Below, in pieces: positions 1 to 64,000 of a stretch of 64,000 nucleotides of DNA. Origin of the DNA: Cryobacterium sp. PH31-L1 (GTDB taxonomy: Bacteria > Actinomycetota > Actinomycetes > Actinomycetales > Microbacteriaceae); contig NZ_JASISM010000003.1 of NCBI RefSeq assembly GCF_030063145.1, forward strand, positions 310,001 to 374,000. Reading direction: 5' to 3'. The notes beneath the pieces are model-generated. The model was not told where the DNA came from. It ran no database searches and was given only the letters and a program-made list of their open reading frames with translations. Position numbers and translations under genes: made by a program. Numbering within the stretch: the first letter of the stretch is position 1; each line of letters opens with the position of its first letter.

Positions 1-1496
1 TGCCCGACGAGTCGTACTACCGCGATGAGAAGTTCGCCGACATTCGCGCCAAATACCAAGAATTCCTCGAGCGGATGTTCACCCTCGCCGGTTTCGCCGA
101 CGCCGCCGACCGGGCAGCGCGCGTCTTCGAGCTTGAGACCGAACTCGCCTCGCACCACTGGGACAAGGTCAGCACCCGCGACAGCGAGAAGACCTACAAC
201 CTGCGCACCTGGGACCAGGTGTCGGCGCTCGCCGCCGGCGCTGACGTTGACCTCTGGCTGGACGGCCTCGATGCCCCGGCCGGGGCCCTCGACGAGGTCG
301 TCGTGCGCGAACCCAGCTACATCGTCGGCCTCGCTGCTGCCCTCACCGAGGACCGCCTTCAGTCGTGGCAGGACTGGCTCCGCTGGCAGGTCATCCGCTC
401 GAGCGCTGCGTACCTGTCGGGTGAATTCGTCGAGGCGAACTTCGACTTCTACGGTCGCACCCTGAGCGGAACCCCGCAGCTGCGCGACCGCTGGAAGCGC
501 GGCGTCTCGCTCGTGGAGGGCGCCCTCGGCGAGGCCGTCGGCCGCATCTACGTGGAACGCCACTTCAAGCCGAGCGCCAAGGAGAGCATGGACGTGCTCG
601 TGGCCAATCTGGTCGCGGCTTACGAGAACAGCATCAGCACCCTCGAGTGGATGACCGAAGAAACACGCACGAGAGCCCTCGAGAAGCTGAGCAAATTCAC
701 GCCGAAGATCGGCTATCCGGTGAAGTGGCGGGACTATTCGAGCCTGGAAATCAATGCCGACGACCTGATCAGCAACGTCAAAGCCGCCGGTGAGTTCGAA
801 TTTCAGCGCGAGCTCGGCAAGATCGGCAAGCCGCTCGACCGCGACGAATGGTTCATGACCCCGCAGACCATCAACGCCTATTACAACCCCGGGTTCAACG
901 AGATCGTCTTTCCGGCCGCCATTTTGCAGTTTCCGTTCTTCGACGACGCGCGCGACCCGGCCGCCAACTACGGTGCGATCGGCGCGGTCATCGGCCACGA
1001 GATCGGCCACGGCTTCGACGACCAGGGCTCCAAGTACGACGGCGACGGCCGCCTCATCGACTGGTGGACCGCCGACGACAAGGCCGCTTTCGAGCTGCGC
1101 ACTACGGCGCTCATCGCCCAGTTCGAAGGCCTCGAACCGAAAGCTATCCCGGGCAACACCGTGAACGGCGCGCTCACCATCGGCGAGAACATCGGCGACC
1201 TGGGCGGGCTGTCCATCGCCTGGAAGGCCTACCTGCTCTCGCTGAACGGTGAAGAATCGCCGGTTATCGACGGCCTCACCGGCGCCGAACGGTTCTTCCT
1301 CTCCTGGGCCCAGGCGTGGCAGATGAAATTACGCGACGCTGAGGCCATCCGCTTGTTGGCCATCGACCCGCACTCGCCGAACGAGTTTCGCTGCAACCAG
1401 ATCGTCAGCAACATTCCCGCGTTCTACGAGGCGTTCCAGGTGGGCGAAGCGGATGCCCTCTACCTCGCTCCCGAGAAGCGCGTCACCATTTGGTAG
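1..1496 (+). CDS. M13 family zinc metallopeptidase (neprilysin/PepO type), 5' end missing
   Basis: About 497 C-terminal residues are visible and the reading frame is already open at the window edge; M13 enzymes usually have 630-700 residues, so roughly a quarter is missing. The zinc site HEIGH is present inside VIGHEIGHGFDDQG, and the third ligand region follows as ENIGDLGG, the M13 pattern ExxxD. The upstream substrate-binding stretch NAYYNPGFNEIVFPAAILQ is also typical of the family. The protein ends with a family-like tail around CNQIVSNIPAFYEAF. M13 enzymes cleave oligopeptides. Whether this one is secreted cannot be judged without the N-terminus. Confidence 0.93.
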   Translation, partial: PDESYYRDEKFADIRAKYQEFLERMFTLAGFADAADRAARVFELETELASHHWDKVSTRDSEKTYNLRTWDQVSALAAGADVDLWLDGLDAPAGALDEVVVREPSYIVGLAAALTEDRLQSWQDWLRWQVIRSSAAYLSGEFVEANFDFYGRTLSGTPQLRDRWKRGVSLVEGALGEAVGRIYVERHFKPSAKESMDVLVANLVAAYENSISTLEWMTEETRTRALEKLSKFTPKIGYPVKWRDYSSLEINADDLISNVKAAGEFEFQRELGKIGKPLDRDEWFMTPQTINAYYNPGFNEIVFPAAILQFPFFDDARDPAANYGAIGAVIGHEIGHGFDDQGSKYDGDGRLIDWWTADDKAAFELRTTALIAQFEGLEPKAIPGNTVNGALTIGENIGDLGGLSIAWKAYLLSLNGEESPVIDGLTGAERFFLSWAQAWQMKLRDAEAIRLLAIDPHSPNEFRCNQIVSNIPAFYEAFQVGEADALYLAPEKRVTIW

Positions 1497-1591
1497 CCCG
1501 GTCGTCCCTGTCGGGGGTTAGTGTGGAGCAGGTTCTTCTGAGCCGGGGATGAGGCCAGCGCGGGGCGTTTGCCGAAGAGAGGGTCGACCCA

Positions 1592-2533
1592 GTGGTCTAT
1601 TCCAGGCGCGATGGCGACAGCGCTACCTCCAGCCGAGCGGATGCTGTGACAGCCCGTTCTCGCCACGCCGCACTCCCCGGCGGCAAGCACCGCACGACGG
1701 ACAAGCCTGAGGATTTCACCCGCGGCTTCGCGTCCCTCGGAGAACTCGCCCTGGGCGGGGTACAGGTTTCGGCGCGGGCGACCGATCTGTCGACCGGACG
1801 CGTGCTGTTCTCGGTCGACGACCACGTGTCGATGCCGACGGCGAGCGTGGGCAAGTTGCTGCTGCTGATCGAAGTGGCCGCGCGTCTGAACGACGCCGAA
1901 TTCGGTCTTGCCACAATGCTCGAACGGTTGAGTGCGGATGCCGTGGGCGATTCCGGCATCTGGCAGCACCTGCAGATTTCACGCCTCGGCGTCTCCGACC
2001 TCGCGGCCCTGGTCGGCGCAACGAACGACAACCTCGCGACGAACGTACTCATTCGTACCGTCGGGCTGCACTCGGTGCGCGCTCGCACCGAGCAACTGGG
2101 TCTTAGTCGCACGGCGCTGCTCGACCTGGTGCGCGACCAGCGCGGGCCGGACGACGCCCCACAGCTGTCCGTGGGCAGCGCCAAGGAACTCACCTGGCTG
2201 CTCACCGCGCTCGCCCGCGGCGAGATCGTCGACGCCGAGACAAGCGCGCGGGTGATCGGCTGGCTATCGCTCAACACCGATCTGTCGCTCGTGGCCAGTG
2301 CATTCGGGCTCGATCCATTGGCCCACCGCGAAAGCGACCACGGGCTGCTCATGGTCAACAAGACCGGGACGGCTGCGGGGGTGCGCAGCGAGGTGGGAGT
2401 CCTGCGGGGTCCGCGTGCCGGCGTGACCTACGCGGTGTCGATGGTGTTCGACGACGCCCAGCTGATGACCCGGCTCGCAGTGCTCGATGGTATGCGCGCG
2501 GTCGGGGCCGATCTGCTGGAGTACGTGCACTGA
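1592..2533 (+). CDS. Class A beta-lactamase-fold serine hydrolase, no visible signal peptide
   Basis: The 313-residue product carries the three signatures of the penicillin-recognising serine hydrolase fold in order: S85-V-G-K88 (SxxK), a TND triplet in GATNDNLATN where class A enzymes have SDN, and KTG in VNKTGTAAG. Active beta-lactamases are exported, but the first 80 residues here are polar and show no hydrophobic core, so a cytoplasmic hydrolase or a mispredicted start is more likely. The GTG start at the given position has only a weak ribosome-binding site, and a start further in is possible. True beta-lactam hydrolysis is not implied by the motifs. Confidence 0.75.
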   Translation: MVYSRRDGDSATSSRADAVTARSRHAALPGGKHRTTDKPEDFTRGFASLGELALGGVQVSARATDLSTGRVLFSVDDHVSMPTASVGKLLLLIEVAARLNDAEFGLATMLERLSADAVGDSGIWQHLQISRLGVSDLAALVGATNDNLATNVLIRTVGLHSVRARTEQLGLSRTALLDLVRDQRGPDDAPQLSVGSAKELTWLLTALARGEIVDAETSARVIGWLSLNTDLSLVASAFGLDPLAHRESDHGLLMVNKTGTAAGVRSEVGVLRGPRAGVTYAVSMVFDDAQLMTRLAVLDGMRAVGADLLEYVH

Positions 2534-2561
2534 CCGCGACCGGTGACTCTGCTCACGATTC

Positions 2562-2581
2562 AACGGGCAGAAACTCACGGC
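2562..2581. repeat. Copy of intergenic repeat aacgggyMgaaactcacggc
   Basis: Twenty bases after the beta-lactamase-like gene match 18 of 20 positions of 4721-4740, which is one arm of the palindromic element behind the second HAAS gene. The left arm here (around 2541-2556) is degenerate, so this copy looks like a decayed palindrome. It lies between two genes on the same strand. Confidence 0.55.
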
Positions 2582-2677
2582 GCGGCGCCGCGGAGGGCGC
2601 GATTGAGTGCTGGGGTGCAGGGTGCCGGGGCGGCCACGCGAGTAGACAGCCTGACTAACTAGTGAGACGATGTAGTC

Positions 2678-3025
2678 ATGCAACCGAAACCCTGGCCGGC
2701 CGATTGGATGCGCGCGGCACTCAGCCTCTGCGTGCTTCGAACGCTCGCGCCCGGCCCGACCTACGGGTATGCGATCGCGACCGCGCTCGAAGCTGCGGGG
2801 TTCGGCGCCATCAAGGGCGGCACGTTGTATCCGCTGCTCACCCGCTTTGAGACGGCCGGCTGGATCGCCGCCGAATGGCGACCGGGCGCCGGGGGACCCG
2901 GGCGCAAATACTTCTCGCTCACCGACGACGGGCAACAGGAGCTCACTGACCAGGCCGCCCACTGGCAGCTCTTCTCCACCACCGTGCACGACCATCTGCA
3001 AAAAGGCCCGGCCGAATCATTATGA
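2678..3025 (+). CDS. PadR family transcriptional regulator
   Basis: The 115-residue protein has the PadR winged-helix layout: an N-terminal helix, then LRTLAPGPTYGYAIATAL, the recognition segment GFGAIKGGTLYPLLTRFE, and the wing GAGGPGRKYFSLTDDGQ with the conserved RKYF/Y-SLTD motif. It is a short, PadR-s2-like form with a brief C-terminal dimerisation helix. Its stop codon overlaps the ATG of the next gene (ATGA), so regulator and HAAS membrane proteins are probably co-transcribed. PadR proteins of this kind normally repress their own operon in response to envelope or antimicrobial stress; the ligand here is unknown. Confidence 0.92.
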   Translation: MQPKPWPADWMRAALSLCVLRTLAPGPTYGYAIATALEAAGFGAIKGGTLYPLLTRFETAGWIAAEWRPGAGGPGRKYFSLTDDGQQELTDQAAHWQLFSTTVHDHLQKGPAESL

Positions 3026-3836
3026 CCAGCAACCCGCGTGATCCCGACAACAGCATGTCCGGCAGCGCCGAAGCGGATGCCCGCGCCGCCGGAATCCGTT
3101 TGGCTGAGACTGAGCGTGAGGCCACCACTACCGCCTGGCTCGAGCAGCTCACCCTTGAACTCCGCCTGCTCGACGTGCCCGGCGACGCCATCGGCGATGC
3201 CGTGGCGAGCGCTCGGGAGTTTCTCATCGACTCCGGCGCGCGCGCCGACGAATCGTTCGGCAGCCCCAAAAGTTACGCCGCGAAACTCGACCTGCCGACC
3301 GTACCGTTGGCTCAGGGCGCGAAAGGCAATCTGCTGCTGAACAGCGGAATGGGGGCGGTCGGGCTGGTCGTGCTGGCGCAAGCGGTCCTTCCCCTCGCGG
3401 GTGGCGACGATCTCCTGGTCGTGAAGGTGTGGATGCTCTTGTCGCTGGCCGGGATGATTCTGGCGCTGGCGCTAGTGCCGCTACTCATACCGCGCTGGTG
3501 CGCGAGCGTCCAACCCGGGTGCTGCTGATCGCGCTCGGATTGATGATTGTCGGCGGCGGTCTCTTTGCCCTCATCGTGTGGCAGGGCCAGGCGGTGTTGT
3601 TCACTGTTCCGGCGCTGCCGATCGCCATTGGAGCCGGAATTCTGCTGATCGCGCCGCCCATCTGGAACGAGGTGCACCATACCCTGAGGCCTGACCCGAT
3701 CGTTGAGCCGGGTGCCGAGCTCGATCCGCGCCCCTCGCTGAAATTGCGCCTGTCGATCATCACCCTCAACTGGATGCTGGTGTTCTATGGCGCAGTCAGC
3801 GTCGTGCTCACCTTCGCCTTCTACCCGGGCCAGTAA
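3022..3836 (+). pseudogene. HAAS-domain membrane protein, interrupted by a one-base frameshift near 3484
   Basis: The first 150 residues read in one frame (HAAS-like helical segment WLEQLTLELRLLDVPGDAIG, then FGSPKSYAAKL, then two hydrophobic helices) and end at a premature stop. The rest, with two or three more hydrophobic helices, continues in the -1 frame up to 3836. Joining the frames gives about 271 residues that align without gaps to the next gene over the junction (PLLHTALVRERPTRVLLI against PTFLRSLARVRPRAWMFV). The total length of 815 bases is one short of a multiple of three, so a single base is missing near 3483-3486. It overlaps padR by ATGA. A sequencing error is as likely as true inactivation. 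Confidence 0.8.
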
Positions 3837-3868
3837 TGCGAAATACAGCAAGTGAAAGGCTCGACATG

Positions 3869-4648
3869 ATGACCAGCGACCCGCACGATCCTGACAACGC
3901 CGGCGCGGGCATCCACTCTGACGACGCGACCGCGGCCGCGATGGACGACGCCACCTGGTTCGACGAGTTCACCATCGAACTGCGGCTACTCGGCGTGCCT
4001 GGCCGCGACATCGGCGATGCCCTCGCCAGTGCGCGGGAGTTTCTCGCCGATGCCGGAATGAGCGCCGAAGAGTGTTTCGGTAGACCCAAAAGCTACGCGG
4101 CCGAGCTGAGACTGGCGGCCCTGCCGCAGCCCGCAGTGAACGCAGTGGGCCTGCGGGCCGGTCTCGGAGTGCTGGGGCTCATCGGCTTCACGGTGTCGGC
4201 GCTGCCGCTCGTGCAGGGCGAGGCGGTGCGCGTCGACCTGCCCACTATTTCCATGTTCGTCGTCGTGATCGTCGGCGCGGTGCTGATGCCCACGTTCCTG
4301 CGGTCACTGGCCAGGGTGCGCCCGCGTGCCTGGATGTTCGTGGTTGCCGGCCTACTGGGCGTGGCCCTCCCGATCGGGCTGAACCTCGCTAGCGATTCCG
4401 CGGCCACCCTCTTCACCGTTCCGGCGCTGCCGATCGTGGTCGTCTCCGCGCTGCTCGTGCTCGTGCCGGCGATCTGGAGCCAGGCGCGCCACTCGTTGAG
4501 CGACGATGCGATTGTCGACCCGGGCGGCTCGCCGCCGCCACCCTCGCTGTCGACTCGCCTATTTCTGGGCGCCATCACCTGGGCAATGGTGATTCTGTCG
4601 GTCGTGCTGTGGTTGTTCGCGCTGTCCGGCGAGGCGCTCCCAGGCTAG
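3869..4648 (+). CDS. HAAS-domain membrane protein, intact paralog
   Basis: The 259-residue product starts MTSDPHDPDN, matching the MTSNPRDPDN start of the preceding paralog, which favours this ATG over the in-frame ATGs at 3836 and 3866; GAAAGG at 3854-3859 is a suitable ribosome-binding site. Residues 25-80 form the HAAS-like module (FTIELRLLGVPGRDIG, then FGRPKSYAAELRL with the conserved FG-P-YA-EL end). Four or more hydrophobic segments follow. HAAS modules are known mainly as partners of PadR regulators and are thought to pass an envelope signal. It is the last gene of the padR operon. Confidence 0.8.
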   Translation: MTSDPHDPDNAGAGIHSDDATAAAMDDATWFDEFTIELRLLGVPGRDIGDALASAREFLADAGMSAEECFGRPKSYAAELRLAALPQPAVNAVGLRAGLGVLGLIGFTVSALPLVQGEAVRVDLPTISMFVVVIVGAVLMPTFLRSLARVRPRAWMFVVAGLLGVALPIGLNLASDSAATLFTVPALPIVVVSALLVLVPAIWSQARHSLSDDAIVDPGGSPPPPSLSTRLFLGAITWAMVILSVVLWLFALSGEALPG

Positions 4649-4653
4649 GCGTC

Positions 4654-4745
4654 GCCGAGCCGTGACTTTCAGCCGGACTAAGTGGCCAAGCCGTGAGTTT
4701 CAGCTCGATTTGAACGTTTTAACGGGTCGAAACTCACGGCTCGGC
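4654..4745. repeat. Palindromic intergenic element, possible transcription terminator
   Basis: GCCGTGAGTTTC (4690-4701) and GAAACTCACGGC (4729-4740) form a perfect 12-base inverted repeat around a 27-base loop. A second left arm (from 4654, gccgagccgtgactttcag) could pair with the same right arm plus its ctcggc extension. The element lies between the convergent padR operon and the DeoR gene, so it may terminate both. No T-tract follows. Its right arm recurs at 2562-2581. Confidence 0.65.
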
Positions 4746-4788
4746 AACCGAGAGCGACCCGAACGCCAAGACCAGCGTATGCCCGCCG

Positions 4789-5553
4789 TCAGACGATCGC
4801 GAGCTCCGGCCCTGCGGCACTCAGCTTGCGGGCCTGGCGTGGGTCGATCCCGTCGTCGGTGATGATGAGGTCGAACTCATTGGCGTCGGCGACGTGGCAG
4901 AACGAGTTCTGACCGATCTTGCTCGAGGTCAGTGCGAGCACCCGCCGCCGCCCCGACAGCATCATGGCACGCTTCACCTCGGCCTCGTCGGGAATGGTCG
5001 TCGTGAGCCCGGCCTCGGCGGTCAGGCCGTTGCCGCCGACGAACGCGACGTCCACGTTGAGCTGGCTGATGCGTGCCCGAGTCCACTCGTCGACCGCTCC
5101 CTGCGACACACTGCGTACCCGACCGGGCAGCGCGAGCACCGTGAGCAGCGGTTTACGCGAGAGCAGTCGCACCGCTGGCAGATTGTTGGTCACGACGATC
5201 AAGCGCCGGTCCTCCGGAAAAACGGATGCGATCACCAGCGTGAGTGCGCCGGAATCCAGCAGCACTACGCCATCTTCCGGCAACTCCTGCAGCACACGCT
5301 GGGCGATGCGATGTTTCTGTGGCGCGTTCTCCAGCCGCCGTTGCGCCAAGGCAATCTCGAACGGCGTGCTCTGCACCAGGCGGGCACCGCCGTGCTGGCG
5401 CCGGATGACGCCCTGGCGTTCGAGCACCACGAGGTCGCGGCGTATGGTCTCGGCGGTGACCTCGAGCGCGACGCTCGCAACGGCCACGGAGATCTCGCCC
5501 GTGCCGCCCTGCGCGAGCGCGATGATCGCGGCCTGTCGTTCCGCTGGGTACAT
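4789..5553 (-). CDS. DeoR/GlpR family transcriptional regulator of the polyol operon
   Basis: The 254-residue protein starts MYPAERQAAI, with a strong GAGGAGG ribosome-binding site just upstream; an upstream extension in the same frame lacks such support. Residues 1-60 are the DeoR helix-turn-helix with the signature TAETIRRDLVVLERQGVIRRQHGGA. The remaining part is the ribose-isomerase-like sensor domain with the DSG motif (VVLLDSGALT) and VAFVGGNGL. DeoR regulators of this type bind phosphorylated sugars or polyols and usually repress the adjacent catabolic operon. It is divergent from the binding-protein gene, and operator-like repeats lie between the two. Confidence 0.92.
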   Translation of the reverse strand: MYPAERQAAIIALAQGGTGEISVAVASVALEVTAETIRRDLVVLERQGVIRRQHGGARLVQSTPFEIALAQRRLENAPQKHRIAQRVLQELPEDGVVLLDSGALTLVIASVFPEDRRLIVVTNNLPAVRLLSRKPLLTVLALPGRVRSVSQGAVDEWTRARISQLNVDVAFVGGNGLTAEAGLTTTIPDEAEVKRAMMLSGRRRVLALTSSKIGQNSFCHVADANEFDLIITDDGIDPRQARKLSAAGPELAIV

Positions 5554-5635
5554 GCCTGCCTCCTCGCAGTCGACGGCGCGCAGCCGTCGCCTCAGACTAG
5601 CAATCCGGCGGGCGGGAGCCGGCCGACCGCATCCG

Positions 5636-5710
5636 TTTTTGTGGTTTCGTAGCGAAAATAATGCATATTCGGGCAATTCTTCGTCACAAAAGCGTCACAA
5701 AACCACAATT
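5636..5710. promoter_or_regulatory. Candidate DeoR operators in the divergent polyol-operon promoter region
   Basis: Two signals overlap here. CGTCACAAAA occurs twice in direct orientation (5682-5691 and 5693-5702), one helical turn apart. TTGTGGTTT (5639-5647) and AAACCACAA (5700-5708) form a 9-base perfect inverted repeat about 50 bases apart, compatible with looping between two operators. A TAACTA sequence near 5753 could be the -10 element of the transport operon. Assignment to the DeoR protein is inference from position. Confidence 0.5.
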
Positions 5711-5791
5711 TGAGTTGCTTTTTCCACTCATTCGGGTCACAGTAACTACATACCAGTCCACAAGGACGTGTCGACGATGAAGAGGTTTGAG

Positions 5792-7150
5792 ATGACGAAG
5801 TCTTATTCCATGAAGAAAAGGCTTGCCCTCAGCGCAATCGCCTTTTCTTCGGTGGGTGTGCTTTTGGCCGGATGCAGCGGAGCCGGAGGCGGCGCACAGC
5901 AGGCCGACGGCCCGGTGACCCTGACACTCGCCACGGTGAACAACCCGCAGATGAAGGACATGGAGGAGCTCAAGGGCGCCTTCGAAGATTCCCACCCCGA
6001 CATCACGGTGAACTTCGTCGCGATGGAAGAAAACGACCTGCGTGACGCCGTCACCAAGGACGTCGCCACTCAGGGTGGCCAGTACGACATCGTCACCGTC
6101 GGCAGCTACGAGGTTCCGATCTGGGGCCAGAACGACTGGCTCGTCGACCTCGGCCCGCTCGCCGAAGCCGACACCGCCTACAACGTCGATGACCTGCTGC
6201 CGCCCGTGCGCGAGGCCCTCACCGTCGACGACAGCCTCTTTGCCGTTCCGTTCTACGGCGAGTCGTCCTTCCTGATGTACAACAAGGACATGTTCGCCGC
6301 GGCCGGCCTTGAAATGCCGACCAACCCCACCTGGGACGAGGTTGCCGGCTTCGCCCGCACCCTCAACACCGACGACGTGGCCGGCATCTGCCTGCGCGGC
6401 AAGCCCGGCTGGGGCGAGCTGTTCGCCCCGCTGACCACTGTCGTGCAGACCTTCGGCGGCAGCTGGTTCGATGAGGACTGGAACGCCGAGGTCAACTCGC
6501 CCGAGTTCACCGAAGCGGTACAGTTCTACACCGACCTCGTGAAGGATGCCGGCGAAGCCGACCCCGTCTCGACCGGCTTCACCGAGTGCCTCAATCTGTT
6601 CTCCCAGGGCAACGCGGCCATGTGGTACGACGCCACGAGCGCTGCCGGCCCCATCGAGGCCGATGGTTCCGCCGTCGCCGGCAAGATCGGCTACGTGCAC
6701 GCCCCGGTCAAGGAGACCGAGGAATCCGGCTGGCTCTGGGCCTGGAACCTCGCCATTCCGAAGACCAGCAACAACCAGGACGCCGCGTGGGAGTTCGTGA
6801 GCTGGGCTACCAGCACCGAGTACATCAACCTCGTCGGCACCACCCTCGGCTGGGAGCGCGTTCCCCCGGGATCCCGCACCTCGACCTACGAGAACCCGGA
6901 GTACCTCGCCGCAGCCTCGGCGTTCGCACCGATCACCAAGGACATCATGCTCGGGGTCAACCCGACGCAGCCCGGTGTGAACCCGCAGCCGTGGGTCGGC
7001 ATCCAGTACGTCACAGTGCCGGAGTTCCAGGACCTCGGCAACCAGGTTTCGCAGGACATCGCCGACGTGTTCGCCGGTCGCGACACCGTTGAGAACGTTC
7101 TCAACAAGGGCCAGGAGCTTGCCCAGCAAGCCGGAGACGCCCAAAAGTAA
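5792..7150 (+). CDS. Polyol ABC transporter substrate-binding lipoprotein
   Basis: The 452-residue product is a family 1 extracellular solute-binding protein. The ATG chosen is preceded by AGAGG at good spacing and gives a signal peptide with basic start (MKKR), hydrophobic core and lipobox LLAGC, making Cys28 the lipidated residue. The mature part shows the family pattern, with YDIVTVGSYEVPIW, LFAVPFYGESSFLMYNKDMF and WLWAWNLAIPKTS. The sequence resembles binding proteins for sorbitol/mannitol-type polyols, which agrees with the downstream dehydrogenase and xylulokinase. In-frame starts at 5768 and 5777 would also work but have poorer spacing. Confidence 0.92.
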   Translation: MTKSYSMKKRLALSAIAFSSVGVLLAGCSGAGGGAQQADGPVTLTLATVNNPQMKDMEELKGAFEDSHPDITVNFVAMEENDLRDAVTKDVATQGGQYDIVTVGSYEVPIWGQNDWLVDLGPLAEADTAYNVDDLLPPVREALTVDDSLFAVPFYGESSFLMYNKDMFAAAGLEMPTNPTWDEVAGFARTLNTDDVAGICLRGKPGWGELFAPLTTVVQTFGGSWFDEDWNAEVNSPEFTEAVQFYTDLVKDAGEADPVSTGFTECLNLFSQGNAAMWYDATSAAGPIEADGSAVAGKIGYVHAPVKETEESGWLWAWNLAIPKTSNNQDAAWEFVSWATSTEYINLVGTTLGWERVPPGSRTSTYENPEYLAAASAFAPITKDIMLGVNPTQPGVNPQPWVGIQYVTVPEFQDLGNQVSQDIADVFAGRDTVENVLNKGQELAQQAGDAQK

Positions 7151-7163
7151 CCAGCACACAAAC

Positions 7164-7192
7164 GCGGGCGGCGTCGACCAGGCGCCGCCCGC
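7164..7192 (+). promoter_or_regulatory. Stem-loop between binding-protein and permease genes
   Basis: GCGGGCGGCG and CGCCGCCCGC form a perfect 10-base stem around a 9-base loop, 14 bases after the binding-protein stop. No T-tract follows. Such hairpins in solute-binding-protein operons often shield the upstream mRNA or partly terminate transcription, so the binding protein is made in excess over the permeases. Confidence 0.7.
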
Positions 7193-7233
7193 ACCTCGTC
7201 AGTTCAACGCCGAGAACGAGAAAGAAGTCAGAG

Positions 7234-8211
7234 ATGACCGCGCCAGATTTGATCGTGGCTGAACCCGCGCACGACCCGGCCCCCGCCGCGTCACGCACGC
7301 TTCGCCGCCCCCCGAAGCCGGAGCTGAGCGCCGGTCAGAAGAAGGCTCTCCGCCTGGCCCGCACCCTGGTCTGGCCGGCCATCGTCGTCGCCATTCTGGT
7401 GACGCAGATTCCCTTCCTCGTCACCATCTACTACTCCTTCCAGAACTGGAATCTGATGCGTCCCGGCTCGCGCGGCTTCGCCGGGTTCGACAACTACGTG
7501 ACGGTCTTCACCGGCGGCGCGTTCATGCAGTCCCTCTCGGCGACCGTGGTCATCACCGGTTCGTCGATCGTGCTCTCGGTTCTCTTCGGACTCGGCATCG
7601 CCCTACTGCTCAACCGCAAGTTCTTCGGCCAGGGACTGGCCCGCACCCTCGTCATTACGCCGTTCCTCATGATGCCTGCCGCCGCAGCCCTCATCTTCAA
7701 GTGGTCCATGCTCGACGCGAACGTCGGCATGGTCAATTGGGGCCTCTCAATTCTCGGCGTCGACCCCGTGCAGTGGAACACCGACTTCCCCGCTCTCACC
7801 GTGATCATGGTGCTCACCTGGCAGTACACGCCGTTCATGATGCTCATCCTGCTCGCCGGCCTGCAGAGCCAGAGCAAGGAGACGCTGGAAGCGGCATCCG
7901 TTGATGGAGCGGGCCCCATCCGCAGCTTTCTGCACATGACACTGCCGCACCTGCGCCAGTACATCGAGCTGGCCGTGCTGCTCGGCGGCATCATGCTGCT
8001 GCAGGTCTTCGACCCGATCGCCATCATGACCCGAGGCACCGGCGGCACCAAGACCCTCTCCTACCTGCTCTACGAACGCGCCTTCGTGGGCCTCGAAATC
8101 GGTGAGGCGGCCGCCTACGGCGTGATCACCGTTCTGCTGACCATCATCGTGGCGAGCGTCGCCCTGCGCCTGCTCTTCAAGATCTTCTCCAGTGAAGGAG
8201 CCAAGTCATGA
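7234..8211 (+). CDS. Polyol ABC transporter permease (MalF-like)
   Basis: The 325-residue inner-membrane protein has a polar N-terminal tail of about 45 residues, then six hydrophobic segments. The cytoplasmic EAA loop that contacts the ATPase is visible as EAASVDGAGPIRSFLHMTLP. It forms the transport channel together with the next gene product, and its stop overlaps that gene (ATGA). The ATP-binding subunit is not encoded in the operon; in actinobacteria such carbohydrate permeases often share a multipurpose ATPase (MsiK/UgpC type) encoded elsewhere. Confidence 0.94.
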   Translation: MTAPDLIVAEPAHDPAPAASRTLRRPPKPELSAGQKKALRLARTLVWPAIVVAILVTQIPFLVTIYYSFQNWNLMRPGSRGFAGFDNYVTVFTGGAFMQSLSATVVITGSSIVLSVLFGLGIALLLNRKFFGQGLARTLVITPFLMMPAAAALIFKWSMLDANVGMVNWGLSILGVDPVQWNTDFPALTVIMVLTWQYTPFMMLILLAGLQSQSKETLEAASVDGAGPIRSFLHMTLPHLRQYIELAVLLGGIMLLQVFDPIAIMTRGTGGTKTLSYLLYERAFVGLEIGEAAAYGVITVLLTIIVASVALRLLFKIFSSEGAKS

Positions 8212-9098
8212 CCACCGCAGCCCCAGCCAGCACCGCACCCCGCACGAGTACCCCGGCACCCCCACGCCGTCGTGCCAAGCGGATGCGCCACCACGTCACC
8301 AGCACGGCCCTCACCATTTTCACGTGGATCGTCACGCTCGGATTCTTCTTTCCGGTGGCCTGGATGGTCTTCACGGCTTTCAAGACCGAGGCCGCAGCGG
8401 CGACGCGAACCCCGACCATCTTCACGGCGCTCTCCCTTGACCGATTCACCGAAGTGCTCGACCGCGGGTTCGGCGTCTACCTGCTCAACTCGCTCACCGC
8501 GAGCGTGATGAGCACCGTCATCGTGCTGCTGCTGGCTATTCCGGCGGCGTACGGCCTCTCCATTCGCCCGATCATCAAGTCGACCGACGCCCTGTTCTTC
8601 TTCATCTCCACCCGGTTCATGCCGATCGCGGCCGCGATCATTCCGATCTACCTGCTGCTGCAGGGCCTCGGAATGCTCGACAACATCACGGCCCTGAGCG
8701 TGCTCTACGTGGGCATGAACCTGCCGCTCGCGGTTTGGATGATGCGCTCGTTCTTCAGCGAGGTGCCACTCGAGATCGTCGAGGCGGCGCAGATCGACGG
8801 TGCGAACTTCTTTACCGAGCTCGTACGGGTGGTCATGCCCATCGTCGCCCCCGGCATCGCCGCGGCCGCGCTGATCTGCTTCATCTTCGCCTGGAACGAG
8901 TACTTCCTGGCCAGCCTGCTCACCTCCACCATGGCCCGCACCACTCCGCCGTTCCTCGGCAGCTTCGTCGACGGCCGCGGGCAGTTTCTCGCGGTACTCT
9001 CGGCAGCATCGACTCTCGCGGTTCTTCCCGTGGTCCTGGCCGGCTGGCTGGCGCAGAAGCGCCTCGTCACGGGCCTCGCCATGGGCGCCATCAAGTAG
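8208..9098 (+). CDS. Polyol ABC transporter permease (MalG-like)
   Basis: The 296-residue protein is the second channel subunit, with about six hydrophobic segments and an EAA loop EAAQIDGANFFTELVRVVMP. The start ATG overlaps the previous stop and is preceded by GAAGGA. The C-terminus (VLAGWLAQKRLVTGLAMGAIK) is the usual end of MalG/SmoG-type permeases. No ATPase gene follows; the next gene is a second DeoR regulator. Confidence 0.94.
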   Translation: MTTAAPASTAPRTSTPAPPRRRAKRMRHHVTSTALTIFTWIVTLGFFFPVAWMVFTAFKTEAAAATRTPTIFTALSLDRFTEVLDRGFGVYLLNSLTASVMSTVIVLLLAIPAAYGLSIRPIIKSTDALFFFISTRFMPIAAAIIPIYLLLQGLGMLDNITALSVLYVGMNLPLAVWMMRSFFSEVPLEIVEAAQIDGANFFTELVRVVMPIVAPGIAAAALICFIFAWNEYFLASLLTSTMARTTPPFLGSFVDGRGQFLAVLSAASTLAVLPVVLAGWLAQKRLVTGLAMGAIK

Positions 9099-9139
9099 TT
9101 GTAAGAACACCTGTCGTCGAGAACACCAGGGGAACCCAA

Positions 9140-9955
9140 TTGAAACCGGATCCAACGAGTCGCAGCGCCGACGACCGTCGCGCCAGCATTCTGGCCGCGC
9201 TGGCCGGCGCCGGCCGGGTCGAAGTGAACGAGCTCGCCGAGTCGCTCGCTGTCGCCGAAGAGACCATCCGCCGCGACCTGCGGGTGCTCGAAGATGACGG
9301 CCTGCTGCGTCGGGCGCACGGCGGGGCCATCAGCGTCGCCGACCCGGTCAATGACCTCGACCGGGTGACCGTGCCCGAACCTGTGGCCCACCCGGTCGCC
9401 AGCCTGGCGGCGACCCTACTGCCGGAGCACGGCATCCTCTTTCTCGATGCCGGGCCGATTGCCGAGGCGCTGTCGGTGTGCCTGCCGAACTCGGCCGCCT
9501 TGCAGGTGGTGACGACGTCCATTCCGGTGGCCCTCGTGGCAAGCCGCAACGCCGAACTCTTGGTCTACAACCTCGGCGGTACGGTCGACCCGATCGACGA
9601 CTCGCAATCCGGGCAATGGACCCGCGAATCGCTCGAACACATTCGCATCGACGTCGCGTTCATCAGCGTCAGCGGGCTCACCCAGGACGGCCAGCTGCTG
9701 GCCGCGAGCCCGAAAGCCGCACGCATCAAGCGCGCCGCCATGGATGCCGCCACCACCGTCGTTCTCATCGCCGACCACGACCAGCTGGAGACCCACGGAC
9801 TGGTGAAATTCGCCCAGCTCGACGAGGTCGACCACCTCGTGGTCGACGCCGGGGTGGGCGACGCTGTGCTCGCCCTGGCCGCCGAAGCCGGAGTGCCCGT
9901 GCTGCGCGCGGAGCCCCTCGACGCCGGTAGTCTCGAAACGGAGATCACACTGTGA
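9140..9955 (+). CDS. Second DeoR/GlpR family regulator, inside the polyol operon
   Basis: The 271-residue product has the DeoR helix-turn-helix with VAEETIRRDLRVLEDDGLLRRAHGG near residues 35-60 and a sensor domain with ILFLDAGPIAEAL and IDVAFISVSGL. I chose a TTG start because AGGGGA lies 6 bases upstream and no ATG or GTG with a site exists before the helix-turn-helix. The stop overlaps the GTG of the HAD phosphatase gene (GTGA). Being encoded within the operon, it probably provides feedback control. Two DeoR proteins bracketing one transporter suggests response to two metabolites or antagonistic control. Confidence 0.9.
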   Translation: MKPDPTSRSADDRRASILAALAGAGRVEVNELAESLAVAEETIRRDLRVLEDDGLLRRAHGGAISVADPVNDLDRVTVPEPVAHPVASLAATLLPEHGILFLDAGPIAEALSVCLPNSAALQVVTTSIPVALVASRNAELLVYNLGGTVDPIDDSQSGQWTRESLEHIRIDVAFISVSGLTQDGQLLAASPKAARIKRAAMDAATTVVLIADHDQLETHGLVKFAQLDEVDHLVVDAGVGDAVLALAAEAGVPVLRAEPLDAGSLETEITL

Positions 9956-10683
9956 GCATCGCCGGCCTGGCATCGGAGATCGGCAGCTACCCGATCGACG
10001 GTCTGCTGTTCGACTGCGACGGCGTGCTCGTCAACTCCGACGAAGCCGCTGCCGCGGCCTGGAACGAGTGGGCCGTGGAGTACGCGCCCGGCTTCGACTT
10101 CGATCGCGACATCATTCACGGCCGCCCGGCCAGGGAGACGATCGCCGAACTCGTTCCGGCCGCAGACGTGCACCGCGCTGACCACGCGCTCATGCTGAAA
10201 GAGGTCGAGACGGCCCCGCTCGTGCGCGCGCTGCCCGGTGCCCTCGACCTGCTGCTGGCCCTGCCGACCGGTCGCTTCACCATCGTCACGAGCGCCGTGG
10301 CCGTCGTGGCCCGCGCAAGGCTGCAGGCCGCCGGGCTGCCATGCCCGGTGGGCCTCGTCACGTTTGACGACGTGGCGCGCGGCAAACCCGCCGCCGACCC
10401 GTACCGGCTGGGAGTCGAACGCCTGGGCATCGACCCGCGCCGCGCCGTCGTGTTCGAAGACGCCGACGCCGGCGTGGAGTCGGCGCAGGCCGCTCAGATC
10501 GGGCTCACTGTCGGCATCGGCGTGCGCGGACTCGACACCGGGGCGACCCTCGTTCTGGCCGACCTCGCCGGCATCCGCTTTGACGGCACCCTGCTGTATC
10601 TGGGAGGTGCGGTGCAGTTGCGCGCCGACCCCGCCCGCGCTGCACCGATTGAATCGCACACCGAACGAATGAGGAACCCATGA
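9952..10683 (+). CDS. HAD superfamily phosphatase (sugar/polyol phosphatase-like)
   Basis: The 243-residue protein contains the HAD motifs in order: motif I DCDGVLVNSD (nucleophile Asp near residue 22), motif II TSA in FTIVTSAVAV, motif III Lys in RGKPAADPYRLG, and motif IV FEDADAG. A helical cap lies between motifs I and II, as in beta-phosphoglucomutase and 2-deoxyglucose-6-phosphatase-like enzymes. It probably removes phosphate from sugar or polyol phosphates that accumulate during catabolism. It overlaps genes on both sides (GTGA and ATGA), so it is translationally coupled in the operon. Confidence 0.88.
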   Translation: MSIAGLASEIGSYPIDGLLFDCDGVLVNSDEAAAAAWNEWAVEYAPGFDFDRDIIHGRPARETIAELVPAADVHRADHALMLKEVETAPLVRALPGALDLLLALPTGRFTIVTSAVAVVARARLQAAGLPCPVGLVTFDDVARGKPAADPYRLGVERLGIDPRRAVVFEDADAGVESAQAAQIGLTVGIGVRGLDTGATLVLADLAGIRFDGTLLYLGGAVQLRADPARAAPIESHTERMRNP

Positions 10684-12185
10684 CCGACACCACGACTCCC
10701 GACATGGCCCCGCTCAGCAACGCGACGCTGTCGTCGCTGCCCGCGACCGTGCAGGTGCCCAGCTACGACCGCGCCGGTCTCACGGCCGGCATCGTGCACT
10801 TCGGCGTTGGCGGTTTTCACCGCGCGCACCAGGCCCTCATGATTGACGACCTGCTCGAGCAGGGCCTCGCCCGCGACTACGCCATCTGCGGAGTCGGCGT
10901 CATGCCCTCCGACGCCCGCATGCGCGACGCCCTGCTCGAGCAGGACGGCCTGTACACGCTCGTCGTGAAATACCCGGACGGCACTCTCGACGCCCGCGTG
11001 ATCGGGTCGATCATCGACTACCTGTTCGCTCCCGACGACGTGGAGGCCGTGATCGAACGCCTCGCGAGCCCCGAAGTGAAGATCGTCTCCCTCACCGTCA
11101 CCGAGGGTGGCTACAACATCCACCCGGTCACCGGCCGGTTCGACCTCAGCAACCCGCAGGTCACCGCTGACCTGCAAGCGGATGCCGCCCCCGCGACGGT
11201 CTTCGGCCTCGTCGTCGAAGCCCTGCGTCGCCGACGCGAGCGCTCGACCCCGCCGTTCACCGTCATGTCCTGCGACAACCTGCAGGACAACGGTCGCGTT
11301 GCCCGCCGGTCTTTCGTGGCCTTCGCCACCGCCAAGGACGCAGATCTCGGCGCCTGGATCGACGCCGAGGTGAGTTTTCCGAACTCCATGGTCGACCGCA
11401 TCACCCCGGTAACGACCGACGACGACCGCGCCCAGATCGCGAAGGCCTTCGGTCTCGCCGACCGCTGGCCGGTCGTCTGCGAGCCGTTCCTGCAGTGGGT
11501 TCTCGAAGACGCCTTCACCGACGGCCGCCCGCCGTATGAGAAGTCGGCCGCCCAGCTCGTGAGCGACGTCGAACCCTACGAGCTCATGAAACTGCGCCTG
11601 CTCAACGCGAGCCACCAGGGACTCGCCTACTTCGCGCATCTCATGGGTTACCGCCTCGTACACGATGCCGCGGCCGACCCGCTTATCGCCCAATTTTTGC
11701 GCGCTTACATGGACCGCGAAGGATCACCGACGCTCAAGCCGGTACCCGGAATCGACCTCGAGGACTACAAGACGCAGCTCATCGAACGGTTCAGCAACCC
11801 TGGCGTGCGCGACACCGTGGCCCGTCTGGCCGCCGAATCGAGCGACCGCATTCCCAAGTGGCTGCTGCCGGTCATTCGCGAGCAGTCGGCCCAAGGCGGC
11901 GAGCTCGCCCTCTCCGCCGCGATCGTGGCGAGCTGGGCCCGTTACGCCGAGGGCACCGATGAGCAGGGCGAACCGATCGACGTCGTCGACCGCGTCAAGA
12001 ACACCGTCATGCACAACGCCGCCGGCTACGCGAGCGACCCGCACTCGTTCCTGCGCGACCGCGACCTGTTCGGTGACCTGATCGACGACGCCGCCTTCGT
12101 GGCGGCCTACGACCATGCCCTCGTCCTGTTGCACACGGTCGGAGCCCGGAGCACCCTCGAACATCTCCTGAAGTCCCTCGATTAG
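10680..12185 (+). CDS. Mannitol/arabitol 2-dehydrogenase family protein
   Basis: The 501-residue enzyme belongs to the long-chain polyol dehydrogenases (mannitol dehydrogenase and fructuronate reductase family). The NAD-binding part begins with IVHFGVGGFHRAHQA, the family's GxGxFHRAH pattern; the catalytic region contains KLRLLNASHQGLAYFAHL, where the conserved Lys, Asn and His sit. It oxidises a polyol to a ketose: D-mannitol to D-fructose or D-arabitol to D-xylulose. The xylulokinase immediately downstream favours D-arabitol, but sequence alone does not settle the substrate. Confidence 0.9.
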   Translation: MTDTTTPDMAPLSNATLSSLPATVQVPSYDRAGLTAGIVHFGVGGFHRAHQALMIDDLLEQGLARDYAICGVGVMPSDARMRDALLEQDGLYTLVVKYPDGTLDARVIGSIIDYLFAPDDVEAVIERLASPEVKIVSLTVTEGGYNIHPVTGRFDLSNPQVTADLQADAAPATVFGLVVEALRRRRERSTPPFTVMSCDNLQDNGRVARRSFVAFATAKDADLGAWIDAEVSFPNSMVDRITPVTTDDDRAQIAKAFGLADRWPVVCEPFLQWVLEDAFTDGRPPYEKSAAQLVSDVEPYELMKLRLLNASHQGLAYFAHLMGYRLVHDAAADPLIAQFLRAYMDREGSPTLKPVPGIDLEDYKTQLIERFSNPGVRDTVARLAAESSDRIPKWLLPVIREQSAQGGELALSAAIVASWARYAEGTDEQGEPIDVVDRVKNTVMHNAAGYASDPHSFLRDRDLFGDLIDDAAFVAAYDHALVLLHTVGARSTLEHLLKSLD

Positions 12186-12217
12186 GCTGATCACAACTAG
12201 GTTTCAAAGGAGATGCG

Positions 12218-13627
12218 TTGGCACTGAAACGTCGCGTGGTGGTCGGAGTCGATTCCTCGACCCAGAGTTGCAAGGTCGTGAGTGTCAACGCCGACACCGG
12301 TGAGCTATTGCAGCTGAAGAGCGCACCCCACCCCGACGGCACGAGCATCAACCCCGAGCGTTGGTGGGAGGCATTCGAGCAAGCCGGAGGCACCGACGCC
12401 GCCTCGGGTGCCGGCAACGTGCTCGCTCTCGGTGTGAGCGCGCAGCAGCACGGCATGGTCGCCCTCGACGACACCGGCACGCCCGTGCACGACGCCCTGC
12501 TCTGGAACGATGTGCGCAGTGCCCCGCAGGCGAAAGCGCTCACCGAGCAGTACGGCGCCGCCATGTGGGCCGACGAGGTCGGCGTCGTGCCGGTCGCCTC
12601 GTTCACCATCACGAAACTGGCCTGGCTGCACGAGAACCGGCCCGAGCTCGCAGCTCGCGCCCGGCAGGTGCTGCTGCCGCACGACTGGCTCACCTGGAAC
12701 ATTCTCGGCCGGCCCGCCGAGGCCACGACCGACCGCAGCGACGCCTCCGGCACCGGATACTTCTCGGTGCACAGCAACGAATACCGCCTCGACCTGCTCG
12801 AATCCGCGCTCGGACGCGCCGCCCGGGTGCCGCGCGTGCTCGGCCCGTCGGAACGGGCCGGGGTCACCAGCGGCGGCGTCATCGTCTCGGCCGGCGCCGG
12901 CGACAATGCCTCGGCCGCGCTCGGCCTCGGGGCCGCAGACGGCGACGTGATCGTGTCTATCGGCACGAGCGGCACCGTGTTCGCCAGCACCGCTGCCCAC
13001 ATAGCGGATGCCTCCGGCTCGGTCGCCGGGTTCGCCGACGCCGCCGGCGGCCAGCTTCCCCTGCTCGCCACCATCAATGGTGCCCGCACGCTCGTGGCCA
13101 CGGCCACCATGCTCGACGTGGACATCGAACGCTTCGGTGCGCTCGCTCTGAGCGCCCCGATCGACGCCGACGGTCTGCTCATGCTGCCCTACCTCGACGG
13201 CGAACGCACCCCGAACCTGCCGGATGCCACCGGCTCGCTGACCGGGATGCGTCGAGGCAATATGCGCCCCGAAAACCTGGCCCAGGCATCCGTTTTGGGA
13301 CTGGTCTGCAGCCTCGCCGACGCACTCGACTCGCTGCGCAGCCAGGGCGTGCCGGTGCGCCAGGTCATTCTGATCGGCGGCGGCTCGCAGTCGCCCGCCG
13401 TGCAGAAGATCGCAGCGGATGTCTTCGGTGTGCCGGTTCTGCTGCCCAAACCCGGCGAATACGTGGCTCTCGGTGCCGCCCGGCAGGCAGCCTGGGCCCT
13501 TGACGGCGAGTTTCCCGAGTGGAAGCGCGAAATCGCGACCGAACTCACGCCCTCAGCCACCCGGGACTGGGCCGTCGACGTGCGCGCTCGCTACGCCGAG
13601 CAGCGCAGCCTGATCTACGGGGTCTGA
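12218..13627 (+). CDS. xylB: Xylulokinase (FGGY kinase)
   Basis: The 469-residue protein starts at a TTG preceded by AAAGGAG. Features of FGGY kinases are the N-terminal phosphate-binding VVVGVDSSTQSCK, the substrate segment SAQQHGMVALD, the catalytic Asp in SAGAGDNASAALG, and the adenosine loop VILIGGGSQSP. It phosphorylates D-xylulose to D-xylulose 5-phosphate, which enters the pentose phosphate pathway. As last gene of the operon it completes import, oxidation and phosphorylation of the polyol. Ribulokinase is less likely because the length and QQHG motif fit XylB. Confidence 0.9.
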   Translation: MALKRRVVVGVDSSTQSCKVVSVNADTGELLQLKSAPHPDGTSINPERWWEAFEQAGGTDAASGAGNVLALGVSAQQHGMVALDDTGTPVHDALLWNDVRSAPQAKALTEQYGAAMWADEVGVVPVASFTITKLAWLHENRPELAARARQVLLPHDWLTWNILGRPAEATTDRSDASGTGYFSVHSNEYRLDLLESALGRAARVPRVLGPSERAGVTSGGVIVSAGAGDNASAALGLGAADGDVIVSIGTSGTVFASTAAHIADASGSVAGFADAAGGQLPLLATINGARTLVATATMLDVDIERFGALALSAPIDADGLLMLPYLDGERTPNLPDATGSLTGMRRGNMRPENLAQASVLGLVCSLADALDSLRSQGVPVRQVILIGGGSQSPAVQKIAADVFGVPVLLPKPGEYVALGAARQAAWALDGEFPEWKREIATELTPSATRDWAVDVRARYAEQRSLIYGV

Positions 13628-13637
13628 GCCGGGGGAG

Positions 13638-14837
13638 TCAGGGATACCCGATGAACCAGAGTAGCCAGATCGCGACGGGCTGCAGGGCGATCGAGCCCAC
13701 GAGCAGGCCGCGACGCAGCGGCTTCGACCGGGCGATCATTGGACCGCCGAGCAGCGGTGCCAGCGGCAGCAGCAGGCGAAACAGGCTCTGCTGCGGCAGG
13801 AACACGGCCACCAGGTAGAGGCCGTAACTGGCCGAATACGCGATCACGTCCGGCCGAAGCGGATGCAGCGCCCGCCGCGACAACCACCACCCGAACCCGG
13901 CCACGAGCAGCAGAACCAGCACGATGCCGGCCACGCCGAGGTAACGGCCGGCCATCAGGAACCACGGCGTGAGCGGCACGAACGACGTCCGGCCCACAAA
14001 GCCGGTCCACCAGGACAACTCCGTGGCGAGATAGGCATCGTGCACGCCCGTGACGGCGTCGGCCACGAGCGGCCAGGCCAGCCCGGCCGCGGCAATGCTC
14101 AGCCCGGCGGCCACGATCGCCCAGCGTTCGCGCCAGGGGAAGAGCTCGCGTTCCCGCCAGCGCAGCAGCAGCAGGAGAGCGAGAGCCAGCGACAGCGCGA
14201 GTACGCCCGGCCGGGTGAACGCGGCTACCACGGCGAACGGAATCATCAGCAGATAGCGCCGCTCCATCATCGCCCAGAGGCTCGCGAACACCAGGAACAG
14301 AAACAGGCTCTCGGCGTAGGCCACCTGCAGAATGAACGACAGCGGCCCGAAACAGAACAGGACCACCGCCCACAGCGCCGAATGGCGCCCGACTCGCGGT
14401 TCCAGCAATCGATACAGCGCGAGCGCGGCCAGGGCGCCGAACAGGGTCGCCACGAGCACGCCGGCCACATAGAAGTCGAGGCCGGTCAGCTGCGCCAGAC
14501 CGCGAGACAGCCACGGAAACACCGGCAGAAACGCCCAGGCGTTCGGCTCGACGTTGCCGCTCGCATCCGTCGGTAGCTCGCTCGGATACCCGTGCAGCGC
14601 GATCTGTCGGTAGAACGAGCTGTCCCACGACCCCGAGAAGGTGAAGAAGGTCGGGTCGCGCCGGAAGCTCGCGAAGGTCCAGCCAGCCCGCGAGACGGCG
14701 GCAAAAACGGTACCGAGCAGTGCGGTCGTGAGGAGCCGCGAGAAGCCCCAAATCAGCAGCACGAGTCCCCACGGCGGCAGCTGACCGAGGCGGGTGTGGA
14801 GCGCGCGCAGCCGCTCTGCCCCACCCCCGATCGTCAT
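13638..14837 (-). CDS. PIG-V-like integral membrane mannosyltransferase
   Basis: The 399-residue protein has around ten hydrophobic helices. The first loop carries SWDSSFYRQIALHGYP, the acidic WD-x-FY motif of PIG-V/GPI mannosyltransferase 2-like enzymes, and AFLPVFPWLSR follows. Actinobacterial members use polyprenyl-phosphate mannose to decorate lipids or surface proteins at the outer face of the membrane. It is convergent with xylB, only about ten bases apart, and divergent genes do not suggest a pathway. The acceptor cannot be inferred. Confidence 0.8.
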   Translation of the reverse strand: MTIGGGAERLRALHTRLGQLPPWGLVLLIWGFSRLLTTALLGTVFAAVSRAGWTFASFRRDPTFFTFSGSWDSSFYRQIALHGYPSELPTDASGNVEPNAWAFLPVFPWLSRGLAQLTGLDFYVAGVLVATLFGALAALALYRLLEPRVGRHSALWAVVLFCFGPLSFILQVAYAESLFLFLVFASLWAMMERRYLLMIPFAVVAAFTRPGVLALSLALALLLLLRWRERELFPWRERWAIVAAGLSIAAAGLAWPLVADAVTGVHDAYLATELSWWTGFVGRTSFVPLTPWFLMAGRYLGVAGIVLVLLLVAGFGWWLSRRALHPLRPDVIAYSASYGLYLVAVFLPQQSLFRLLLPLAPLLGGPMIARSKPLRRGLLVGSIALQPVAIWLLWFIGYP

Positions 14838-14853
14838 CGGTCCAGACTAGCCG

Positions 14854-15081
14854 TCAGCAGCAGCGTCCCTGCGGGTTCGCATCCTGCCGGTCCGTCTGGT
14901 CGCGCCAGAATTCGCGCTCGGTCATGAGCGGATGCGGCGCGCGGCCCTCGGCCGCGGCTTCCGCCTCGCATTCACGCGCGTGGTGCGCCACATACTTCTC
15001 ATAGGCATCCTCACCGAGCAGGCCTTTGACATACCAGGCCACGCCGAGGGCGCCCTTGCGGACGCCCGCCAGAAGGGTCAT
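14854..15081 (-). CDS. YbdD/YjiX family small protein (CstA partner)
   Basis: The 75-residue protein matches the YbdD/YjiX family: VWYVKGLLGEDAYEKYVAHH-like core (here AWYVKGLLGEDAYEKYV), then HPLMTEREFWRDQTD, and a terminal CC. It follows cstA with a TGATG overlap, the standard arrangement for this pair. The family's function is not well defined; it accompanies the pyruvate or peptide importers CstA and BtsT and is thought to be needed for them. An upstream Met in frame exists but lies inside cstA and lacks family similarity. Confidence 0.85.
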   Translation of the reverse strand: MTLLAGVRKGALGVAWYVKGLLGEDAYEKYVAHHARECEAEAAAEGRAPHPLMTEREFWRDQTDRQDANPQGRCC

Positions 15082-17366
15082 CAGTGGCCCTTGACCTTGA
15101 TTTTCTTGTGCACGGGAAGGGCATCCCACTCGGCCTGCAGCACCTTTTCGGGCGGGGTCATTATGAACCCGGCCGGCGCGTAGATCTGCGACTGCACGGC
15201 ATCATCTTCACTCGTGGCACTGGAGTTCTTGCGGTAGGCGTTCCAGGTGGCCCGAATCGCCGTGAGGATCACGATGATCGCGAGCACGACGAAGACGATC
15301 GAGAGAACGCCCTGCACCATCGTGTTGCGCACGACAGCCTCCATGGCGAGAACGTTCGGGGCGGTGCCGAAGCTCGTCTCGCCAGCGGCGAGGGCATCGG
15401 AGAACGCGCGGTTCTGCGCGAAGTAGCCGATGGCCGGTGTGGTCGAGAAAATCTTCAGGAACGACGCCGAAATCGTGACGACGGCGGCGAATCCGAGCGG
15501 CAGCGCTACGACCCAGAGGTACTTGAACAGGCCGCGTTTGGCGACGATGGCCATGCATACGGCCAGGGCGATCGCCGCGAGCAGCTGGTTGGCGATGCCG
15601 AACAGCGGGAACAGGGTGTTGATGCCGCCGAGCGGATCCGTCACTCCCATGAGAAGCACGGCTCCCCAGGCGGCGACCATGATGGCCGTGGCGGCCCAGG
15701 CACCGGGGCGCCAGGACGTGTTCTTGAACTTCGGGAAGAAGTTACCGAGGCTGTCCTGCAGCATGAAACGGGCGACGCGGGTGCCGGCATCCACTGCGGT
15801 GAGAATGAACAGGGCTTCGAACATGATGGCGAAGTGGTACCAGAAGCTCATCATCGAGGTGCCGCCGACGAGCTGCTGCATGATCTGCGAGAGGCCGACG
15901 GAGAGGGTCGGGGCGCCACCGGTGCGGGAGACGATCGACTCCTCGCCGACGTTGGTCGCCAGGTCTGTCAGCAAGTCGGGCGTGAGGTTGACGCCGGTCA
16001 GGCCGAGGCCGTTCACGAAGGCGACCGCGCCCTGCACGGTACCACCGGTGAGGGCGGGAGAGGCGTTCATGGCGAAGTAGATGCCGCGATCGATCGACAG
16101 CGCGGCCACGAGGGCCATGATCGCCACCAGCGACTCCATGAGCATGCCGCCGTAGCCGATGAACCGGGTCTGACGTTCCTTTTCAATGAGCTTGGGGGTG
16201 GTGCCGGAGGCGATGAGGGCGTGGAATCCCGAGAGGGCACCGCAGGCGATCGTCACGAACAGGAACGGAAAGAGCGTTCCGGCAACGACGGGGCCGGTGC
16301 CGGTCGACGCGAATTCACTCACGGCGGGCACGTTGATTTCGGGACGGATGATGACGATCGCGACCGCAAGCATGCCGATCGTGCCGATCTTCATGAAGGT
16401 CGACAGGTAGTCGCGCGGGGCAAGCAGCAGCCAGACCGGCAAAATCGCGGCGATGAAGCCGTAGATGATGATGCCCCAGGCAATAGTGACCTTGTCGACC
16501 AGGAGGTAGGTCTGTCCGAAATCGGTGTCCGCGATCATGCCGCCGCCGATGATGGCGGCGATGAGCAGCACGAATCCGATGATGGAGATTTCGGTGATCT
16601 TGCCGGGGCGGAAGAAGCGCAGGTAGCAGCCCATGAACAGCGCGATCGGGATGGTCATGCCGACCGAGAAGACGCCCCACGGGCTTTCGGCGAGGGCGTT
16701 TGTCACCACGAGGGCGAGGATGGCCACGATGATGACCATGATCACGAGGGTCGCAATGAGGGCGGCGGTGCCGCCGATCACACCGAGTTCGTCGCGGGCC
16801 ATCTGGCCGAGCGAGCGGCCGCCGCGTCGCATTGAGAAGTGCAGAATCAGGTAGTCCTGCACCGCGCCGGCGAGCACGACGCCGACGATGATCCAGATCG
16901 TGCCGGGCAGATACCCCATCTGTGCGGCGAGAACCGGGCCGACGAGTGGGCCGGCGCCGGCGATGGCGGCGAAGTGGTGACCGAACAAAACGCGGCGGTC
17001 GGTGGCGGCGAAGTCCTTGCCATCGGCCAGGTACTCGGCCGGGGTGGCGCGACGGTCATCGGGGCGAATGATGTGCTTTTCGATGAACTTCGAGTAGAAG
17101 CGGTAGCCGATGAGATAGGTGCAGATCGCGGCGAACACGAACCAGATGGCGTTGACGGTTTCACCACGCACGACGGCGAGCATGACCCAGCTGAGGCCAC
17201 CGAGCAGTGAGATAGCGGACCAGATGATGATCTTGAGCGGCGTCCACTGACGATCGTGGGCGTCCAACTCCTCGGGATCCAGGGCGACCGCGAGGTCGTG
17301 CGGAATCCGTTTCAGAGCGGTTGCTTCTCGTGTCGTGCCTTCTGACGTGCTGGACGCAGCGCCCAT
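15081..17366 (-). CDS. cstA: Carbon starvation protein A, pyruvate/peptide transporter
   Basis: The 761-residue membrane protein has about sixteen hydrophobic helices after a 45-residue cytoplasmic tail. Family hallmarks are NAIWFVFAAICTYLIGYRFY, the DRR-ATPAEYLADGKDF loop, FGHHFAAIAGAGPLVGPVLA and GTSMMSFWYHFAIMFEALF. The ATG chosen has AAGGAGGAG just upstream; the ATG 18 bases earlier has none. CstA imports pyruvate and possibly small peptides during carbon limitation. It is divergent from glyS and coupled to the small YbdD protein. Confidence 0.95.
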   Translation of the reverse strand: MGAASSTSEGTTREATALKRIPHDLAVALDPEELDAHDRQWTPLKIIIWSAISLLGGLSWVMLAVVRGETVNAIWFVFAAICTYLIGYRFYSKFIEKHIIRPDDRRATPAEYLADGKDFAATDRRVLFGHHFAAIAGAGPLVGPVLAAQMGYLPGTIWIIVGVVLAGAVQDYLILHFSMRRGGRSLGQMARDELGVIGGTAALIATLVIMVIIVAILALVVTNALAESPWGVFSVGMTIPIALFMGCYLRFFRPGKITEISIIGFVLLIAAIIGGGMIADTDFGQTYLLVDKVTIAWGIIIYGFIAAILPVWLLLAPRDYLSTFMKIGTIGMLAVAIVIIRPEINVPAVSEFASTGTGPVVAGTLFPFLFVTIACGALSGFHALIASGTTPKLIEKERQTRFIGYGGMLMESLVAIMALVAALSIDRGIYFAMNASPALTGGTVQGAVAFVNGLGLTGVNLTPDLLTDLATNVGEESIVSRTGGAPTLSVGLSQIMQQLVGGTSMMSFWYHFAIMFEALFILTAVDAGTRVARFMLQDSLGNFFPKFKNTSWRPGAWAATAIMVAAWGAVLLMGVTDPLGGINTLFPLFGIANQLLAAIALAVCMAIVAKRGLFKYLWVVALPLGFAAVVTISASFLKIFSTTPAIGYFAQNRAFSDALAAGETSFGTAPNVLAMEAVVRNTMVQGVLSIVFVVLAIIVILTAIRATWNAYRKNSSATSEDDAVQSQIYAPAGFIMTPPEKVLQAEWDALPVHKKIKVKGH

Positions 17367-17529
17367 TTCTCCTCCTTGAGCCAAGGCAAATCCTGTGAAT
17401 CTGCCTGTCTACGTTACCTCGACGCGAGAATGGCTAAGAACGGTGGCGGGAACTGGAGGTAAATCGAGCGCGTAAAATGGGTAACCGGGCACTCGCCCGC
17501 ATTCTGCGCCTTCGACCATTGGAGCCACC

Positions 17530-18915
17530 GTGGCCGCACCCACTCATCTTGATTCCGTCATCGCCCTCGCCCGCCACCGCGGTTTTGTTTTTCAGGCCGG
17601 TGAGATCTACGGCGGTTCCCGCTCCGCGTGGGACTATGGGCCCCTCGGCGTCGAACTCAAGGAGAACATCAAGAAGCAGTGGTGGCGTTCGATGGTCACC
17701 AGCCGCGACGACGTCGTCGGCCTCGACTCCAGCGTGATTTTGCCTCGCCAGGTCTGGGAGGCATCCGGTCACGTCGAGGTTTTCAGCGATCCGCTGATCG
17801 AGTGCACCAGCTGTCACAAACGTTTTCGCGCCGACCACCTCGAAGAGCAGTATGAGGAGAAGAAGGGCCGCCCGCCAGAAAACGGCCTCGACGATATCGC
17901 CTGCCCCAACTGCGGCAACCGTCACATCTGGACCGAGCCGCGCGCCTTCTCAGGACTGCTCAAAACCTACCTCGGCCCGGTCGATGACGAGGCCGGCATG
18001 CACTACCTGCGCCCCGAAACCGCGCAGGGCATCTTCGTGAACTTCGCCAACGTGCTGCAGGCGTCGCGCTCGAAGCCTCCGTTCGGCATCGGCCAGATCG
18101 GCAAGAGCTTTCGCAACGAGATCACCCCCGGAAACTTCATCTTCCGCACCCGCGAGTTCGAGCAGATGGAGATGGAATTCTTCGTCGAGCCCGGCACGGA
18201 CGAGACCTGGCACCAGTACTGGATCGACACCCGCCTGAAGTGGTACACCGACCTCGGCATCAATCCGGAGAACCTGCGCCTGTTCGAGCACCCTGCGGAG
18301 AAGCTCTCGCACTACTCCAAGCGCACCGTCGACATCGAGTACCGCTTCGGCTTCACCGGCACCGAATTCGGCGAGCTCGAGGGCGTCGCGAACCGTGGTG
18401 ACTTCGACCTGTCGACGCACGCCAAGGCATCCGGTAAGGATCTGTCGTACTTCGACCAGACCAAGAATGAGCGCTGGACGCCCTGGGTGATCGAGCCGGC
18501 TGCCGGCCTGACCCGGTCCCTGATGGCCTTTTTGGTCGACGCCTATGTTGAAGAAGAGGTTCCGAACGCCAAGGGCGGCGTCGACAAGCGCACCGTGCTC
18601 AAGCTCGACCCGCGCTTGTCGCCGGTGAAGGCCGCGATTCTGCCGCTGTCGCGTAATGAGAAGCTGTCGCCGATGGCCCGCGAGCTCGCGTCGAGCCTGC
18701 GCCAGCTCTGGAACGTGGACTTCGACGACGCCGGAGCCATCGGCCGTCGCTACCGTCGCCAGGACGAGATCGGTACCCCGTTCTGCATCACGGTCGACTT
18801 CGATTCGCTCGACGACCAGGCGGTCACCGTGCGCGACCGCGACACCATGGCGCAGGAGCGCGTGCCGCTCGCCGAACTCGAGGCCTACCTGGCCGTTCGC
18901 CTCCGCGGCGCCTAG
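17530..18915 (+). CDS. glyS: Glycyl-tRNA synthetase, dimeric class II form
   Basis: The 461-residue enzyme is of the alpha2 bacterial/eukaryotic type. Residues 10-40 hold [24 protein letters not shown]; a zinc-binding insert has CTSCHKRF and CPNCGNRH; class II motif 2 is [23 protein letters not shown], split here as FRNEITPGN and [10 protein letters not shown]; motif 3 lies at [13 protein letters not shown]. The C-terminal anticodon-binding domain ends the protein. It charges tRNA-Gly. A TAAAAT at 17473-17478 is a plausible -10 element, leaving a leader of about 45 bases that is too short for a T-box. Confidence 0.96.
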
Positions 18916-18998
18916 CGCAGAGCGAGCGAGCCCGGCTTCGATTAACGCGAGCTGGTCTCGAAAACGCGCCGCCGGCATCCGTCGTGCAGACTGAGACC

Positions 18999-20048
18999 AT
19001 GAAAGCGGTCTATTTCGAAGAATTCGGTGTTCTTCCGGTACTGCGCGAAGTGCCGGAGCCGCGTTTGAGCGCTTCCGGCGTGATCGTACGGGTGGAGGCC
19101 ACGGGCCTCTGCCGCAGCGACTGGCACGGCTGGCTCGGCCATGACGCCGATATCGCGCTGCCGCACGTTCCCGGGCACGAACTGGTCGGCGTGATCGATG
19201 AGGTCGGACCGCTCGTGCGCCGTTTTCGAACGGGCCAGCGGGTGACCGTGCCCTTCGTCTGCGCTTGCGGCGAGTGCCCGGAGTGCGACGCCGGCAACGG
19301 CCAGGTCTGCCGTAACCAGACCCAGCCCGGCTTCACCCATTGGGGTTCCTACGCCGAGCGGGTCGCGCTGCACCAGGCCGATGTGAACCTCATCGCCACC
19401 CCGGACGACCTCGACGCGGGTGCGGCCGCGCTGCTCGGCTGCCGGTTCGCCACCTCGTATCGCGGGCTCGTGCACCAGGCCCGCCTCCAGGCGGGCGAAA
19501 CCCTCGTGGTCGTCGGCTGCGGCGGAGTGGGCCTGAGCGCAGTCATGATCGGGCAGGCGCTGGGCGCCACTGTCATCGCCGTTGACATCAGTGCCAACGC
19601 CCTCGATGCGGCCGCCCGGGTGGGCGCGGCACACGTGGTCAACTCGTCCGGGCTCTCCGACGCCGAGGTGGTCGCACGCATTCGGGGGCTCACCGTGGAC
19701 GGCGCGCAGGCGAGTCTCGAGGCGCTCGGCCGCGAGAATACCGTGGCCATCAGCATCCGCTCGCTGGCTACTCGCGGGCGGCACGTGCAGATCGGCCTGC
19801 TGGCCGACGACCCGCGGATGCCGCTGGGAACGGTGATCGCGCGGGAACTGACCGTGCTCGGCAGCCACGGTATGCCGGCGCACGACTATCCGGCGCTGCT
19901 TGACCTCGTGCTGAGCGGGCGACTGCGCCCCGCGGACCTGATCAGCCGCCGCATTCCTCTGGCCGAGGCTCCGGCGGCGCTCGCCGCCATGTCCACGCCT
20001 GACGCACCCGCCGGAGTCACCCTGATCGAGGTCGACCGCACGATTTGA
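18999..20048 (+). CDS. Zinc-dependent alcohol dehydrogenase (MDR family)
   Basis: The 349-residue protein has the medium-chain dehydrogenase layout. The catalytic zinc site uses Cys in GLCRSDWHGW and the pair in PHVPGHELVGVI; the structural zinc site has four Cys spaced C-x2-C-x2-C-x7-C in CACGECPECDAGNGQVC. The NAD-binding motif is VVVGCGGVGLSAVMIG. The WHGW and GxWA-like pattern resembles aryl/alkyl alcohol dehydrogenases with broad substrates. An in-frame GTG lies 15 bases upstream. No clear ribosome-binding site is seen before either start. Confidence 0.9.
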   Translation: MKAVYFEEFGVLPVLREVPEPRLSASGVIVRVEATGLCRSDWHGWLGHDADIALPHVPGHELVGVIDEVGPLVRRFRTGQRVTVPFVCACGECPECDAGNGQVCRNQTQPGFTHWGSYAERVALHQADVNLIATPDDLDAGAAALLGCRFATSYRGLVHQARLQAGETLVVVGCGGVGLSAVMIGQALGATVIAVDISANALDAAARVGAAHVVNSSGLSDAEVVARIRGLTVDGAQASLEALGRENTVAISIRSLATRGRHVQIGLLADDPRMPLGTVIARELTVLGSHGMPAHDYPALLDLVLSGRLRPADLISRRIPLAEAPAALAAMSTPDAPAGVTLIEVDRTI

Positions 20049-20095
20049 CCTTCGTGAGAGGCCACGTTCCGCCCTGTGTGGGCCGAAGCAACGAG

Positions 20096-21469
20096 CTACG
20101 AGGCGATTGAACCGCTACCAGTGGCATCCGCGAAACCTGCGACGGGCAGTGTGACGTCGATGTTGAAGAGGGCGTTGAGGCCGGTCAGGTAGGCGTCTTG
20201 CTCGCCGGCGCGGGCGAGATCGCGGGCACGCACCATGGGGGCGTGCAGCAGCACGCCGGCAAGGTGACGCAGGGCCGACTCGGTGGCCTCACTCGAGTCG
20301 CCGCGACTGCGAGCCCGGGCGATCTCGGCGTCGCGAAGCTCGAACACGTAGCTGCGCAGGGCGACCACGGCCGGGGTGAGGCTCTGTTCTTCGGCGACGT
20401 CGGAGAACTTGCGGGCGGCCTTGCCGACGATTTCGCGGGCTTCGGTCGTGGCATTGAGCTCTTCGAGCGGGGCGTGGATGCTGATGGTCTCGAGGTCGAG
20501 AAGCTCGACGCCGGGAACCAGGGTGACATCGGGGGCGACATTGCGGGGCAGGCCGAGGTCGATGATGAGCTGCGGCGGTGCTTCGGGGCCGGAGTCGGCC
20601 GGGCACAGACGGGCCGGGGCGTCGGCGGTGGCGCCGGCAATGGCGAACGGGTCCGTGCCGATCTCGGCACGCCCCCGGGTGATCAGGGCCGCGTCGATCA
20701 CGTGGTCATCGCGCAGGGTGCAGGTGACGACGACGTCGGCACGAGCCACTTCGGCGGCGAAATCTTCGGTGGGTACGGCGTCGATGTCGTGCGAGGTGGC
20801 GAATCCTATGGCGCGACCCGAGGGCGAGTAGACGCGCACGTTCTCGGCGCCGCGGTCACGCAGGGCGGCCAGCGAGGCGCCGGCGTAGCGGCCGGTTCCG
20901 ACCAAGAGCACGCGGGCGCTCGACCAGTCGCTGACCCGGCTTTCGGCCAGTTCGAGGGCGAGGCGCACGATCGAGCGGCCGGCCGAGCCGATGCCGGTGC
21001 GGTTCTTCACGCCGCGCGAGGTTTGCGAAGCCCGCTGGAACAGACGCTCGAGCTCGGGGCTCGTCGTTCCGTCGGCTCGAGCCTGCTCGAGCGCGCGGCG
21101 AACCTGGCCGGCGATTTCGACCTCGCCGACGACGACGGATTCAAGCCCGCTGGTCACCGCGAACAGGTGCTCGGCCACGCCATTGCCGTGCACGAGGGTG
21201 AGATTGTCGCGCAGAACGTCGGCGTCGAGGCCGCTCGAGGCGCTCACAGCCTCAATCGCGGCGTAGACGGCGGGCAGCGGCGACACGCCGTAGGGCTCAT
21301 CCAGGTCGAGGTAGGCCTCAAAGCGGTTGCAGGTTGCGACGACCACCGCACCGCTGAGTGGCCCGTGCTGCTCGACCATGCGGGTGGCCGACGAGCCCCC
21401 GCCCACAGACAATTTCTCCAGCACATCGAAGGTGGAGTTTTTGTGGCTGGCGGAAAGAAGAATGAGCAC
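20096..21469 (-). CDS. hemA: Glutamyl-tRNA reductase
   Basis: The 457-residue enzyme catalyses the first step of the C5 heme pathway, reducing glutamyl-tRNA to glutamate-1-semialdehyde with NADPH. The catalytic Cys lies in VVVATCNRFEAYLD; the family segments GLESVVVGEVEIAGQVRRAL, FQRASQTSRGVKNRTGIG and the nucleotide-binding VLLVGTGRYAGASLAALR follow, with a C-terminal helical dimerisation domain. The start is GTG. The gene is divergent from hemE across 63 bases, so both can share a control region. Confidence 0.95.
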   Translation of the reverse strand: MLILLSASHKNSTFDVLEKLSVGGGSSATRMVEQHGPLSGAVVVATCNRFEAYLDLDEPYGVSPLPAVYAAIEAVSASSGLDADVLRDNLTLVHGNGVAEHLFAVTSGLESVVVGEVEIAGQVRRALEQARADGTTSPELERLFQRASQTSRGVKNRTGIGSAGRSIVRLALELAESRVSDWSSARVLLVGTGRYAGASLAALRDRGAENVRVYSPSGRAIGFATSHDIDAVPTEDFAAEVARADVVVTCTLRDDHVIDAALITRGRAEIGTDPFAIAGATADAPARLCPADSGPEAPPQLIIDLGLPRNVAPDVTLVPGVELLDLETISIHAPLEELNATTEAREIVGKAARKFSDVAEEQSLTPAVVALRSYVFELRDAEIARARSRGDSSEATESALRHLAGVLLHAPMVRARDLARAGEQDAYLTGLNALFNIDVTLPVAGFADATGSGSIAS

Positions 21470-21532
21470 TAGCCGATTCTACGACTTCTTGCTGTACGCT
21501 CCCGTCGCGCGCCGTCAGGGATATTTGAGAGA

Positions 21533-22663
21533 ATGGGCTTGATGATCCTCGACGCGCAGCATCCACTCTCCTCCGGCCTCACCGCCGACTCCCGCCTGAT
21601 TCAGGCCTATCAGGGCACCCGGCCCGACGTGACACCGGTGTGGTTCATGCGACAGGCCGGCCGATCGCTGCCCGAATACCGCGAATTGCGGGTCGGAACG
21701 CGCATGCTCGACGTGTGCCTCGACCCCGAGCTGGCGAGCGAGATCTCGCTGCAGCCGGTGCGCCGTCACAACGTCGACGCGGGAATCTTCTTCAGCGACA
21801 TTGTCGTTCCCCTGAAACTGGTCGGTGTCGACGTGTCGATCGTGGCCGGTAAGGGTCCGGTGCTCGGCAAGGCCGTGCGCACTTCAGCGGACGTCGACGA
21901 GCTCACCGCCTTCGACCCGGCCGTTCTTGACGAGGCCCTCGCGCCGATCAGCGATGCCGTCGCCCGCGCGGTCTCCCAGCTCGGATCGACCCCGCTCATC
22001 GGTTTCGCCGGCGCACCATTCACCCTCGCCGCGTACCTGGTCGAGGGCGGTCCGTCCAAGGACCACATCCACGCCCGTACGCTCATGCACGCCGAGCCCG
22101 AGGCCTGGGAAAAGCTCATGGCCTGGACCGCCGATATCACCGGCCGGTTTCTGCGCGCCCAGGTGCTCGCCGGCGCGAGCGCTGCCCAGCTGTTCGACTC
22201 GTGGGCCGGAGCGCTCTCGCTGGCCGATTATGCAGCATCCGTTGCTCCCTCCTCGGCGACGGCCATCGCCCACGTACGCGACCTCACCTACACGGTGCCC
22301 GGCGCCGACGACGTTCCGGTCGACCGCAACGTGCCGATCGTGCACTTCGGCGTCGGAACCGGCGAGCTGCTGAAAGAGATGCACAACATCGGAGCCGACG
22401 TCGTTGGCGTTGACTACCGCGTACCGCTCGACGAGGCCAACCGCCGGCTCGGCGGCACCGTTCCGGTGCAGGGCAACGTCGACCCGGCCCTGCTCGCAGC
22501 TCCGTGGCCCGTGCTCGAAGCGCACGTGCGCGATGTGCTCGAACGCGGCGGCAGCGCGCCCTCGCACGTACTCAACCTCGGCCACGGCGTTCCGCCCGAC
22601 ACCGACCCCGATGTGCTGACCCGCCTGGTCAGCCTCGTGCACGACGTGAGCGCGGCCGAGTAG
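21533..22663 (+). CDS. hemE: Uroporphyrinogen decarboxylase
   Basis: The 376-residue enzyme converts uroporphyrinogen III to coproporphyrinogen III. Signatures are PVWFMRQAGRSLPEYR near residue 35, IFFSDIVVPL, GFAGAPFTLAAYLVEG and DYRVPLDEA. A second in-frame ATG lies 9 bases downstream; GAGAGA precedes it at better distance, so the true start may be 21542. The gene opens the forward-strand heme block and is followed after ten bases by hemY. Confidence 0.96.
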   Translation: MGLMILDAQHPLSSGLTADSRLIQAYQGTRPDVTPVWFMRQAGRSLPEYRELRVGTRMLDVCLDPELASEISLQPVRRHNVDAGIFFSDIVVPLKLVGVDVSIVAGKGPVLGKAVRTSADVDELTAFDPAVLDEALAPISDAVARAVSQLGSTPLIGFAGAPFTLAAYLVEGGPSKDHIHARTLMHAEPEAWEKLMAWTADITGRFLRAQVLAGASAAQLFDSWAGALSLADYAASVAPSSATAIAHVRDLTYTVPGADDVPVDRNVPIVHFGVGTGELLKEMHNIGADVVGVDYRVPLDEANRRLGGTVPVQGNVDPALLAAPWPVLEAHVRDVLERGGSAPSHVLNLGHGVPPDTDPDVLTRLVSLVHDVSAAE

Positions 22664-22673
22664 GAGCAACAGA

Positions 22674-24266
22674 ATGATCGACGTTCTCGTGATCGGCGGG
22701 GGAGTGGCCGGTCTGGTCGCCGCCCGCGAATGCGCCCAGGTCGGACTGGCCGTCACCATCATCGAAGCAACGGATGCCGTCGGCGGCCCGGTCGCCGGTC
22801 ACGTTCTCGACGGACTCAGCCTTGACAGCGGTGCCGAGAGCTTCGCGGTGCGCGGCGGAACCGTCGCCGCCTTCGTCGAGGATCTCGGCCTCACCGACCA
22901 GATCGTCGCCCCCAACGTGGCCGGCGCCTGGCTGCACCTGCCCGCGCTCGACTCCGGCTCGCCGTCCCGCGCCGGCGCGAAAAAGATCGCCGCCGGGACT
23001 GCCCCGCAACGCCCGTCAGCGGATGCCTCGGTGAGTGTCCCGCTCCCCAAAGCCGGCGTTCTCGGAATCCCCGGTTCACCGCTCGCCGACGACGTTCGCC
23101 GCGTCATCGGCTGGAAGGGGGCGCTGCGCGCCTACGCCGACCGGCTCATGCCCGTGCTCACCATCGGTCGCGAGCACAGCCTGGGCGACCTCGTCAAGAA
23201 GCGCATGGGCCGGCTCGTGCTCGACCGCCTGGTCGAACCGGTCGCCTCCGGCGTCTACACGACGAGCGCCGTCGACCTCGAAATCGATGTCGTCGCCCCC
23301 GGCCTCAACCGCGCCCTCACCACCGCCGGCTCGCTCTCCGGCGCCGTCTCGGCTCTGCGCTCCGGCGCCCCCGCCGGCTCCAACGTCGGCGGGTTGCTCG
23401 GCGGCATGGCCAGCCTGCCCGCCGCCATCGTGACCGCCCTCGAACGCCACAACGTGAGCATCCTCACCGGCACGACGGCCGAGAACGTGGCTCGCTCCGG
23501 TACCGACGATGCGCCGACCTGGTCCGTCACCGTCACGCGCCCCGCGGATGCCGCGCCCGCCGACCCGGCTGACCTGATCGACTCAACTGACCCCGCCGAC
23601 GTCGGCACCACGACCCAGACCATGACCGCCCGCTACGTCATCATCGCGACTCAGGGAGCCCAGGCGTTGCGGCTGGTCAACCCGCTCGGCGCCCAGTTCG
23701 ATGCGCTCGCCGAACTCGACTGGCCGGCCCCGACCGCGGTGACCCTCACCTCGCTCGTGCTCGACGCGCCCGCCCTCGACGCGCACCCGCGCGGCACGGG
23801 AGTGCTCGTCTCGATTGACGCCCCCGATGTCACAGCGAAGGCGCTCACCCACGTCACCGCGAAGTGGGCCTGGGTGGCCGCAGCGGCCGGCCCCGGCCGT
23901 CATGTCGTGCGGCTGTCCTACGGCCGGGCCGGTCACCCCAACCCCACCGATGACCTCAGCGACGTTGAACTGCACGCGCTCGCCCTGCACGATGCGGCCA
24001 CCCTGCTCGGTGTGCCGCTGCCGGCCAGCAGCGTGCGCGCCTTCGCCCGCACCGAGTGGCGTGACGCCCTGTCGCCCGCCACGCTCGGTGCGCCCGAACG
24101 TGCCCAGCTGGTGCGCGAGGCTGTCGCGGCGACCCCGGCCCTCGAGATCACCGGCGCCTGGCTGGCCGGAACCGGCCTCGCCTCGGTCATTCCGCACGCC
24201 CTCGAGGCCGGCGACCGCATTCGGCATGCCGCTCTCGGCCTCACGATCACGGCGCCCGACCGCTAG
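22674..24266 (+). CDS. hemY: Coproporphyrinogen III oxidase / protoporphyrinogen oxidase, FAD-dependent
   Basis: The 530-residue flavoprotein begins with the dinucleotide fold VLVIGGGVAGLVAARE and the second glycine motif region VGGPVAG. Its context with HemQ and a cluster-type ferrochelatase indicates the coproporphyrin route, in which this enzyme (also called CgoX) makes coproporphyrin III. The segment of about 45 residues rich in Ala, Pro and Asp around residues 285-320 looks like a low-complexity loop. A C-terminal FAD-contacting motif is seen at LEITGAWLAGTGLASVI. Confidence 0.92.
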   Translation: MIDVLVIGGGVAGLVAARECAQVGLAVTIIEATDAVGGPVAGHVLDGLSLDSGAESFAVRGGTVAAFVEDLGLTDQIVAPNVAGAWLHLPALDSGSPSRAGAKKIAAGTAPQRPSADASVSVPLPKAGVLGIPGSPLADDVRRVIGWKGALRAYADRLMPVLTIGREHSLGDLVKKRMGRLVLDRLVEPVASGVYTTSAVDLEIDVVAPGLNRALTTAGSLSGAVSALRSGAPAGSNVGGLLGGMASLPAAIVTALERHNVSILTGTTAENVARSGTDDAPTWSVTVTRPADAAPADPADLIDSTDPADVGTTTQTMTARYVIIATQGAQALRLVNPLGAQFDALAELDWPAPTAVTLTSLVLDAPALDAHPRGTGVLVSIDAPDVTAKALTHVTAKWAWVAAAAGPGRHVVRLSYGRAGHPNPTDDLSDVELHALALHDAATLLGVPLPASSVRAFARTEWRDALSPATLGAPERAQLVREAVAATPALEITGAWLAGTGLASVIPHALEAGDRIRHAALGLTITAPDR

Positions 24267-24388
24267 CCCACGCTGAAACTGTGCACTTCCTGTATTGATA
24301 CGAGCGCGCTGAGACATACCCGGGCGCACCCGAGACCGAAACGGCGAACCGGGTTACTCTGGGGATACCTTACGAAAGTGGAGACTCA

Positions 24389-24796
24389 ATGCGCGGAAAG
24401 CTTCTGTTCATTACGGGCGGACTCGTCGGCTACGTGCTCGGTGCACGCGCCGGCCGCAAACGCTACGACCAGATCGCCGCTGCTGCCAATGATCTCTGGA
24501 ACGCCAAACCGGTGCAGCGCCGGGTGACCAAGGTGCGCGATGCTGCCCTCGAGCTGGTTGGAGACGTTCCAGCCACCCTGCTCAAGGCCGGCAAGAAGGC
24601 GGTCAACCAGGCGGTCGCCAAGAAAAAGCAGGCTTCCGCCCCCGCCGCGACCGCCCCCGCCGCCAAGGCGAGTGCCACCACCAGTCGCACCGCCGCTGCC
24701 AAGCCGAAGCCGAAGCCGAAGGTGGCCCCGAAGGCGACCCCCAAAGCGAAGCCCGCGCCCGAAGGCGATTCCGCCGCCCACGACGACGCCCAGTAA
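24389..24796 (+). CDS. Hypothetical protein with YtxH-like N-terminus and Ala/Pro/Lys tail
   Basis: The 135-residue protein has one short hydrophobic stretch at the N-terminus (LLFITGGLVGYVLGARAG) followed by RKRYDQIAAAAND, a pattern seen in small actinobacterial YtxH-like proteins. From residue 75 on it is almost only Ala, Lys, Pro and Thr, including repeated PK units, so the tail is probably unstructured and strongly basic. It is the first of three small genes between hemY and hemQ. I cannot assign a function; binding to membrane or nucleic acid through the tail is a guess. Confidence 0.75.
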   Translation: MRGKLLFITGGLVGYVLGARAGRKRYDQIAAAANDLWNAKPVQRRVTKVRDAALELVGDVPATLLKAGKKAVNQAVAKKKQASAPAATAPAAKASATTSRTAAAKPKPKPKVAPKATPKAKPAPEGDSAAHDDAQ

Positions 24797-24863
24797 CCCC
24801 GACACCAACTCTTAGAATTCAGACACCCGAACCACCGACACCCGAACCTAGGGAAGGCAATCC

Positions 24864-25283
24864 GTGACTAGCAGTGGATTCAACCCGAAGAGCAAACGCC
24901 CGTTGCTCGCCCTGATCGGGGAGTTGCCCGGCCAGATCAGTGCCCTCGTCAAAGCCGAACTGGATGCCTTCAAGGCCGAGTTCGCAACGAAGGCCAAGAA
25001 CTTCGGGGTTGGTGCCGCACTCTTCATCGTGGCCGGAGCCATCCTCTTTTTCGCACTCGGGGTGTTCGTCGCCCTCGCGGTGATCGCGCTGGCTCTGGTG
25101 TTGCCGCTCTGGCTGGCCACCCTCATCGTGGCAGTGGCGCTCGTGCTGCTCGCCGGCATCCTCGTACTCATCGGTGTCAATCGGGTGAAGGCGGCCACGA
25201 AACCCGACCCGGAGGGCGTGCACGCGAGCATCCGTCACGACGCAGATGCATTCAAGGGAGTTGGCGAATATGACACCAAATAG
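24864..25283 (+). CDS. Holin-X/phage-holin-like family membrane protein (DUF1469 type)
   Basis: The 139-residue protein has an amphipathic N-terminal region (LIGELPGQISALVKAELDAF), then two long hydrophobic helices around residues 45-75 and 80-110. This is the layout of the actinobacterial putative holin superfamily III proteins. Despite the name, no phage gene is near, and the family is usually chromosomal and of unknown role. The GTG start follows GGGAAGG. Its end overlaps the next gene by 14 bases, so they are translated together. Confidence 0.8.
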   Translation: MTSSGFNPKSKRPLLALIGELPGQISALVKAELDAFKAEFATKAKNFGVGAALFIVAGAILFFALGVFVALAVIALALVLPLWLATLIVAVALVLLAGILVLIGVNRVKAATKPDPEGVHASIRHDADAFKGVGEYDTK

Positions 25284-25551
25284 CGGCACTCAAACCGAGA
25301 AGCACGGCATCGGCGATCTTCGCGCCGAATCGCGACGCGCGCGGGCCGAACTCGCCTCGACGCTCGATGCGATCGAGTACAAGTTCAACCTGCCCAAGCA
25401 GCTGCGCATCAAACGGAGGCAGCTCTCCCACGCCCTGCGTCAACTCGGCGAAGACAGCCCGGCCGCCCTCGTGGGCATTGCCCTCGGCGCGGCGACCATG
25501 GTGGGCGTCATCGTCTGGTTCGGAGCCTCAGCGGTGGCCAAGAACCGCTAG
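25270..25551 (+). CDS. DUF3618 family small membrane protein
   Basis: The 93-residue protein contains LRAESRRARAELASTLDAIE, the ...RAELA-T-DAIE pattern that defines DUF3618, then a basic amphipathic part and one C-terminal hydrophobic helix (ALVGIALGAATMVGVIVWF). The ATG used is preceded by GGGAG and overlaps the holin-like gene. DUF3618 and holin-X genes are regular neighbours in actinobacteria, which suggests a joint envelope function that is still undefined. Confidence 0.85.
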   Translation: MTPNSGTQTEKHGIGDLRAESRRARAELASTLDAIEYKFNLPKQLRIKRRQLSHALRQLGEDSPAALVGIALGAATMVGVIVWFGASAVAKNR

Positions 25552-25633
25552 TTCCGGTTTCCCCGCTCGGTCGGTTCACAGGAATCGGTGGGCTCATTTT
25601 GGTGCCGGGCGCAATACAGAGCAAACTAGAGCC

Positions 25634-26386
25634 ATGACTCACCCGGCTGCCGGAGAGGCAGTACCCAGCGTTCAGCCCACCACCCCCACCGATTCCGAGG
25701 TACCAGCGGCTTCGCCGCAAGGCTTCACCCTCTTTACCGTTCTGCGAAAAGATCCGAACAACCCGGATGACCTCGACGGCCGCGATGTACCGCACGCCGT
25801 GAACGAGCTCGACGACGTTCTGGCGCTCATTGAAGCCGAGGGCGTCACCGTACGCGGCTTCTACGATGTCTCCGGCCTCAAGGCCGACGCTGACGTCATG
25901 ATCTGGACCCACGCGCCCGAGGCTGAGACCCTGCAGTGGGCCAATCGTGAGCTGCGCCGCAGTCGCCTGCTCAAGAGCTTGCTGCCCACCTGGAACGCCA
26001 TGGGCGTGCACCGCGACGCCGAATTCAACAAGAGCCACGTGCCCGCATTCCTCCGCGGCGTCGAGCCCAAGGCCTGGCTCACCATCTACCCCTTCGTGCG
26101 CAGCTTCGAGTGGTACCTGCTTCCCGAAGAAGACCGCAGCCGCATGCTCGCCGACCACGGACGCAAGGGCGCCGCCTACCGTGGAGCCCTCGCCAACACC
26201 GTCTCGGCTTTCGCCCTCGGGGACTACGAGTGGCTGCTGCCGATCGAGAGCGACGAACTCACCGAGCTCGTCGACCTGATGCGCGGCCTGCGCGACACCG
26301 AAGCTCGCCGCCACGTGCGCGAGGAGATCCCGTTCTTTACCGGACGCCGCATCTCGACCGCCGAGCTCGTCGAGGTGCTGCAGTAA
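25634..26386 (+). CDS. hemQ: Coproheme decarboxylase (chlorite dismutase family)
   Basis: The 250-residue enzyme performs the last step of the coproporphyrin heme route, two oxidative decarboxylations of coproheme to heme b with peroxide. Family features are FTLFTVLRKDP, the catalytic Tyr in WLTIYPFVRSFEWYLLP, and the heme-ligand His in MLADHGRKGAAYRG. The ATG chosen gives an about 30-residue Pro/Thr-rich tail before the fold, usual in actinobacterial HemQ; the open frame extends upstream but only through the DUF3618 gene. It overlaps hemH (TAATG). Confidence 0.94.
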   Translation: MTHPAAGEAVPSVQPTTPTDSEVPAASPQGFTLFTVLRKDPNNPDDLDGRDVPHAVNELDDVLALIEAEGVTVRGFYDVSGLKADADVMIWTHAPEAETLQWANRELRRSRLLKSLLPTWNAMGVHRDAEFNKSHVPAFLRGVEPKAWLTIYPFVRSFEWYLLPEEDRSRMLADHGRKGAAYRGALANTVSAFALGDYEWLLPIESDELTELVDLMRGLRDTEARRHVREEIPFFTGRRISTAELVEVLQ

Positions 26387-27510
26387 TGACCGCGTACGAC
26401 GCGATTCTGCTGGCCGGCTTCGGCGGACCGGAGGGCCAGGACGACGTGATTCCGTTCCTGCGCAACGTCACCGGCGGCCGCGGCATCCCCGAGGAACGCC
26501 TCGAAGAGGTCGCCACCCACTACCGCCACTTCGGCGGCATCAGCCCGATCAACTCCCAGAACCGGGTGTTGAAAGCCGCACTGCAGGTCGAACTGACCCG
26601 TCGCGGCATCGACCTGCCCGTGATCTGGGGCAACCGCAACTGGGCGCCGTATCTGAAAGACACGATCAGCGAGGCGCACGAGGCCGGCCAGAATCGACTG
26701 CTGGCGATCGCGACCAGCGCGTACAGCTCCTACAGCGGATGCCGCCAGTACCGCGAAGACTTCGCCGCAGCGCTGACCGACAAAGGGTTGAACGAAGTCG
26801 TGCACATCGACAAGATCCGCCAGTTCTTCGACCACCCCGGCTTCGTCACCCCGTTCATCACCGGAGTGGCCCAGGGGCTGAAAGACGTCGCCCTGGCGAT
26901 TCCCGGCATCGATGTCGACACCGAGGTCGAGATCCTGTTCTCGACCCACTCCATTCCCATGACCGACGCCAACAAGAGCGGTCCTGCCGAGCGCGGCTTC
27001 GGCGAGGGCGGCGCCTACGCGGCGCAGCACAACGCAGTCGCGCAGGTCATCATGGACTCCCTGGTAGAACCAAATGACGCCACCGCGAAACTCAAGACGC
27101 AGTGGCAGCTGGTCTACCAGTCCCGCAGCGGTCCACCCAGCATGCCGTGGCTCGAACCGGACATCAACGATGCGATCGCCCTGCTGCCGGCCCGCGGCAT
27201 CCGTGCCGTGATCATTGTGCCGCTCGGCTTTGTCAGCGACCACATGGAGGTCATGTGGGACCTCGACAACGAGGCGATGGAGACGAGCGAGAAGTTCGGC
27301 ATCACAGCCGTGCGCGTGCCGACGCCGGGCGTCTCGCCCGACTTCGTGAGCGGCCTGGTCGACCTGATCGAGGAACGCCTGAACGACACCCCCGCCGCAG
27401 ATCGCCCGGCCGAGACCGATCTCGGCCCGTGGTACGACGTGTGCCGCCCCGGCTGCTGCGAGAACGTGCGCCTCGGCTTCAAGCCGGCCGTCGCGGGAAT
27501 GGCGCCATGA
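26386..27510 (+). CDS. hemH: Coproporphyrin ferrochelatase with probable [2Fe-2S] cluster
   Basis: The 374-residue enzyme (CpfC type) inserts iron into coproporphyrin III. The start MTAYDAILLAGFGGPEG overlaps the hemQ stop. The catalytic His lies in ILFSTHSIPM and a conserved acidic residue in PLGFVSDHMEVMWDLD. Cys119 (SSYSGCRQYRE) and three C-terminal Cys in VCRPGCCENVR match the four cluster ligands known from actinobacterial ferrochelatases. The gene overlaps hemC (ATGA). Confidence 0.95.
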   Translation: MTAYDAILLAGFGGPEGQDDVIPFLRNVTGGRGIPEERLEEVATHYRHFGGISPINSQNRVLKAALQVELTRRGIDLPVIWGNRNWAPYLKDTISEAHEAGQNRLLAIATSAYSSYSGCRQYREDFAAALTDKGLNEVVHIDKIRQFFDHPGFVTPFITGVAQGLKDVALAIPGIDVDTEVEILFSTHSIPMTDANKSGPAERGFGEGGAYAAQHNAVAQVIMDSLVEPNDATAKLKTQWQLVYQSRSGPPSMPWLEPDINDAIALLPARGIRAVIIVPLGFVSDHMEVMWDLDNEAMETSEKFGITAVRVPTPGVSPDFVSGLVDLIEERLNDTPAADRPAETDLGPWYDVCRPGCCENVRLGFKPAVAGMAP

Positions 27511-28460
27511 CCGTGATCCGCGTGGGCACCCGCGCGAGTGCCCTCGCCCTCGCGCAGACCCAAACCATCGTCAACCGCATCGCGGCGTCGGCCGGCGTCG
27601 AGGTCGAAATCGTGCGCGTCACCACCCACGGCGACACGTCGACGGAGCCGCTTTCGAGCCTCGGTGGAACCGGTGTGTTCGCGAGCGCCCTGCGTGAAGC
27701 CCTGCTGAACGATGAGTGCGACGTCATCGTGCACTCCTACAAGGATCTGCCGACCGAGGCCCACCTCGGGCTTGTCATCGGCGCAATTCCCAAAAGAGCG
27801 GATGCCCGCGACGTGCTGGTCGCGCGCGCCGGCTTCACCCTGGACACCCTTCCGGAGGGTGCCCGCGTAGGTACCGGCTCGCCGCGTCGCGTCGCCCAGC
27901 TGCTCGAACGTCGCCCCGACCTGACGATCGTGGACATTCGCGGCAACATCGACACACGCATCGGCCGCGTCGCCGAGGGCGACCTCGATGCCGTCGTGCT
28001 CGCCGCAGCCGGGCTCGGCCGTCTCGGTCGGCTCGACTCGCTCGCGCCCGAATTTCTCGATCTGTCGGCCTGGCCGACCGCTCCGGGCCAGGGTGCGCTC
28101 GCCATCGAGGTGCGCGCTGGCAAGCCGGAACGCCTGCTCGGTGTTGCGCTCGCCGCGATGAACCACGCCTCCACTCAGGCGACGACCACCGCGGAGCGCA
28201 CGGTGCTGGCCCGCCTCGAGGCCGGCTGTGCCGCCCCGATCGGTGCGACTGCGGTCGTTGACGATGGGCTCCTTTTCCTCACCGCCACCGTGTACGGCCC
28301 TGACGGTTCCCGCAAGGTCACCAGCTCGCACGCAGCCACGCCCGATTCCCACTCTGCCCTCCACCTCACCGAGGCCGCGCTCGACGTGGCCGAACGTGTG
28401 TCCATAGATCTTCTGGCCGGTGGCGCGGCCGAGTTCGCTCCTCTGAAAGTGACTGAGTGA
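27507..28460 (+). CDS. hemC: Hydroxymethylbilane synthase (porphobilinogen deaminase)
   Basis: The 317-residue enzyme joins four porphobilinogen units to hydroxymethylbilane. It starts MTVIRVGTRASALALAQT, the family N-terminus, at an ATG overlapping the hemH stop. The catalytic Asp region is VIVHSYKDLPT, and the Cys that carries the dipyrromethane cofactor lies in ARLEAGCAAPIGA. A second binding loop is GTGSPRRVAQL. Only four bases separate its stop from the hemD start. Confidence 0.96.
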   Translation: MTVIRVGTRASALALAQTQTIVNRIAASAGVEVEIVRVTTHGDTSTEPLSSLGGTGVFASALREALLNDECDVIVHSYKDLPTEAHLGLVIGAIPKRADARDVLVARAGFTLDTLPEGARVGTGSPRRVAQLLERRPDLTIVDIRGNIDTRIGRVAEGDLDAVVLAAAGLGRLGRLDSLAPEFLDLSAWPTAPGQGALAIEVRAGKPERLLGVALAAMNHASTQATTTAERTVLARLEAGCAAPIGATAVVDDGLLFLTATVYGPDGSRKVTSSHAATPDSHSALHLTEAALDVAERVSIDLLAGGAAEFAPLKVTE

Positions 28461-28464
28461 CCAC

Positions 28465-29253
28465 GTGACCAATCAACTGACCAAGCCCCTCGCGGGCTGG
28501 CGAGTTCTCGTTCCGCGCGGCGGACCCTGGGGTGACCAGGTCGCCGCCAATCTGCGGGCCAGGGGTGCAAATCCGATTGTCGCCCCCATGATTAACTTCG
28601 CTGCGACCGACGACGCCCCCGCGCTCGATGCAGCGTTGACCCGCCTCGCCGCCGGTGATTTCGACTGGATGACGATCACGAGCGCGACTACCGTCGACGT
28701 TCTGTCGTCGCACCGCGCCGTCGTTGCTCCCGGAACCCGCATCGCCGCGGTCGGTGAGACCACCGCCGCCGCGCTCATCGCGGCCGGCTACCACGTCGAC
28801 ATCGTACCGTCCGAGGACAACTCCGCCCGCGGCCTGCTTCAGGAATGGGAGACTGCCACGGCGGGAGTGATCCCGCTGCGCGTGTTGACCCTGCGCAGTG
28901 AGATTGCCAAGCCCCTGCTCACCGAGGGGCTGCGCCGGGTCGGCCACGACGTGGAATCCGTCGTCGCCTATCGCACCATCGGCGTTCCGGTCAGCGACCA
29001 GGTCGTCGCCGACGTGAAAGCCGGCCTCGTGCACGCCGTGCTCGTCACCAGCGGCAGTGTCGCGCGTCAGGTGCGCGAACAGTTCGGCGATATCCCCGAG
29101 CGCACTCTCGTGGCCTGCATCGGACCGCAGACCGCCAAGGACTCCAGGGCCCTCGGGCTGCGCGTCGACGTCATCGCCGCCGAGCGCAGCGCCGAGTCAC
29201 TGATCGAGGCGCTCGTCGACACTGCGCTGGCGGGGGCCGCACCCGCGCTCTGA
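28465..29253 (+). CDS. hemD: Uroporphyrinogen-III synthase
   Basis: The 262-residue protein has the two-lobed HemD layout, with low sequence conservation as usual: VLVPRGGPWGDQVAANLRARG at the start (split as VLVPRGGPWGDQ and NLRARGANPIVAP), WMTITSATTVDVL in lobe 1, VESVVAYRTIG and VLVTSGSVARQVRE in lobe 2, and ACIGPQTAKDSRALGL near the end. It closes the ring of hydroxymethylbilane with inversion of ring D. The GTG start sits right after hemC, and the position inside the heme block strengthens the call. Confidence 0.92.
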   Translation: MTNQLTKPLAGWRVLVPRGGPWGDQVAANLRARGANPIVAPMINFAATDDAPALDAALTRLAAGDFDWMTITSATTVDVLSSHRAVVAPGTRIAAVGETTAAALIAAGYHVDIVPSEDNSARGLLQEWETATAGVIPLRVLTLRSEIAKPLLTEGLRRVGHDVESVVAYRTIGVPVSDQVVADVKAGLVHAVLVTSGSVARQVREQFGDIPERTLVACIGPQTAKDSRALGLRVDVIAAERSAESLIEALVDTALAGAAPAL

Positions 29254-29310
29254 CCGGCGAGGTAACGACCGGATAACGAAACGTCCAGCCGAGCGGCGTA
29301 GGGTACAGGG

Positions 29311-30294
29311 GTGACCAACCCTGTAATCCGCCCACGGCGACTGCGCACCAGCGGCGCACTTCGTCGTTTGGCCAGCGAAATTCGTGTTCACCCGGCGGAG
29401 CTTGTGCTCCCGATGTTTGTGCGCGAAGGCGATGAAACTCTCCCGATTAGCTCGATGCCGGGCGTCGTGCAGCACAGTATCGACAGTGCGCGCCGCGCCG
29501 TCGTGGCGGCGGCCGAAGCCGGCGTCGGCGGAGTCATGTTGTTCGGAGTACCAGAAGTGCGCGACGCGACCGGGGCCGGCGCGACCGACCCCAATGGCAT
29601 CCTCAACCTGGCCACCCGCGCTATCGCCTCCGAGATCGGCGATGCGCTGGTTGTGCAGACCGACCTGTGCCTGGATGAATTCACCGACCACGGCCATTGC
29701 GGCGTGCTCGCGGCCGACGGCCACGTCGACAACGATGCCACCCTCGAGCGCTACCGCGACATGGCGCTGGCCCAGGCCACCTCCGGGTCTGCGCTGCTCG
29801 GTCTCTCCGGCATGATGGACGGCCAGGTGGCCGCCGTGCGCGAGACTCTCGATGCCAACGGTTTCGAAAACACGGCCGTGCTCGCCTACTCGGCCAAGTA
29901 TGCCTCCGCCTTCTACGGCCCGTTCCGTGAAGCTGTCGCCTCCACCCTGGTCGGCGACCGCCGCACCTACCAGCTTGACCCGGCCAACCGGCGCGAGGGT
30001 GTGCGGGAAGCCCAGCTTGACATCGATGAGGGTGCCGACATTGTCATGGTCAAGCCGGCCGGGAGCTACCTCGACGTGCTCGCCGAAGTTGCCGCAATGA
30101 GTGATATTCCGGTTTGGGCATACCAAGTCTCCGGAGAATACGCCATGATCGAGGCCGCTGCCGCGCAGGGCTGGATCGACCGGCGCCGCGCTGTCGAAGA
30201 GTCGGTGCTGAGCATCCGCCGCGCCGGTGCCGACGCCGTACTTACCTATTGGGCCGTTGAACTGGCCACCTGGCTCAAGGAGGAGCAAGCATGA
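29311..30294 (+). CDS. hemB: Delta-aminolevulinic acid dehydratase (porphobilinogen synthase)
   Basis: The 327-residue enzyme condenses two aminolevulinate molecules. The two Schiff-base Lys regions are [15 protein letters not shown] and [15 protein letters not shown]. The metal-site stretch reads [14 protein letters not shown], with Cys, Asp, Cys where zinc enzymes have three Cys and magnesium enzymes have Ala, Asp, Asp, so it is of mixed type. The start is GTG. Its stop overlaps hemL (ATGA). Confidence 0.95.
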
Positions 30295-31664
30295 CCGACA
30301 CGATGTCGAATCCGGTGCATCACCAGGCAACTCACAACGACGAACTGTTCGACCGCGCCCGGCGCGTCATTCCCGGCGGTGTCAACTCACCGGTACGTGC
30401 GTTCGGCTCGGTCGGCGGCACCCCGCTCTTTCTCGTGAAGGCGGCCGGCGCCTACGTCACGGACTCCGACGGTCGCGAATACGTCGACCTCGTCAACTCG
30501 TGGGGTCCGGCCATTCTGGGCCACGCACACCCCGAAGTGATCAAGGCCGTGCAGGATGCCGCCGCCCTCGGCCTGTCGTTCGGCGCGTCGACCCCGGCCG
30601 AGACCGAACTGGCCGAGCTCGTTGCCGACCGCGTCGGAGCGGTCGAGAAGCTGCGCCTCGTGTCGACCGGCACCGAAGCGACCATGACCGCCATTCGGCT
30701 GGCCCGCGGCTTCACCGGTCGTGACCTGCTGATCAAATTCGCCGGGCACTACCACGGCCATTCCGACGGGCTGCTGGCCCAGGCCGGTTCCGGCCTCGCT
30801 ACGCTGGCCCTGCCCGGTTCGGCCGGCGTCACTGCGGCGACCGCAGCGCAGACGCTCGTGCTGCCGTACAACGATCTTGATGCCGTGCGGGCCGCCTTTG
30901 AAACGCATCCCGGTCGCATTGCCGCGATCATCACCGAGGCCGCCGCCGCCAACATGGGCGTCGTCGCCCCGGATGCCGGCTTCAACGCGGCGCTGTCCGC
31001 GATCGCTCACTCCAACGGCGCCCTGCTCATTCTCGACGAGGTACTGACCGGCTTTCGGGTCAGTCGCTCCGGTTTCTGGGGCCTCGAGACCAGCAGCCTG
31101 GAGTCGGCCGGCGAAGAGATCTACACGCCCGACCTGCTCACCTTTGGCAAGATCATCGGCGGGGGCCTGCCCGTCGCCGCGCTCGGTGGCCGGGCCGACG
31201 TGATGGACTTTCTCGCACCGACCGGCCCGGTCTACCAGGCCGGAACGCTCTCCGGCAATCCGGTCGCCGTCGCGGCCGGCATCGCAACGCTCAACCTGCT
31301 CGATGAAAGCGTCTACGACCGGCTCAACGCGACCGCCATCATCCTGTCCGAGGCCGTGTCAGCGTCTCTCGCGGCCGAGGGCGTCGCACACCGGGTGCAG
31401 CGGGCCGGCAACCTGTTCAGCTTCGTGTTCGGCGAGGAAGCGCAGGGATCAGCTCCGCGCACCTACGCCGATGTGCAGCGCCAGGAGGCGTTTCGCTACG
31501 CACCGTTCTTCCACGCCATGCTCGACGGCGGTGTTTCGTTGCCGCCGAGTGTATTCGAGGCCTGGTTCGTCTCCGATGCGCACGACCAGAGCGCCATCGG
31601 TCGCATTTTCGAGGCGCTTCCCGCTGCGGCCAAAGCCGCGGCAGCCGCTACGCCCCCACACTGA
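30291..31664 (+). CDS. hemL: Glutamate-1-semialdehyde 2,1-aminomutase
   Basis: The 457-residue PLP enzyme converts glutamate-1-semialdehyde to 5-aminolevulinate, the second C5 step after HemA. Features are [16 protein letters not shown] at the N-terminus, [28 protein letters not shown], and the PLP-binding Lys in [18 protein letters not shown]. It is the last gene of the heme run. Together with hemA, B, C, D, E, Y, H and Q it leaves no enzymatic gap from glutamyl-tRNA to heme. Confidence 0.96.
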
Positions 31665-31767
31665 TCTGCAACAGACGATCTGCTTGGAGAGATCCTGCGC
31701 TGGGACGCTGCGGCTTTTGTTCCCGTCAGACAACAGGTTTTCGGTCGGAACCGGGCAGACTGGAACA

Positions 31768-32118
31768 ATGGCTTCCCTGAGCGTGCATTCCGACCGGCTC
31801 GAGATCCACCTGACGCGCGCGGAAAGAACCCTCGCGCTTCGACGTGAGTCGATCGTGGTGCAGCGAGAGAACATCCGCTCGGTGATCATCACCGAGGATC
31901 CGTGGATCTGGCTGCGCGGCATTCGCGCCCTCGGCTCGATCGTTCCGCTCGTCGTGGCCGCCGGAACCTGGAAGTTTCACGGCGGTAAGGACTTCGTCTC
32001 GATCAAGCGTCACCGCCCGGCCGTGGTGATCGACCTGGTCGACGAAGAATTCGCCCGGGTGATCCTCACCAGCCAGCACGCGGCCGATTTCGTCGACTCG
32101 CTCAAGCTGCCGACTTAG
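31768..32118 (+). CDS. Hypothetical 116-residue protein, PH-like beta fold possible
   Basis: The ATG here starts a short beta-rich sequence: LEIHLTRAERTLALRRESIVV, then VIITEDPWIWLRGIRALG, then FVSIKRHRPAVVIDL and a final helix. The alternating pattern with a helix at the end recalls bacterial PH-like domains, but this is only an impression. The frame is open far upstream, through hemL in another frame, yet only this ATG gives a coherent protein. It lies about 100 bases after hemL and converges on the LamG gene. I cannot assign a function. Confidence 0.7.
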   Translation: MASLSVHSDRLEIHLTRAERTLALRRESIVVQRENIRSVIITEDPWIWLRGIRALGSIVPLVVAAGTWKFHGGKDFVSIKRHRPAVVIDLVDEEFARVILTSQHAADFVDSLKLPT

Positions 32119-32135
32119 TCGGCAGCCCACGCGCG

Positions 32136-35100
32136 CTACGGCTCCGTCACCGCGATCGCCGAGAGAGAATCGAAGGAGACCGTCATCGGTGTGGTGGCCG
32201 ATCCGCTGCTGTACAGGGCCAGCCCGATCGATCCGGCCTGCTGCAGGACTGCTGTGGCGTCGGTCCGGCTGAGCTTCCAGGCTGCGGGCTCCTCGGTTCC
32301 CACCCGCCACACTTTGGCCCGAATCGTGGTCGGCGACGTACCGAAAACCTGCAGTCGCACCTGCAACTGATCGTTGGTGGCGTAGCTCAACCCGGCGACA
32401 GTGCTCGCCTGCAAGGTGGTGGCGCCGCGCAGGAGCTGCAGTTGCACGGCACCGCTGGCAAGTACTTTGACCCGCGCCCGATAGTCGTCCGTGGCGACGC
32501 GGCGGCCGATCAGCGATACGTAGGTGCCGGCTCCCGTGGTCGCCTGCTGCAGTGACGTGGTGACCGTGACATCGGTGCTCACCGATGAGACGCCGTCGAG
32601 GTAGCCGTTCGACCGGCCTCCGGCGGTCGCCCGCAGGATTGCGGCACCAGCGGTGACCGAGTAGTTGCTGGCCGTGCCGGTCGTGGTCCACGCGCCGCCG
32701 ATATCGGCCGAGCCGAGTCCTCGACTGACGTCGCGAGCGAAGGCATCCGCTGCGATGCCGGTCGCCACCGGTGGCGGCGCTGAGACCGTGACCGAGCGCG
32801 TGGTCGTGTCGGTGGCACCGTCATTGTCGGTGACAGTCAAACTGATGGAATAGGTTCCCGCTGCGGCATAGGCGTGCTGCGCGGTCTCGCCGACGCTGGT
32901 GGCGTCGTCACCCCAGGACCAAGCGAATCCGGTGATGGTCCCGTCGGAATCTGCCGAGGAAGTGGCATCCGTTGAGACCGCAAGCTGCTCGACGGCGACG
33001 GTGAATGCGGCGGTCGGTGCAGCGTTCTGCGGAACGGGCGTGGCGGTGCCGAGCGAATAGTGCTGCGCCATAACGGCGGCGCTGAGCGGCCCCGGATAGA
33101 CGGCGACATCGTCGATGGTGCCGTCGAACCACGGGCTTGACGAGTTCCACGTGTTGTCGCCGCCGATGCGCCAATATCCGGGGTACCCCTGAGCACCCGT
33201 TTGCGGATTCGTGCCGACGAGGGCGCCATCAACGTAGAGCGCCATCCCGGCGGAGGACTGTTGTGCGAGGACGTAGTGCGGCGCTCCATCGTTGTAGCTG
33301 GCATCGGTCACGATCGTGTTGGTCTGACCGGTCCAGGCGCCAAAGACCAGGCGACCGTCGTCCTGCAGGTAAACATGCCGATCATAGTTGTCCGATAATC
33401 CGGTCGAGGCGCTGCCGAAGCCGATGATCTTTCCACCCTGCTGTGTCGTGGTGCTGAACCAGGATTCCAGCGCATAGCTGTCTGGAGCATCAATCCGGGT
33501 GTCACTGCTCACGATCCCGCCGTTGAACGATGCGGCCTTGTTGCTCGTGCCGTTGACCAGTCCGTCAGTGCCGAGGCTGACCGAGCCCGAGTAGGTTCCG
33601 GGCTGATCCGAAGCCGATGAGTCGATCGCTTTCGTTCCGCTCGATTCACCCAGGCGCCAATACAAATCAGGTTCAGCGTTGTAGACGGCCGCACCGTAGG
33701 CGTCGGTTGGAGCGGATGCGACGGGGCTCGTTCGGCCGGAGGCCACGAAGTGCGCCACGATCTGCTTTTGCGTGAGCGGAGCGGAGTACACGGCGACCTG
33801 GGCAATGTCGGCGGCGAGGAAGGCGCTGGTGGGCTGGCTGGGCCAGCCACCCAGACTGTCCCCTCCGATGCGCCAGAAACCCTGGTAGTCCTGCCCGGAG
33901 GTGACGTTGGCACGCTGCGCGACCCTCTTGCCGTCAATGGACAGCGACGTGCCGGCGCCACCGAGACTGGCAACGATGTGGTGCCACTGGCCATCGTTGT
34001 AGGACCCGGGTGACGTGATCGTCTGCACTGCTCCGGGGTAGACCCCGAACCAGACGCGACCGCCGGTGTCCATGTAGACGTGCCGGTCGTAACCGGTGCT
34101 CTGGCCTGTGGCGCTGTTGCCGAACCCGATGATCTTGCCGCCCCGTGTGGTGTCGGTTTTCACCCAGGTCTCGACGCTGAACGAATTCGAGGGGCTCTGC
34201 GCGTTGTCGGTCGTAGCGAATCCCGACTCTGTGCCGTCGAAGCGGCTCGCCGAGGTGGCCGTGTCCACGATTGCGCCGGGAACGCCGGGGCTGACGCCGG
34301 CGTTTCGGGTCAGGTCGGCGCCGCCGGTCCAGTCGAACGCCGTGGCACCGGATGCCTCATTCAGCGGCCAATACGATTGGGGCGAGTCCGCAAGGATGCC
34401 CGCAGAATAGTCGCTGAGGCTGCCGGAAGCGATGGTGACGCTGGCCGTGCCGCCGGTTTGCGTGTTACCGAACGGGTCGGTCACCCGAATTCGATAGGAG
34501 TAACTCTGCCCCGGGGTGAGCCCGGTGTCGGAGTAGGAGAGCGTTGGTCGATTCCAGTCGGAGGAGAGTCCTTGAACGCTGGTGACGGCGACACCATCCC
34601 GCAGTACTTCATAGGTGAGTTTCTCGTTGTCGCGATCGTAGGCTGACTTCCAGCTCAGACGTGCTGTTCCGCTGAAGAACGAGGCGACCGATGGCACGAA
34701 TGCCGAGGAAGCGAAGGAGGCGTTGGCGACACGTGGTCCTTCCTTGTTCGGGGCTATCGTCGGCACGGCGAATCGGGCCAGGCCCTGTTGGCGTTTGTTG
34801 TTCACGGTCGTGAACTCGCCGCCGTAGAGCAGATACTGGGCATTGGCCGTCACGTGCCACGGGCCCTGGCCTTGTCCGGTGAAGGTGCCGGTGTTGATGT
34901 CGGGATAAAACGCCAGCAGGTTAGGCCGAGGGGTGCCCTCGAAGTTGTAGTAGCCGTGCTTATCGGCCGTGATGGCACCGCCGACATCCATGCTGAAGGC
35001 CAGCGTCCGGTGGTAGGTCCACGGCTCGGATTGCTCGAAGCCGCCAATGTTGCCGCAGTAATGCGCGTGCTCGGTCGTGTACACCGTGTCGCCGGCCGGC

Positions 35101-36080
35101 ACAGCAGAGTAGGTGTCGCCGTGACAGTCTTCCACCCAGATCAGACTGCCATCGTCCCAGCTGGCACGGAATGTTCCCTCGAGATTGCCGCCGCTTCCGA
35201 AGACGTAGCCGGTGCCGAACACACCGTCGGCCGATCCGGTCAGGCTCAGGATGGCGGCCTGGCTGCCACCATTACGAATCAGATTGTTGATCTTCCACGG
35301 AAGTGAAGCGCCGGTTATGGAATCGGTTGCGGCCATCCCGTATCCGGGGTTGGAACTGCCGTTATAGGTTGTGAATGAGCCGCCGATGACGACCTTGCTT
35401 CCGTCGGGAGAGGCGACGAGTGCGTTGATGTTGCCACCGGCCGGCGTGCCCGACCAGGCTTGCAGGGCGCCGGTGGTGCCATTGAACGCCGCCATCTTGG
35501 CGCGCGGCTGGCCGCCTGCCGACGTGAACGAGCCGCCCGCGTAGACGCTGTTGCCCGCAAAGGTGAGCGCTTTGACGCCCGCGTTGATAACCGGTGCCCA
35601 GCCGGGAATGAGCATGCCGCTCGTCGTGTCGAACGCGGCTATGCGAGACCGGCTGGAGCCACCCACGCTCGTGAATGCGCCTGCGGCGAACAGCTGTGAC
35701 CCGTCGGTAGACACGGTCAAGGCGCGGACAGCGCCGTTGACATTGGGATTGAAGGATGCCACCAGAACGCCGGTGGTGAGGTTGTAGGCCAACAGGTTGT
35801 TGCGTACAACCTCGTTCACGCCGGCGGCGGAACCGGCTGGTCTCGAGCGGGTGAACTCGCCCCCGACATAAACCGTGTTCCCCACAATGAGTTGGGCCCA
35901 GACGACCCCGTTGATTTGCGCGGTGGGGAGCGAGTCGGCCGATACGGTCACGGGGGATGTCGCATCCGCAGGGAGGCTGTCGGCGTTCGCTGTCAGTGGC
36001 CCCGCGAGGACGCCGGCAACGAGTGCGGCAGTTGAAACCACGGCCAGGAACCGATTTTGGGCAGAAAGTAGCGCACTCAC
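32136..36080 (-). CDS. Large secreted multidomain protein with beta-propeller, Fn3, two LamG and PKD domains
   Basis: About 1314 residues. A signal peptide (LLSAQNRFLAVVSTAALVAG, likely cut after TANA) starts at this GTG; an in-frame GTG at 36131 has the better distance to the promoter element but adds a charged lead. Residues 40-440 hold repeats such as AGNSVYAGGSFTSAGG and SKVVIGGSFTTYNG, typical of a beta-propeller. A fibronectin-III-like domain (450-550), two LamG folds (570-775, 805-1010, each with YDRHVY and WRIGGD), a PKD domain (FAWSWGDDATSVGETAQHAY) and a C-terminal beta-domain follow. No LPxTG or membrane tail is present. It probably binds surface or extracellular carbohydrate. Confidence 0.85.
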   Translation of the reverse strand: MSALLSAQNRFLAVVSTAALVAGVLAGPLTANADSLPADATSPVTVSADSLPTAQINGVVWAQLIVGNTVYVGGEFTRSRPAGSAAGVNEVVRNNLLAYNLTTGVLVASFNPNVNGAVRALTVSTDGSQLFAAGAFTSVGGSSRSRIAAFDTTSGMLIPGWAPVINAGVKALTFAGNSVYAGGSFTSAGGQPRAKMAAFNGTTGALQAWSGTPAGGNINALVASPDGSKVVIGGSFTTYNGSSNPGYGMAATDSITGASLPWKINNLIRNGGSQAAILSLTGSADGVFGTGYVFGSGGNLEGTFRASWDDGSLIWVEDCHGDTYSAVPAGDTVYTTEHAHYCGNIGGFEQSEPWTYHRTLAFSMDVGGAITADKHGYYNFEGTPRPNLLAFYPDINTGTFTGQGQGPWHVTANAQYLLYGGEFTTVNNKRQQGLARFAVPTIAPNKEGPRVANASFASSAFVPSVASFFSGTARLSWKSAYDRDNEKLTYEVLRDGVAVTSVQGLSSDWNRPTLSYSDTGLTPGQSYSYRIRVTDPFGNTQTGGTASVTIASGSLSDYSAGILADSPQSYWPLNEASGATAFDWTGGADLTRNAGVSPGVPGAIVDTATSASRFDGTESGFATTDNAQSPSNSFSVETWVKTDTTRGGKIIGFGNSATGQSTGYDRHVYMDTGGRVWFGVYPGAVQTITSPGSYNDGQWHHIVASLGGAGTSLSIDGKRVAQRANVTSGQDYQGFWRIGGDSLGGWPSQPTSAFLAADIAQVAVYSAPLTQKQIVAHFVASGRTSPVASAPTDAYGAAVYNAEPDLYWRLGESSGTKAIDSSASDQPGTYSGSVSLGTDGLVNGTSNKAASFNGGIVSSDTRIDAPDSYALESWFSTTTQQGGKIIGFGSASTGLSDNYDRHVYLQDDGRLVFGAWTGQTNTIVTDASYNDGAPHYVLAQQSSAGMALYVDGALVGTNPQTGAQGYPGYWRIGGDNTWNSSSPWFDGTIDDVAVYPGPLSAAVMAQHYSLGTATPVPQNAAPTAAFTVAVEQLAVSTDATSSADSDGTITGFAWSWGDDATSVGETAQHAYAAAGTYSISLTVTDNDGATDTTTRSVTVSAPPPVATGIAADAFARDVSRGLGSADIGGAWTTTGTASNYSVTAGAAILRATAGGRSNGYLDGVSSVSTDVTVTTSLQQATTGAGTYVSLIGRRVATDDYRARVKVLASGAVQLQLLRGATTLQASTVAGLSYATNDQLQVRLQVFGTSPTTIRAKVWRVGTEEPAAWKLSRTDATAVLQQAGSIGLALYSSGSATTPMTVSFDSLSAIAVTEP

Positions 36081-36166
36081 CAGAGGGGCCTCACCTTGAC
36101 CGTATTCGCAGCCATCGGACAGCCACCGCACAGATCGGAGCTTAGTGAGGGATGCTCAGGGTGGTA

Positions 36167-36206
36167 ACTCCCCCAAGCAGGGGTGGAACGGTTCACCCAA
36201 ATTGGG
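36167..36206 (-). promoter_or_regulatory. Two-part promoter element of the LamG protein gene
   Basis: On the minus strand, palindromic CCCAATTTGGG (36206-36196) is followed after 21 bases by GGGGGAGT (36174-36167), then by the gene start. The same pair, CCCCAAATGGGG and GGGGGAGT with a 19-base gap, precedes the alpha/beta-hydrolase gene at 41156. A shared activator site is the simplest reading. Confidence 0.5.
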
Positions 36207-36215
36207 GGGGTCCGG

Positions 36216-36282
36216 CTCGGTGAGGTCCCTCTTCCCACTCACGACCTAGCCGATCAGGGCCGCGACCAGGGCGTAGCAGACC
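36216..36282 (-). pseudogene. Relic of the 3' end of an ABC-2 permease gene
   Basis: These 67 bases align without gaps to the last 67 bases of the adjacent permease gene (36452-36518), about four fifths identical. Read on the minus strand they give CYALVAALIG, a stop, then VVSGKRDL, against GYAVVATVIGYAVSWKKDV of the permease. A TAG replaces a Tyr codon. No further similarity extends beyond the segment, so only the tail of a former duplicate remains. Confidence 0.65.
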
Positions 36283-36451
36283 GGACGCGGTGCCGGACGG
36301 GATACGCAGCGCGCACGCCATCTCCGCCACCAGGCCCTGCTGCGCGGCGAAGGTCGCATCCCGCGAACCTGCATTCGCACCGACACTCGCCTTTTCGAGG
36401 CGGCTCGCGTTGGTCCACGGGGGTCTCGAGAGGCTAGACCGGCGCAGCGCT

Positions 36452-37288
36452 CTAGGTGACGTCTTTCTTCCAACTCACGGCATAGCCGATCACGGTCGCG
36501 ACCACCGCGTAACCGAGCAGCACGAGGCCGCCCTGCCACCAGTCCAGCGGCGGGGCGCCTGCCGGGTTCGCGAGGGTGAAGACGCTCGCACCGACGAGGG
36601 CATCCGAAGCCGAACCGGGCAGAAAGTTGCCGATCTGAGCGGTGACCTCGAGAAAGGAGGCGGCCAGCCGCAACAGTGGCTCGACGAACTGGGTGAAGGC
36701 GAGCACGACCACGATCGACGCAACCTGGCTCGGTACCAGAACGCCGAAGCCCACGCCGATTGCAGCCCACAGGCCCATGGCAAGAATTGTGCGACCGACC
36801 TGCAGCCACGTTTCCGAGTCCAGCAGCAGCGCGTCCACGCCGAACGCGCTCAGCGCCCCGCCGCCGAGACCAACGGATGCTGCCAGCCCGACAACTCCGA
36901 ATCCGGCGCCGACCAGAACCAGCGTGACCGTCTTCGCTGCGAGCACCACACCGCGACGCGGCGTCGCGAGAAAGGTGGGCGTCAGGGTCTGGTGGCGAAA
37001 TTCACCCGTCGTCGCGAGCACGCCGAGCAACACGGGGAAGACGTAGCCGACCGAGGAAGCGAAGCTGTAGATGATCGGTGGGAGGCTGCCGAAACCGAAG
37101 GCGCCGGCACCGCCCGTATTCACCGTGTCGGGACTGATCACACCGGTCTCGACGCCGGCGAGCAGCGCGCCGAGCCCACCGGCGATGAGGCCGATGTAAC
37201 AGAACAGAACGATGGCGAGAAGCCACCACAGGCGGGTGGTGAAAATCTTGGCGAATTCGGCCGAGACCGACCGTAGGAACGTGGTCAT
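36452..37288 (-). CDS. ABC-2 type transporter permease
   Basis: The 278-residue protein has six hydrophobic segments. The start MTTFLRSVSAEFAKIFTTRLWWLLA and the FRHQTLTPTFLATPRR loop (…TTGEFRHQT…TPRR) are standard for actinobacterial ABC-2 exporters of the lantibiotic-immunity/daunorubicin kind. The start codon overlaps the stop of the ATPase gene (ATGA), so both are made from one transcript. The substrate is unknown; self-protection against a hydrophobic compound or envelope maintenance are both possible. A relic of a duplicate tail lies just downstream. Confidence 0.88.
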   Translation of the reverse strand: MTTFLRSVSAEFAKIFTTRLWWLLAIVLFCYIGLIAGGLGALLAGVETGVISPDTVNTGGAGAFGFGSLPPIIYSFASSVGYVFPVLLGVLATTGEFRHQTLTPTFLATPRRGVVLAAKTVTLVLVGAGFGVVGLAASVGLGGGALSAFGVDALLLDSETWLQVGRTILAMGLWAAIGVGFGVLVPSQVASIVVVLAFTQFVEPLLRLAASFLEVTAQIGNFLPGSASDALVGASVFTLANPAGAPPLDWWQGGLVLLGYAVVATVIGYAVSWKKDVT

Positions 37289-38187
37289 AGCGAGTGGCTC
37301 CCGCCGACGAGGGCGAGAAAGGAGTCTTCCAGGCCGGTTTTCTGCCGGTGCAGCACGCTCAGTTCGACCCCGGCGGTGAAAGCGAGGTGGCCGAGCAGTG
37401 CGGGGTCGGATGTGGCGGCGAGCAGGCCGGTGCGGCCGATCGAGAAAATGATGCCCGCCGCAGTGAGCGCGGCTCCGAGGGCTTCGCGGTTGGGAGAATC
37501 CACGATCGTCTGGGGCGCGGCATCCGTATCGAGGCTGGAGAGCGGGCCGAGGTGCACGAGCTCGCCGCGGGCGATGATGACGACGTCGTCGACGCTCTGC
37601 TGCACCTCGGAGAGCAGGTGAGAGCTCACCAGAACGGTGCGGCCCTCGGCGGCCATGTCCCGTAGAAAGCCGCGAATCCAGCGGATTCCCTCCGGATCGA
37701 GCCCGTTGATCGGCTCGTCGAGCACGAGCACACCCGGGTCACCGAGCAGGGCATAAGCCAGTCCGAGGCGTTGGCGCATGCCGAGCGAGTAGCCGCCGAC
37801 CCGCTGGGCGGCGTGGGCGGCGAGGCCCACCTGGGTGAGCACCTCCATCACGCGGGTGCGCGGCAGCCCCGCGGCGATCGCGTAAACGCCGAGGTGGTTT
37901 TGAGCGGTGCGGCCCGGGTGAAAGCTCGCGGCTTCGAGGGCGGCGCCGACCGTTGCGAGGGGGTTCGGCAGGTCGCGGTAGCGCACGCCGCCAAACGTGG
38001 CCGTGCCGCTCGTCGGGGCGACGAGTCCGAGCAGAATGCGCAGGGAGGTGGTCTTGCCGGCACCGTTCGGCCCGAGAAAACCGGTGACCCGACCGGGTTC
38101 GACCGTGAACGACAGCTCGTTGACCGCGGCGACTTTGCCAAAGCGTTTGCTGATGCTGGTGAATTCGATAACAGCGCCGGTAGGCAT
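37285..38187 (-). CDS. ABC-2 transporter ATP-binding protein
   Basis: The 300-residue ATPase starts MPTGAVIEFTSISKRFG at an ATG preceded by AGGGGAG; a longer open frame upstream has no support. Walker A is GPNGAGKTT, the signature is SLGMRQRLGLA (variant of LSGGQ), Walker B is VLVLDEPINGLDP, and the H-loop is VSSHLLSEV. The C-terminal 80 residues form the accessory region usual in drug-export ATPases. It powers the permease encoded next to it. Confidence 0.94.
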   Translation of the reverse strand: MPTGAVIEFTSISKRFGKVAAVNELSFTVEPGRVTGFLGPNGAGKTTSLRILLGLVAPTSGTATFGGVRYRDLPNPLATVGAALEAASFHPGRTAQNHLGVYAIAAGLPRTRVMEVLTQVGLAAHAAQRVGGYSLGMRQRLGLAYALLGDPGVLVLDEPINGLDPEGIRWIRGFLRDMAAEGRTVLVSSHLLSEVQQSVDDVVIIARGELVHLGPLSSLDTDAAPQTIVDSPNREALGAALTAAGIIFSIGRTGLLAATSDPALLGHLAFTAGVELSVLHRQKTGLEDSFLALVGGSHSL

Positions 38188-38260
38188 CCGACTCCCCTCT
38201 GTAGTGCTTCCCACCCTATTACCCACGGGTCGTATAGTGCCGTCTACCGGGCTTTTCGGT

Positions 38261-39478
38261 TCAGCCCAGCAGGAAGTCCTCCAGGCCGGTGAGCAGGCGT
38301 TGTACCTCACCCGCCGTGTTGTACGGCGCCAGTCCGATGCGCAGGCCGCCCTCAGCACCGAGCCCGAGATGCTTCGAGGCCTCGAGTGCGTAAAATGATC
38401 CGGCCGGGGCGAGCACCCGCCGGGCAGCGAGGAACGCCGCGGCATGGGCGGCCGGGTGCCCGCCGAAGGTGACCAGCACGGTTGGTGTGCGCTCGCGGGC
38501 ACGCGAGTGCACGGTCACGCCGGGCAGAGCTGCCAGCCCGGTCTCGAGTTCGGCGAGCAGGCCCGCTTCATGATGTTCCAGGGCGATGGATGCCTGGAGC
38601 AGGCGCTCCCGCCGGCTTCCGCCGATCGGTGCCAGCGCGGCCAGAAAATCGACGGCCGCAGTGACGCCCGCCATCAACTCGTACGGCAGGGTGCCGAACT
38701 CGAAGCGTTCCGGAACCATTTCGGTGGAAGTGGCCAGCTTGTCCGGGTGGATGTGTTCGAGCAGGGCCGGGTCGGCGGCCAGAACACCGCAGTGCGGGCC
38801 GAGGAACTTGTATGGGGAGCAGACGAAGAAGTCGGCGCCGAGGGCGGCCACGTCCACCGAGGCGTGCGGCGTGTAGTGCACCCCGTCTACCCAGAGCAGG
38901 GCGCCGACCGAGTGCACGGCGGCGGCGATCGCGGCGATCGGCGGTCGGGTTCCGATGAGGTTGGAAGCAGCCGTGACGGCGACCAGACGGGTGTGTTCGG
39001 TCAGTTGCGCGGCGACCGCCTCGGCGCTGAGCTCGCCGGTTTCCGGGTCGAAGTCGACCCACTTGACAGTGGCGCCGGCGTGCTCGGCGGCCTGGATCCA
39101 GGGGCGGATGTTGGCGTCGTGGTCGAGCCTGGAGACCACGATCTCGTCGCCGGCATTCCAGCTGCGGCCGAGGTGGCGGGAGAAGTCGTAGGTGATCTGG
39201 GTGGCGCTGCGGCCGTAGACCACGCCGTGCGGGTCGGCGCCGAGCAGGTCGGCCATCGCCGTGCGGAAGGCGGTGACGGCATTGTCGGCGTTCTGCTCCG
39301 GCAGGCTGCCGCTTCCGCGGTTGGACAGCGGCCGGGTCAGGGTGAGGGCGATCGCGGCGGCGACCTGACGAGGCGTCTGCGTGCCGCCCGGACCGTCGAA
39401 GTGGGCGAACCCGGAGGAGAGGGAGGGAAAGTGGGAGCGGACTGCCAGCGCGTCATAGGTCACACGCCATCCAAGCAC
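38261..39478 (-). CDS. Cysteine desulfurase-like class V aminotransferase
   Basis: The 405-residue PLP enzyme belongs to the cysteine-desulfurase-like branch related to SufS/CsdA. The PLP Lys lies in FFVCSPYKFLGPHCGVLA, with the preceding Asp/His motif LLWVDGVHYTPHASVDV. The N-terminal FAHFDGPGGTQTPRQVA and the conserved NRGSGSLPEQNAD loop define this subgroup, whose substrate is not established. The mobile catalytic Cys loop of true desulfurases is not obvious. A second GTG start at 39463 is possible. No Suf genes are nearby. Confidence 0.85.
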   Translation of the reverse strand: MLGWRVTYDALAVRSHFPSLSSGFAHFDGPGGTQTPRQVAAAIALTLTRPLSNRGSGSLPEQNADNAVTAFRTAMADLLGADPHGVVYGRSATQITYDFSRHLGRSWNAGDEIVVSRLDHDANIRPWIQAAEHAGATVKWVDFDPETGELSAEAVAAQLTEHTRLVAVTAASNLIGTRPPIAAIAAAVHSVGALLWVDGVHYTPHASVDVAALGADFFVCSPYKFLGPHCGVLAADPALLEHIHPDKLATSTEMVPERFEFGTLPYELMAGVTAAVDFLAALAPIGGSRRERLLQASIALEHHEAGLLAELETGLAALPGVTVHSRARERTPTVLVTFGGHPAAHAAAFLAARRVLAPAGSFYALEASKHLGLGAEGGLRIGLAPYNTAGEVQRLLTGLEDFLLG

Positions 39479-39559
39479 AGCGTCTGCTCGTGGACCAGCG
39501 CCGCCGAAACCACCGCCGGTCGAGCCGCGACGAACGGGTGGTCGAGACGAGTGGTCGAG

Positions 39560-40456
39560 CTACGCGTGCGCGGCGCAGGCGGGCGCTTCGCGTGTGACGC
39601 AGTCCGGGCAGGCCACGAGCTGTTCGCGGCAGGAGGCGTCCCGGCAGTTGAGCATGTTCGTGGTGGCCTGGCCGCACTCCTGGCAGGTACCGAGCACGGC
39701 CGCGCCGGTTGCGAAGTCGATGGACATCCGCTGGTCGAAGACGTAGAGCGAACCCGACCACAGTCCCTCATTCCCGAAAGCCTCGCCGTAACGCACGATG
39801 CCGCCGTCGAGTTGGTACACCTCGCCGAAACCGCGGGACTTCATGAGGCCGCTCAACACCTCACAGCGGATGCCGCCGGTGCAGTAGGTCACGACCGGCT
39901 TGCCCTTGAGATGGTCGTATTTGCCGCTGTCGAGTTCGGCGACGAATTCGCGGGTGTTGGCCACGTCGGGCACGACCGCGCCCGGAAAGTGGCCGATCTC
40001 GGCCTCGAACCGGTTGCGTCCGTCGAAGAAGACGACCTCATCGCCGCGATCGGCGACGAGCGCATTGAGCTCGGCCGGTTGCAGCTTGGTACCACCGCCG
40101 ACGACGCCGGCCGTGTCGACACGCAGCTCGCCGGGCGCGCCGAAGCTCACGATCTCCTCGCGCACCTTGACCACGAGCTTTGGAAAATCGAGGCTGTGTC
40201 CGGATGAGTCGAGGCCGGTGCCCTCACTGAACTTGAAGTCGATCTGCTTGAACGCGGGGTAGTCGCGGGTTTTGCGAATGTACTTCTTGATCGCGGGCAG
40301 GTCGCCGCCGACCGTGCCGTTCAGGCCGTCTTTCGAGATGAGGATGCGCCCGCGCAGACCGAGCCCGGCACACAGGTCGCGCTGCCAGAGTCGCACCGCA
40401 TCGGGGTCGGCCAGCGGCGTGAAGATGTAGAAGAGCAGAATCTTCGGAATGGCCAT
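39560..40456 (-). CDS. trhO: tRNA uridine(34) hydroxylase, rhodanese-type
   Basis: The 298-residue protein is of the YceA/UPF0176 family, which makes 5-hydroxyuridine at tRNA position 34. An N-terminal ferredoxin-like part ([33 protein letters not shown]) is followed by a rhodanese domain with active loop [11 protein letters not shown] and catalytic Cys. The C-terminus has several Cys pairs ([19 protein letters not shown]), a likely zinc site. A TAAAAT element lies only six bases upstream of the ATG, so the mRNA may be leaderless. Confidence 0.92.
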
Positions 40457-40462
40457 GGACCC

Positions 40463-40468
40463 ATTTTA
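40463..40468 (-). promoter_or_regulatory. Candidate -10 element of trhO, leaderless transcript
   Basis: TAAAAT on the minus strand ends six bases before the trhO ATG, which puts the expected transcription start at or beside the A of the ATG. No ribosome-binding site is seen, in line with a leaderless mRNA. Confidence 0.5.
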
Positions 40469-40537
40469 CGAGAGCGCGCGTAGGCTGGCCGCACTGTCTG
40501 TACTGCGACAGCCCAGCCGTATCGAGGAGGCAAAACC

Positions 40538-41062
40538 GTGACCAACGACCCGCTCGCCCGCTTCGGTGAGGTGCCCCAGTTTTCACTCAGCAGCACCGAC
40601 ATGACCGACGGGGCACCGCTGGGGCCAGCCCAGTACGGTGCCGACGCGGGCGGAGCGGATGTTTCCCCCCAGCTCTCCTGGTCGGGTTTTCCCGCCGAGA
40701 CCCAGAGTTTCGCGCTGACCGTGTACGACCCCGACGCCCCCACCGGCTCCGGATTCTGGCACTGGGCGGTAGCCAACCTGCCGGCATCCGTGACCGACCT
40801 AGCCGCGGGAATCGATACCCTGCCGGCCGGCTCACTCGTGCTGCCGAACGAGGTGCGTCTCAGCTCGTTCATCGGCGCTGGCCCGCCGCCGGGAACCGGC
40901 ACTCACCGCTACCAGTTCATCGTGCACTCCGTTGACGTGCCGACGCTCGACCTCGACTCGCAGTCCACGCCGGCCGTTCTCGGCTTCAACCTGCACTTCC
41001 ACACGCTGGCGCGTGCGGTGCTGGAGGCGACCGGGGTCGCGGGTGGGGCATCCGCTGCCTGA
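40538..41062 (+). CDS. YbhB/YbcL family PEBP-like protein
   Basis: The 174-residue protein matches the bacterial phosphatidylethanolamine-binding/Raf-kinase-inhibitor-like family: ADVSPQLSWSGFPAET at the ligand site, FALTVYDPDAPTGSGFWHW with the conserved DPDAPTG, then GTHRYQFIVHSVDVP. No signal peptide is seen, so it is cytoplasmic. GAGGAGG lies seven bases before the GTG start. The function of these proteins in bacteria is not settled. It is divergent from trhO. Confidence 0.9.
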   Translation: MTNDPLARFGEVPQFSLSSTDMTDGAPLGPAQYGADAGGADVSPQLSWSGFPAETQSFALTVYDPDAPTGSGFWHWAVANLPASVTDLAAGIDTLPAGSLVLPNEVRLSSFIGAGPPPGTGTHRYQFIVHSVDVPTLDLDSQSTPAVLGFNLHFHTLARAVLEATGVAGGASAA

Positions 41063-41099
41063 GTCGTTGACGCGGGACCCGTGTGAAACCGCGAGTTGT

Positions 41100-41148
41100 C
41101 CCCAAATGGGGTAACTCCCAGCGAGCATTCGGGGGAGTCGACATAACC
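41100..41148 (+). promoter_or_regulatory. Two-part promoter element of the alpha/beta-hydrolase gene
   Basis: CCCCAAATGGGG (41100-41111) is followed after 19 bases by GGGGGAGT (41131-41138) and a CATAAC -10-like hexamer (41143-41148), seven bases before the GTG start, so the transcript could be leaderless. The first two parts recur before the LamG protein gene. Confidence 0.5.
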
Positions 41149-41155
41149 TCAGGCA

Positions 41156-42295
41156 GTGAGTACCGCCCGTAATACGTCCGACATCGTTCGTCCCATCCCC
41201 CCGGAACCCCTCCCCACTTCGCGAGGCCGCGCCCGCCACGCGCCGGTTGTCGCCGAAACCGTCACTACTGGGACCGTCTCCGCGGCGAAGACCTGGCTAC
41301 ACGGCATCCGTTTGCACGCCGACGGGGTGACCGTCGACCGGTCTCTGCACCGGGAGACGGGCATCCGTCGGCTGCCGGTCTGGGCGTGGCGCGCGCTGAT
41401 GCTGCGCCGGGCGACCCCGGTACACAAGTTCAACCTGAACCCGATCGATTCGGTCGAATACGACCTCGACCTCGACTACATCGGTGATGGCCAGAAGATT
41501 CACCGGCTCGACGTTCTCGTTCCCAAACGCGAAGCGGGCGCTGACCCCTTGCCCGTGTACGTATATTTTCACGGCGGCGGTTGGACCTCTGGCGACAAAG
41601 ACCCGCTCACGAAGTACTGCGCGAGCCAGGCCGCCGAGGGCATGGTCGTCGTCAACGCGAATTACCGCATGGCCACTCGGTTTCAGCTGGGCCACATGAT
41701 GAAGGACGGCAACGCAGTGCTCGACTGGGTCGCCCGCAATATCGCCGCCTACGGGGGAGACCCGACCCGAATCGTGCTCGGCGGCGACTCGGCCGGCGGC
41801 CATATCGCGGCGCTGCTCACCGCTGCGGCCTTTGAACCCGAGCTCGCCGAACACTATGACATTGCGCCGCCGGTCGCCGCCCGCAACCTGCGCGGCCTCG
41901 TGCAGCACTGCAGCATCGCCGATTTTTCGGTGCTGTTCGACCGTGGGTTTGTGCTGAGCCTCAACTTTGTGCGGATGCTGCTGCCCGAGCGCGGCCGCGG
42001 ACTGCACCTGCGTACGGCCGCGCGTTTCATGTCGCCGATCGAGTGGCTCGACCGCGGGTTTCCGCCCGTCTTCGTCACGACGTCGGAGCGTGACTATTTC
42101 TACCGGGCCAACCTCAACTTCATCGAGGCGCTGAGAGCCCGCAAGATTCGGGTCGACACCCTCATTTATGGTCGGCACAGCGTTAACACCAAGCACACCT
42201 GGCAACAGGACGACTCGCATCCGGAATCGCAGGAGGTCTACCGTCGCCTCGGCGCCTTCGTACGTGCCGTCGCGCCGCGGGCTATGACGGTTTAG
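41156..42295 (+). CDS. Alpha/beta-hydrolase, hormone-sensitive-lipase-like esterase
   Basis: The 379-residue protein has the oxyanion motif VYFHGGGWTSGDKD, the nucleophile elbow GGDSAGGHIAALL and a late His region in YGRHSVNTKHTWQQDD; the Asp of the triad is probably in VFVTTSERDYFY. These are the marks of HGGG esterases acting on short to medium acyl esters. The first 90 residues are less conserved, and no signal peptide is seen. The promoter element shared with the LamG protein gene suggests a common trigger. Confidence 0.88.
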   Translation: MSTARNTSDIVRPIPPEPLPTSRGRARHAPVVAETVTTGTVSAAKTWLHGIRLHADGVTVDRSLHRETGIRRLPVWAWRALMLRRATPVHKFNLNPIDSVEYDLDLDYIGDGQKIHRLDVLVPKREAGADPLPVYVYFHGGGWTSGDKDPLTKYCASQAAEGMVVVNANYRMATRFQLGHMMKDGNAVLDWVARNIAAYGGDPTRIVLGGDSAGGHIAALLTAAAFEPELAEHYDIAPPVAARNLRGLVQHCSIADFSVLFDRGFVLSLNFVRMLLPERGRGLHLRTAARFMSPIEWLDRGFPPVFVTTSERDYFYRANLNFIEALRARKIRVDTLIYGRHSVNTKHTWQQDDSHPESQEVYRRLGAFVRAVAPRAMTV

Positions 42296-42474
42296 GACCT
42301 CGCGCCGGTTGCGGCGAGCACCCCGCCGAGGGTGGGCAGGGAAACCATGTTTGAAAGCTAAACCCAGCGGCGACTGTGGCACATCGTGCAGGCAACCCCC
42401 GTTGAGGCGACGGATGCTGGTGCCCACCCACAACGGATTGTTCGCGAACACGCCCGCTTCGTTAGCATCGTCTC

Positions 42475-43038
42475 GTGCATATGTTCTTCAGAACCCTCCT
42501 CCACGCCCTGCTGTCGAAGTTCGGCCCAAAACTTGGCCACTTCGATGTCGCGCGCACCAACTTCGTGACCCTGCCGACCGACCAGGATATTCTGCGGCAC
42601 ATGAACAACGGCGTCTACCTGTCCATCATGGACGTGGCCCGCTTCGACATGCTGCACCGCACCGGCGTCTGGGCCATCTTCAAGCAGCGCGGCTGGTACC
42701 CGGTCGTGGTCTCCGAGACCATCAGCTTTCGCAAGTCGCTCACGGTCGGCCAGAAGTTCACGGTGGAGTCGCGCATCCTCGGCTTCGACGAGAAGGCGGT
42801 GTACGTCGAGCAGCGTTTCGTGCGACCGGATGCCGATGGCGTGCTCGAGATCTACGCCCACGGCTACATTCGTGGTCGCTTTCTCAAGCGCACCGGCGGA
42901 ATCGTCACGATCGACGAACTGCTGGGCGCGATCGGTGTCGCCCCCGACGACGTGAGCGTGCCCGAGTGGCTGCTGGAATGGGCTGGCGCGGCGGCCGCTT
43001 CGCCAACGCGCGCCCCCGCTCCGAGCATCTGGAACTAG
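42475..43038 (+). CDS. Acyl-CoA thioesterase, hotdog fold (4HBT_2 type)
   Basis: The 187-residue protein carries the hotdog thioesterase pattern TDQDILRHMNNGVYLSIMD, in which the Asp/His-MNN region forms the active site, then RGWYPVVVSETISFRKSL. It resembles the mesenchymal-stem-cell protein DSCD75-like/TesC-type thioesterases. The start is GTG 42475 or ATG 42481 in frame; TAGCAT (42463-42468) ends six bases before the GTG, so the mRNA may be leaderless. The natural substrate is probably a medium- or long-chain acyl-CoA. Confidence 0.82.
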   Translation: MHMFFRTLLHALLSKFGPKLGHFDVARTNFVTLPTDQDILRHMNNGVYLSIMDVARFDMLHRTGVWAIFKQRGWYPVVVSETISFRKSLTVGQKFTVESRILGFDEKAVYVEQRFVRPDADGVLEIYAHGYIRGRFLKRTGGIVTIDELLGAIGVAPDDVSVPEWLLEWAGAAAASPTRAPAPSIWN

Positions 43039-43043
43039 TTCGG

Positions 43044-43550
43044 TTAGGCGGTGCGCACCGGAACGATGAGGTCCTTGTAGAACTGGGCCTGCGCGGGGTA
43101 ATAGTGCTCCCATTCGGGCAGGGGAAGGCCGGAGCGGGAGGCGACCAGGCGATCGAGGTAGTAGTCCCAGCCGGGGCCGACCGTTGCGGCCTCGCTCGCC
43201 GAGCGCAGACGCTGTCCGAAGGTCAGGTTGGTCATGCCGTCACCCGCGACCAGGTGGAACAGCGCGCGCCAGGAATCTTCACCCTCGCCGAAGTCGCCGT
43301 TGAAACGGTGCGGCGCCTGGCACTCGCGAATACTCACGTACTCCCACCTGGCTTCCGGCTCGGCGGTCATCTTGAACTTGACCGCGCCGGTCGCCGGGGA
43401 ACCGGTGTAGGTGCCGATCCACTTCTCGAGTTCGGCAGGACGGGTCAGGCTCGCCCACACCTGCTCGATGGGTGCGTTGAACAGCCGATTAAGCATGAGA
43501 TATAGCCCGTCCTCGCGGTGTACGAGGCGTCCGGTGGGCTTGGCTGACAT
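43044..43550 (-). CDS. SRPBCC (AHSA1-like) family protein
   Basis: The 168-residue protein has the START/AHSA1 beginning LMLNRLFNAPIEQVWASLT with the RxFxAPxExVW pattern, then WIGTYTGSPATGAVKFKMT, and a long C-terminal helix. The ATG used follows GGAGGT; an in-frame ATG 24 bases upstream would put that site inside the gene. Such proteins bind hydrophobic ligands in a cavity, and many actinobacterial members are of unknown role. It is convergent with the thioesterase, six bases apart. Confidence 0.88.
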   Translation of the reverse strand: MSAKPTGRLVHREDGLYLMLNRLFNAPIEQVWASLTRPAELEKWIGTYTGSPATGAVKFKMTAEPEARWEYVSIRECQAPHRFNGDFGEGEDSWRALFHLVAGDGMTNLTFGQRLRSASEAATVGPGWDYYLDRLVASRSGLPLPEWEHYYPAQAQFYKDLIVPVRTA

Positions 43551-43621
43551 GGGGACCTCCACTATGAGTGACATGCGCTTGTAACCTCAGGTTAGGCCAG
43601 ATTGAGAGGGTCGGCTACACG

Positions 43622-45190
43622 CTAAGCCCCTTCGAGCAGGGCCATCGCGGCGTTGTGGCCGCCGAGCCCGCTGACCCCGCCGCCGCGCCTGGCTCCGGCC
43701 CCGCACATGAGGATGCGCGGATGCTCGGTGGCGACTCCCCAACGCTCGGCGGGCGTGCCCTGCAGCTCGTCATCCTCCAGAAACGGCCAGGACAGCCCGC
43801 CGTGAAAGATGTTGCCGCCAGGCAGATTCAGGGCGTGCTCGAGGTCGAGGGTCGTTTTGGTTTCGAGGCAGGGGTGACCGGCAGCATCCGTCATCAACAG
43901 GGCTTCGATTGGCTCGGCGAGCACCGAATTGAGGGAGCGCAACACGGCGGCCTGCAACTGCACCCGCATCTCGTCGTTGTTGGCCTCGGTGAGCGCCCGA
44001 TTCGGGGTGTGCAGGGCGAACACGGTGAGGGTGTGGGCACCCGCCTGGGCGAGTTCGGGCGACAGAACGCTCGGGTCGGTCAGCGAATGGCAGTAGATCT
44101 CGCACGGCACCAGTTCGGGAATCTCGCCGGACAGGGCCTGGTCATACGCGGTCTGCAGCTGCGTGTAACTCTCGTTGATGTGAAACGTACCGCCGAAGGC
44201 CGCCTCCGGCGACACGCTCGTGTCCTTCAATCGGGGCAAGCGCGTCAGCATCAGGTTGACCTTCACCTGGGCGCCTTCCGGCTTGACCAGTTCAGCGGAT
44301 ACCCCGCCTCCAGCACCCAACAACCCCCGCAGCACCCACGGCGCCACGTTGGCCAGCAGCGCGCCGCCGTTTGCCGTCTTCAGGAGCCCGCTCTGGAGGT
44401 ATTCCACGGCTCCGTCGGGGGTGACCGACCTGACGTCGGCTCCTACTTCGAGTCGCGCGCCGGCCTCGCGTGCCGCACGTTCAAGTGCCCCGGTCACAGC
44501 GCCCATGCCGCCGATCGGAACGTCCCAGTCCCCGGTTTCATTGCCGATCACGTGATACAAAAAGCAGCGGTTCGCGTCGAGACTGGAGTCATCGAGGCTC
44601 GTGAAGGTGCCGATCAGGCCGTCGGTAGCCACGACGCCGCGCACGAGGTCGTTCGCAAACCGGTCGGTGATCGTGTCGCCGAGCGGCTGCTCGATCAGTG
44701 CGGTCCAGAGTGCGTCGTCGCCGACCAGCCGTCTTGCTTCCGAGCGGGTGAGCAGCGGTTCGCAGACCGTGGGAAACACGGCGCGGGCCAGCCGCGCGGT
44801 GTCGTCGTAGAAGGAGTTCCAGGCCTCGAAATCGGCTGCGGCACCGATGCGTTCGAACGACGCCCTAGTCGCTTCGGGGTCACCCTGGTCAACGATCAGC
44901 CCGGCATCCGTTGGCCCCGGCGTGTACGACGAGTATCGACGTCTGGCCAGCTCGATTTCGAGGCCCAGCTCGCGAATGATTCTGGTCGGCAGCAGGCTCA
45001 CCAGGTAGGAGTAGCGCGAGAGGCGCGCGTCGATGCCGGGGAAGGCATCCGCTGAAATGGCGGCGCCGCCCACCTGCGGCTCCCGCTCGAGCACGAGCAC
45101 GCTGCGGCCGGCCTGGGCCAGGTAGGTGGCGGCGACGAGGCCGTTGTGGCCGCCACCGATGATCACGACGTCGTGTGTGGGTTCGCTCAT
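43622..45190 (-). CDS. FAD-dependent oxidoreductase, phytoene-desaturase/PYROXD2-like
   Basis: The 522-residue flavoprotein begins with the dinucleotide-binding motif DVVIIGGGHNGLVAATYLAQ and continues with VLVLEREPQVGGAAIS. The C-terminal FAD motif is ILMCGAGARRGGGVSGLGGHNAAMA. The length and the central PIGGMGAVTGALERAAREAG match the CrtI-related NAD(P)/FAD oxidoreductases (PYROXD2 type). No carotenoid genes are nearby, so a carotenoid role is not supported. The gene is divergent from the 5'-nucleotidase gene. Confidence 0.87.
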   Translation of the reverse strand: MSEPTHDVVIIGGGHNGLVAATYLAQAGRSVLVLEREPQVGGAAISADAFPGIDARLSRYSYLVSLLPTRIIRELGLEIELARRRYSSYTPGPTDAGLIVDQGDPEATRASFERIGAAADFEAWNSFYDDTARLARAVFPTVCEPLLTRSEARRLVGDDALWTALIEQPLGDTITDRFANDLVRGVVATDGLIGTFTSLDDSSLDANRCFLYHVIGNETGDWDVPIGGMGAVTGALERAAREAGARLEVGADVRSVTPDGAVEYLQSGLLKTANGGALLANVAPWVLRGLLGAGGGVSAELVKPEGAQVKVNLMLTRLPRLKDTSVSPEAAFGGTFHINESYTQLQTAYDQALSGEIPELVPCEIYCHSLTDPSVLSPELAQAGAHTLTVFALHTPNRALTEANNDEMRVQLQAAVLRSLNSVLAEPIEALLMTDAAGHPCLETKTTLDLEHALNLPGGNIFHGGLSWPFLEDDELQGTPAERWGVATEHPRILMCGAGARRGGGVSGLGGHNAAMALLEGA

Positions 45191-45224
45191 GTCCAGAGCC
45201 TAGCCACCGCCGGCCGAACCTATC

Positions 45225-45257
45225 AGTCACCTTGCATTCACCTGCGAGTTACCTGTG
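45225..45257 (+). promoter_or_regulatory. PHO-box-like array of three 11-base direct repeats
   Basis: AGTCACCTTGC, ATTCACCTGCG and AGTTACCTGTG follow each other without spacing, each with the TnACCT core. The 11-base period and GTTCACC-like core match PhoP-type boxes described in actinobacteria. A TAACCA -10-like sequence lies at 45275-45280, so the last repeat sits where a -35 element would be, as in PhoB/PhoP-activated promoters. The downstream gene encodes a secreted 5'-nucleotidase. Confidence 0.7.
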
Positions 45258-45306
45258 ACCAGTACACAGAAAGATAACCATTGTCTGCAACAGGAGGATC
45301 TACCGC

Positions 45307-48300
45307 ATGAGCGCCTTTCGACGCCCCGTACGCCGCCGACTACCCGTTGCCATCATGGCCGTGGCGGCCTGCGCCGCTCTCGTGGTCGCACCCATCGTGT
45401 CGGCGGTGCCCCCGGTATCCGCTGCTGTCGTCGCGGCACCCGTGACCTACAACTCCACTGCTTTTGACGATACCGACCCGTACTTCGACCTGGCGCCGCT
45501 CGGCAGCTACGAGACCGGCACGTTTGACAAGTCCGCCGCCGAAATCGTGACCTACCACGCCGCGAGCAAGCGACTCTTCGTGGTCAACGCGGCCCAGGGC
45601 GCGGTCGATGTGCTGAGCATCGCCGAGCCGACGAACCCGGTCAAGCAGTTCTCGCTCGTCGCCGCGGAAACTGCAATCAGCGGCGGTGGAACCGTCCCCA
45701 CCGGCGCGGTCGCCAACTCGGTAGCCGTTCGCGCCGACGGCCTCGGTGCAATGGCGATCGAATCGCCCACGAAAACGGATGCCGGCTGGCTCGTCTTCTT
45801 CAACGTAAACGCCGCAACCCCCACCATTCTCGGAGCCGTCACGGTCGGCGCACTGCCCGACATGGTCAGCATCTCGGCCGACGGCAAGTACGCGGTCTCG
45901 GCGAACGAGGGCGAGCCGAACGACCAGTTCACCGTCGACCCCGAGGGGTCGGTCAGCGTCGTCACGCTTCCTGGTGGCATCTCAGCGCCGGCCCAGTCGG
46001 ACGTCGCCTCAGCCGATTTTCACGACTTCGAGGCCGGCGGCTCCAAGACTCTTGGCGCCGACGTGCGCATCTTCGGACCGACTCCCCAAGCGGGCTTTCC
46101 GGTCTCGCGCAACCTCGAACCCGAGTATGTCGCGATCGACCCGAACCGCCTCACCGCCTACGTGGCGCTGCAGGAAGCCAACGCGGTCGCGGTGGTTGAC
46201 CTCGTCACGGCCGAGGTCACCGAAGTGCGTTCGCTCGGCTTCCAGGACCACGGCATCGACGGCAAGGGGATCGATGCCTCCGATAAGGATTCGACCGTCA
46301 ATATTCAGACCTACCCCGGCCTGAAGGGCATGTACATGCCCGACGGAATCAATGCCTACACGGCAGAGGACGTGACCTACCTCGTCACCGCCAACGAGGG
46401 TGACGCCCGCGAGTGGGGCAGCTACGCAGATGGTGTGCGCGCAGAGGACCTCACGATCTGCACAGACAGTGCCCTCTTCGGCAAGAATACCGATGCCGAA
46501 ATGGGTCGGCTGAACGTGTCCATCGAGGACGGCTACAACGCCGTCGACGACTGCTATGACGAGCTCTACTCCTTCGGCTCGCGCTCCTTCTCCATCTGGA
46601 ACACCGACGGCGACCAGACCTTTGATTCCGGCGACGACTTTGAACAGATCACCGCCGCGGCCAACCCCGACTACTTCAACTCCAACCACAGCGAGTCCGA
46701 CCTCGAAGGCCGCAGCGATAATAAGGGCCCCGAGCCGGAGAACCTCGCGATCGGCGCCATCGACGGCCGCACCTACGCCTTCATCGGTCTCGAACGAGTC
46801 GGCGGCATCATGGCCTACGACATCACCGACCCGACCAACGCGCAGTTCGTGACCTACATCAACAACCGCGACTTCACCGTCGACGCCACCAACGACCTGT
46901 CGGGCGCCGGCGACCTCGGCCCGGAGGGCGTCACGTTCATCTCAGGCGCCGCCTCGCCGACCGGTGAGCCGATGCTCGCCGTGGGCAACGAGGTCTCGGG
47001 CACGACGACGATCTTCTCGATCAACGTCATCCCCACCGAAATTCAGGTTCTCGGCATCAACGACTTCCACGGTCGCCTCGAAGTCAACGCGCGCAACCAG
47101 GAGGCCGGCGCGGCCGTCCTGGCCGGAGCCGTTGCCCAGCTGAAGACGGAAAACCCGAACACACTGTTCGTTTCGGCCGGCGACAACATCGGAGCCTCGA
47201 CCTTCACATCTTTCTCGCAGCAGGACGAGCCGACGATCACGGCGCTTCTCGCAGCGGGGCTGGACGCATCCGTTGTGGGTAACCACGAGTTCGATGCGGG
47301 CTGGGACGACCTCAGCGGCCGCGTCCGGTCATCGTTCGGCGACCCGCGCTACGCACTCGGCGCCAACGTCTACCTGAAGGGCACGACCACCCCGGCACTC
47401 GATGAATACTGGGTCAAGGACGTCGACGGAGTGCGCGTCGGCTTTATCGGTATTGTCACGGCAGCTACCGCGTCGCTGGTCTCCCCTGCCGGCATCGCCG
47501 ACATTGAGTTCGGCGACCAGCTCGAGGCTGCCAACCGCGTGGCAGCGCAGTTGCAGGACGGCAACGCGAACAACGGCGAAGCCGATGTCATCGTGCTGCT
47601 CACCCACGAGGGTGGTGTCGGAACCGACTGCGCCGCGATCGTTGATGCAGATACACTCTACGGCGATCTGATTCGCGGAGCCTCGACCAATATCGATGCG
47701 ATCCTCTCCGGCCACACCCACGCCACGTACAACTGTTCCTACCCGGTCGACGGCTGGACCGACGGACTGGAACGCCCGGTCATGCAGAGCGGCCAGTACG
47801 GCATGAACCTCGACCAGCTGAAAATCTCGGTCGAGCCGGCGTCCAAGAACGTCGTCTCCATGACCAGCGCCCTGGTGGACCTGCACAACGGCACGACCGG
47901 CCTCTACCCGGCCGACGCCACCGTGGCGCAGATCGTGACGGATGCCACGGCCCAGGCTGACATCGTCGGCTCGGTCGAAGTCGGTGCCATCAGCGCCGAC
48001 ATCACGCGTGCTCACAACGGCGCAGCAGAGGACCGCGGTTCGGAATCGAGCCTCGGTAACCTCGTCGCCGACATTCAGCTCTGGGCCACCTCGAACGCGA
48101 GCTTCGGTGGTGAACCGGCCGAGATCGCGTTCATGAACCCTGGCGGCGTGCGTACCGACCTGGTGTATGGCGACGCCGGCAAGGTGACCTACAAAGAGGT
48201 CGCCACCGTGCAGCCCTTCGCCAACACCCTCGTCACGATGGACCTCACCGGTACCCAGCTGCGCGCGGTGCTCGAACAGCAGTGGCAGGCCAGCCGCGCC

Positions 48301-48996
48301 AAGCTGCACCTCGGTGTCTCGGAGGGGTTCAGCTACCTCTATGAGCCCGACGCCGCGCTGGGCGAGCACATCGTCGGAATGTCAATGAACGGTGTGACCA
48401 TCGCCCCGTCCGACGTATTCCGCGTGGCGGTGAACTCGTTCCTGGCCTCTGGCGGCGATCAGTTCACAACCTTCGCCGCCGGAACCAACACCGCGGACAC
48501 CGGCCAGGCCGACCTCGCCGCGACGGTCGCCTACTTCGAGGAGCACCCGCTCGTCGACCCGGCATCGCTCGGCCGCGCGGTACCGGCCGGCACCGACTGG
48601 GCCAGCATCGATGTGGGTGACGCCGTCTTCGCCCCGGGCGAGCGCGTCACCGTCACGGTCTCCGGGCTGAACCCCGGCCAGGAGATCACCGGCACGCTCT
48701 ACTCCACGCCGGTGAACCTCGGCACCTTCGCGGCCAACGCCGCCGGAGTCGCAACGTTCTCCGCCGTGATTCCGGCCAGCACGCCGGTCGGCGCGCACAC
48801 GCTTGTGATCAGCTCGGTCGGCCTGGAGTCGATCAGCCTCGCGGTCACCGTTGTTGCAGCGGCGAGCACGAGCGGCCTGGGTGCTATCCCGGCACTCGGC
48901 GCGTCGCTCGCCCCGGCTGGCCTCGCCGCGCTGCTCCTGTTGCTCGGCGGCGGCCTGCTCCTGTCCCGTCGCAAGCGCACGGCCCTGCAGGCGTAA
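45307..48996 (+). CDS. Secreted choice-of-anchor I protein with 5'-nucleotidase domains
   Basis: A 1229-residue exported protein with a signal peptide (RRRLPVAIMAVAACAALVVA). Residues 40-570 are a beta-propeller of the choice-of-anchor I type (VSISADGKYAVSANEGEPND, AYVALQEANAVAVVD). The metallophosphoesterase domain follows with LGINDFHGRLE, SAGDNIGAS, VVGNHEFDAGWDD, LTHEGG and SGHTHATYN, then the 5'-nucleotidase substrate domain with SSLGNLVADIQ and FMNPGGVRTDL. An Ig-like segment and a C-terminal hydrophobic helix with RRKR end it, without LPxTG. It probably releases phosphate from extracellular nucleotides. AGGAGG lies nine bases before the ATG. Confidence 0.93.
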   Translation: MSAFRRPVRRRLPVAIMAVAACAALVVAPIVSAVPPVSAAVVAAPVTYNSTAFDDTDPYFDLAPLGSYETGTFDKSAAEIVTYHAASKRLFVVNAAQGAVDVLSIAEPTNPVKQFSLVAAETAISGGGTVPTGAVANSVAVRADGLGAMAIESPTKTDAGWLVFFNVNAATPTILGAVTVGALPDMVSISADGKYAVSANEGEPNDQFTVDPEGSVSVVTLPGGISAPAQSDVASADFHDFEAGGSKTLGADVRIFGPTPQAGFPVSRNLEPEYVAIDPNRLTAYVALQEANAVAVVDLVTAEVTEVRSLGFQDHGIDGKGIDASDKDSTVNIQTYPGLKGMYMPDGINAYTAEDVTYLVTANEGDAREWGSYADGVRAEDLTICTDSALFGKNTDAEMGRLNVSIEDGYNAVDDCYDELYSFGSRSFSIWNTDGDQTFDSGDDFEQITAAANPDYFNSNHSESDLEGRSDNKGPEPENLAIGAIDGRTYAFIGLERVGGIMAYDITDPTNAQFVTYINNRDFTVDATNDLSGAGDLGPEGVTFISGAASPTGEPMLAVGNEVSGTTTIFSINVIPTEIQVLGINDFHGRLEVNARNQEAGAAVLAGAVAQLKTENPNTLFVSAGDNIGASTFTSFSQQDEPTITALLAAGLDASVVGNHEFDAGWDDLSGRVRSSFGDPRYALGANVYLKGTTTPALDEYWVKDVDGVRVGFIGIVTAATASLVSPAGIADIEFGDQLEAANRVAAQLQDGNANNGEADVIVLLTHEGGVGTDCAAIVDADTLYGDLIRGASTNIDAILSGHTHATYNCSYPVDGWTDGLERPVMQSGQYGMNLDQLKISVEPASKNVVSMTSALVDLHNGTTGLYPADATVAQIVTDATAQADIVGSVEVGAISADITRAHNGAAEDRGSESSLGNLVADIQLWATSNASFGGEPAEIAFMNPGGVRTDLVYGDAGKVTYKEVATVQPFANTLVTMDLTGTQLRAVLEQQWQASRAKLHLGVSEGFSYLYEPDAALGEHIVGMSMNGVTIAPSDVFRVAVNSFLASGGDQFTTFAAGTNTADTGQADLAATVAYFEEHPLVDPASLGRAVPAGTDWASIDVGDAVFAPGERVTVTVSGLNPGQEITGTLYSTPVNLGTFAANAAGVATFSAVIPASTPVGAHTLVISSVGLESISLAVTVVAAASTSGLGAIPALGASLAPAGLAALLLLLGGGLLLSRRKRTALQA

Positions 48997-49020
48997 GCCT
49001 GTCTGCATAACGCAGCCGCG

Positions 49021-49080
49021 CCCGATCTGGGTAGCCGCTACGGTAACTAACGAACCGTCGTAGCGGCTACCCAATCGGGG
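49021..49080. terminator. Strong bidirectional hairpin between convergent genes
   Basis: GGGTAGCCGCTACG (49029-49042) pairs perfectly with 49059-49072 over 14 bases, and CCCGAT (49021-49026) with ATCGGG (49074-49079) extends the stem after a small internal loop. It lies 25 bases after the nucleotidase stop and before the end of the LysR gene on the other strand. No T-tract is present. Confidence 0.8.
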
Positions 49081-49147
49081 GCGGTCAGGCTTGTCGCGGA
49101 TGCGGGGCGACACGGGACCAATGCGCGACGGCCGAGGGGTGGCGCCG

Positions 49148-50107
49148 CTAGACCGGCGCGAGGGGCTCGAACGGGCGCGGCGGCTCCAACGGGTCGGACT
49201 CGGTGGGTTTGGCCACCTTGCTCACTGCTCGGTCGAGGGCTGCGCGCACCACGACGACGCCAGGCCGCTGCGCGCTCGACCGGCGGGCGGCTGAGAACAG
49301 GGTGCGGTGCGGGGTGCCCGGCAGGTCGTGCAACTGAACGGCCGGCATGCGCCCGGCCCAGACCAGGTCGGGCAGAATGCCCACCGCGTTGCCCGATTCA
49401 ATCAAGCGGATGTGCGCGATCAGGTCGGCGGTTTCGAACCGAACATCCGGTTCGAACCCGGCCGACCGGCACAGCTGCGTGGCCCACTGGCGTGACGCCG
49501 TGCCGATCGGTTCCATAACCCAGGGCAGGCCGGCGGTCTCTTCGAGGGTTGCGGCGCTGACTCGGGAGGAGTCTTCGGGCGGCACCGCGAGTCGCAGGGC
49601 ATCCGTCGCCAGGTTGATTCGGTCGAGGTCGGGCCAGTGCGCACGGGTGTGGCCGGGATACTGCTCGGCCAGCACGAGGTCGAAGTCGCGCGCGGCCACC
49701 TCGAACAGGCCTCGCTCTGGCTCGCGCTCGGTCACTTCGACCCGCAGCGCCGGGTATTCCTCGGCGAGAAACGTGAGCGCCCGCGGAATGACGGCGAGGG
49801 CGGCCGACTGGAACACCGCCACCCGCACGGTGCCCGACACCGTGGTGGTACTGGCCCGCAGGTCGGCCTCGGCAAGTTCGAGCCGCTCCAGCAGGTGGGT
49901 GGTGTGCTCTACCAGAATCTCGGCCTGCGGGGTGAGCTGCACCCGCCGCCCCACCTTTTTCAGCAGCACGACGCCGGCTTCTTTTTCGAGCAGCGCGAGC
50001 TGCTGCGACACCGCGGATGGGCTGTAGGCCAGCGCTGCTGCGACCCCGGCGAGGGTGCCGCGAATCTTCAGTTCCCGCAGCAGTCGGAGCCGTCGCAGAT
50101 CCAGCAT
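49148..50107 (-). CDS. LysR family transcriptional regulator, probable putA regulator
   Basis: The 319-residue protein has the LysR helix-turn-helix at residues 1-60: LRLLRELKIRGTLAGVAAALAYSPSAVSQQLALLEKEAG in pieces, with SPSAVSQQLALLE as recognition part. The rest is the periplasmic-binding-like effector domain. It is divergent from putA across 150 bases, the usual position for a specific LysR activator. The effector is probably proline or a catabolite. PutA here has no DNA-binding domain of its own, which leaves regulation to this protein. Confidence 0.9.
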   Translation of the reverse strand: MLDLRRLRLLRELKIRGTLAGVAAALAYSPSAVSQQLALLEKEAGVVLLKKVGRRVQLTPQAEILVEHTTHLLERLELAEADLRASTTTVSGTVRVAVFQSAALAVIPRALTFLAEEYPALRVEVTEREPERGLFEVAARDFDLVLAEQYPGHTRAHWPDLDRINLATDALRLAVPPEDSSRVSAATLEETAGLPWVMEPIGTASRQWATQLCRSAGFEPDVRFETADLIAHIRLIESGNAVGILPDLVWAGRMPAVQLHDLPGTPHRTLFSAARRSSAQRPGVVVVRAALDRAVSKVAKPTESDPLEPPRPFEPLAPV

Positions 50108-50139
50108 CCGCTGCCCCTTACACCCATCGAACGACCCAA

Positions 50140-50198
50140 AACCAAATCATTAGAAATTGTAACGAATATCATGCATAAACATTTGCTTTTGCTAAATA
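50140..50198. promoter_or_regulatory. AT-rich LysR/putA divergent control region
   Basis: This stretch is far richer in A and T than its surroundings. It contains dyads such as ATGCAT (50171-50176) and T-N11-A spacings around attagaaattgtaacgaat, fitting LysR sites. TAAATA at 50193-50198 is a plausible putA -10 element. Confidence 0.45.
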
Positions 50199-50258
50199 TA
50201 GGCTGGCCTCAGACTTGAATCACCCGAGCAACCCAACCGCGAACGAAAGACTAGTCTC

Positions 50259-53200
50259 GTGACCATGACCAACGCCTCCACCCGCCCCGCCAACGAGGAT
50301 TTCAGTTCGGAGGTCGTCAAGCTCGTCAAGAAATGGCTTGACGAAAGCGCCACCATTCCAGCGGATGCTGCGGCCGAGCGGCTCGCCGGCGTGCTCAAGG
50401 ACCCGAACGGCCTGGACTTCACGGTTGGCTTCGTTGACGGCGTCATGCGCCCCGAAGACAAGATGGTGGCCGGTTACAGCCTGCAGAAGGTTGCCAAGAA
50501 GGCGCCCGGTTTTCTGCCGGTACCCATGCGCGCGGCTATCGGCCTCGGTGGCATTCTCGGACCGGTGCTGCCCTGGGTCGTCATTCCTGCTGCCCGCACC
50601 GTGCTGCGCCAGATGGTCGGCCACCTCGTCGTCGACGCCACGCCCGACAAGCTCGGCCCCGCGCTCGTTCACCTGAAAGAGGGCGGCAACCGCCTCAACA
50701 TCAACCTGCTCGGTGAGTCCGTACTCGGTGAGAAGGAAGCGCTCGAACGCCTCGAAGGCACCAAGCGCATCCTCGAACGCCCCGATGTTGACTACGTCTC
50801 GATCAAGGTGTCGTCGATCGCCAGCCAGCTCTCGATGTGGGCCTTCGACGAGACCGTCGCCCGCGTGATCGAACGCCTGACGCCGCTGTTCGAGTTCGCC
50901 GCAGCCTCCGCTACCCCCAAGTTCATCAACCTGGACATGGAGGAGTACCGCGACCTCGACCTCACGATCGCGGTGTTCGAGGGCCTGCTCGACCAGCCGC
51001 AGCTCGCCCAGCTCGAGGCCGGCATCGTGCTGCAGGCGTACCTGCCCGACGCCCTGAGCGCGATTCAAGGTCTCACCCACTGGGCCCAGAACCGCCGCGC
51101 CGCTGGGGGAGCCCCGATCAAGGTGCGTCTGGTCAAGGGCGCCAACCTCGCCATGGAACACGTCGACGCCGCCGTGCACGACTGGCCGCTCGCTACCTTC
51201 GGCACCAAGCAGGACAGCGACACAAACTACAAGCGGGTGCTCGACTGGGCGCTCACCCCGCAGAACACCGACGCCGTCAAGCTCGGCATCGCCGGCCACA
51301 ACCTATTCGACGTGGCCTGGGCGCACCTGCTCAGCGTTGCCCGTGGCGTCGACGACAAGGTCGAGTTCGAGATGCTGCTCGGCATGGCCACCGGACAGGC
51401 CCAAGCAGTGCGCAAGGACGTCGGACAGCTGCTGCTCTACACACCCGTCGTCGACCCCTCGCAGTTCGACGTGGCCATCAGCTACCTCATTCGCCGGCTC
51501 GAAGAAAACGCGAGCCAGGAGAACTTCATGTCGGCCGTGTTCGAGCTGACCAGCAACCCCGAGCTGTTCGACCGCGAGAAGGCCCGTTTTCAGGCCTCGC
51601 TCGACGCCCTCGACGACCGGGTTCCCGCGCCCAACCGCGTGCAGGACCGCTCCAGCAGCTACGACCTCGATCGCCTTGCCGCCGCCCACACGGATGCCCG
51701 CGCTCACGACACCGAGACCGCCCCCGACGCCGACCCGCAATTGACCGGCGTGCTGCTCGGCATCACCCGCGGCTCCGTGCCCTCGCACTCGACCTTCCAC
51801 AACGAACCCGACACCGACCCGTCGCTGCCCGCCAACCGGGCCTGGGGCCGACGGATTTTGGCCCGCGCGGATGCATCCGTTCTCGGCACCGAGACCATCG
51901 AGGCCGCCGCCGTTCCCGACGAGACAGCCCTCAACCTGATCATCGAGGGCGTGCTCGAGGCGGGAGCAGTCTGGGGGCAGAAGACCGGCGCCGAACGCGC
52001 CGCGGTGCTGCACCGCGCGGGCCTGGCGCTCGCCGCCAATCGTGACCGCCTGATCGAGGTCATGGCCAGCGAGTGCGGCAAGACCATCACCGAGGGTGAC
52101 GCCGAGGTGAGCGAAGCGGTGGACTTCGCCCACTATTACGCCGAACGTGCCAAGGATCTGGACCGCGTGCAGGGCGCCATCTTCGTTCCCTCGAAGCTCA
52201 TCGTGGTCACGCCGCCGTGGAACTTCCCGACCGCCATCCCGGCAGGCGGCGTGCTCGCCGCTCTCGCCTCCGGCGCCGGCGTCGTCGTCAAGCCCGCCAC
52301 CGTCGCGCAGCGCACCGGTGCCGTTGTGGTTGAAGCGCTCTGGGAGGCCGGTATCCCGCGCGAACTCCTCGCTCTGGTCAACCTGCCGCACCGTGACCTC
52401 GGTGCCAAGCTCATCGCGCACCCCGCGGTGAACCGCGTCATTCTCACCGGCGGTTACGAGACCGCTGAGCTGTTCCGCGGTTTCCGTCACGACCTGCCTC
52501 TGCTCGCCGAGACCAGCGGCAAGAACGCCATCATTGTCACGCCCTCGGCCGACTTCGATCTCGCCGCCGCCGACGTTGTGAAGAGCGCCTTCGGCCACGC
52601 CGGCCAGAAGTGCTCCGCCGCCAGCCTGGTGATCCTGGTCGGATCAGTCGCCAAGTCGGAGCGGTTCCTCGGCCAGCTGGTCGACGCCGCAACCTCGATC
52701 AAGGTCGGCCCGGCGAGCGACCCGGTGACCCAGATGGGCCCGATCATGTCGCCGGCCGACGGCAAACTGCTGCACGCCCTGACCACGCTCGGCGCCGAAG
52801 AGAAGTGGTTGGTCGAACCGAAGCAGCTCGACGACACCGGCCAGCTCTGGTCTCCGGGCATCCGCACCGGCGTCGCGCCCGGATCCTACTTTCACCTCAC
52901 CGAGTTCTTCGGCCCGGTGCTCGGCGTGATGCACGCGCGCAACCTGGAAGAAGCCATCCGCTTTCAGAACGCGGTCGACTTCGGCCTGACGACAGGGCTG
53001 CACTCGCTCGACGCCGACGAACTGGCCCTCTGGGTCGACACGATCGAAGCCGGAAACCTCTACGTCAACCGCGGCATCACCGGCGCCATCGTGCAGCGCC
53101 AGCCGTTCGGCGGCTGGAAGCGCTCAGCCGTGGGCGCCGGTACCAAGGCCGGCGGACCGAACTACCTCCTCGGTCTCGGCAGCTGGGTCAACGAGCCGGG

Positions 53201-53846
53201 CCGGAACAGCTCGACGCTGCACCTGCGCGGCCTCGAACAGCGCGTAACCGACATCATCGAGGCCAGCCAGCCGTTTCTCGACTACGCCGACTTCGACGTG
53301 CTGCGCCGCTCGGCCGTGAGTGACGCCCTGGCCTGGCGCGAGGAATTCAACGTCGTGCGCGATGCGACCGGCCTCGAAGTGGAGCGCAACCTGTTCCGCT
53401 ACCGCGCGCTGCCGGTCACCGTGCGCCTGACCGAGAGCGGAACGCTCGCCCAGCTGCTGCGCGTGATCGCCGCCGCGACCCTGTCCACGTCACGTTACGA
53501 CGTGTCGAGCAGCGTTCCGGTGCCGCCCGCCGTGCGCAATATCCTCGCTCAGCGTGAGATCCCGGTGCTGGTCGAAACCGACGAGGAGTGGCTGGCCCGC
53601 GCCCGCTCGGGCGGGATCGCGGCCAGCCGTGTACGTCTCATCGGCAGCGACCCGGTGCTGGGAGCGCGAGCGGAGGCATCCGCTTTGGCCGAAGCGGTCA
53701 ATGGCAGCCCCGACATCGCGGTGTACTCGAACGCTGTCACCCAGGCCGGACGCATCGAGGTTTTGCCGTTCCTGCGGGAACAGGCCATCTCGATCACCGC
53801 ACACCGCTTCGGCAACCCGAGCACGCTCTCCGACGGCGTGATCTGA
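50259..53846 (+). CDS. putA: Bifunctional proline dehydrogenase / glutamate-semialdehyde dehydrogenase
   Basis: The 1195-residue enzyme oxidises proline to glutamate in two steps. The FAD-dependent proline dehydrogenase barrel spans about residues 100-420 (VKVSSIASQLS, IKVRLVKGANLAMEHVDAA, IAGHNLFDVAWA). The aldehyde dehydrogenase part (about 550-1000) has PPWNFPTAIPAGG, the general base Glu in LAETSGKNAI and the catalytic Cys in HAGQKCSAASLVIL. The last 190 residues are a weakly conserved extension. An N-terminal ribbon-helix-helix is absent. An ATG lies six bases after the GTG start and may be the true one. Confidence 0.95.
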   Translation: MTMTNASTRPANEDFSSEVVKLVKKWLDESATIPADAAAERLAGVLKDPNGLDFTVGFVDGVMRPEDKMVAGYSLQKVAKKAPGFLPVPMRAAIGLGGILGPVLPWVVIPAARTVLRQMVGHLVVDATPDKLGPALVHLKEGGNRLNINLLGESVLGEKEALERLEGTKRILERPDVDYVSIKVSSIASQLSMWAFDETVARVIERLTPLFEFAAASATPKFINLDMEEYRDLDLTIAVFEGLLDQPQLAQLEAGIVLQAYLPDALSAIQGLTHWAQNRRAAGGAPIKVRLVKGANLAMEHVDAAVHDWPLATFGTKQDSDTNYKRVLDWALTPQNTDAVKLGIAGHNLFDVAWAHLLSVARGVDDKVEFEMLLGMATGQAQAVRKDVGQLLLYTPVVDPSQFDVAISYLIRRLEENASQENFMSAVFELTSNPELFDREKARFQASLDALDDRVPAPNRVQDRSSSYDLDRLAAAHTDARAHDTETAPDADPQLTGVLLGITRGSVPSHSTFHNEPDTDPSLPANRAWGRRILARADASVLGTETIEAAAVPDETALNLIIEGVLEAGAVWGQKTGAERAAVLHRAGLALAANRDRLIEVMASECGKTITEGDAEVSEAVDFAHYYAERAKDLDRVQGAIFVPSKLIVVTPPWNFPTAIPAGGVLAALASGAGVVVKPATVAQRTGAVVVEALWEAGIPRELLALVNLPHRDLGAKLIAHPAVNRVILTGGYETAELFRGFRHDLPLLAETSGKNAIIVTPSADFDLAAADVVKSAFGHAGQKCSAASLVILVGSVAKSERFLGQLVDAATSIKVGPASDPVTQMGPIMSPADGKLLHALTTLGAEEKWLVEPKQLDDTGQLWSPGIRTGVAPGSYFHLTEFFGPVLGVMHARNLEEAIRFQNAVDFGLTTGLHSLDADELALWVDTIEAGNLYVNRGITGAIVQRQPFGGWKRSAVGAGTKAGGPNYLLGLGSWVNEPGRNSSTLHLRGLEQRVTDIIEASQPFLDYADFDVLRRSAVSDALAWREEFNVVRDATGLEVERNLFRYRALPVTVRLTESGTLAQLLRVIAAATLSTSRYDVSSSVPVPPAVRNILAQREIPVLVETDEEWLARARSGGIAASRVRLIGSDPVLGARAEASALAEAVNGSPDIAVYSNAVTQAGRIEVLPFLREQAISITAHRFGNPSTLSDGVI

Positions 53847-53854
53847 CCCGGTTG

Positions 53855-53883
53855 GCCTGTGTGCCCCCCGCGGGCACACAGGC
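53855..53883 (+). terminator. Hairpin terminator after putA
   Basis: GCCTGTGTGCCC and GGGCACACAGGC form a perfect 12-base stem with a five-base loop, starting nine bases after the putA stop. No T-tract follows, as often in high-GC actinobacteria. It separates putA from the olefin cluster. Confidence 0.8.
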
Positions 53884-53930
53884 TACGTGCGGTTTACATA
53901 CAGATTCGTGGGGCAGACTCTAACGGGACG

Positions 53931-53936
53931 TATGAT
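53931..53936 (+). promoter_or_regulatory. Candidate -10 element of the ole cluster
   Basis: TATGAT lies 33 bases before the oleA TTG start and is close to the TATAAT consensus. No convincing -35 is seen at 17-18 bases, though TTTACA occurs further upstream. The element lies after the putA hairpin, so ole genes have their own promoter. Confidence 0.5.
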
Positions 53937-53969
53937 TACCGCTGTCCACAATTCGACAGGGGTTCACGC

Positions 53970-54992
53970 TTGAACGGAAACGCGACGACGACGCACCGAA
54001 ACGTCGCTTTGTTGTCGGTCGCGAGTCTCATGGCGCCGCTCATCACGACGTCGGAAGAGATCGACCGACGTCTGAAGCCGGTGTTGACGCGCCTCAAACT
54101 GCCCACCGGGCTGCTCCAGCGGGTTGCCGGAGTGTATGAGCGCCGCAACTGGGGGCCGAACGAGACCTTCGACGACGCCGCGGTCAAGGCCGGCAAGATT
54201 GCCTTGCGCGAGGCCGGCATCAAGCCGAGCGACGTGGGCCTGCTGATCAATACCTCGGTCACCCGCAAGCACCTCGAACCCTCCGTCGCCGTGCGTATCC
54301 ACCACGGACTCGGCTTGCCGTCGTCGGCGATCAACTTCGACATCGCCAACGCCTGCCTCGGCTTCGTCAACGGCATGACGCTCGCCGCCCAGCTCATCGA
54401 CAGCGGGCAGATCAAGTACGCCGTGATCATTGACGGTGAAGACGCCGATGAGATCCAGACCAACACGATCGACCGCCTCGGTCGCCCGGGCATCAAGCGC
54501 AAAGACTTCATGAGCGAGTTCGCGAGCCTCACCCTCGGATCCGGCGCCGCCGCTGCCGTGCTCGGCCCAGCGGATGCCCACCCCGCCGGACACCGCATCC
54601 TCGGCGGGGTCACCCGCGCGGCGACCCAGTTCAACGGATTGTGCGTCGGCAGCGTCGACGGTATGTTCACCGACGCCAAGGCGCTGCTCAAGGGCGGCAT
54701 GGAACTGGTCGTCTCGGCCTGGACCGAGGCCAAGCGCGACTGGAGTTGGTCGAACATGGACCGCTACATCGTGCACCAGGTTTCGGACGTGCACACCAAC
54801 GCCATCGTCAAGGCCACCGGTATGGACAAGGCGAAGGTGCCGCTGACCTACCCGACTCTTGGAAACGTTGGACCGGCATCGATTCCGATCACGCTTTCCC
54901 AGGAGGCGTCGAAGCTCAAACCGGGCAACCGGGTGCTGCTGATGGGCGTCGGCTCTGGCCTCAACACCGCCATGATGGAACTCGTCTGGTGA
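53970..54992 (+). CDS. oleA: OleA, thiolase-fold condensing enzyme for long-chain olefins
   Basis: The 340-residue protein is a KAS III-like synthase that joins two fatty acyl-CoAs head to head to a 2-alkyl-3-ketoacid. The nucleophile Cys129 lies in FDIANACLGFVNGM, the His in DRYIVHQVSDVHTNA and the Asn region in TYPTLGNVGPASIP. SVTRKHLEPSVAVRIHHGLG is characteristic of OleA rather than FabH. I chose a TTG start because AGGGG lies seven bases upstream and homology begins right after; the frame is open up to 53859. The following oleBC and oleD genes confirm the assignment. Confidence 0.92.
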   Translation: MNGNATTTHRNVALLSVASLMAPLITTSEEIDRRLKPVLTRLKLPTGLLQRVAGVYERRNWGPNETFDDAAVKAGKIALREAGIKPSDVGLLINTSVTRKHLEPSVAVRIHHGLGLPSSAINFDIANACLGFVNGMTLAAQLIDSGQIKYAVIIDGEDADEIQTNTIDRLGRPGIKRKDFMSEFASLTLGSGAAAAVLGPADAHPAGHRILGGVTRAATQFNGLCVGSVDGMFTDAKALLKGGMELVVSAWTEAKRDWSWSNMDRYIVHQVSDVHTNAIVKATGMDKAKVPLTYPTLGNVGPASIPITLSQEASKLKPGNRVLLMGVGSGLNTAMMELVW

Positions 54993-55024
54993 GAGTCGCT
55001 GCCCGACACCCCCCTCGCCTCCTG

Positions 55025-55122
55025 CGAGATGCCAATTTCGGCCCCATGAACGGTCCAACCACCCACGAGATGCCACATTCGACCCCATGGAACGGCGCCA
55101 AGGGGCCGAAGTTGGTCTCTCG
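55025..55122. repeat. Three-unit intergenic repeat between oleA and oleBC
   Basis: Two direct copies, cgagatgccaatttcggccc (55025-) and cgagatgccacattcgaccc (55066-), are each followed by catg(g)aacgg. A third copy is inverted (55099-55122, reverse complement cgagagaccaacttcggccc). The first and third can pair into a long hairpin in the ole transcript. No coding potential is seen in the 175-base gap. Confidence 0.7.
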
Positions 55123-55167
55123 TGAAAACCAAGGGGCCGCAAGCGGCTTCTCGGGCTCAGAAGGAGT

Positions 55168-58100
55168 GTGACCGAGATTCGCGCAACCGCAGCTTCCCGT
55201 CTTCCGCGCCCACGGCCGGCCGAGGCGACCCTGCCGCCATCCGGGCTGGCCGGGCTGAAACCCGAGTGGTCGCGCCTGGTCGAGGTCGCCGAGAGTGGGT
55301 CTTCCGCGTCTCACGGATGGCACCTGCTCGACAATGGGCCGCAGCTCGACGCGCTCGGCGTGATTCCGGTCGGCACCATCCTGTGCGTGCACGGCAATCC
55401 CACCTGGTCGTACCTTTGGCGAGGGCTGCTGGCTGCAGCAACGGATGCAGCACAGTCGGGCGCGCCCGCCTGGCGCGTGATCGCCGTCGACCAGCTCGAC
55501 ATGGGATTCTCCGCGCGTACTGGAGGGTTCCGCCCGCTCGCCCGTCGGGTGCAGGACCTCGGCGACCTTACCGACTCCCTCGATCTGGCCGGCCCGGTGA
55601 TCACGCTCGGTCACGACTGGGGCGGAGTCGTCTCGCTCGGCTGGGCCGTCGACCATCCCGAACTGCTGGCCGGCGTGATGCTGCTGAACACTGCGGTACA
55701 CCAGCCCGCCGGCGATAAGATTCCGGCGCCCCTGCGGCTCGCGCTCGGGCGTGGAATCCTCGGACCTGCGACCGTGGCGACGCCCGCGTTTCTGGCCACG
55801 ACGCTGAATCTTGCGCATCCGCCGCTGTCGGCCGAGGTGAAGCGCGGCTACAGCGCGCCGTACCTGACGGGCGAACGCCGCGGCGGCATCGGCGGGTTCG
55901 TCGCCGATATTCCGGTCGCGCCGGGGCACGAGAGCCGGGCTGAACTCGACCGCATCGCCGAGGGCGTGCGCGTGTTGGCCGTGCCGGCGCTGCTGCTCTG
56001 GGGCCCCCGGGATCCGATCTTCAGCGACCGCTACCTCGACGACCTGGTTGAACGGATGCCGCACGCTCGCGTTCACCGGTTCGAGGGTGCCGGGCACCTG
56101 CTCGCCGAAGACGCAGACTACGCCGCCGCCGCGCTGCTCTGGCTCGGGGACGCCCTTGAGCCCGGTCTCCTCGACTCGGTTCACGCAGAGACGTCGCGTT
56201 CCCGGAATGGCGATCTCGACAAGCTTGATCAGCGGAGGGGGGCGCCTGGCGCGCTATCCGCCGCGACGTCGGGACTCGAGGCCGTCGCGGTGACTGCACC
56301 AGTGTCGTTGGTCGAGCTTGTCGAGACCGCCGTCTCGCGTGCCGAGCCGGGCGCGATGACTGCACCAGTGTCGTTGGTCGAGCTTGTCGAGACCGCCGTC
56401 TCGGATGTTGCGCCGGTCTCGGCGGCTGCACCATCGTCGTTGGTCGAGCCGGTCGAGGCCGCCGACGGCGGACCGGCAGCCGCGTGGCAAGCCGCGGGGA
56501 CGCATCCGCTCTGGCACTATCTCGACGTCCTCAAAGACTCCGACGAGACCGCCCTCGTCGACATGCAGCCGGCCCCGCGCACCGTCAGCTGGCGGTTGCT
56601 CTCTCGGCGCGTGCGCCAGATCGCAGCCGGTCTCGTGCACATCGGCGTCAAACCCGGCGACCGCGTCTCCCTCCTCGTACCGCCGAGCGCCGACCTCACC
56701 GCGGTGCTCTACGCCTGCGTGCGCATCGGCGCGATCGTCGTCGTAGCGGATGCCGGCCTCGGCCTTCCCGGCCTCACCCGCGCCGTGCGCGGCGCCCGCC
56801 CGGACTTCGTGATCGGGGCCGCTCCCGGCCTCATGGCCGCGCGCGCACTCGGCTGGCCAGGCCGAAAAATCTCGGTTGCCCGATTCCCGGCACCGATGGC
56901 ACGGCTGCTCAGTATCGAGCACACCCTGGCCGGGCTGATTCAGCTGGGCCAGGCCCGACTCGAATCCGGCGACTTACTCCCGGTTGAACCCCGGCCAAGC
57001 GACGCGGCCGCCGTGCTGTTCACGTCCGGATCGACCGGACCGGCCAAGGGCGTCGTGTACACCCACGGGCAGCTCTCCGCCGTGAGCAACGCCCTCTTTG
57101 TGCAGTACGGCGTTGGCGTTGGCACCGGCCTCGTCGCCGGATTCGCCCCGTTCGCCCTACTCGGCCCGGCTCTCGGCGCCCGCTCGGTCACCCCCGATAT
57201 GGATGTCACGGCGCCCAAAACCCTCACCGCAACCGCGGTCGCCGCCGCCGTCGCCGCGATCGACGCAACCGTCGTCTTCCTCTCGCCCGCGGCCCTCGTG
57301 AACGTCGTCGCGACCGCCGACGCGCTCACCCCAGCCGATCACGCCGCCCTCGACGGGGTGCAGCGCTTTCTATCAGCCGGTGCACCCATCTCGGAGAGCC
57401 TGCTCACTCAGGCCGCCGCACTCATGCCGGGAGCGACAGCGCACACCCCCTACGGCATGACCGAGGGCCTGCTCATGGCCGACATCACACTCGACGGCAT
57501 TCGCGCCGCCGCGGCGAGCCTGGCCAGGCCAGCGGATGCCGCGGCGCACGACGACGAGTCCGCCAGACTCCCCGAGACGGCGGTCTCGACAAGCTCGACC
57601 AGCGGAGCGGGTGCGGCCGCGCCGGCTGAAGGCGAGCAACTATCGGCCGTGAACCCGGCCGGGGGAGTCTGCGTCGGTGGGGCGACCGCGACCACACGCA
57701 TCCGAATCAGCGCGCTCGACGCGAGAGGGGCATCCGTTGGTGAACTCACGGAAGAGCCCGACCTGACGGGGGAGATCGTCGTGTCGGCGCCGCACGTCAA
57801 GGACCACTACGACCGGCTCTGGCTCACCGAGCGCGCCTCGCGGCGCGGCGCTGTGGTGGGCGAACGCTGGCATCGTACCGGCGATGTCGGTCACCTCGAC
57901 GGTGCAGGCCGGCTCTGGGTGGAGGGCCGTATGCCGCACGTCATCGTGACGGCTGACGGCGTCACGACCCCGGTCGGGCCGGAGCAGCGCATCGAAACCC
58001 TGCCCGAGGTTTTTCGGGCGGCCTTCGTCGGTGTTGGCCCGCTCGGCACCCAGCAGCAGGTCGCCGTGATCGAAACGGTACCGCCGGCCCGGCGGGTGCA

Positions 58101-58278
58101 CCGCGCTGCGGAGCCCCTCGCTGCCGCCGTGCGCGCCGCGGTGGGCTCGCCAGTCGCCGCCGTGCTGGTGGTGCCCGGCCTGCCGACTGATATCAGACAC
58201 AACTCCAAGATCGACCGCAGCCGGCTGTCGCGCTGGGCCACGGGCATCCTCTCTGGCGGCAAGTGGGTCAAGCCGTGA
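55168..58278 (+). CDS. oleBC: OleBC fusion: beta-lactone decarboxylase joined to beta-lactone synthetase
   Basis: The 1036-residue protein fuses two olefin enzymes. Residues 20-340 are OleB, an alpha/beta-hydrolase of the haloalkane-dehalogenase kind: CVHGNPTWSYLWRGLL, nucleophile Asp150 in LGHDWGGVVSLGW, His310 in EGAGHLLAED. Residues 450-1036 are OleC, an AMP-dependent-synthetase relative that closes the beta-lactone: LFTSGSTGPAKGVVYTHG, TPYGMTEG, GDVGHLDGAGRLWVEGR. Between them residues 375-441 are three 22-residue repeats (TAPVSLVELVETAVS...). A similar repeat-derived insert lies near residues 803-813. The GTG start is only one base from AAGGAG. Fusions of this kind are known in actinobacteria. 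Confidence 0.93.
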   Translation: MTEIRATAASRLPRPRPAEATLPPSGLAGLKPEWSRLVEVAESGSSASHGWHLLDNGPQLDALGVIPVGTILCVHGNPTWSYLWRGLLAAATDAAQSGAPAWRVIAVDQLDMGFSARTGGFRPLARRVQDLGDLTDSLDLAGPVITLGHDWGGVVSLGWAVDHPELLAGVMLLNTAVHQPAGDKIPAPLRLALGRGILGPATVATPAFLATTLNLAHPPLSAEVKRGYSAPYLTGERRGGIGGFVADIPVAPGHESRAELDRIAEGVRVLAVPALLLWGPRDPIFSDRYLDDLVERMPHARVHRFEGAGHLLAEDADYAAAALLWLGDALEPGLLDSVHAETSRSRNGDLDKLDQRRGAPGALSAATSGLEAVAVTAPVSLVELVETAVSRAEPGAMTAPVSLVELVETAVSDVAPVSAAAPSSLVEPVEAADGGPAAAWQAAGTHPLWHYLDVLKDSDETALVDMQPAPRTVSWRLLSRRVRQIAAGLVHIGVKPGDRVSLLVPPSADLTAVLYACVRIGAIVVVADAGLGLPGLTRAVRGARPDFVIGAAPGLMAARALGWPGRKISVARFPAPMARLLSIEHTLAGLIQLGQARLESGDLLPVEPRPSDAAAVLFTSGSTGPAKGVVYTHGQLSAVSNALFVQYGVGVGTGLVAGFAPFALLGPALGARSVTPDMDVTAPKTLTATAVAAAVAAIDATVVFLSPAALVNVVATADALTPADHAALDGVQRFLSAGAPISESLLTQAAALMPGATAHTPYGMTEGLLMADITLDGIRAAAASLARPADAAAHDDESARLPETAVSTSSTSGAGAAAPAEGEQLSAVNPAGGVCVGGATATTRIRISALDARGASVGELTEEPDLTGEIVVSAPHVKDHYDRLWLTERASRRGAVVGERWHRTGDVGHLDGAGRLWVEGRMPHVIVTADGVTTPVGPEQRIETLPEVFRAAFVGVGPLGTQQQVAVIETVPPARRVHRAAEPLAAAVRAAVGSPVAAVLVVPGLPTDIRHNSKIDRSRLSRWATGILSGGKWVKP
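56214..56236 (-). repeat. Inverted copy of the dispersed palindromic repeat in oleBC
   Basis: tctcgacaagcttgatcagc and its next three bases match the reverse complement of the 66-base repeat core with two mismatches in 23. It is read in frame as part of the OleB-OleC linker. Confidence 0.65.
56291..56488 (+). repeat. Three tandem 66-base repeats inside oleBC
   Basis: Units start at 56291, 56357 and 56423. The first 47 bases of units 1 and 2 are identical (from tgactgcaccagtgtcgttg to gagaccgccgtctcg); unit 3 keeps the period but has diverged. Each unit contains ggtcgagcttgtcgagacc, a partial palindrome of a dispersed actinobacterial repeat. Since 66 is a multiple of three, each unit adds 22 residues in frame. 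Confidence 0.9.
57574..57600 (-). repeat. Inverted repeat copy inside the OleC domain
   Basis: These 27 bases are the exact reverse complement of 56310-56336 in the tandem array. They encode PETAVSTSSTS in a low-complexity insert of OleC, about 35 residues before the conserved GGVCVGGA-like region resumes. Confidence 0.8.
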
Positions 58279-59264
58279 GAGTGCTCGTCACCGGGGCCAG
58301 CGGTTTTCTCGGTCGCGCCGTCGCTGAGCGAATCAGCGCGGCCGGGCACGAGGTGCGCACCTTTCAGCGGCGGCCATCGGGCTTGACCGGCGTCGAAGAC
58401 GTGCACGGCTCGATCACGACCCCGCCGGATACCCCCTACGCCGGGCTCGCCTACGCGGTGAGCGGTATGGACGCGGTCGTGCACCTCGCCGCGAAGGTCT
58501 CGCTCACCGGTGACCCGGCCGAGTTCGAGGCGGTCAATGTTGGGGGCACCCGCACCGTGCTGCAGGCCTCTCAGCAGGCCGGCGCCTCCCGTTTCGTCTA
58601 CGTCTCGTCGCCGTCGGTCGCCCACGCCGGTTCGTCGATCATGGGCTCAGACGCCCTGCCGGCCTCGCCCGAGCAGGCCCGCGGCGATTACGCCCGCACC
58701 AAGGCGCGGGCCGAACTGCTCGCGCTCGCCGCCGATGCTCCCGGATTCAGCGTGGTCGCCGTACGGCCGCACCTGGTCTGGGGCCCCGGCGACACCCAGC
58801 TGATCGACCGGATCGTCGACCGCGCTCGCCGCGGACGGCTGCCGTTGCTCGGGCACGGGGCGGCGCTCATCGACACGACCTATGTCGACAATGCGGCGTC
58901 CGCGATCCACGCGGCCCTCGACGCGGCGCCAACGGTGCACGGCCAGTCCTACGTGATCACCAACGGTGAACCGCGCCCGGTCGCTGAGCTCCTCGCCGGA
59001 ATCTGCGGGGCGGCCGGCGTGGCCGCGCCCGCGTGGCGGGTGCCGGCATCCGCTGCCCGTGCTGCCGGTTCGATCATCGAGGCGATCTGGCGGCGGCGCC
59101 CCGGAGCCGACGAACCGCCGATGACCCGGTTTCTGGCCGAGCAGCTCTCGACCGCGCATTGGTTCGACCAGCGCCGCACCCGCGCCGACCTGGCCTGGAC
59201 TCCGGTCGTCTCCCTCGACGAGGGCTTCGCCCGCCTGGCGACCCACTACCGCGCCGCCAGGTAG
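58275..59264 (+). CDS. oleD: OleD, 2-alkyl-3-oxoalkanoate reductase
   Basis: The 329-residue extended short-chain dehydrogenase reduces the OleA product to the hydroxy acid used by OleC. The NADP-binding motif is RVLVTGASGFLGRAVAE, the catalytic Tyr/Lys pair lies in GDYARTKARAE, and VVAVRPHLVWGPGD and LIDTTYVDNAA follow. The GTG overlapping the oleBC stop (GTGA) is preferred; an in-frame GTG 12 bases earlier is an alternative. With oleA and oleBC it completes the four activities for long-chain alkene synthesis. Confidence 0.92.
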   Translation: MRVLVTGASGFLGRAVAERISAAGHEVRTFQRRPSGLTGVEDVHGSITTPPDTPYAGLAYAVSGMDAVVHLAAKVSLTGDPAEFEAVNVGGTRTVLQASQQAGASRFVYVSSPSVAHAGSSIMGSDALPASPEQARGDYARTKARAELLALAADAPGFSVVAVRPHLVWGPGDTQLIDRIVDRARRGRLPLLGHGAALIDTTYVDNAASAIHAALDAAPTVHGQSYVITNGEPRPVAELLAGICGAAGVAAPAWRVPASAARAAGSIIEAIWRRRPGADEPPMTRFLAEQLSTAHWFDQRRTRADLAWTPVVSLDEGFARLATHYRAAR

Positions 59265-59282
59265 TCCCACCCGCTAGCCCCG

Positions 59283-59360
59283 CCCGTGTTGTGCACGGGG
59301 CCCGGGCCCGGAACGCAGGCCAAGTTTATAGCCTGGGCCCAGGCACCGGGCCTGGGCCCC
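59283..59360. terminator. GC-palindrome cluster between convergent oleD and GntR genes
   Basis: CCCGTG and CACGGG form a short hairpin at 59284-59299; the following 60 bases contain gggcccgggcccgg and the 14-base palindrome GCCTGGGCCCAGGC (59331-59344) plus cgggcctgggcccc. Several mutually exclusive stems are possible. The position between converging genes suggests bidirectional termination. Confidence 0.6.
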
Positions 59361-59378
59361 GAGATGTGCCGGCGGTGG

Positions 59379-59741
59379 CTACGCGCGGATGCCGAGGGCC
59401 GCGCGCGCAAACGCGAGCGCCTCCTCGGGGTCCACACCCAACTGCCGCGCCCGGCCGGCGAACAGGGCTGCGGCGACCTGCACCTGCTGCTCGGCGGCAT
59501 TGCCGCTCGCGGCGATGAAGGATCCGTTGCGGCCGCGCGTTTCGATGACCTCGTCTCGCTCGAGCTCCCGGTAGGTGCGGGCCACGGTGTTGGCGGCCAG
59601 CCCCAGGTCTTCGGCGAGCTTGCGCACGGTCGGCAGCTTGTCGCCGGGAGCGAGATCGCCCGACTGTACCGCGGCGAGCACCTGCACCCGTAACTGTTCG
59701 TACGGCGGCGTGGCCGAACGCGGATCGACCAGCAGCATCAT
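59379..59741 (-). CDS. GntR family regulator, YtrA type (first copy)
   Basis: The 120-residue protein has the GntR winged helix: PPYEQLRVQVLAAVQSGDLAPGDKLPTVRKLAEDLG in pieces, with NTVARTYRELERDEVIETRGRNGSF as recognition part. Only a short helical tail follows, as in YtrA-type regulators, which usually control an adjacent membrane-transport gene. The start (two consecutive ATG codons) overlaps the end of the membrane-protein gene upstream. It shares most motifs with the second copy at 60798-61175. Confidence 0.9.
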   Translation of the reverse strand: MMLLVDPRSATPPYEQLRVQVLAAVQSGDLAPGDKLPTVRKLAEDLGLAANTVARTYRELERDEVIETRGRNGSFIAASGNAAEQQVQVAAALFAGRARQLGVDPEEALAFARAALGIRA

Positions 59742-60730
59742 GCCGAGGTCTCCGTTCGATTGTCCTCGCCAGGCTGATCGTCGACGGCACCGCGCCCGCG
59801 GCGGCGATCCAGCTCAACAGCCGTTTCGGGCCAGAGCCGCCGCAGGTAGTGCGTCGTGCTGCGATTGCGCAGGCTGGTGATGGTCCACGCGGTCACGACC
59901 CCGAGCAGCACCGGCCCCATGACCGTGAATGAATTCACCAGGATCTCACTGACCCAGCCTTCGGTCGGAAGCTTGATTTCCCAGCTCAGCGATAGAAACA
60001 GCACGCCAGTGCTGACGGCGGCGATGATGCCCGGAATATAGACCAGGCTGCGCAGGGTCGTGCTGCGAAAGGCATCGCTCCAGGCCAGCTCGATGAAGGT
60101 ACTGGCTGGTTGGCCTCGGCCGAGCAGCGCGCCGGCCGCCGCCCAGGTCACCAGACTGGTGAGGGCTGCTAAAGCGAGCAGCAGCCCGGCCGGCCAGAGA
60201 ATTGATCGCACCGAGACGGAATCAAAGACCCGATCCGGGTTGATGGCGATGACCCCGAGCACGGCGATATATCCGAGCGTGGCCAGCGTCAGCAGACCCA
60301 ATGAGAATGTGCGGTCGAGCCGCGTGACGTAGTCGGCCAGTCCCGGTGAGGCGCTGCGAGCGAGGCGTGGTGCCTCAGGCACCGGAGCGAATGCCGAGCG
60401 GGAATCGTTGACGATTATCGCGATCATTGGCACGACGATCATCGCGACACCGACCAGGAGTCCGTTCCAAGGACTCTGGCTACTGTCCGTCACCACGAGC
60501 GCCGCGACTCCCACGACGAGTCCGACCATCGACCCGACGCTGCCGGCACGTTCGCGGCGGTACAGCCGCAGGGACAGCTCGGCCACGATCTCGGGAACTA
60601 ACGCGAGGCCGACCTGTTGGGAGTAGGCATTGAGCATCCGCTTGCGCGGTTCGGCACGCGCGCTTCGAATCAAGCGGATGCCGATGCCCGCCGCCACCAG
60701 GGCGGCAGCGATGAGTAGTACCGGATCCAC
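59738..60730 (-). CDS. Hypothetical membrane protein between two GntR regulators
   Basis: The 330-residue protein has about eight hydrophobic segments: one at the N-terminus (DPVLLIAAALVAAGIGIRL), two around residues 65-115, and pairs in the middle and at the C-terminus. The tail is polar and charged. The GTG start follows AAGGAGG; a TTG 45 bases upstream lies within the operator. No motif of a known family is evident. The last codons overlap the start of the downstream GntR gene. It may be a permease-like or DUF1648-related protein, but I cannot assign it. Confidence 0.75.
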   Translation of the reverse strand: MDPVLLIAAALVAAGIGIRLIRSARAEPRKRMLNAYSQQVGLALVPEIVAELSLRLYRRERAGSVGSMVGLVVGVAALVVTDSSQSPWNGLLVGVAMIVVPMIAIIVNDSRSAFAPVPEAPRLARSASPGLADYVTRLDRTFSLGLLTLATLGYIAVLGVIAINPDRVFDSVSVRSILWPAGLLLALAALTSLVTWAAAGALLGRGQPASTFIELAWSDAFRSTTLRSLVYIPGIIAAVSTGVLFLSLSWEIKLPTEGWVSEILVNSFTVMGPVLLGVVTAWTITSLRNRSTTHYLRRLWPETAVELDRRRGRGAVDDQPGEDNRTETSA

Positions 60731-60751
60731 AAAACCCTCCTTTTGTGTGTA

Positions 60752-60777
60752 TTTTGTACCAGAGTAGCAATACAAAA
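60752..60777. promoter_or_regulatory. Candidate GntR operator
   Basis: TTTTGTA (60752-60758) and TACAAAA (60771-60777) form a perfect 7-base inverted repeat with a 12-base spacer, in an AT-rich gap upstream of the membrane-protein gene. YtrA-type regulators bind inverted repeats of this size; which of the two GntR proteins binds is unknown. Confidence 0.6.
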
Positions 60778-60797
60778 CTCCGGACGCAAGGCCCGGC

Positions 60798-61175
60798 TCA
60801 GGAGTCGGAACTGCGATTCAGGGCATCCGTGACGAGAGTGAGGGCCTCGGCCGGGCTCACTCCGAGTTGCTCGATGCGGGCAGCGAATGCGTCGGCTGCT
60901 GCCTGGGCGTGCCGCTCGGCCGCATCACCGTTGGGCGCGATGAATGAACCGAACCGACCGCGCGTTTCAATCACGCTGTCGCGCTCGAGTTCGCGATAGG
61001 CGCGAGCGACAGTGTTTGTTGCCAGACCGAGCTCCGCGGCGAGAGCGCGCACGGTCGGCAGGCGGGTGTCGTGTTCCAACTCGCCGGAGCGCACGGCAGC
61101 AATCACCTGGCTGCGCAACTGCTCAAACGGTGGCGTGCTCGAGTGTGAATCAATGGCAATAAAAGAAGCGGGCAC
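60798..61175 (-). CDS. GntR family regulator, YtrA type (second copy)
   Basis: The 125-residue protein resembles the copy at 59379-59741: PPFEQLRSQVIAAVRSGEL, LPTVRALAAELGLATNTVAR and AYRELERDSVIETRGRFGSF occur in the same order and spacing, which points to gene duplication. The C-terminal helical tail (AAADAFAARIEQLGVSPAEAL) is also shared. The start is GTG with GGAGAG upstream. It lies upstream of the membrane-protein gene, so the order on the minus strand is regulator, membrane protein, regulator. Confidence 0.9.
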   Translation of the reverse strand: MPASFIAIDSHSSTPPFEQLRSQVIAAVRSGELEHDTRLPTVRALAAELGLATNTVARAYRELERDSVIETRGRFGSFIAPNGDAAERHAQAAADAFAARIEQLGVSPAEALTLVTDALNRSSDS

Positions 61176-61347
61176 GGGGCTCTCCGTTCAAACGTTATGA
61201 GCAATTTTGCCTCGCTACAACGAATGCCGCAACAGCATACCCACGGTACGTTCCCCGGGGATGTTTCCGAGAGCGGGTGAACGGTTGCGTCAACATCACC
61301 GAAGCACCCGTTTCCCCGCTTTCGCGGGGCAGCGTAGGCTCGGGGGC

Positions 61348-62106
61348 ATGACCTTTCCGGCCGATATCCCCGCCGATCTCGCCGGGCTGGTGCCGACCCT
61401 GGTCGGCGTTCTGTTGCTGCTCGCGGTGGTCGCGACCGTGTTGCGGGTCTATCGCACCCAACATCCGTTCGCGCCGGCGCTCGCCCTGTTGCGCGGAACC
61501 CTGCAACTGGCCGCGATCAGCCTCATCCTCAGCGGAATCATCAACGACCCACTCTGGGTCGGCGTCGGATTGCTCGTCATGTTCGCGGCGGCCGTCGGTA
61601 CTGTCACCCGCCGTATCGGCTTCAGTCGCACGCACCTGATTCGCGTGGCTGCGGCGATGGCTCTCGGTGTGAGCGTCACTCTCGCCATCGTGTTCACGAC
61701 CGGGGCAATTGAATTCTCACCACGCTACGTGCTCGCGATCGGCGGCATCATCATCGGCAATGCCATGTCGATCGCGACGCTCAGTGGTCGCCGCTTCTCC
61801 GAGGCGGTCGGCGATCACTGGGAAGAAGTGGAGGGCTGGCTTGCGCTCGGGGCCACGCCGCGGCAATCCACGCGCGACCTGGCGAGGCAGTCCGTCTACT
61901 TCGCCATCATCCCGTCCACCGACCAGACCAAGACGACGGGGCTGGTCACGTTGCCGGGAGCGTTCGTCGGCGCGATTTTCGGTGGAGCCTCGCCGTTGGA
62001 GGCCGGGAGGTTTCAGATCGTCGTGCTCGCCGGCATCCTCTGCGCCGGGTCGCTTGCGGCGGTCACCCTGCTGCACCTGATCTCGCCGGTGCGCCAAAAA
62101 CCGTAG
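61348..62106 (+). CDS. FetB/UPF0014 family ABC transporter permease
   Basis: The 252-residue membrane protein has about seven hydrophobic helices and the UPF0014 features LLRGTLQLAAISLIL, IGGIIIGNAMSIATL and LPGAFVGAIFGGASPLEAGRFQ in two pieces. In E. coli the homolog FetB works with the ATPase FetA in iron export under oxidative stress. No FetA-like ATPase gene is next to it here. TAGGCT lies seven bases before the ATG, so a leaderless mRNA is possible. Confidence 0.88.
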   Translation: MTFPADIPADLAGLVPTLVGVLLLLAVVATVLRVYRTQHPFAPALALLRGTLQLAAISLILSGIINDPLWVGVGLLVMFAAAVGTVTRRIGFSRTHLIRVAAAMALGVSVTLAIVFTTGAIEFSPRYVLAIGGIIIGNAMSIATLSGRRFSEAVGDHWEEVEGWLALGATPRQSTRDLARQSVYFAIIPSTDQTKTTGLVTLPGAFVGAIFGGASPLEAGRFQIVVLAGILCAGSLAAVTLLHLISPVRQKP

Positions 62107-62109
62107 GTG

Positions 62110-62547
62110 CTACTCGATTGACCGATGGATGAGGCGCGACAGCACGATCGCACTGCGAGTGTGATCGACGTTGGGGGCCAGGCGCACCTTTTCCAGCGCC
62201 GCCTCGAGCCCCGGAATGTCCCGGGCTCGAATGTGCACCATCGCATCGGCGCTGCCGGTGACGGTTCCCGCATCGACGACCTCCGGCACGCCGGAGAGTA
62301 TGCGCAATAATTCGTCGGGCGCGACGGTGCCGCGGCAGAACAGCTCCACGTAGGCTTCCGTGCTCATGCCGTCGACCGCCGGATCGACCTGAATCGTAAA
62401 GCTTCGAATCACCTTGTCGGCCACCAGGCGGTCGACGCGGCGTTTCACAGCGGATGCCGACAGCCCCACCACCGAGCCGATGTCACCATAGCCGGCGCGC
62501 GCGTTCTGGCGCAGCAGATCGAGAATGCTGTGGTCGAGGTTATCCAT
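62110..62547 (-). CDS. Lrp/AsnC family transcriptional regulator
   Basis: The 145-residue protein has an N-terminal helix-turn-helix (DHSILDLLRQNARAGYGDIG, GLSASAVKRRVDRL) and a C-terminal ligand-sensing RAM domain (VTGSADAMVHIRARDI). Proteins of this type respond to amino acids. It is divergent from ddaH and rocD, and the regulator of such an arginine/ornithine pair is expected to sense arginine or a derivative. It ends close to the FetB gene on the opposite strand. Confidence 0.92.
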   Translation of the reverse strand: MDNLDHSILDLLRQNARAGYGDIGSVVGLSASAVKRRVDRLVADKVIRSFTIQVDPAVDGMSTEAYVELFCRGTVAPDELLRILSGVPEVVDAGTVTGSADAMVHIRARDIPGLEAALEKVRLAPNVDHTRSAIVLSRLIHRSIE

Positions 62548-62572
62548 TGGGCGAGTCTAAGCGACGGCACTG

Positions 62573-62617
62573 CGCAAACTTGCGTCACGGTGGTCATTCT
62601 CGAAGATTTCTTGCGCA
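62573..62617. promoter_or_regulatory. Candidate Lrp operator upstream of ddaH
   Basis: CGCAAACTTGCG (62573-62584) is a near-perfect palindrome, CGCAA and TTGCG around AC, and TTGCGCA recurs at 62611-62617, about 3.5 turns downstream. Both lie between the divergent lrp and ddaH starts. Repeated half-sites in phase are usual for Lrp proteins. Confidence 0.5.
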
Positions 62618-62772
62618 GATCAGCGTGAAACGTTGAATCATGCTGTGTGAAACTGAGGGTGGCGTCCCGGAACAATCAAGTGTGATCGTGCCGGGCTCTC
62701 GTGAGCGACCTGGTCCGCCATCCACCCCGAGTTCCGTCGGTCTGAAGGCCCGCGGATCCCCGAAGGAGCCTC

Positions 62773-63627
62773 ATGTCGATCAACTCAGCCACCCCGGTTC
62801 TGGCCGAAGAGCCAGCCGCTCCCGTGCGCATCGCCACCAAGCGCACCGTCCTCATGTGCAAGCCGCAGTTCTTCACCGTGGTCTACCGCATCAACCCGTG
62901 GATGGACCCGGCGCTGCCCACCGACACCTCGCTCGCCGTTAAGCAGTGGCAGACCCTCTATGACGCCTACATCGGCCTCGGGTTCGACGTGCACCTGATC
63001 GACCCGATCGACGGCCTGCCCGACATGGTCTACGCGGCCAACGGCGGTTTCGTCATCGATAACCAGGCCTACGGAGCCAAATTCACCCACGTGCAGCGCC
63101 AGCCCGAAGGCCCCGCCTACATGGACTGGTTCGGCGCCAATGGCTTCGACGTGCGTGTGCCCGTGGAGACCAACGAGGGTGAGGGCGATTTTCTGCTCGT
63201 CGGCGACGTCATTCTGGCCGGCACCGGCTTTCGCAGCGACTCGAACAGCCACGCTGAACTCTCGAATATCGCCGGCCGCCCGGTGATCACGCTGCGCCTG
63301 ATCAACCCGAGTTTCTACCACCTCGACACCGCCGTGGCCGTGCTCGATGACACGAACATCGCCTACCTGCCCAGCGCCTTCGACGCGCCGAGCCTCGCCA
63401 TTCTGCAGGAACGCTACCCCGACGCCATCATCGTCACCGAAGAAGACGCCTCCATTCTCGGCCTCAACTCCTACTCCGACGGCTACAACGTCGTCATCGC
63501 CGCCCGCGCCAAAGACTTCGAACGCCAGCTCCGAGCTCGCGGCTACAACCCGATCGGCGTCGACCTCTCCGAACTGCTGCTGGGCGGCGGCGGCGTCAAA
63601 TGCTGCACGCTCGAGCTGCGCCGATGA
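62773..63627 (+). CDS. ddaH: Dimethylargininase
   Basis: The 284-residue enzyme belongs to the guanidino-modifying group of amidinotransferase-fold proteins. The substrate segment YRINPWMDP, the FGLPDMVYAANGG-like loop (DGLPDMVYAANGGFV), the catalytic His in SFYHLDTAVAVL and the catalytic Cys in GGGGVKCCTLELRR near the C-terminus are all present. It hydrolyses methylated arginines, or possibly arginine itself, to citrulline and an amine. It is followed after 29 bases by rocD, so ornithine/arginine use is the likely pathway. Confidence 0.92.
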   Translation: MSINSATPVLAEEPAAPVRIATKRTVLMCKPQFFTVVYRINPWMDPALPTDTSLAVKQWQTLYDAYIGLGFDVHLIDPIDGLPDMVYAANGGFVIDNQAYGAKFTHVQRQPEGPAYMDWFGANGFDVRVPVETNEGEGDFLLVGDVILAGTGFRSDSNSHAELSNIAGRPVITLRLINPSFYHLDTAVAVLDDTNIAYLPSAFDAPSLAILQERYPDAIIVTEEDASILGLNSYSDGYNVVIAARAKDFERQLRARGYNPIGVDLSELLLGGGGVKCCTLELRR

Positions 63628-63656
63628 CCGCCCCCACCCAACTGAAGGAGTACGAC

Positions 63657-64000
63657 ATGACGACGAATCTGACCGACGCACCCGCAGCATCCGTTTCGCC
63701 TGCAGCTACTGCCCTCATTGCCGAGGAAAGCGCGCACGCCGCGCACAACTATCACCCGCTGGAGGTCGTGGTCGCGACCGGCGACGGCGCCTGGGTAACG
63801 GATGTCGCCGGTCACCGCTACCTGGACTGCCTCGCCGCGTATTCCGCCGTGAACTTCGGCCACTCCAACCCGGTGCTGCTCGACGCCGCCCGGGCGCAGC
63901 TCGGCCGCATCACCCTCACCAGTCGTGCCTTCTATAACGACCAGCTCGGCCCGTTCGTGACCGCGCTCGCCGAACTGGCCGGCAAAGACATGGTGTTGCC
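63657..64000 (+). CDS. rocD: Ornithine aminotransferase, 3' end outside the window
   Basis: About 114 N-terminal residues are visible. EESAHAAHNYHPLEVVVATGDGAWVTDVAGHRYLDCLAAY (in pieces HNYHPLEVVVATG and YLDCLAAYSAVNFGH) is the classic start of ornithine--oxo-acid transaminase, and RITLTSRAFYNDQLGPF follows. The PLP Lys lies beyond the edge. GAAGGAG precedes the ATG by six bases. It transfers the delta-amino group of ornithine to 2-oxoglutarate and forms an operon with ddaH. Confidence 0.92.
   Translation, partial: MTTNLTDAPAASVSPAATALIAEESAHAAHNYHPLEVVVATGDGAWVTDVAGHRYLDCLAAYSAVNFGHSNPVLLDAARAQLGRITLTSRAFYNDQLGPFVTALAELAGKDMVL

Follow-up and report, generated by a model that had tools for sequence, protein, structure and literature searches.

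Probable in-frame capture of a short dispersed repeat by the oleBC linker and other protein loops in Cryobacterium

The window, a 64,000-nucleotide stretch of a Cryobacterium sp. PH31-L1 contig (NZ_JASISM010000003.1, positions 310,001–374,000), carries an oleBC gene flanked by a ketoacyl-synthase-III-like (OleA-like) gene and an epimerase-like (OleD-like) gene. The product is an OleBC fusion: a hydrolase domain and, after it, an AMP-binding domain are encoded as a single polypeptide, and oleA- and oleD-like genes lie alongside. The presumed function, that of a two-part enzyme of hydrocarbon synthesis, follows the Ole pathway and PMC7064751. NCBIfam beta-lactone synthetase models scored under their cut-offs on OleBC (231.7 against 900 and 225.2 against 850 bits), and a PDB search with the whole protein returned no chain at an E-value of 1e-20. 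The nearest named relatives of the window belong to Cryobacterium, for example C. flavum, with 87% in the best segment. The features of the gene, in window coordinates, are as follows.

55168–58278, + strand: oleBC, 1036 aa, GTG start, one open frame (ORF listing)
Residues 70–315 of OleBC: Abhydrolase_1 domain (OleB, alpha/beta hydrolase; Pfam)
Residues 457–774 of OleBC: AMP-binding domain (OleC; Pfam)
56146–56502, + strand: inter-domain linker L1, residues 327–445
56212–56230, − strand: decayed inverted copy of the 19-mer, 3 mismatches, read as GDLDKLDQR
56277–56342, + strand: tandem unit 1, 66 bases, exact 19-mer at 56310–56328, read as VELVET
56343–56408, + strand: tandem unit 2, 66 bases, exact 19-mer at 56376–56394
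56409–56474, + strand: tandem unit 3, diverged, 66 bases, 19-mer at 56442–56460 with 3 mismatches, read as VEPVEA
57493–57660, + strand: second variable loop L2, in OleC, residues 776–831
57572–57601, − strand: exact 30-base inverted copy of 56375–56404, 19-mer at 57582–57600, read as (TA)VSTSST

The 19-mer GGTCGAGCTTGTCGAGACC occurs in oleBC as three exact copies and two copies with three mismatches, all of them in frame and coding for residues 349–355, 381–387, 403–409, 425–431 and 805–811. A sixth match in the window (36422–36440, three mismatches) lies at a place unrelated to oleBC; 100 shuffles of the window gave a mean of 0.05 matches and a maximum of 1, against the 6 of the real sequence. 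Tandem repeat detection delimited an array at 56286–56464 with a period of 66 and 2.7 copies, and identity to unit 1 was 100, 89 and 71% for units 1, 2 and 3, respectively. The first-pass annotation had described three tandem 66-base units and two inverted copies, all translated in frame, and this layout stands, except that the exact inverted match in L2, some 1.2 kb from the linker units, is 30 rather than 27 bases long. The 47 identical bases that it placed at the start of units 1 and 2 do exist (56291–56337 and 56357–56403), albeit not at the start of the unit in the 56277–56342 register. That the array is an assembly or sequencing artefact is scarcely credible: the assembly does consist of 33 contigs, but the units are not identical to one another and similar arrays occur in other assemblies, including the single-contig assembly of G021, where L1 has its own set of three 66-base units, the third of which departs from the others in its final bases.

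Exact copies of the 19-mer were found in 19 of the 40 genomes searched, namely in 18 of 25 genomes of the genus (the present one included) and in 1 of 15 others. Copy number per genome ranged from 0 to 268 across the 25 genus genomes, with 0 for the reversed control. The present genome holds five exact copies, three of them in oleBC, and 37 copies with up to three mismatches (reversed control 4). The conserved core, approximately CG(C/T)TGGTCGAGCTTGTCGAGACC, spans about 19–28 bases; right flanks vary between species, and the core is preceded by CGCT or CGTT in the clade of the present genome and by CGTC in the consensus of G004 and G024.

Across the genus the copies proved to be mostly intergenic, which bore out the earlier description of a dispersed intergenic repeat in related actinobacteria. 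Eight close relatives yielded 47 places in seven genomes; among the 42 copies with distinct context, 33 were intergenic, four internal to genes (one in oleBC), two C-terminal, two at 5′ ends and one doubtful; oleBC of G015 and of G054 lay outside the loci read. Ten further genomes gave 136 copies, drawn from 146 exact places (for G008, 3 of the 44 places were covered, and for G024 every place except the one in oleBC), of which 111 were intergenic, six internal, two C-terminal, 15 at 5′ ends and two doubtful. In addition, when up to one mismatch was allowed, 400-kb samples of G004 and G021 contained 73 and 33 copies, at called coding shares of 76% and 85%. At the same threshold, the present genome has 13 copies, five of them intergenic (four in convergent gaps) and three in oleBC; one each lies in frame in dnaX, nadB, mshD and a 132-aa ORF without a Pfam match, and the last lies 18 codons into an ORF that is probably over-extended. 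The script itself had tallied these 13 as five internal, five intergenic and three at predicted 5′ ends, and the mshD and 132-aa ORF copies were moved from the 5′-end class to the in-gene class by eye.

Summed over the present genome, the eight close relatives, the ten further genomes and the G004 and G021 samples (tandem copies counted singly, genes called by our own codon model), intergenic copies with both neighbours called lay 91 times in convergent gaps and four times in divergent gaps, as would be expected of 3′-end elements. On a rival reading, the oleBC copies would serve as a terminator, a protein-binding site or a signal for mRNA processing; we regard such a DNA or RNA role as improbable, given that an L1 copy is absent from 29 of 54 oleBC genes and that a lone copy folds weakly. 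The palindrome reported in the first-pass annotation does show some self-pairing, but it is imperfect and a lone copy forms a 4-bp end stem only (−3.6 kcal/mol, RNA parameters). An Rfam search of 55001–58500 gave no match up to an E-value of 1, and a structured RNA at the oleBC copies was rejected on that ground.

At L123:16314–17223 in G004, ten repeat copies with 99-base spacing stand upstream of an alpha-mannosidase-like gene with glycosyl hydrolase 38 domains. An open frame passes through these copies, and coding composition starts only past the array.

A transposase of the RAYT type was considered as the mover of the repeat and rejected, since its Y1 domain (PF01797) was detected in none of the 25 genus genomes; elsewhere it was detected in one of 15 non-genus genomes (G039) and in five of 14 control genomes. 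A search of literature text did not find five repeat strings, although strings split over lines or set in figures would escape such a search, and none of the titles and abstracts searched concerned the 19-mer repeat.

Capture is not confined to oleBC. It also involves DnaX, NadB, MshD, RecF, HrpA and RhaD, all of which score above their NCBIfam cut-offs, and PriA-like and RecQ-like proteins, which score under theirs (the PriA-like protein has its Pfam DNA-binding domain); one C-terminal case carries a DUF222 domain. Five of the nine nameable hosts, oleBC included, are replication, repair or nucleic-acid unwinding proteins (DnaX, PriA-like, RecF, RecQ-like and HrpA; loci L264, L255, L304, L322 and L342), albeit in small numbers.

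The accepted hosts outside oleBC, with orthologs counted once, all use one of the same three reading frames (12 of 12). The VE[LP]VET frame is used by four (dnaX, nadB, priA-like and hrpA), the VSTSST frame by seven (mshD, the 132-aa ORF, recF, recQ-like, rhaD and two C-terminal tails) and the GLDKLD frame by one, the DUF222 tail. Given six equal frames, the chance of this outcome is (1/2)^12, or about 2.4e-4, for a tally that leaves out a few matches placed at the 5′ ends of predicted genes or in ORFs of doubtful status, at least one of them in an unused frame (L225), and all 29 in-ORF matches of G004 (16 of 73) and G021 (13 of 33), many of them in an unused frame. Those 29 were dropped because we regard their ORFs as over-extended or spurious, a view checked for three ORFs only: ten fall in a 1247-aa ORF that is GC3-rich only from about residue 330 and has Pfam domains from residue 644, five in another whose GC profile is wrong, and one (L121) was read as peptide only, while for the remainder the criterion was position or a short ORF, without homology. 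The repeat core is free of stops in all six frames. The three frames in use are GC3-rich and give peptides without Arg and Cys; the unused ones read GRACRD, SSLSR and SRQAR.

Restriction to three frames is what one might see if selection at the protein level had favoured acidic or Ser/Thr-rich disordered linker peptides whose likeness to the intergenic repeat was coincidental, and many repeat-free linkers are likewise rich in Ala, Pro and Glu. We nevertheless consider this very improbable, as the DNA identity over 19–30 bases includes silent sites, both strands are used, and the linkers of three relatives carry the repeat subfamily of their own genomes.

Sites in three hosts other than oleBC were compared between genomes, and RhaD showed both filled and empty versions. 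A surface joint of RhaD contains repeat DNA in three of ten aligned sequences (exact in G003, with one mismatch in G002 and two in G006), and the other seven have a short NATPES-like joint. The RecQ-like loop is filled by an exact copy in G007 and by a one-mismatch copy in G004; an internal TGA in recQ of five relatives was also followed up and set aside, the stops lying, in the one informative locus, at the edges of the matched stretch. The NadB linker holds a one-mismatch copy in the present genome, in G008 and in G012; in G013 the match has five mismatches and is not a clear case. In G008 and G012 the NadB linkers (L359 and L360) also hold STGSTTGG-like runs coded by the opposite strand of the repeat with one mismatch, which is another instance of growth in place.

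Of 57 genus genomes, 54 yielded an oleBC sequence; no strong match was obtained in G006 or G056, G065 had the OleB half only, at a contig end, and the gene is cut or frame-broken in G046, G048, G061 and G067. In G067 (L209) the frame breaks after about residue 854, through either a real frameshift or a sequencing error. L1 ranged from 21 to 119 aa in the 54 genes and L2 from 11 to 62 aa in 53 (G048 is cut before L2). With up to three mismatches allowed, the 54 genes contain 48 copies in L1 (9.5 kb), three in L2 (5.4 kb) and two in the rest (137.5 kb; G001 and G064), with a reversed control of 0. L1 is occupied in 25 of the 54 genes at this threshold and in 17 of them when no more than one mismatch is allowed, and L2 is occupied in three of 54, namely in the present genome (G000), G018 (three mismatches) and G054 (one mismatch). 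Median linker length was 67 aa with the repeat and 43 aa without (p = 0.018, a statistic that ignores kinship).

A single capture long ago, in the oleBC linker of the common ancestor of the genus, often lost or eroded afterwards and followed by duplication and conversion only, would account for part of this pattern. All 28 forward L1 copies with at most one mismatch share one phase, as one old insertion with many losses would give; two decayed copies are off this phase (G013, forward, phase 1; G061, reverse, phase 2). The trait is also clustered on the tree, with none of 500 shuffles as low. On a linker-free tree of 53 rows (G048 left out), there were at least ten trait changes, of which strong branches force eight, in five places that include two single rows; these figures count changes, not gains. 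Several observations make such a history unlikely. Tandem spacing in L1 is not uniform: it is 66 bases in both G000 and G021, whose units are unlike, but 48 in G019 and 30 in L043. Moreover, one gene has both orientations. The subfamily GGTCGAGCTTGCCGAGACC (TTGCC form), carried by oleBC of G015, G054 and G064, accounts for 18 of 20, 9 of 15 and 1 of 2 copies in these genomes, respectively (oleBC copy included, tandem copies counted singly), and for 0 of 13 in the present genome. Two Agreia genomes have a different repeat, CCCTTCGACAAGCTCAGGGA, in this linker; it is present in them in 381 and 77 copies with at most one mismatch and in 0 copies in the present genome. The partial filling of the RhaD loop (three of ten) points the same way, and repeated capture, with a number of gains that would be independent of one another, is the reading we prefer.

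Tandem 30- and 42-base units (DYSTNGG..., NGQFTPHPEATAPP...) were also seen in the oleBC linkers of Agrococcus (L058:3987–4147) and Arthrobacter (L060:3912–4056). These units resemble dispersed repeats and may be other captured repeats.

Copying between the two loops was suggested by TTGTCGAGACCGCCGTCTCG, which extends past the family core. The present genome contains it exactly three times, each time in oleBC and with both strands represented. None of the 56 other genus genomes has an exact match; one-mismatch versions occur once each in G043 and G013, the latter in another gene. Because the exact form is found only at the three oleBC copies, the L2 inverted copy is best explained by a likely inverted exchange with the L1 units 1.2 kb away. 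The extension itself may be old and common to both sites, since relatives code TAVS beside their copies, after the repeat in L1 of G058, G010, G009 and G013 and before it in L2 of G014 and G054, and since L2 is occupied in G018 and G054.

AlphaFold2, run on 36 aligned relatives, gave OleBC a mean pLDDT of 79.3. The only segments below 50 were residues 1–5, 339–433 and 799–828, and all five repeat copies fall inside the latter two. Low pLDDT from 36 sequences is not proof of disorder; the model suggests that the loops receiving repeats are probably permissive and disordered. The repeats were not conserved in the other aligned genera, nor did they have a predicted fold, as they might if they belonged to a folded domain shared across genera.

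Taken together, these data make it very probable that an intergenic repeat has been captured in frame into the oleBC linker and other protein loops and has then grown within the gene. A short REP-like dispersed repeat with a core of about 19–28 bases, for which the genus genomes gave no RAYT, would insert into permissive loops, and insertions that keep the frame would survive. The oleBC inter-domain linker would have been used as an insertion site in several lineages; here, the captured copy would have grown as stretches of 66 bases (22 codons) were duplicated in tandem, and conversion or template switching within the gene would have homogenised units 1 and 2 with the L2 inverted copy. We suppose the growth of the linker to have been near-neutral rather than a gain for the enzyme.

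The first reading of these repeats, as linker growth by repeat capture, is thus largely supported: copies within genes have exact repeat DNA, those in oleBC sit in low-confidence, length-variable segments, and the subfamily in oleBC of three relatives is the form common in each one's own genome. It needs amending in that the downstream copy was likely copied within the gene and that capture is not special to oleBC. A wider proposal is, in our judgement, evenly balanced: that the oleBC linker and the NadB, RhaD and RecQ loops are standing sites that repeatedly take up whichever short repeat is abundant in the lineage, one in Cryobacterium and a different one in Agreia, with subsequent tandem growth and inverted conversion to a second loop of the gene, as a general route in Micrococcales for providing and renewing inter-domain linkers from dispersed repeats.

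The stages by which a non-coding repeat becomes protein sequence (empty sites, exact copies, tandem growth and decayed remnants) are visible here in one well-sequenced genus, which offers a measurable system for the origin of disordered linkers, the prevalence of the three frames and the movement of a repeat with no RAYT found. As a caution, LVEPVET or VSTSST in these proteins reflects repeat DNA and not common function.

The oleBC fusion, described as tethering OleB and OleC and as typical of Micrococcales (PMC7064751), is common to the published system and the Cryobacterium gene, whereas linker repeats, present in Cryobacterium, are not mentioned in the portion of that text consulted. Intragenic REPs are short dispersed repeats, mostly extragenic and partly within known genes, where they occur as singles, dimers or clusters; the consulted part of PMC3733652 suggests flexible linkers or loops as their location and shows REP-bearing DNA synthesis and repair genes in a figure. 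That part names no actinobacterium among the intragenic cases and mentions untagged REP-like families in M. tuberculosis. The Cryobacterium repeat is likewise short, dispersed, mainly extragenic and partly within genes, and across the genus it is a REP in the broad sense, the present genome having only five exact copies. It differs from GTAG-tagged REPs in lacking GTAG in its consensus and PF01797 in the 25 genus genomes, and from CGTC-tagged REPs in having no constant CGTC (CGCT or CGTT in its own clade) and a 4-bp stem instead of one of 8–9 bp. Rickettsia palindromic elements (RPEs), the classic example of in-frame insertion, are according to the consulted part of the review PMC10969869 about 150 bp long and are read in frame, with a conserved peptide, in unrelated proteins. 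In-frame insertion into unrelated genes is a property shared with the Cryobacterium repeat, whose core is only 19–28 bp, and tandem growth together with likely copying within the gene sets it apart from the RPEs described there. In-frame capture of the REP or RPE kind is already known and is found here in an actinobacterial genus, at recurrent sites and with no RAYT found in 25 genomes; what seems new is the repeat family and its host genus, the restriction to three frames, the occupation of a single linker by two different repeat families, and the inverted copy.
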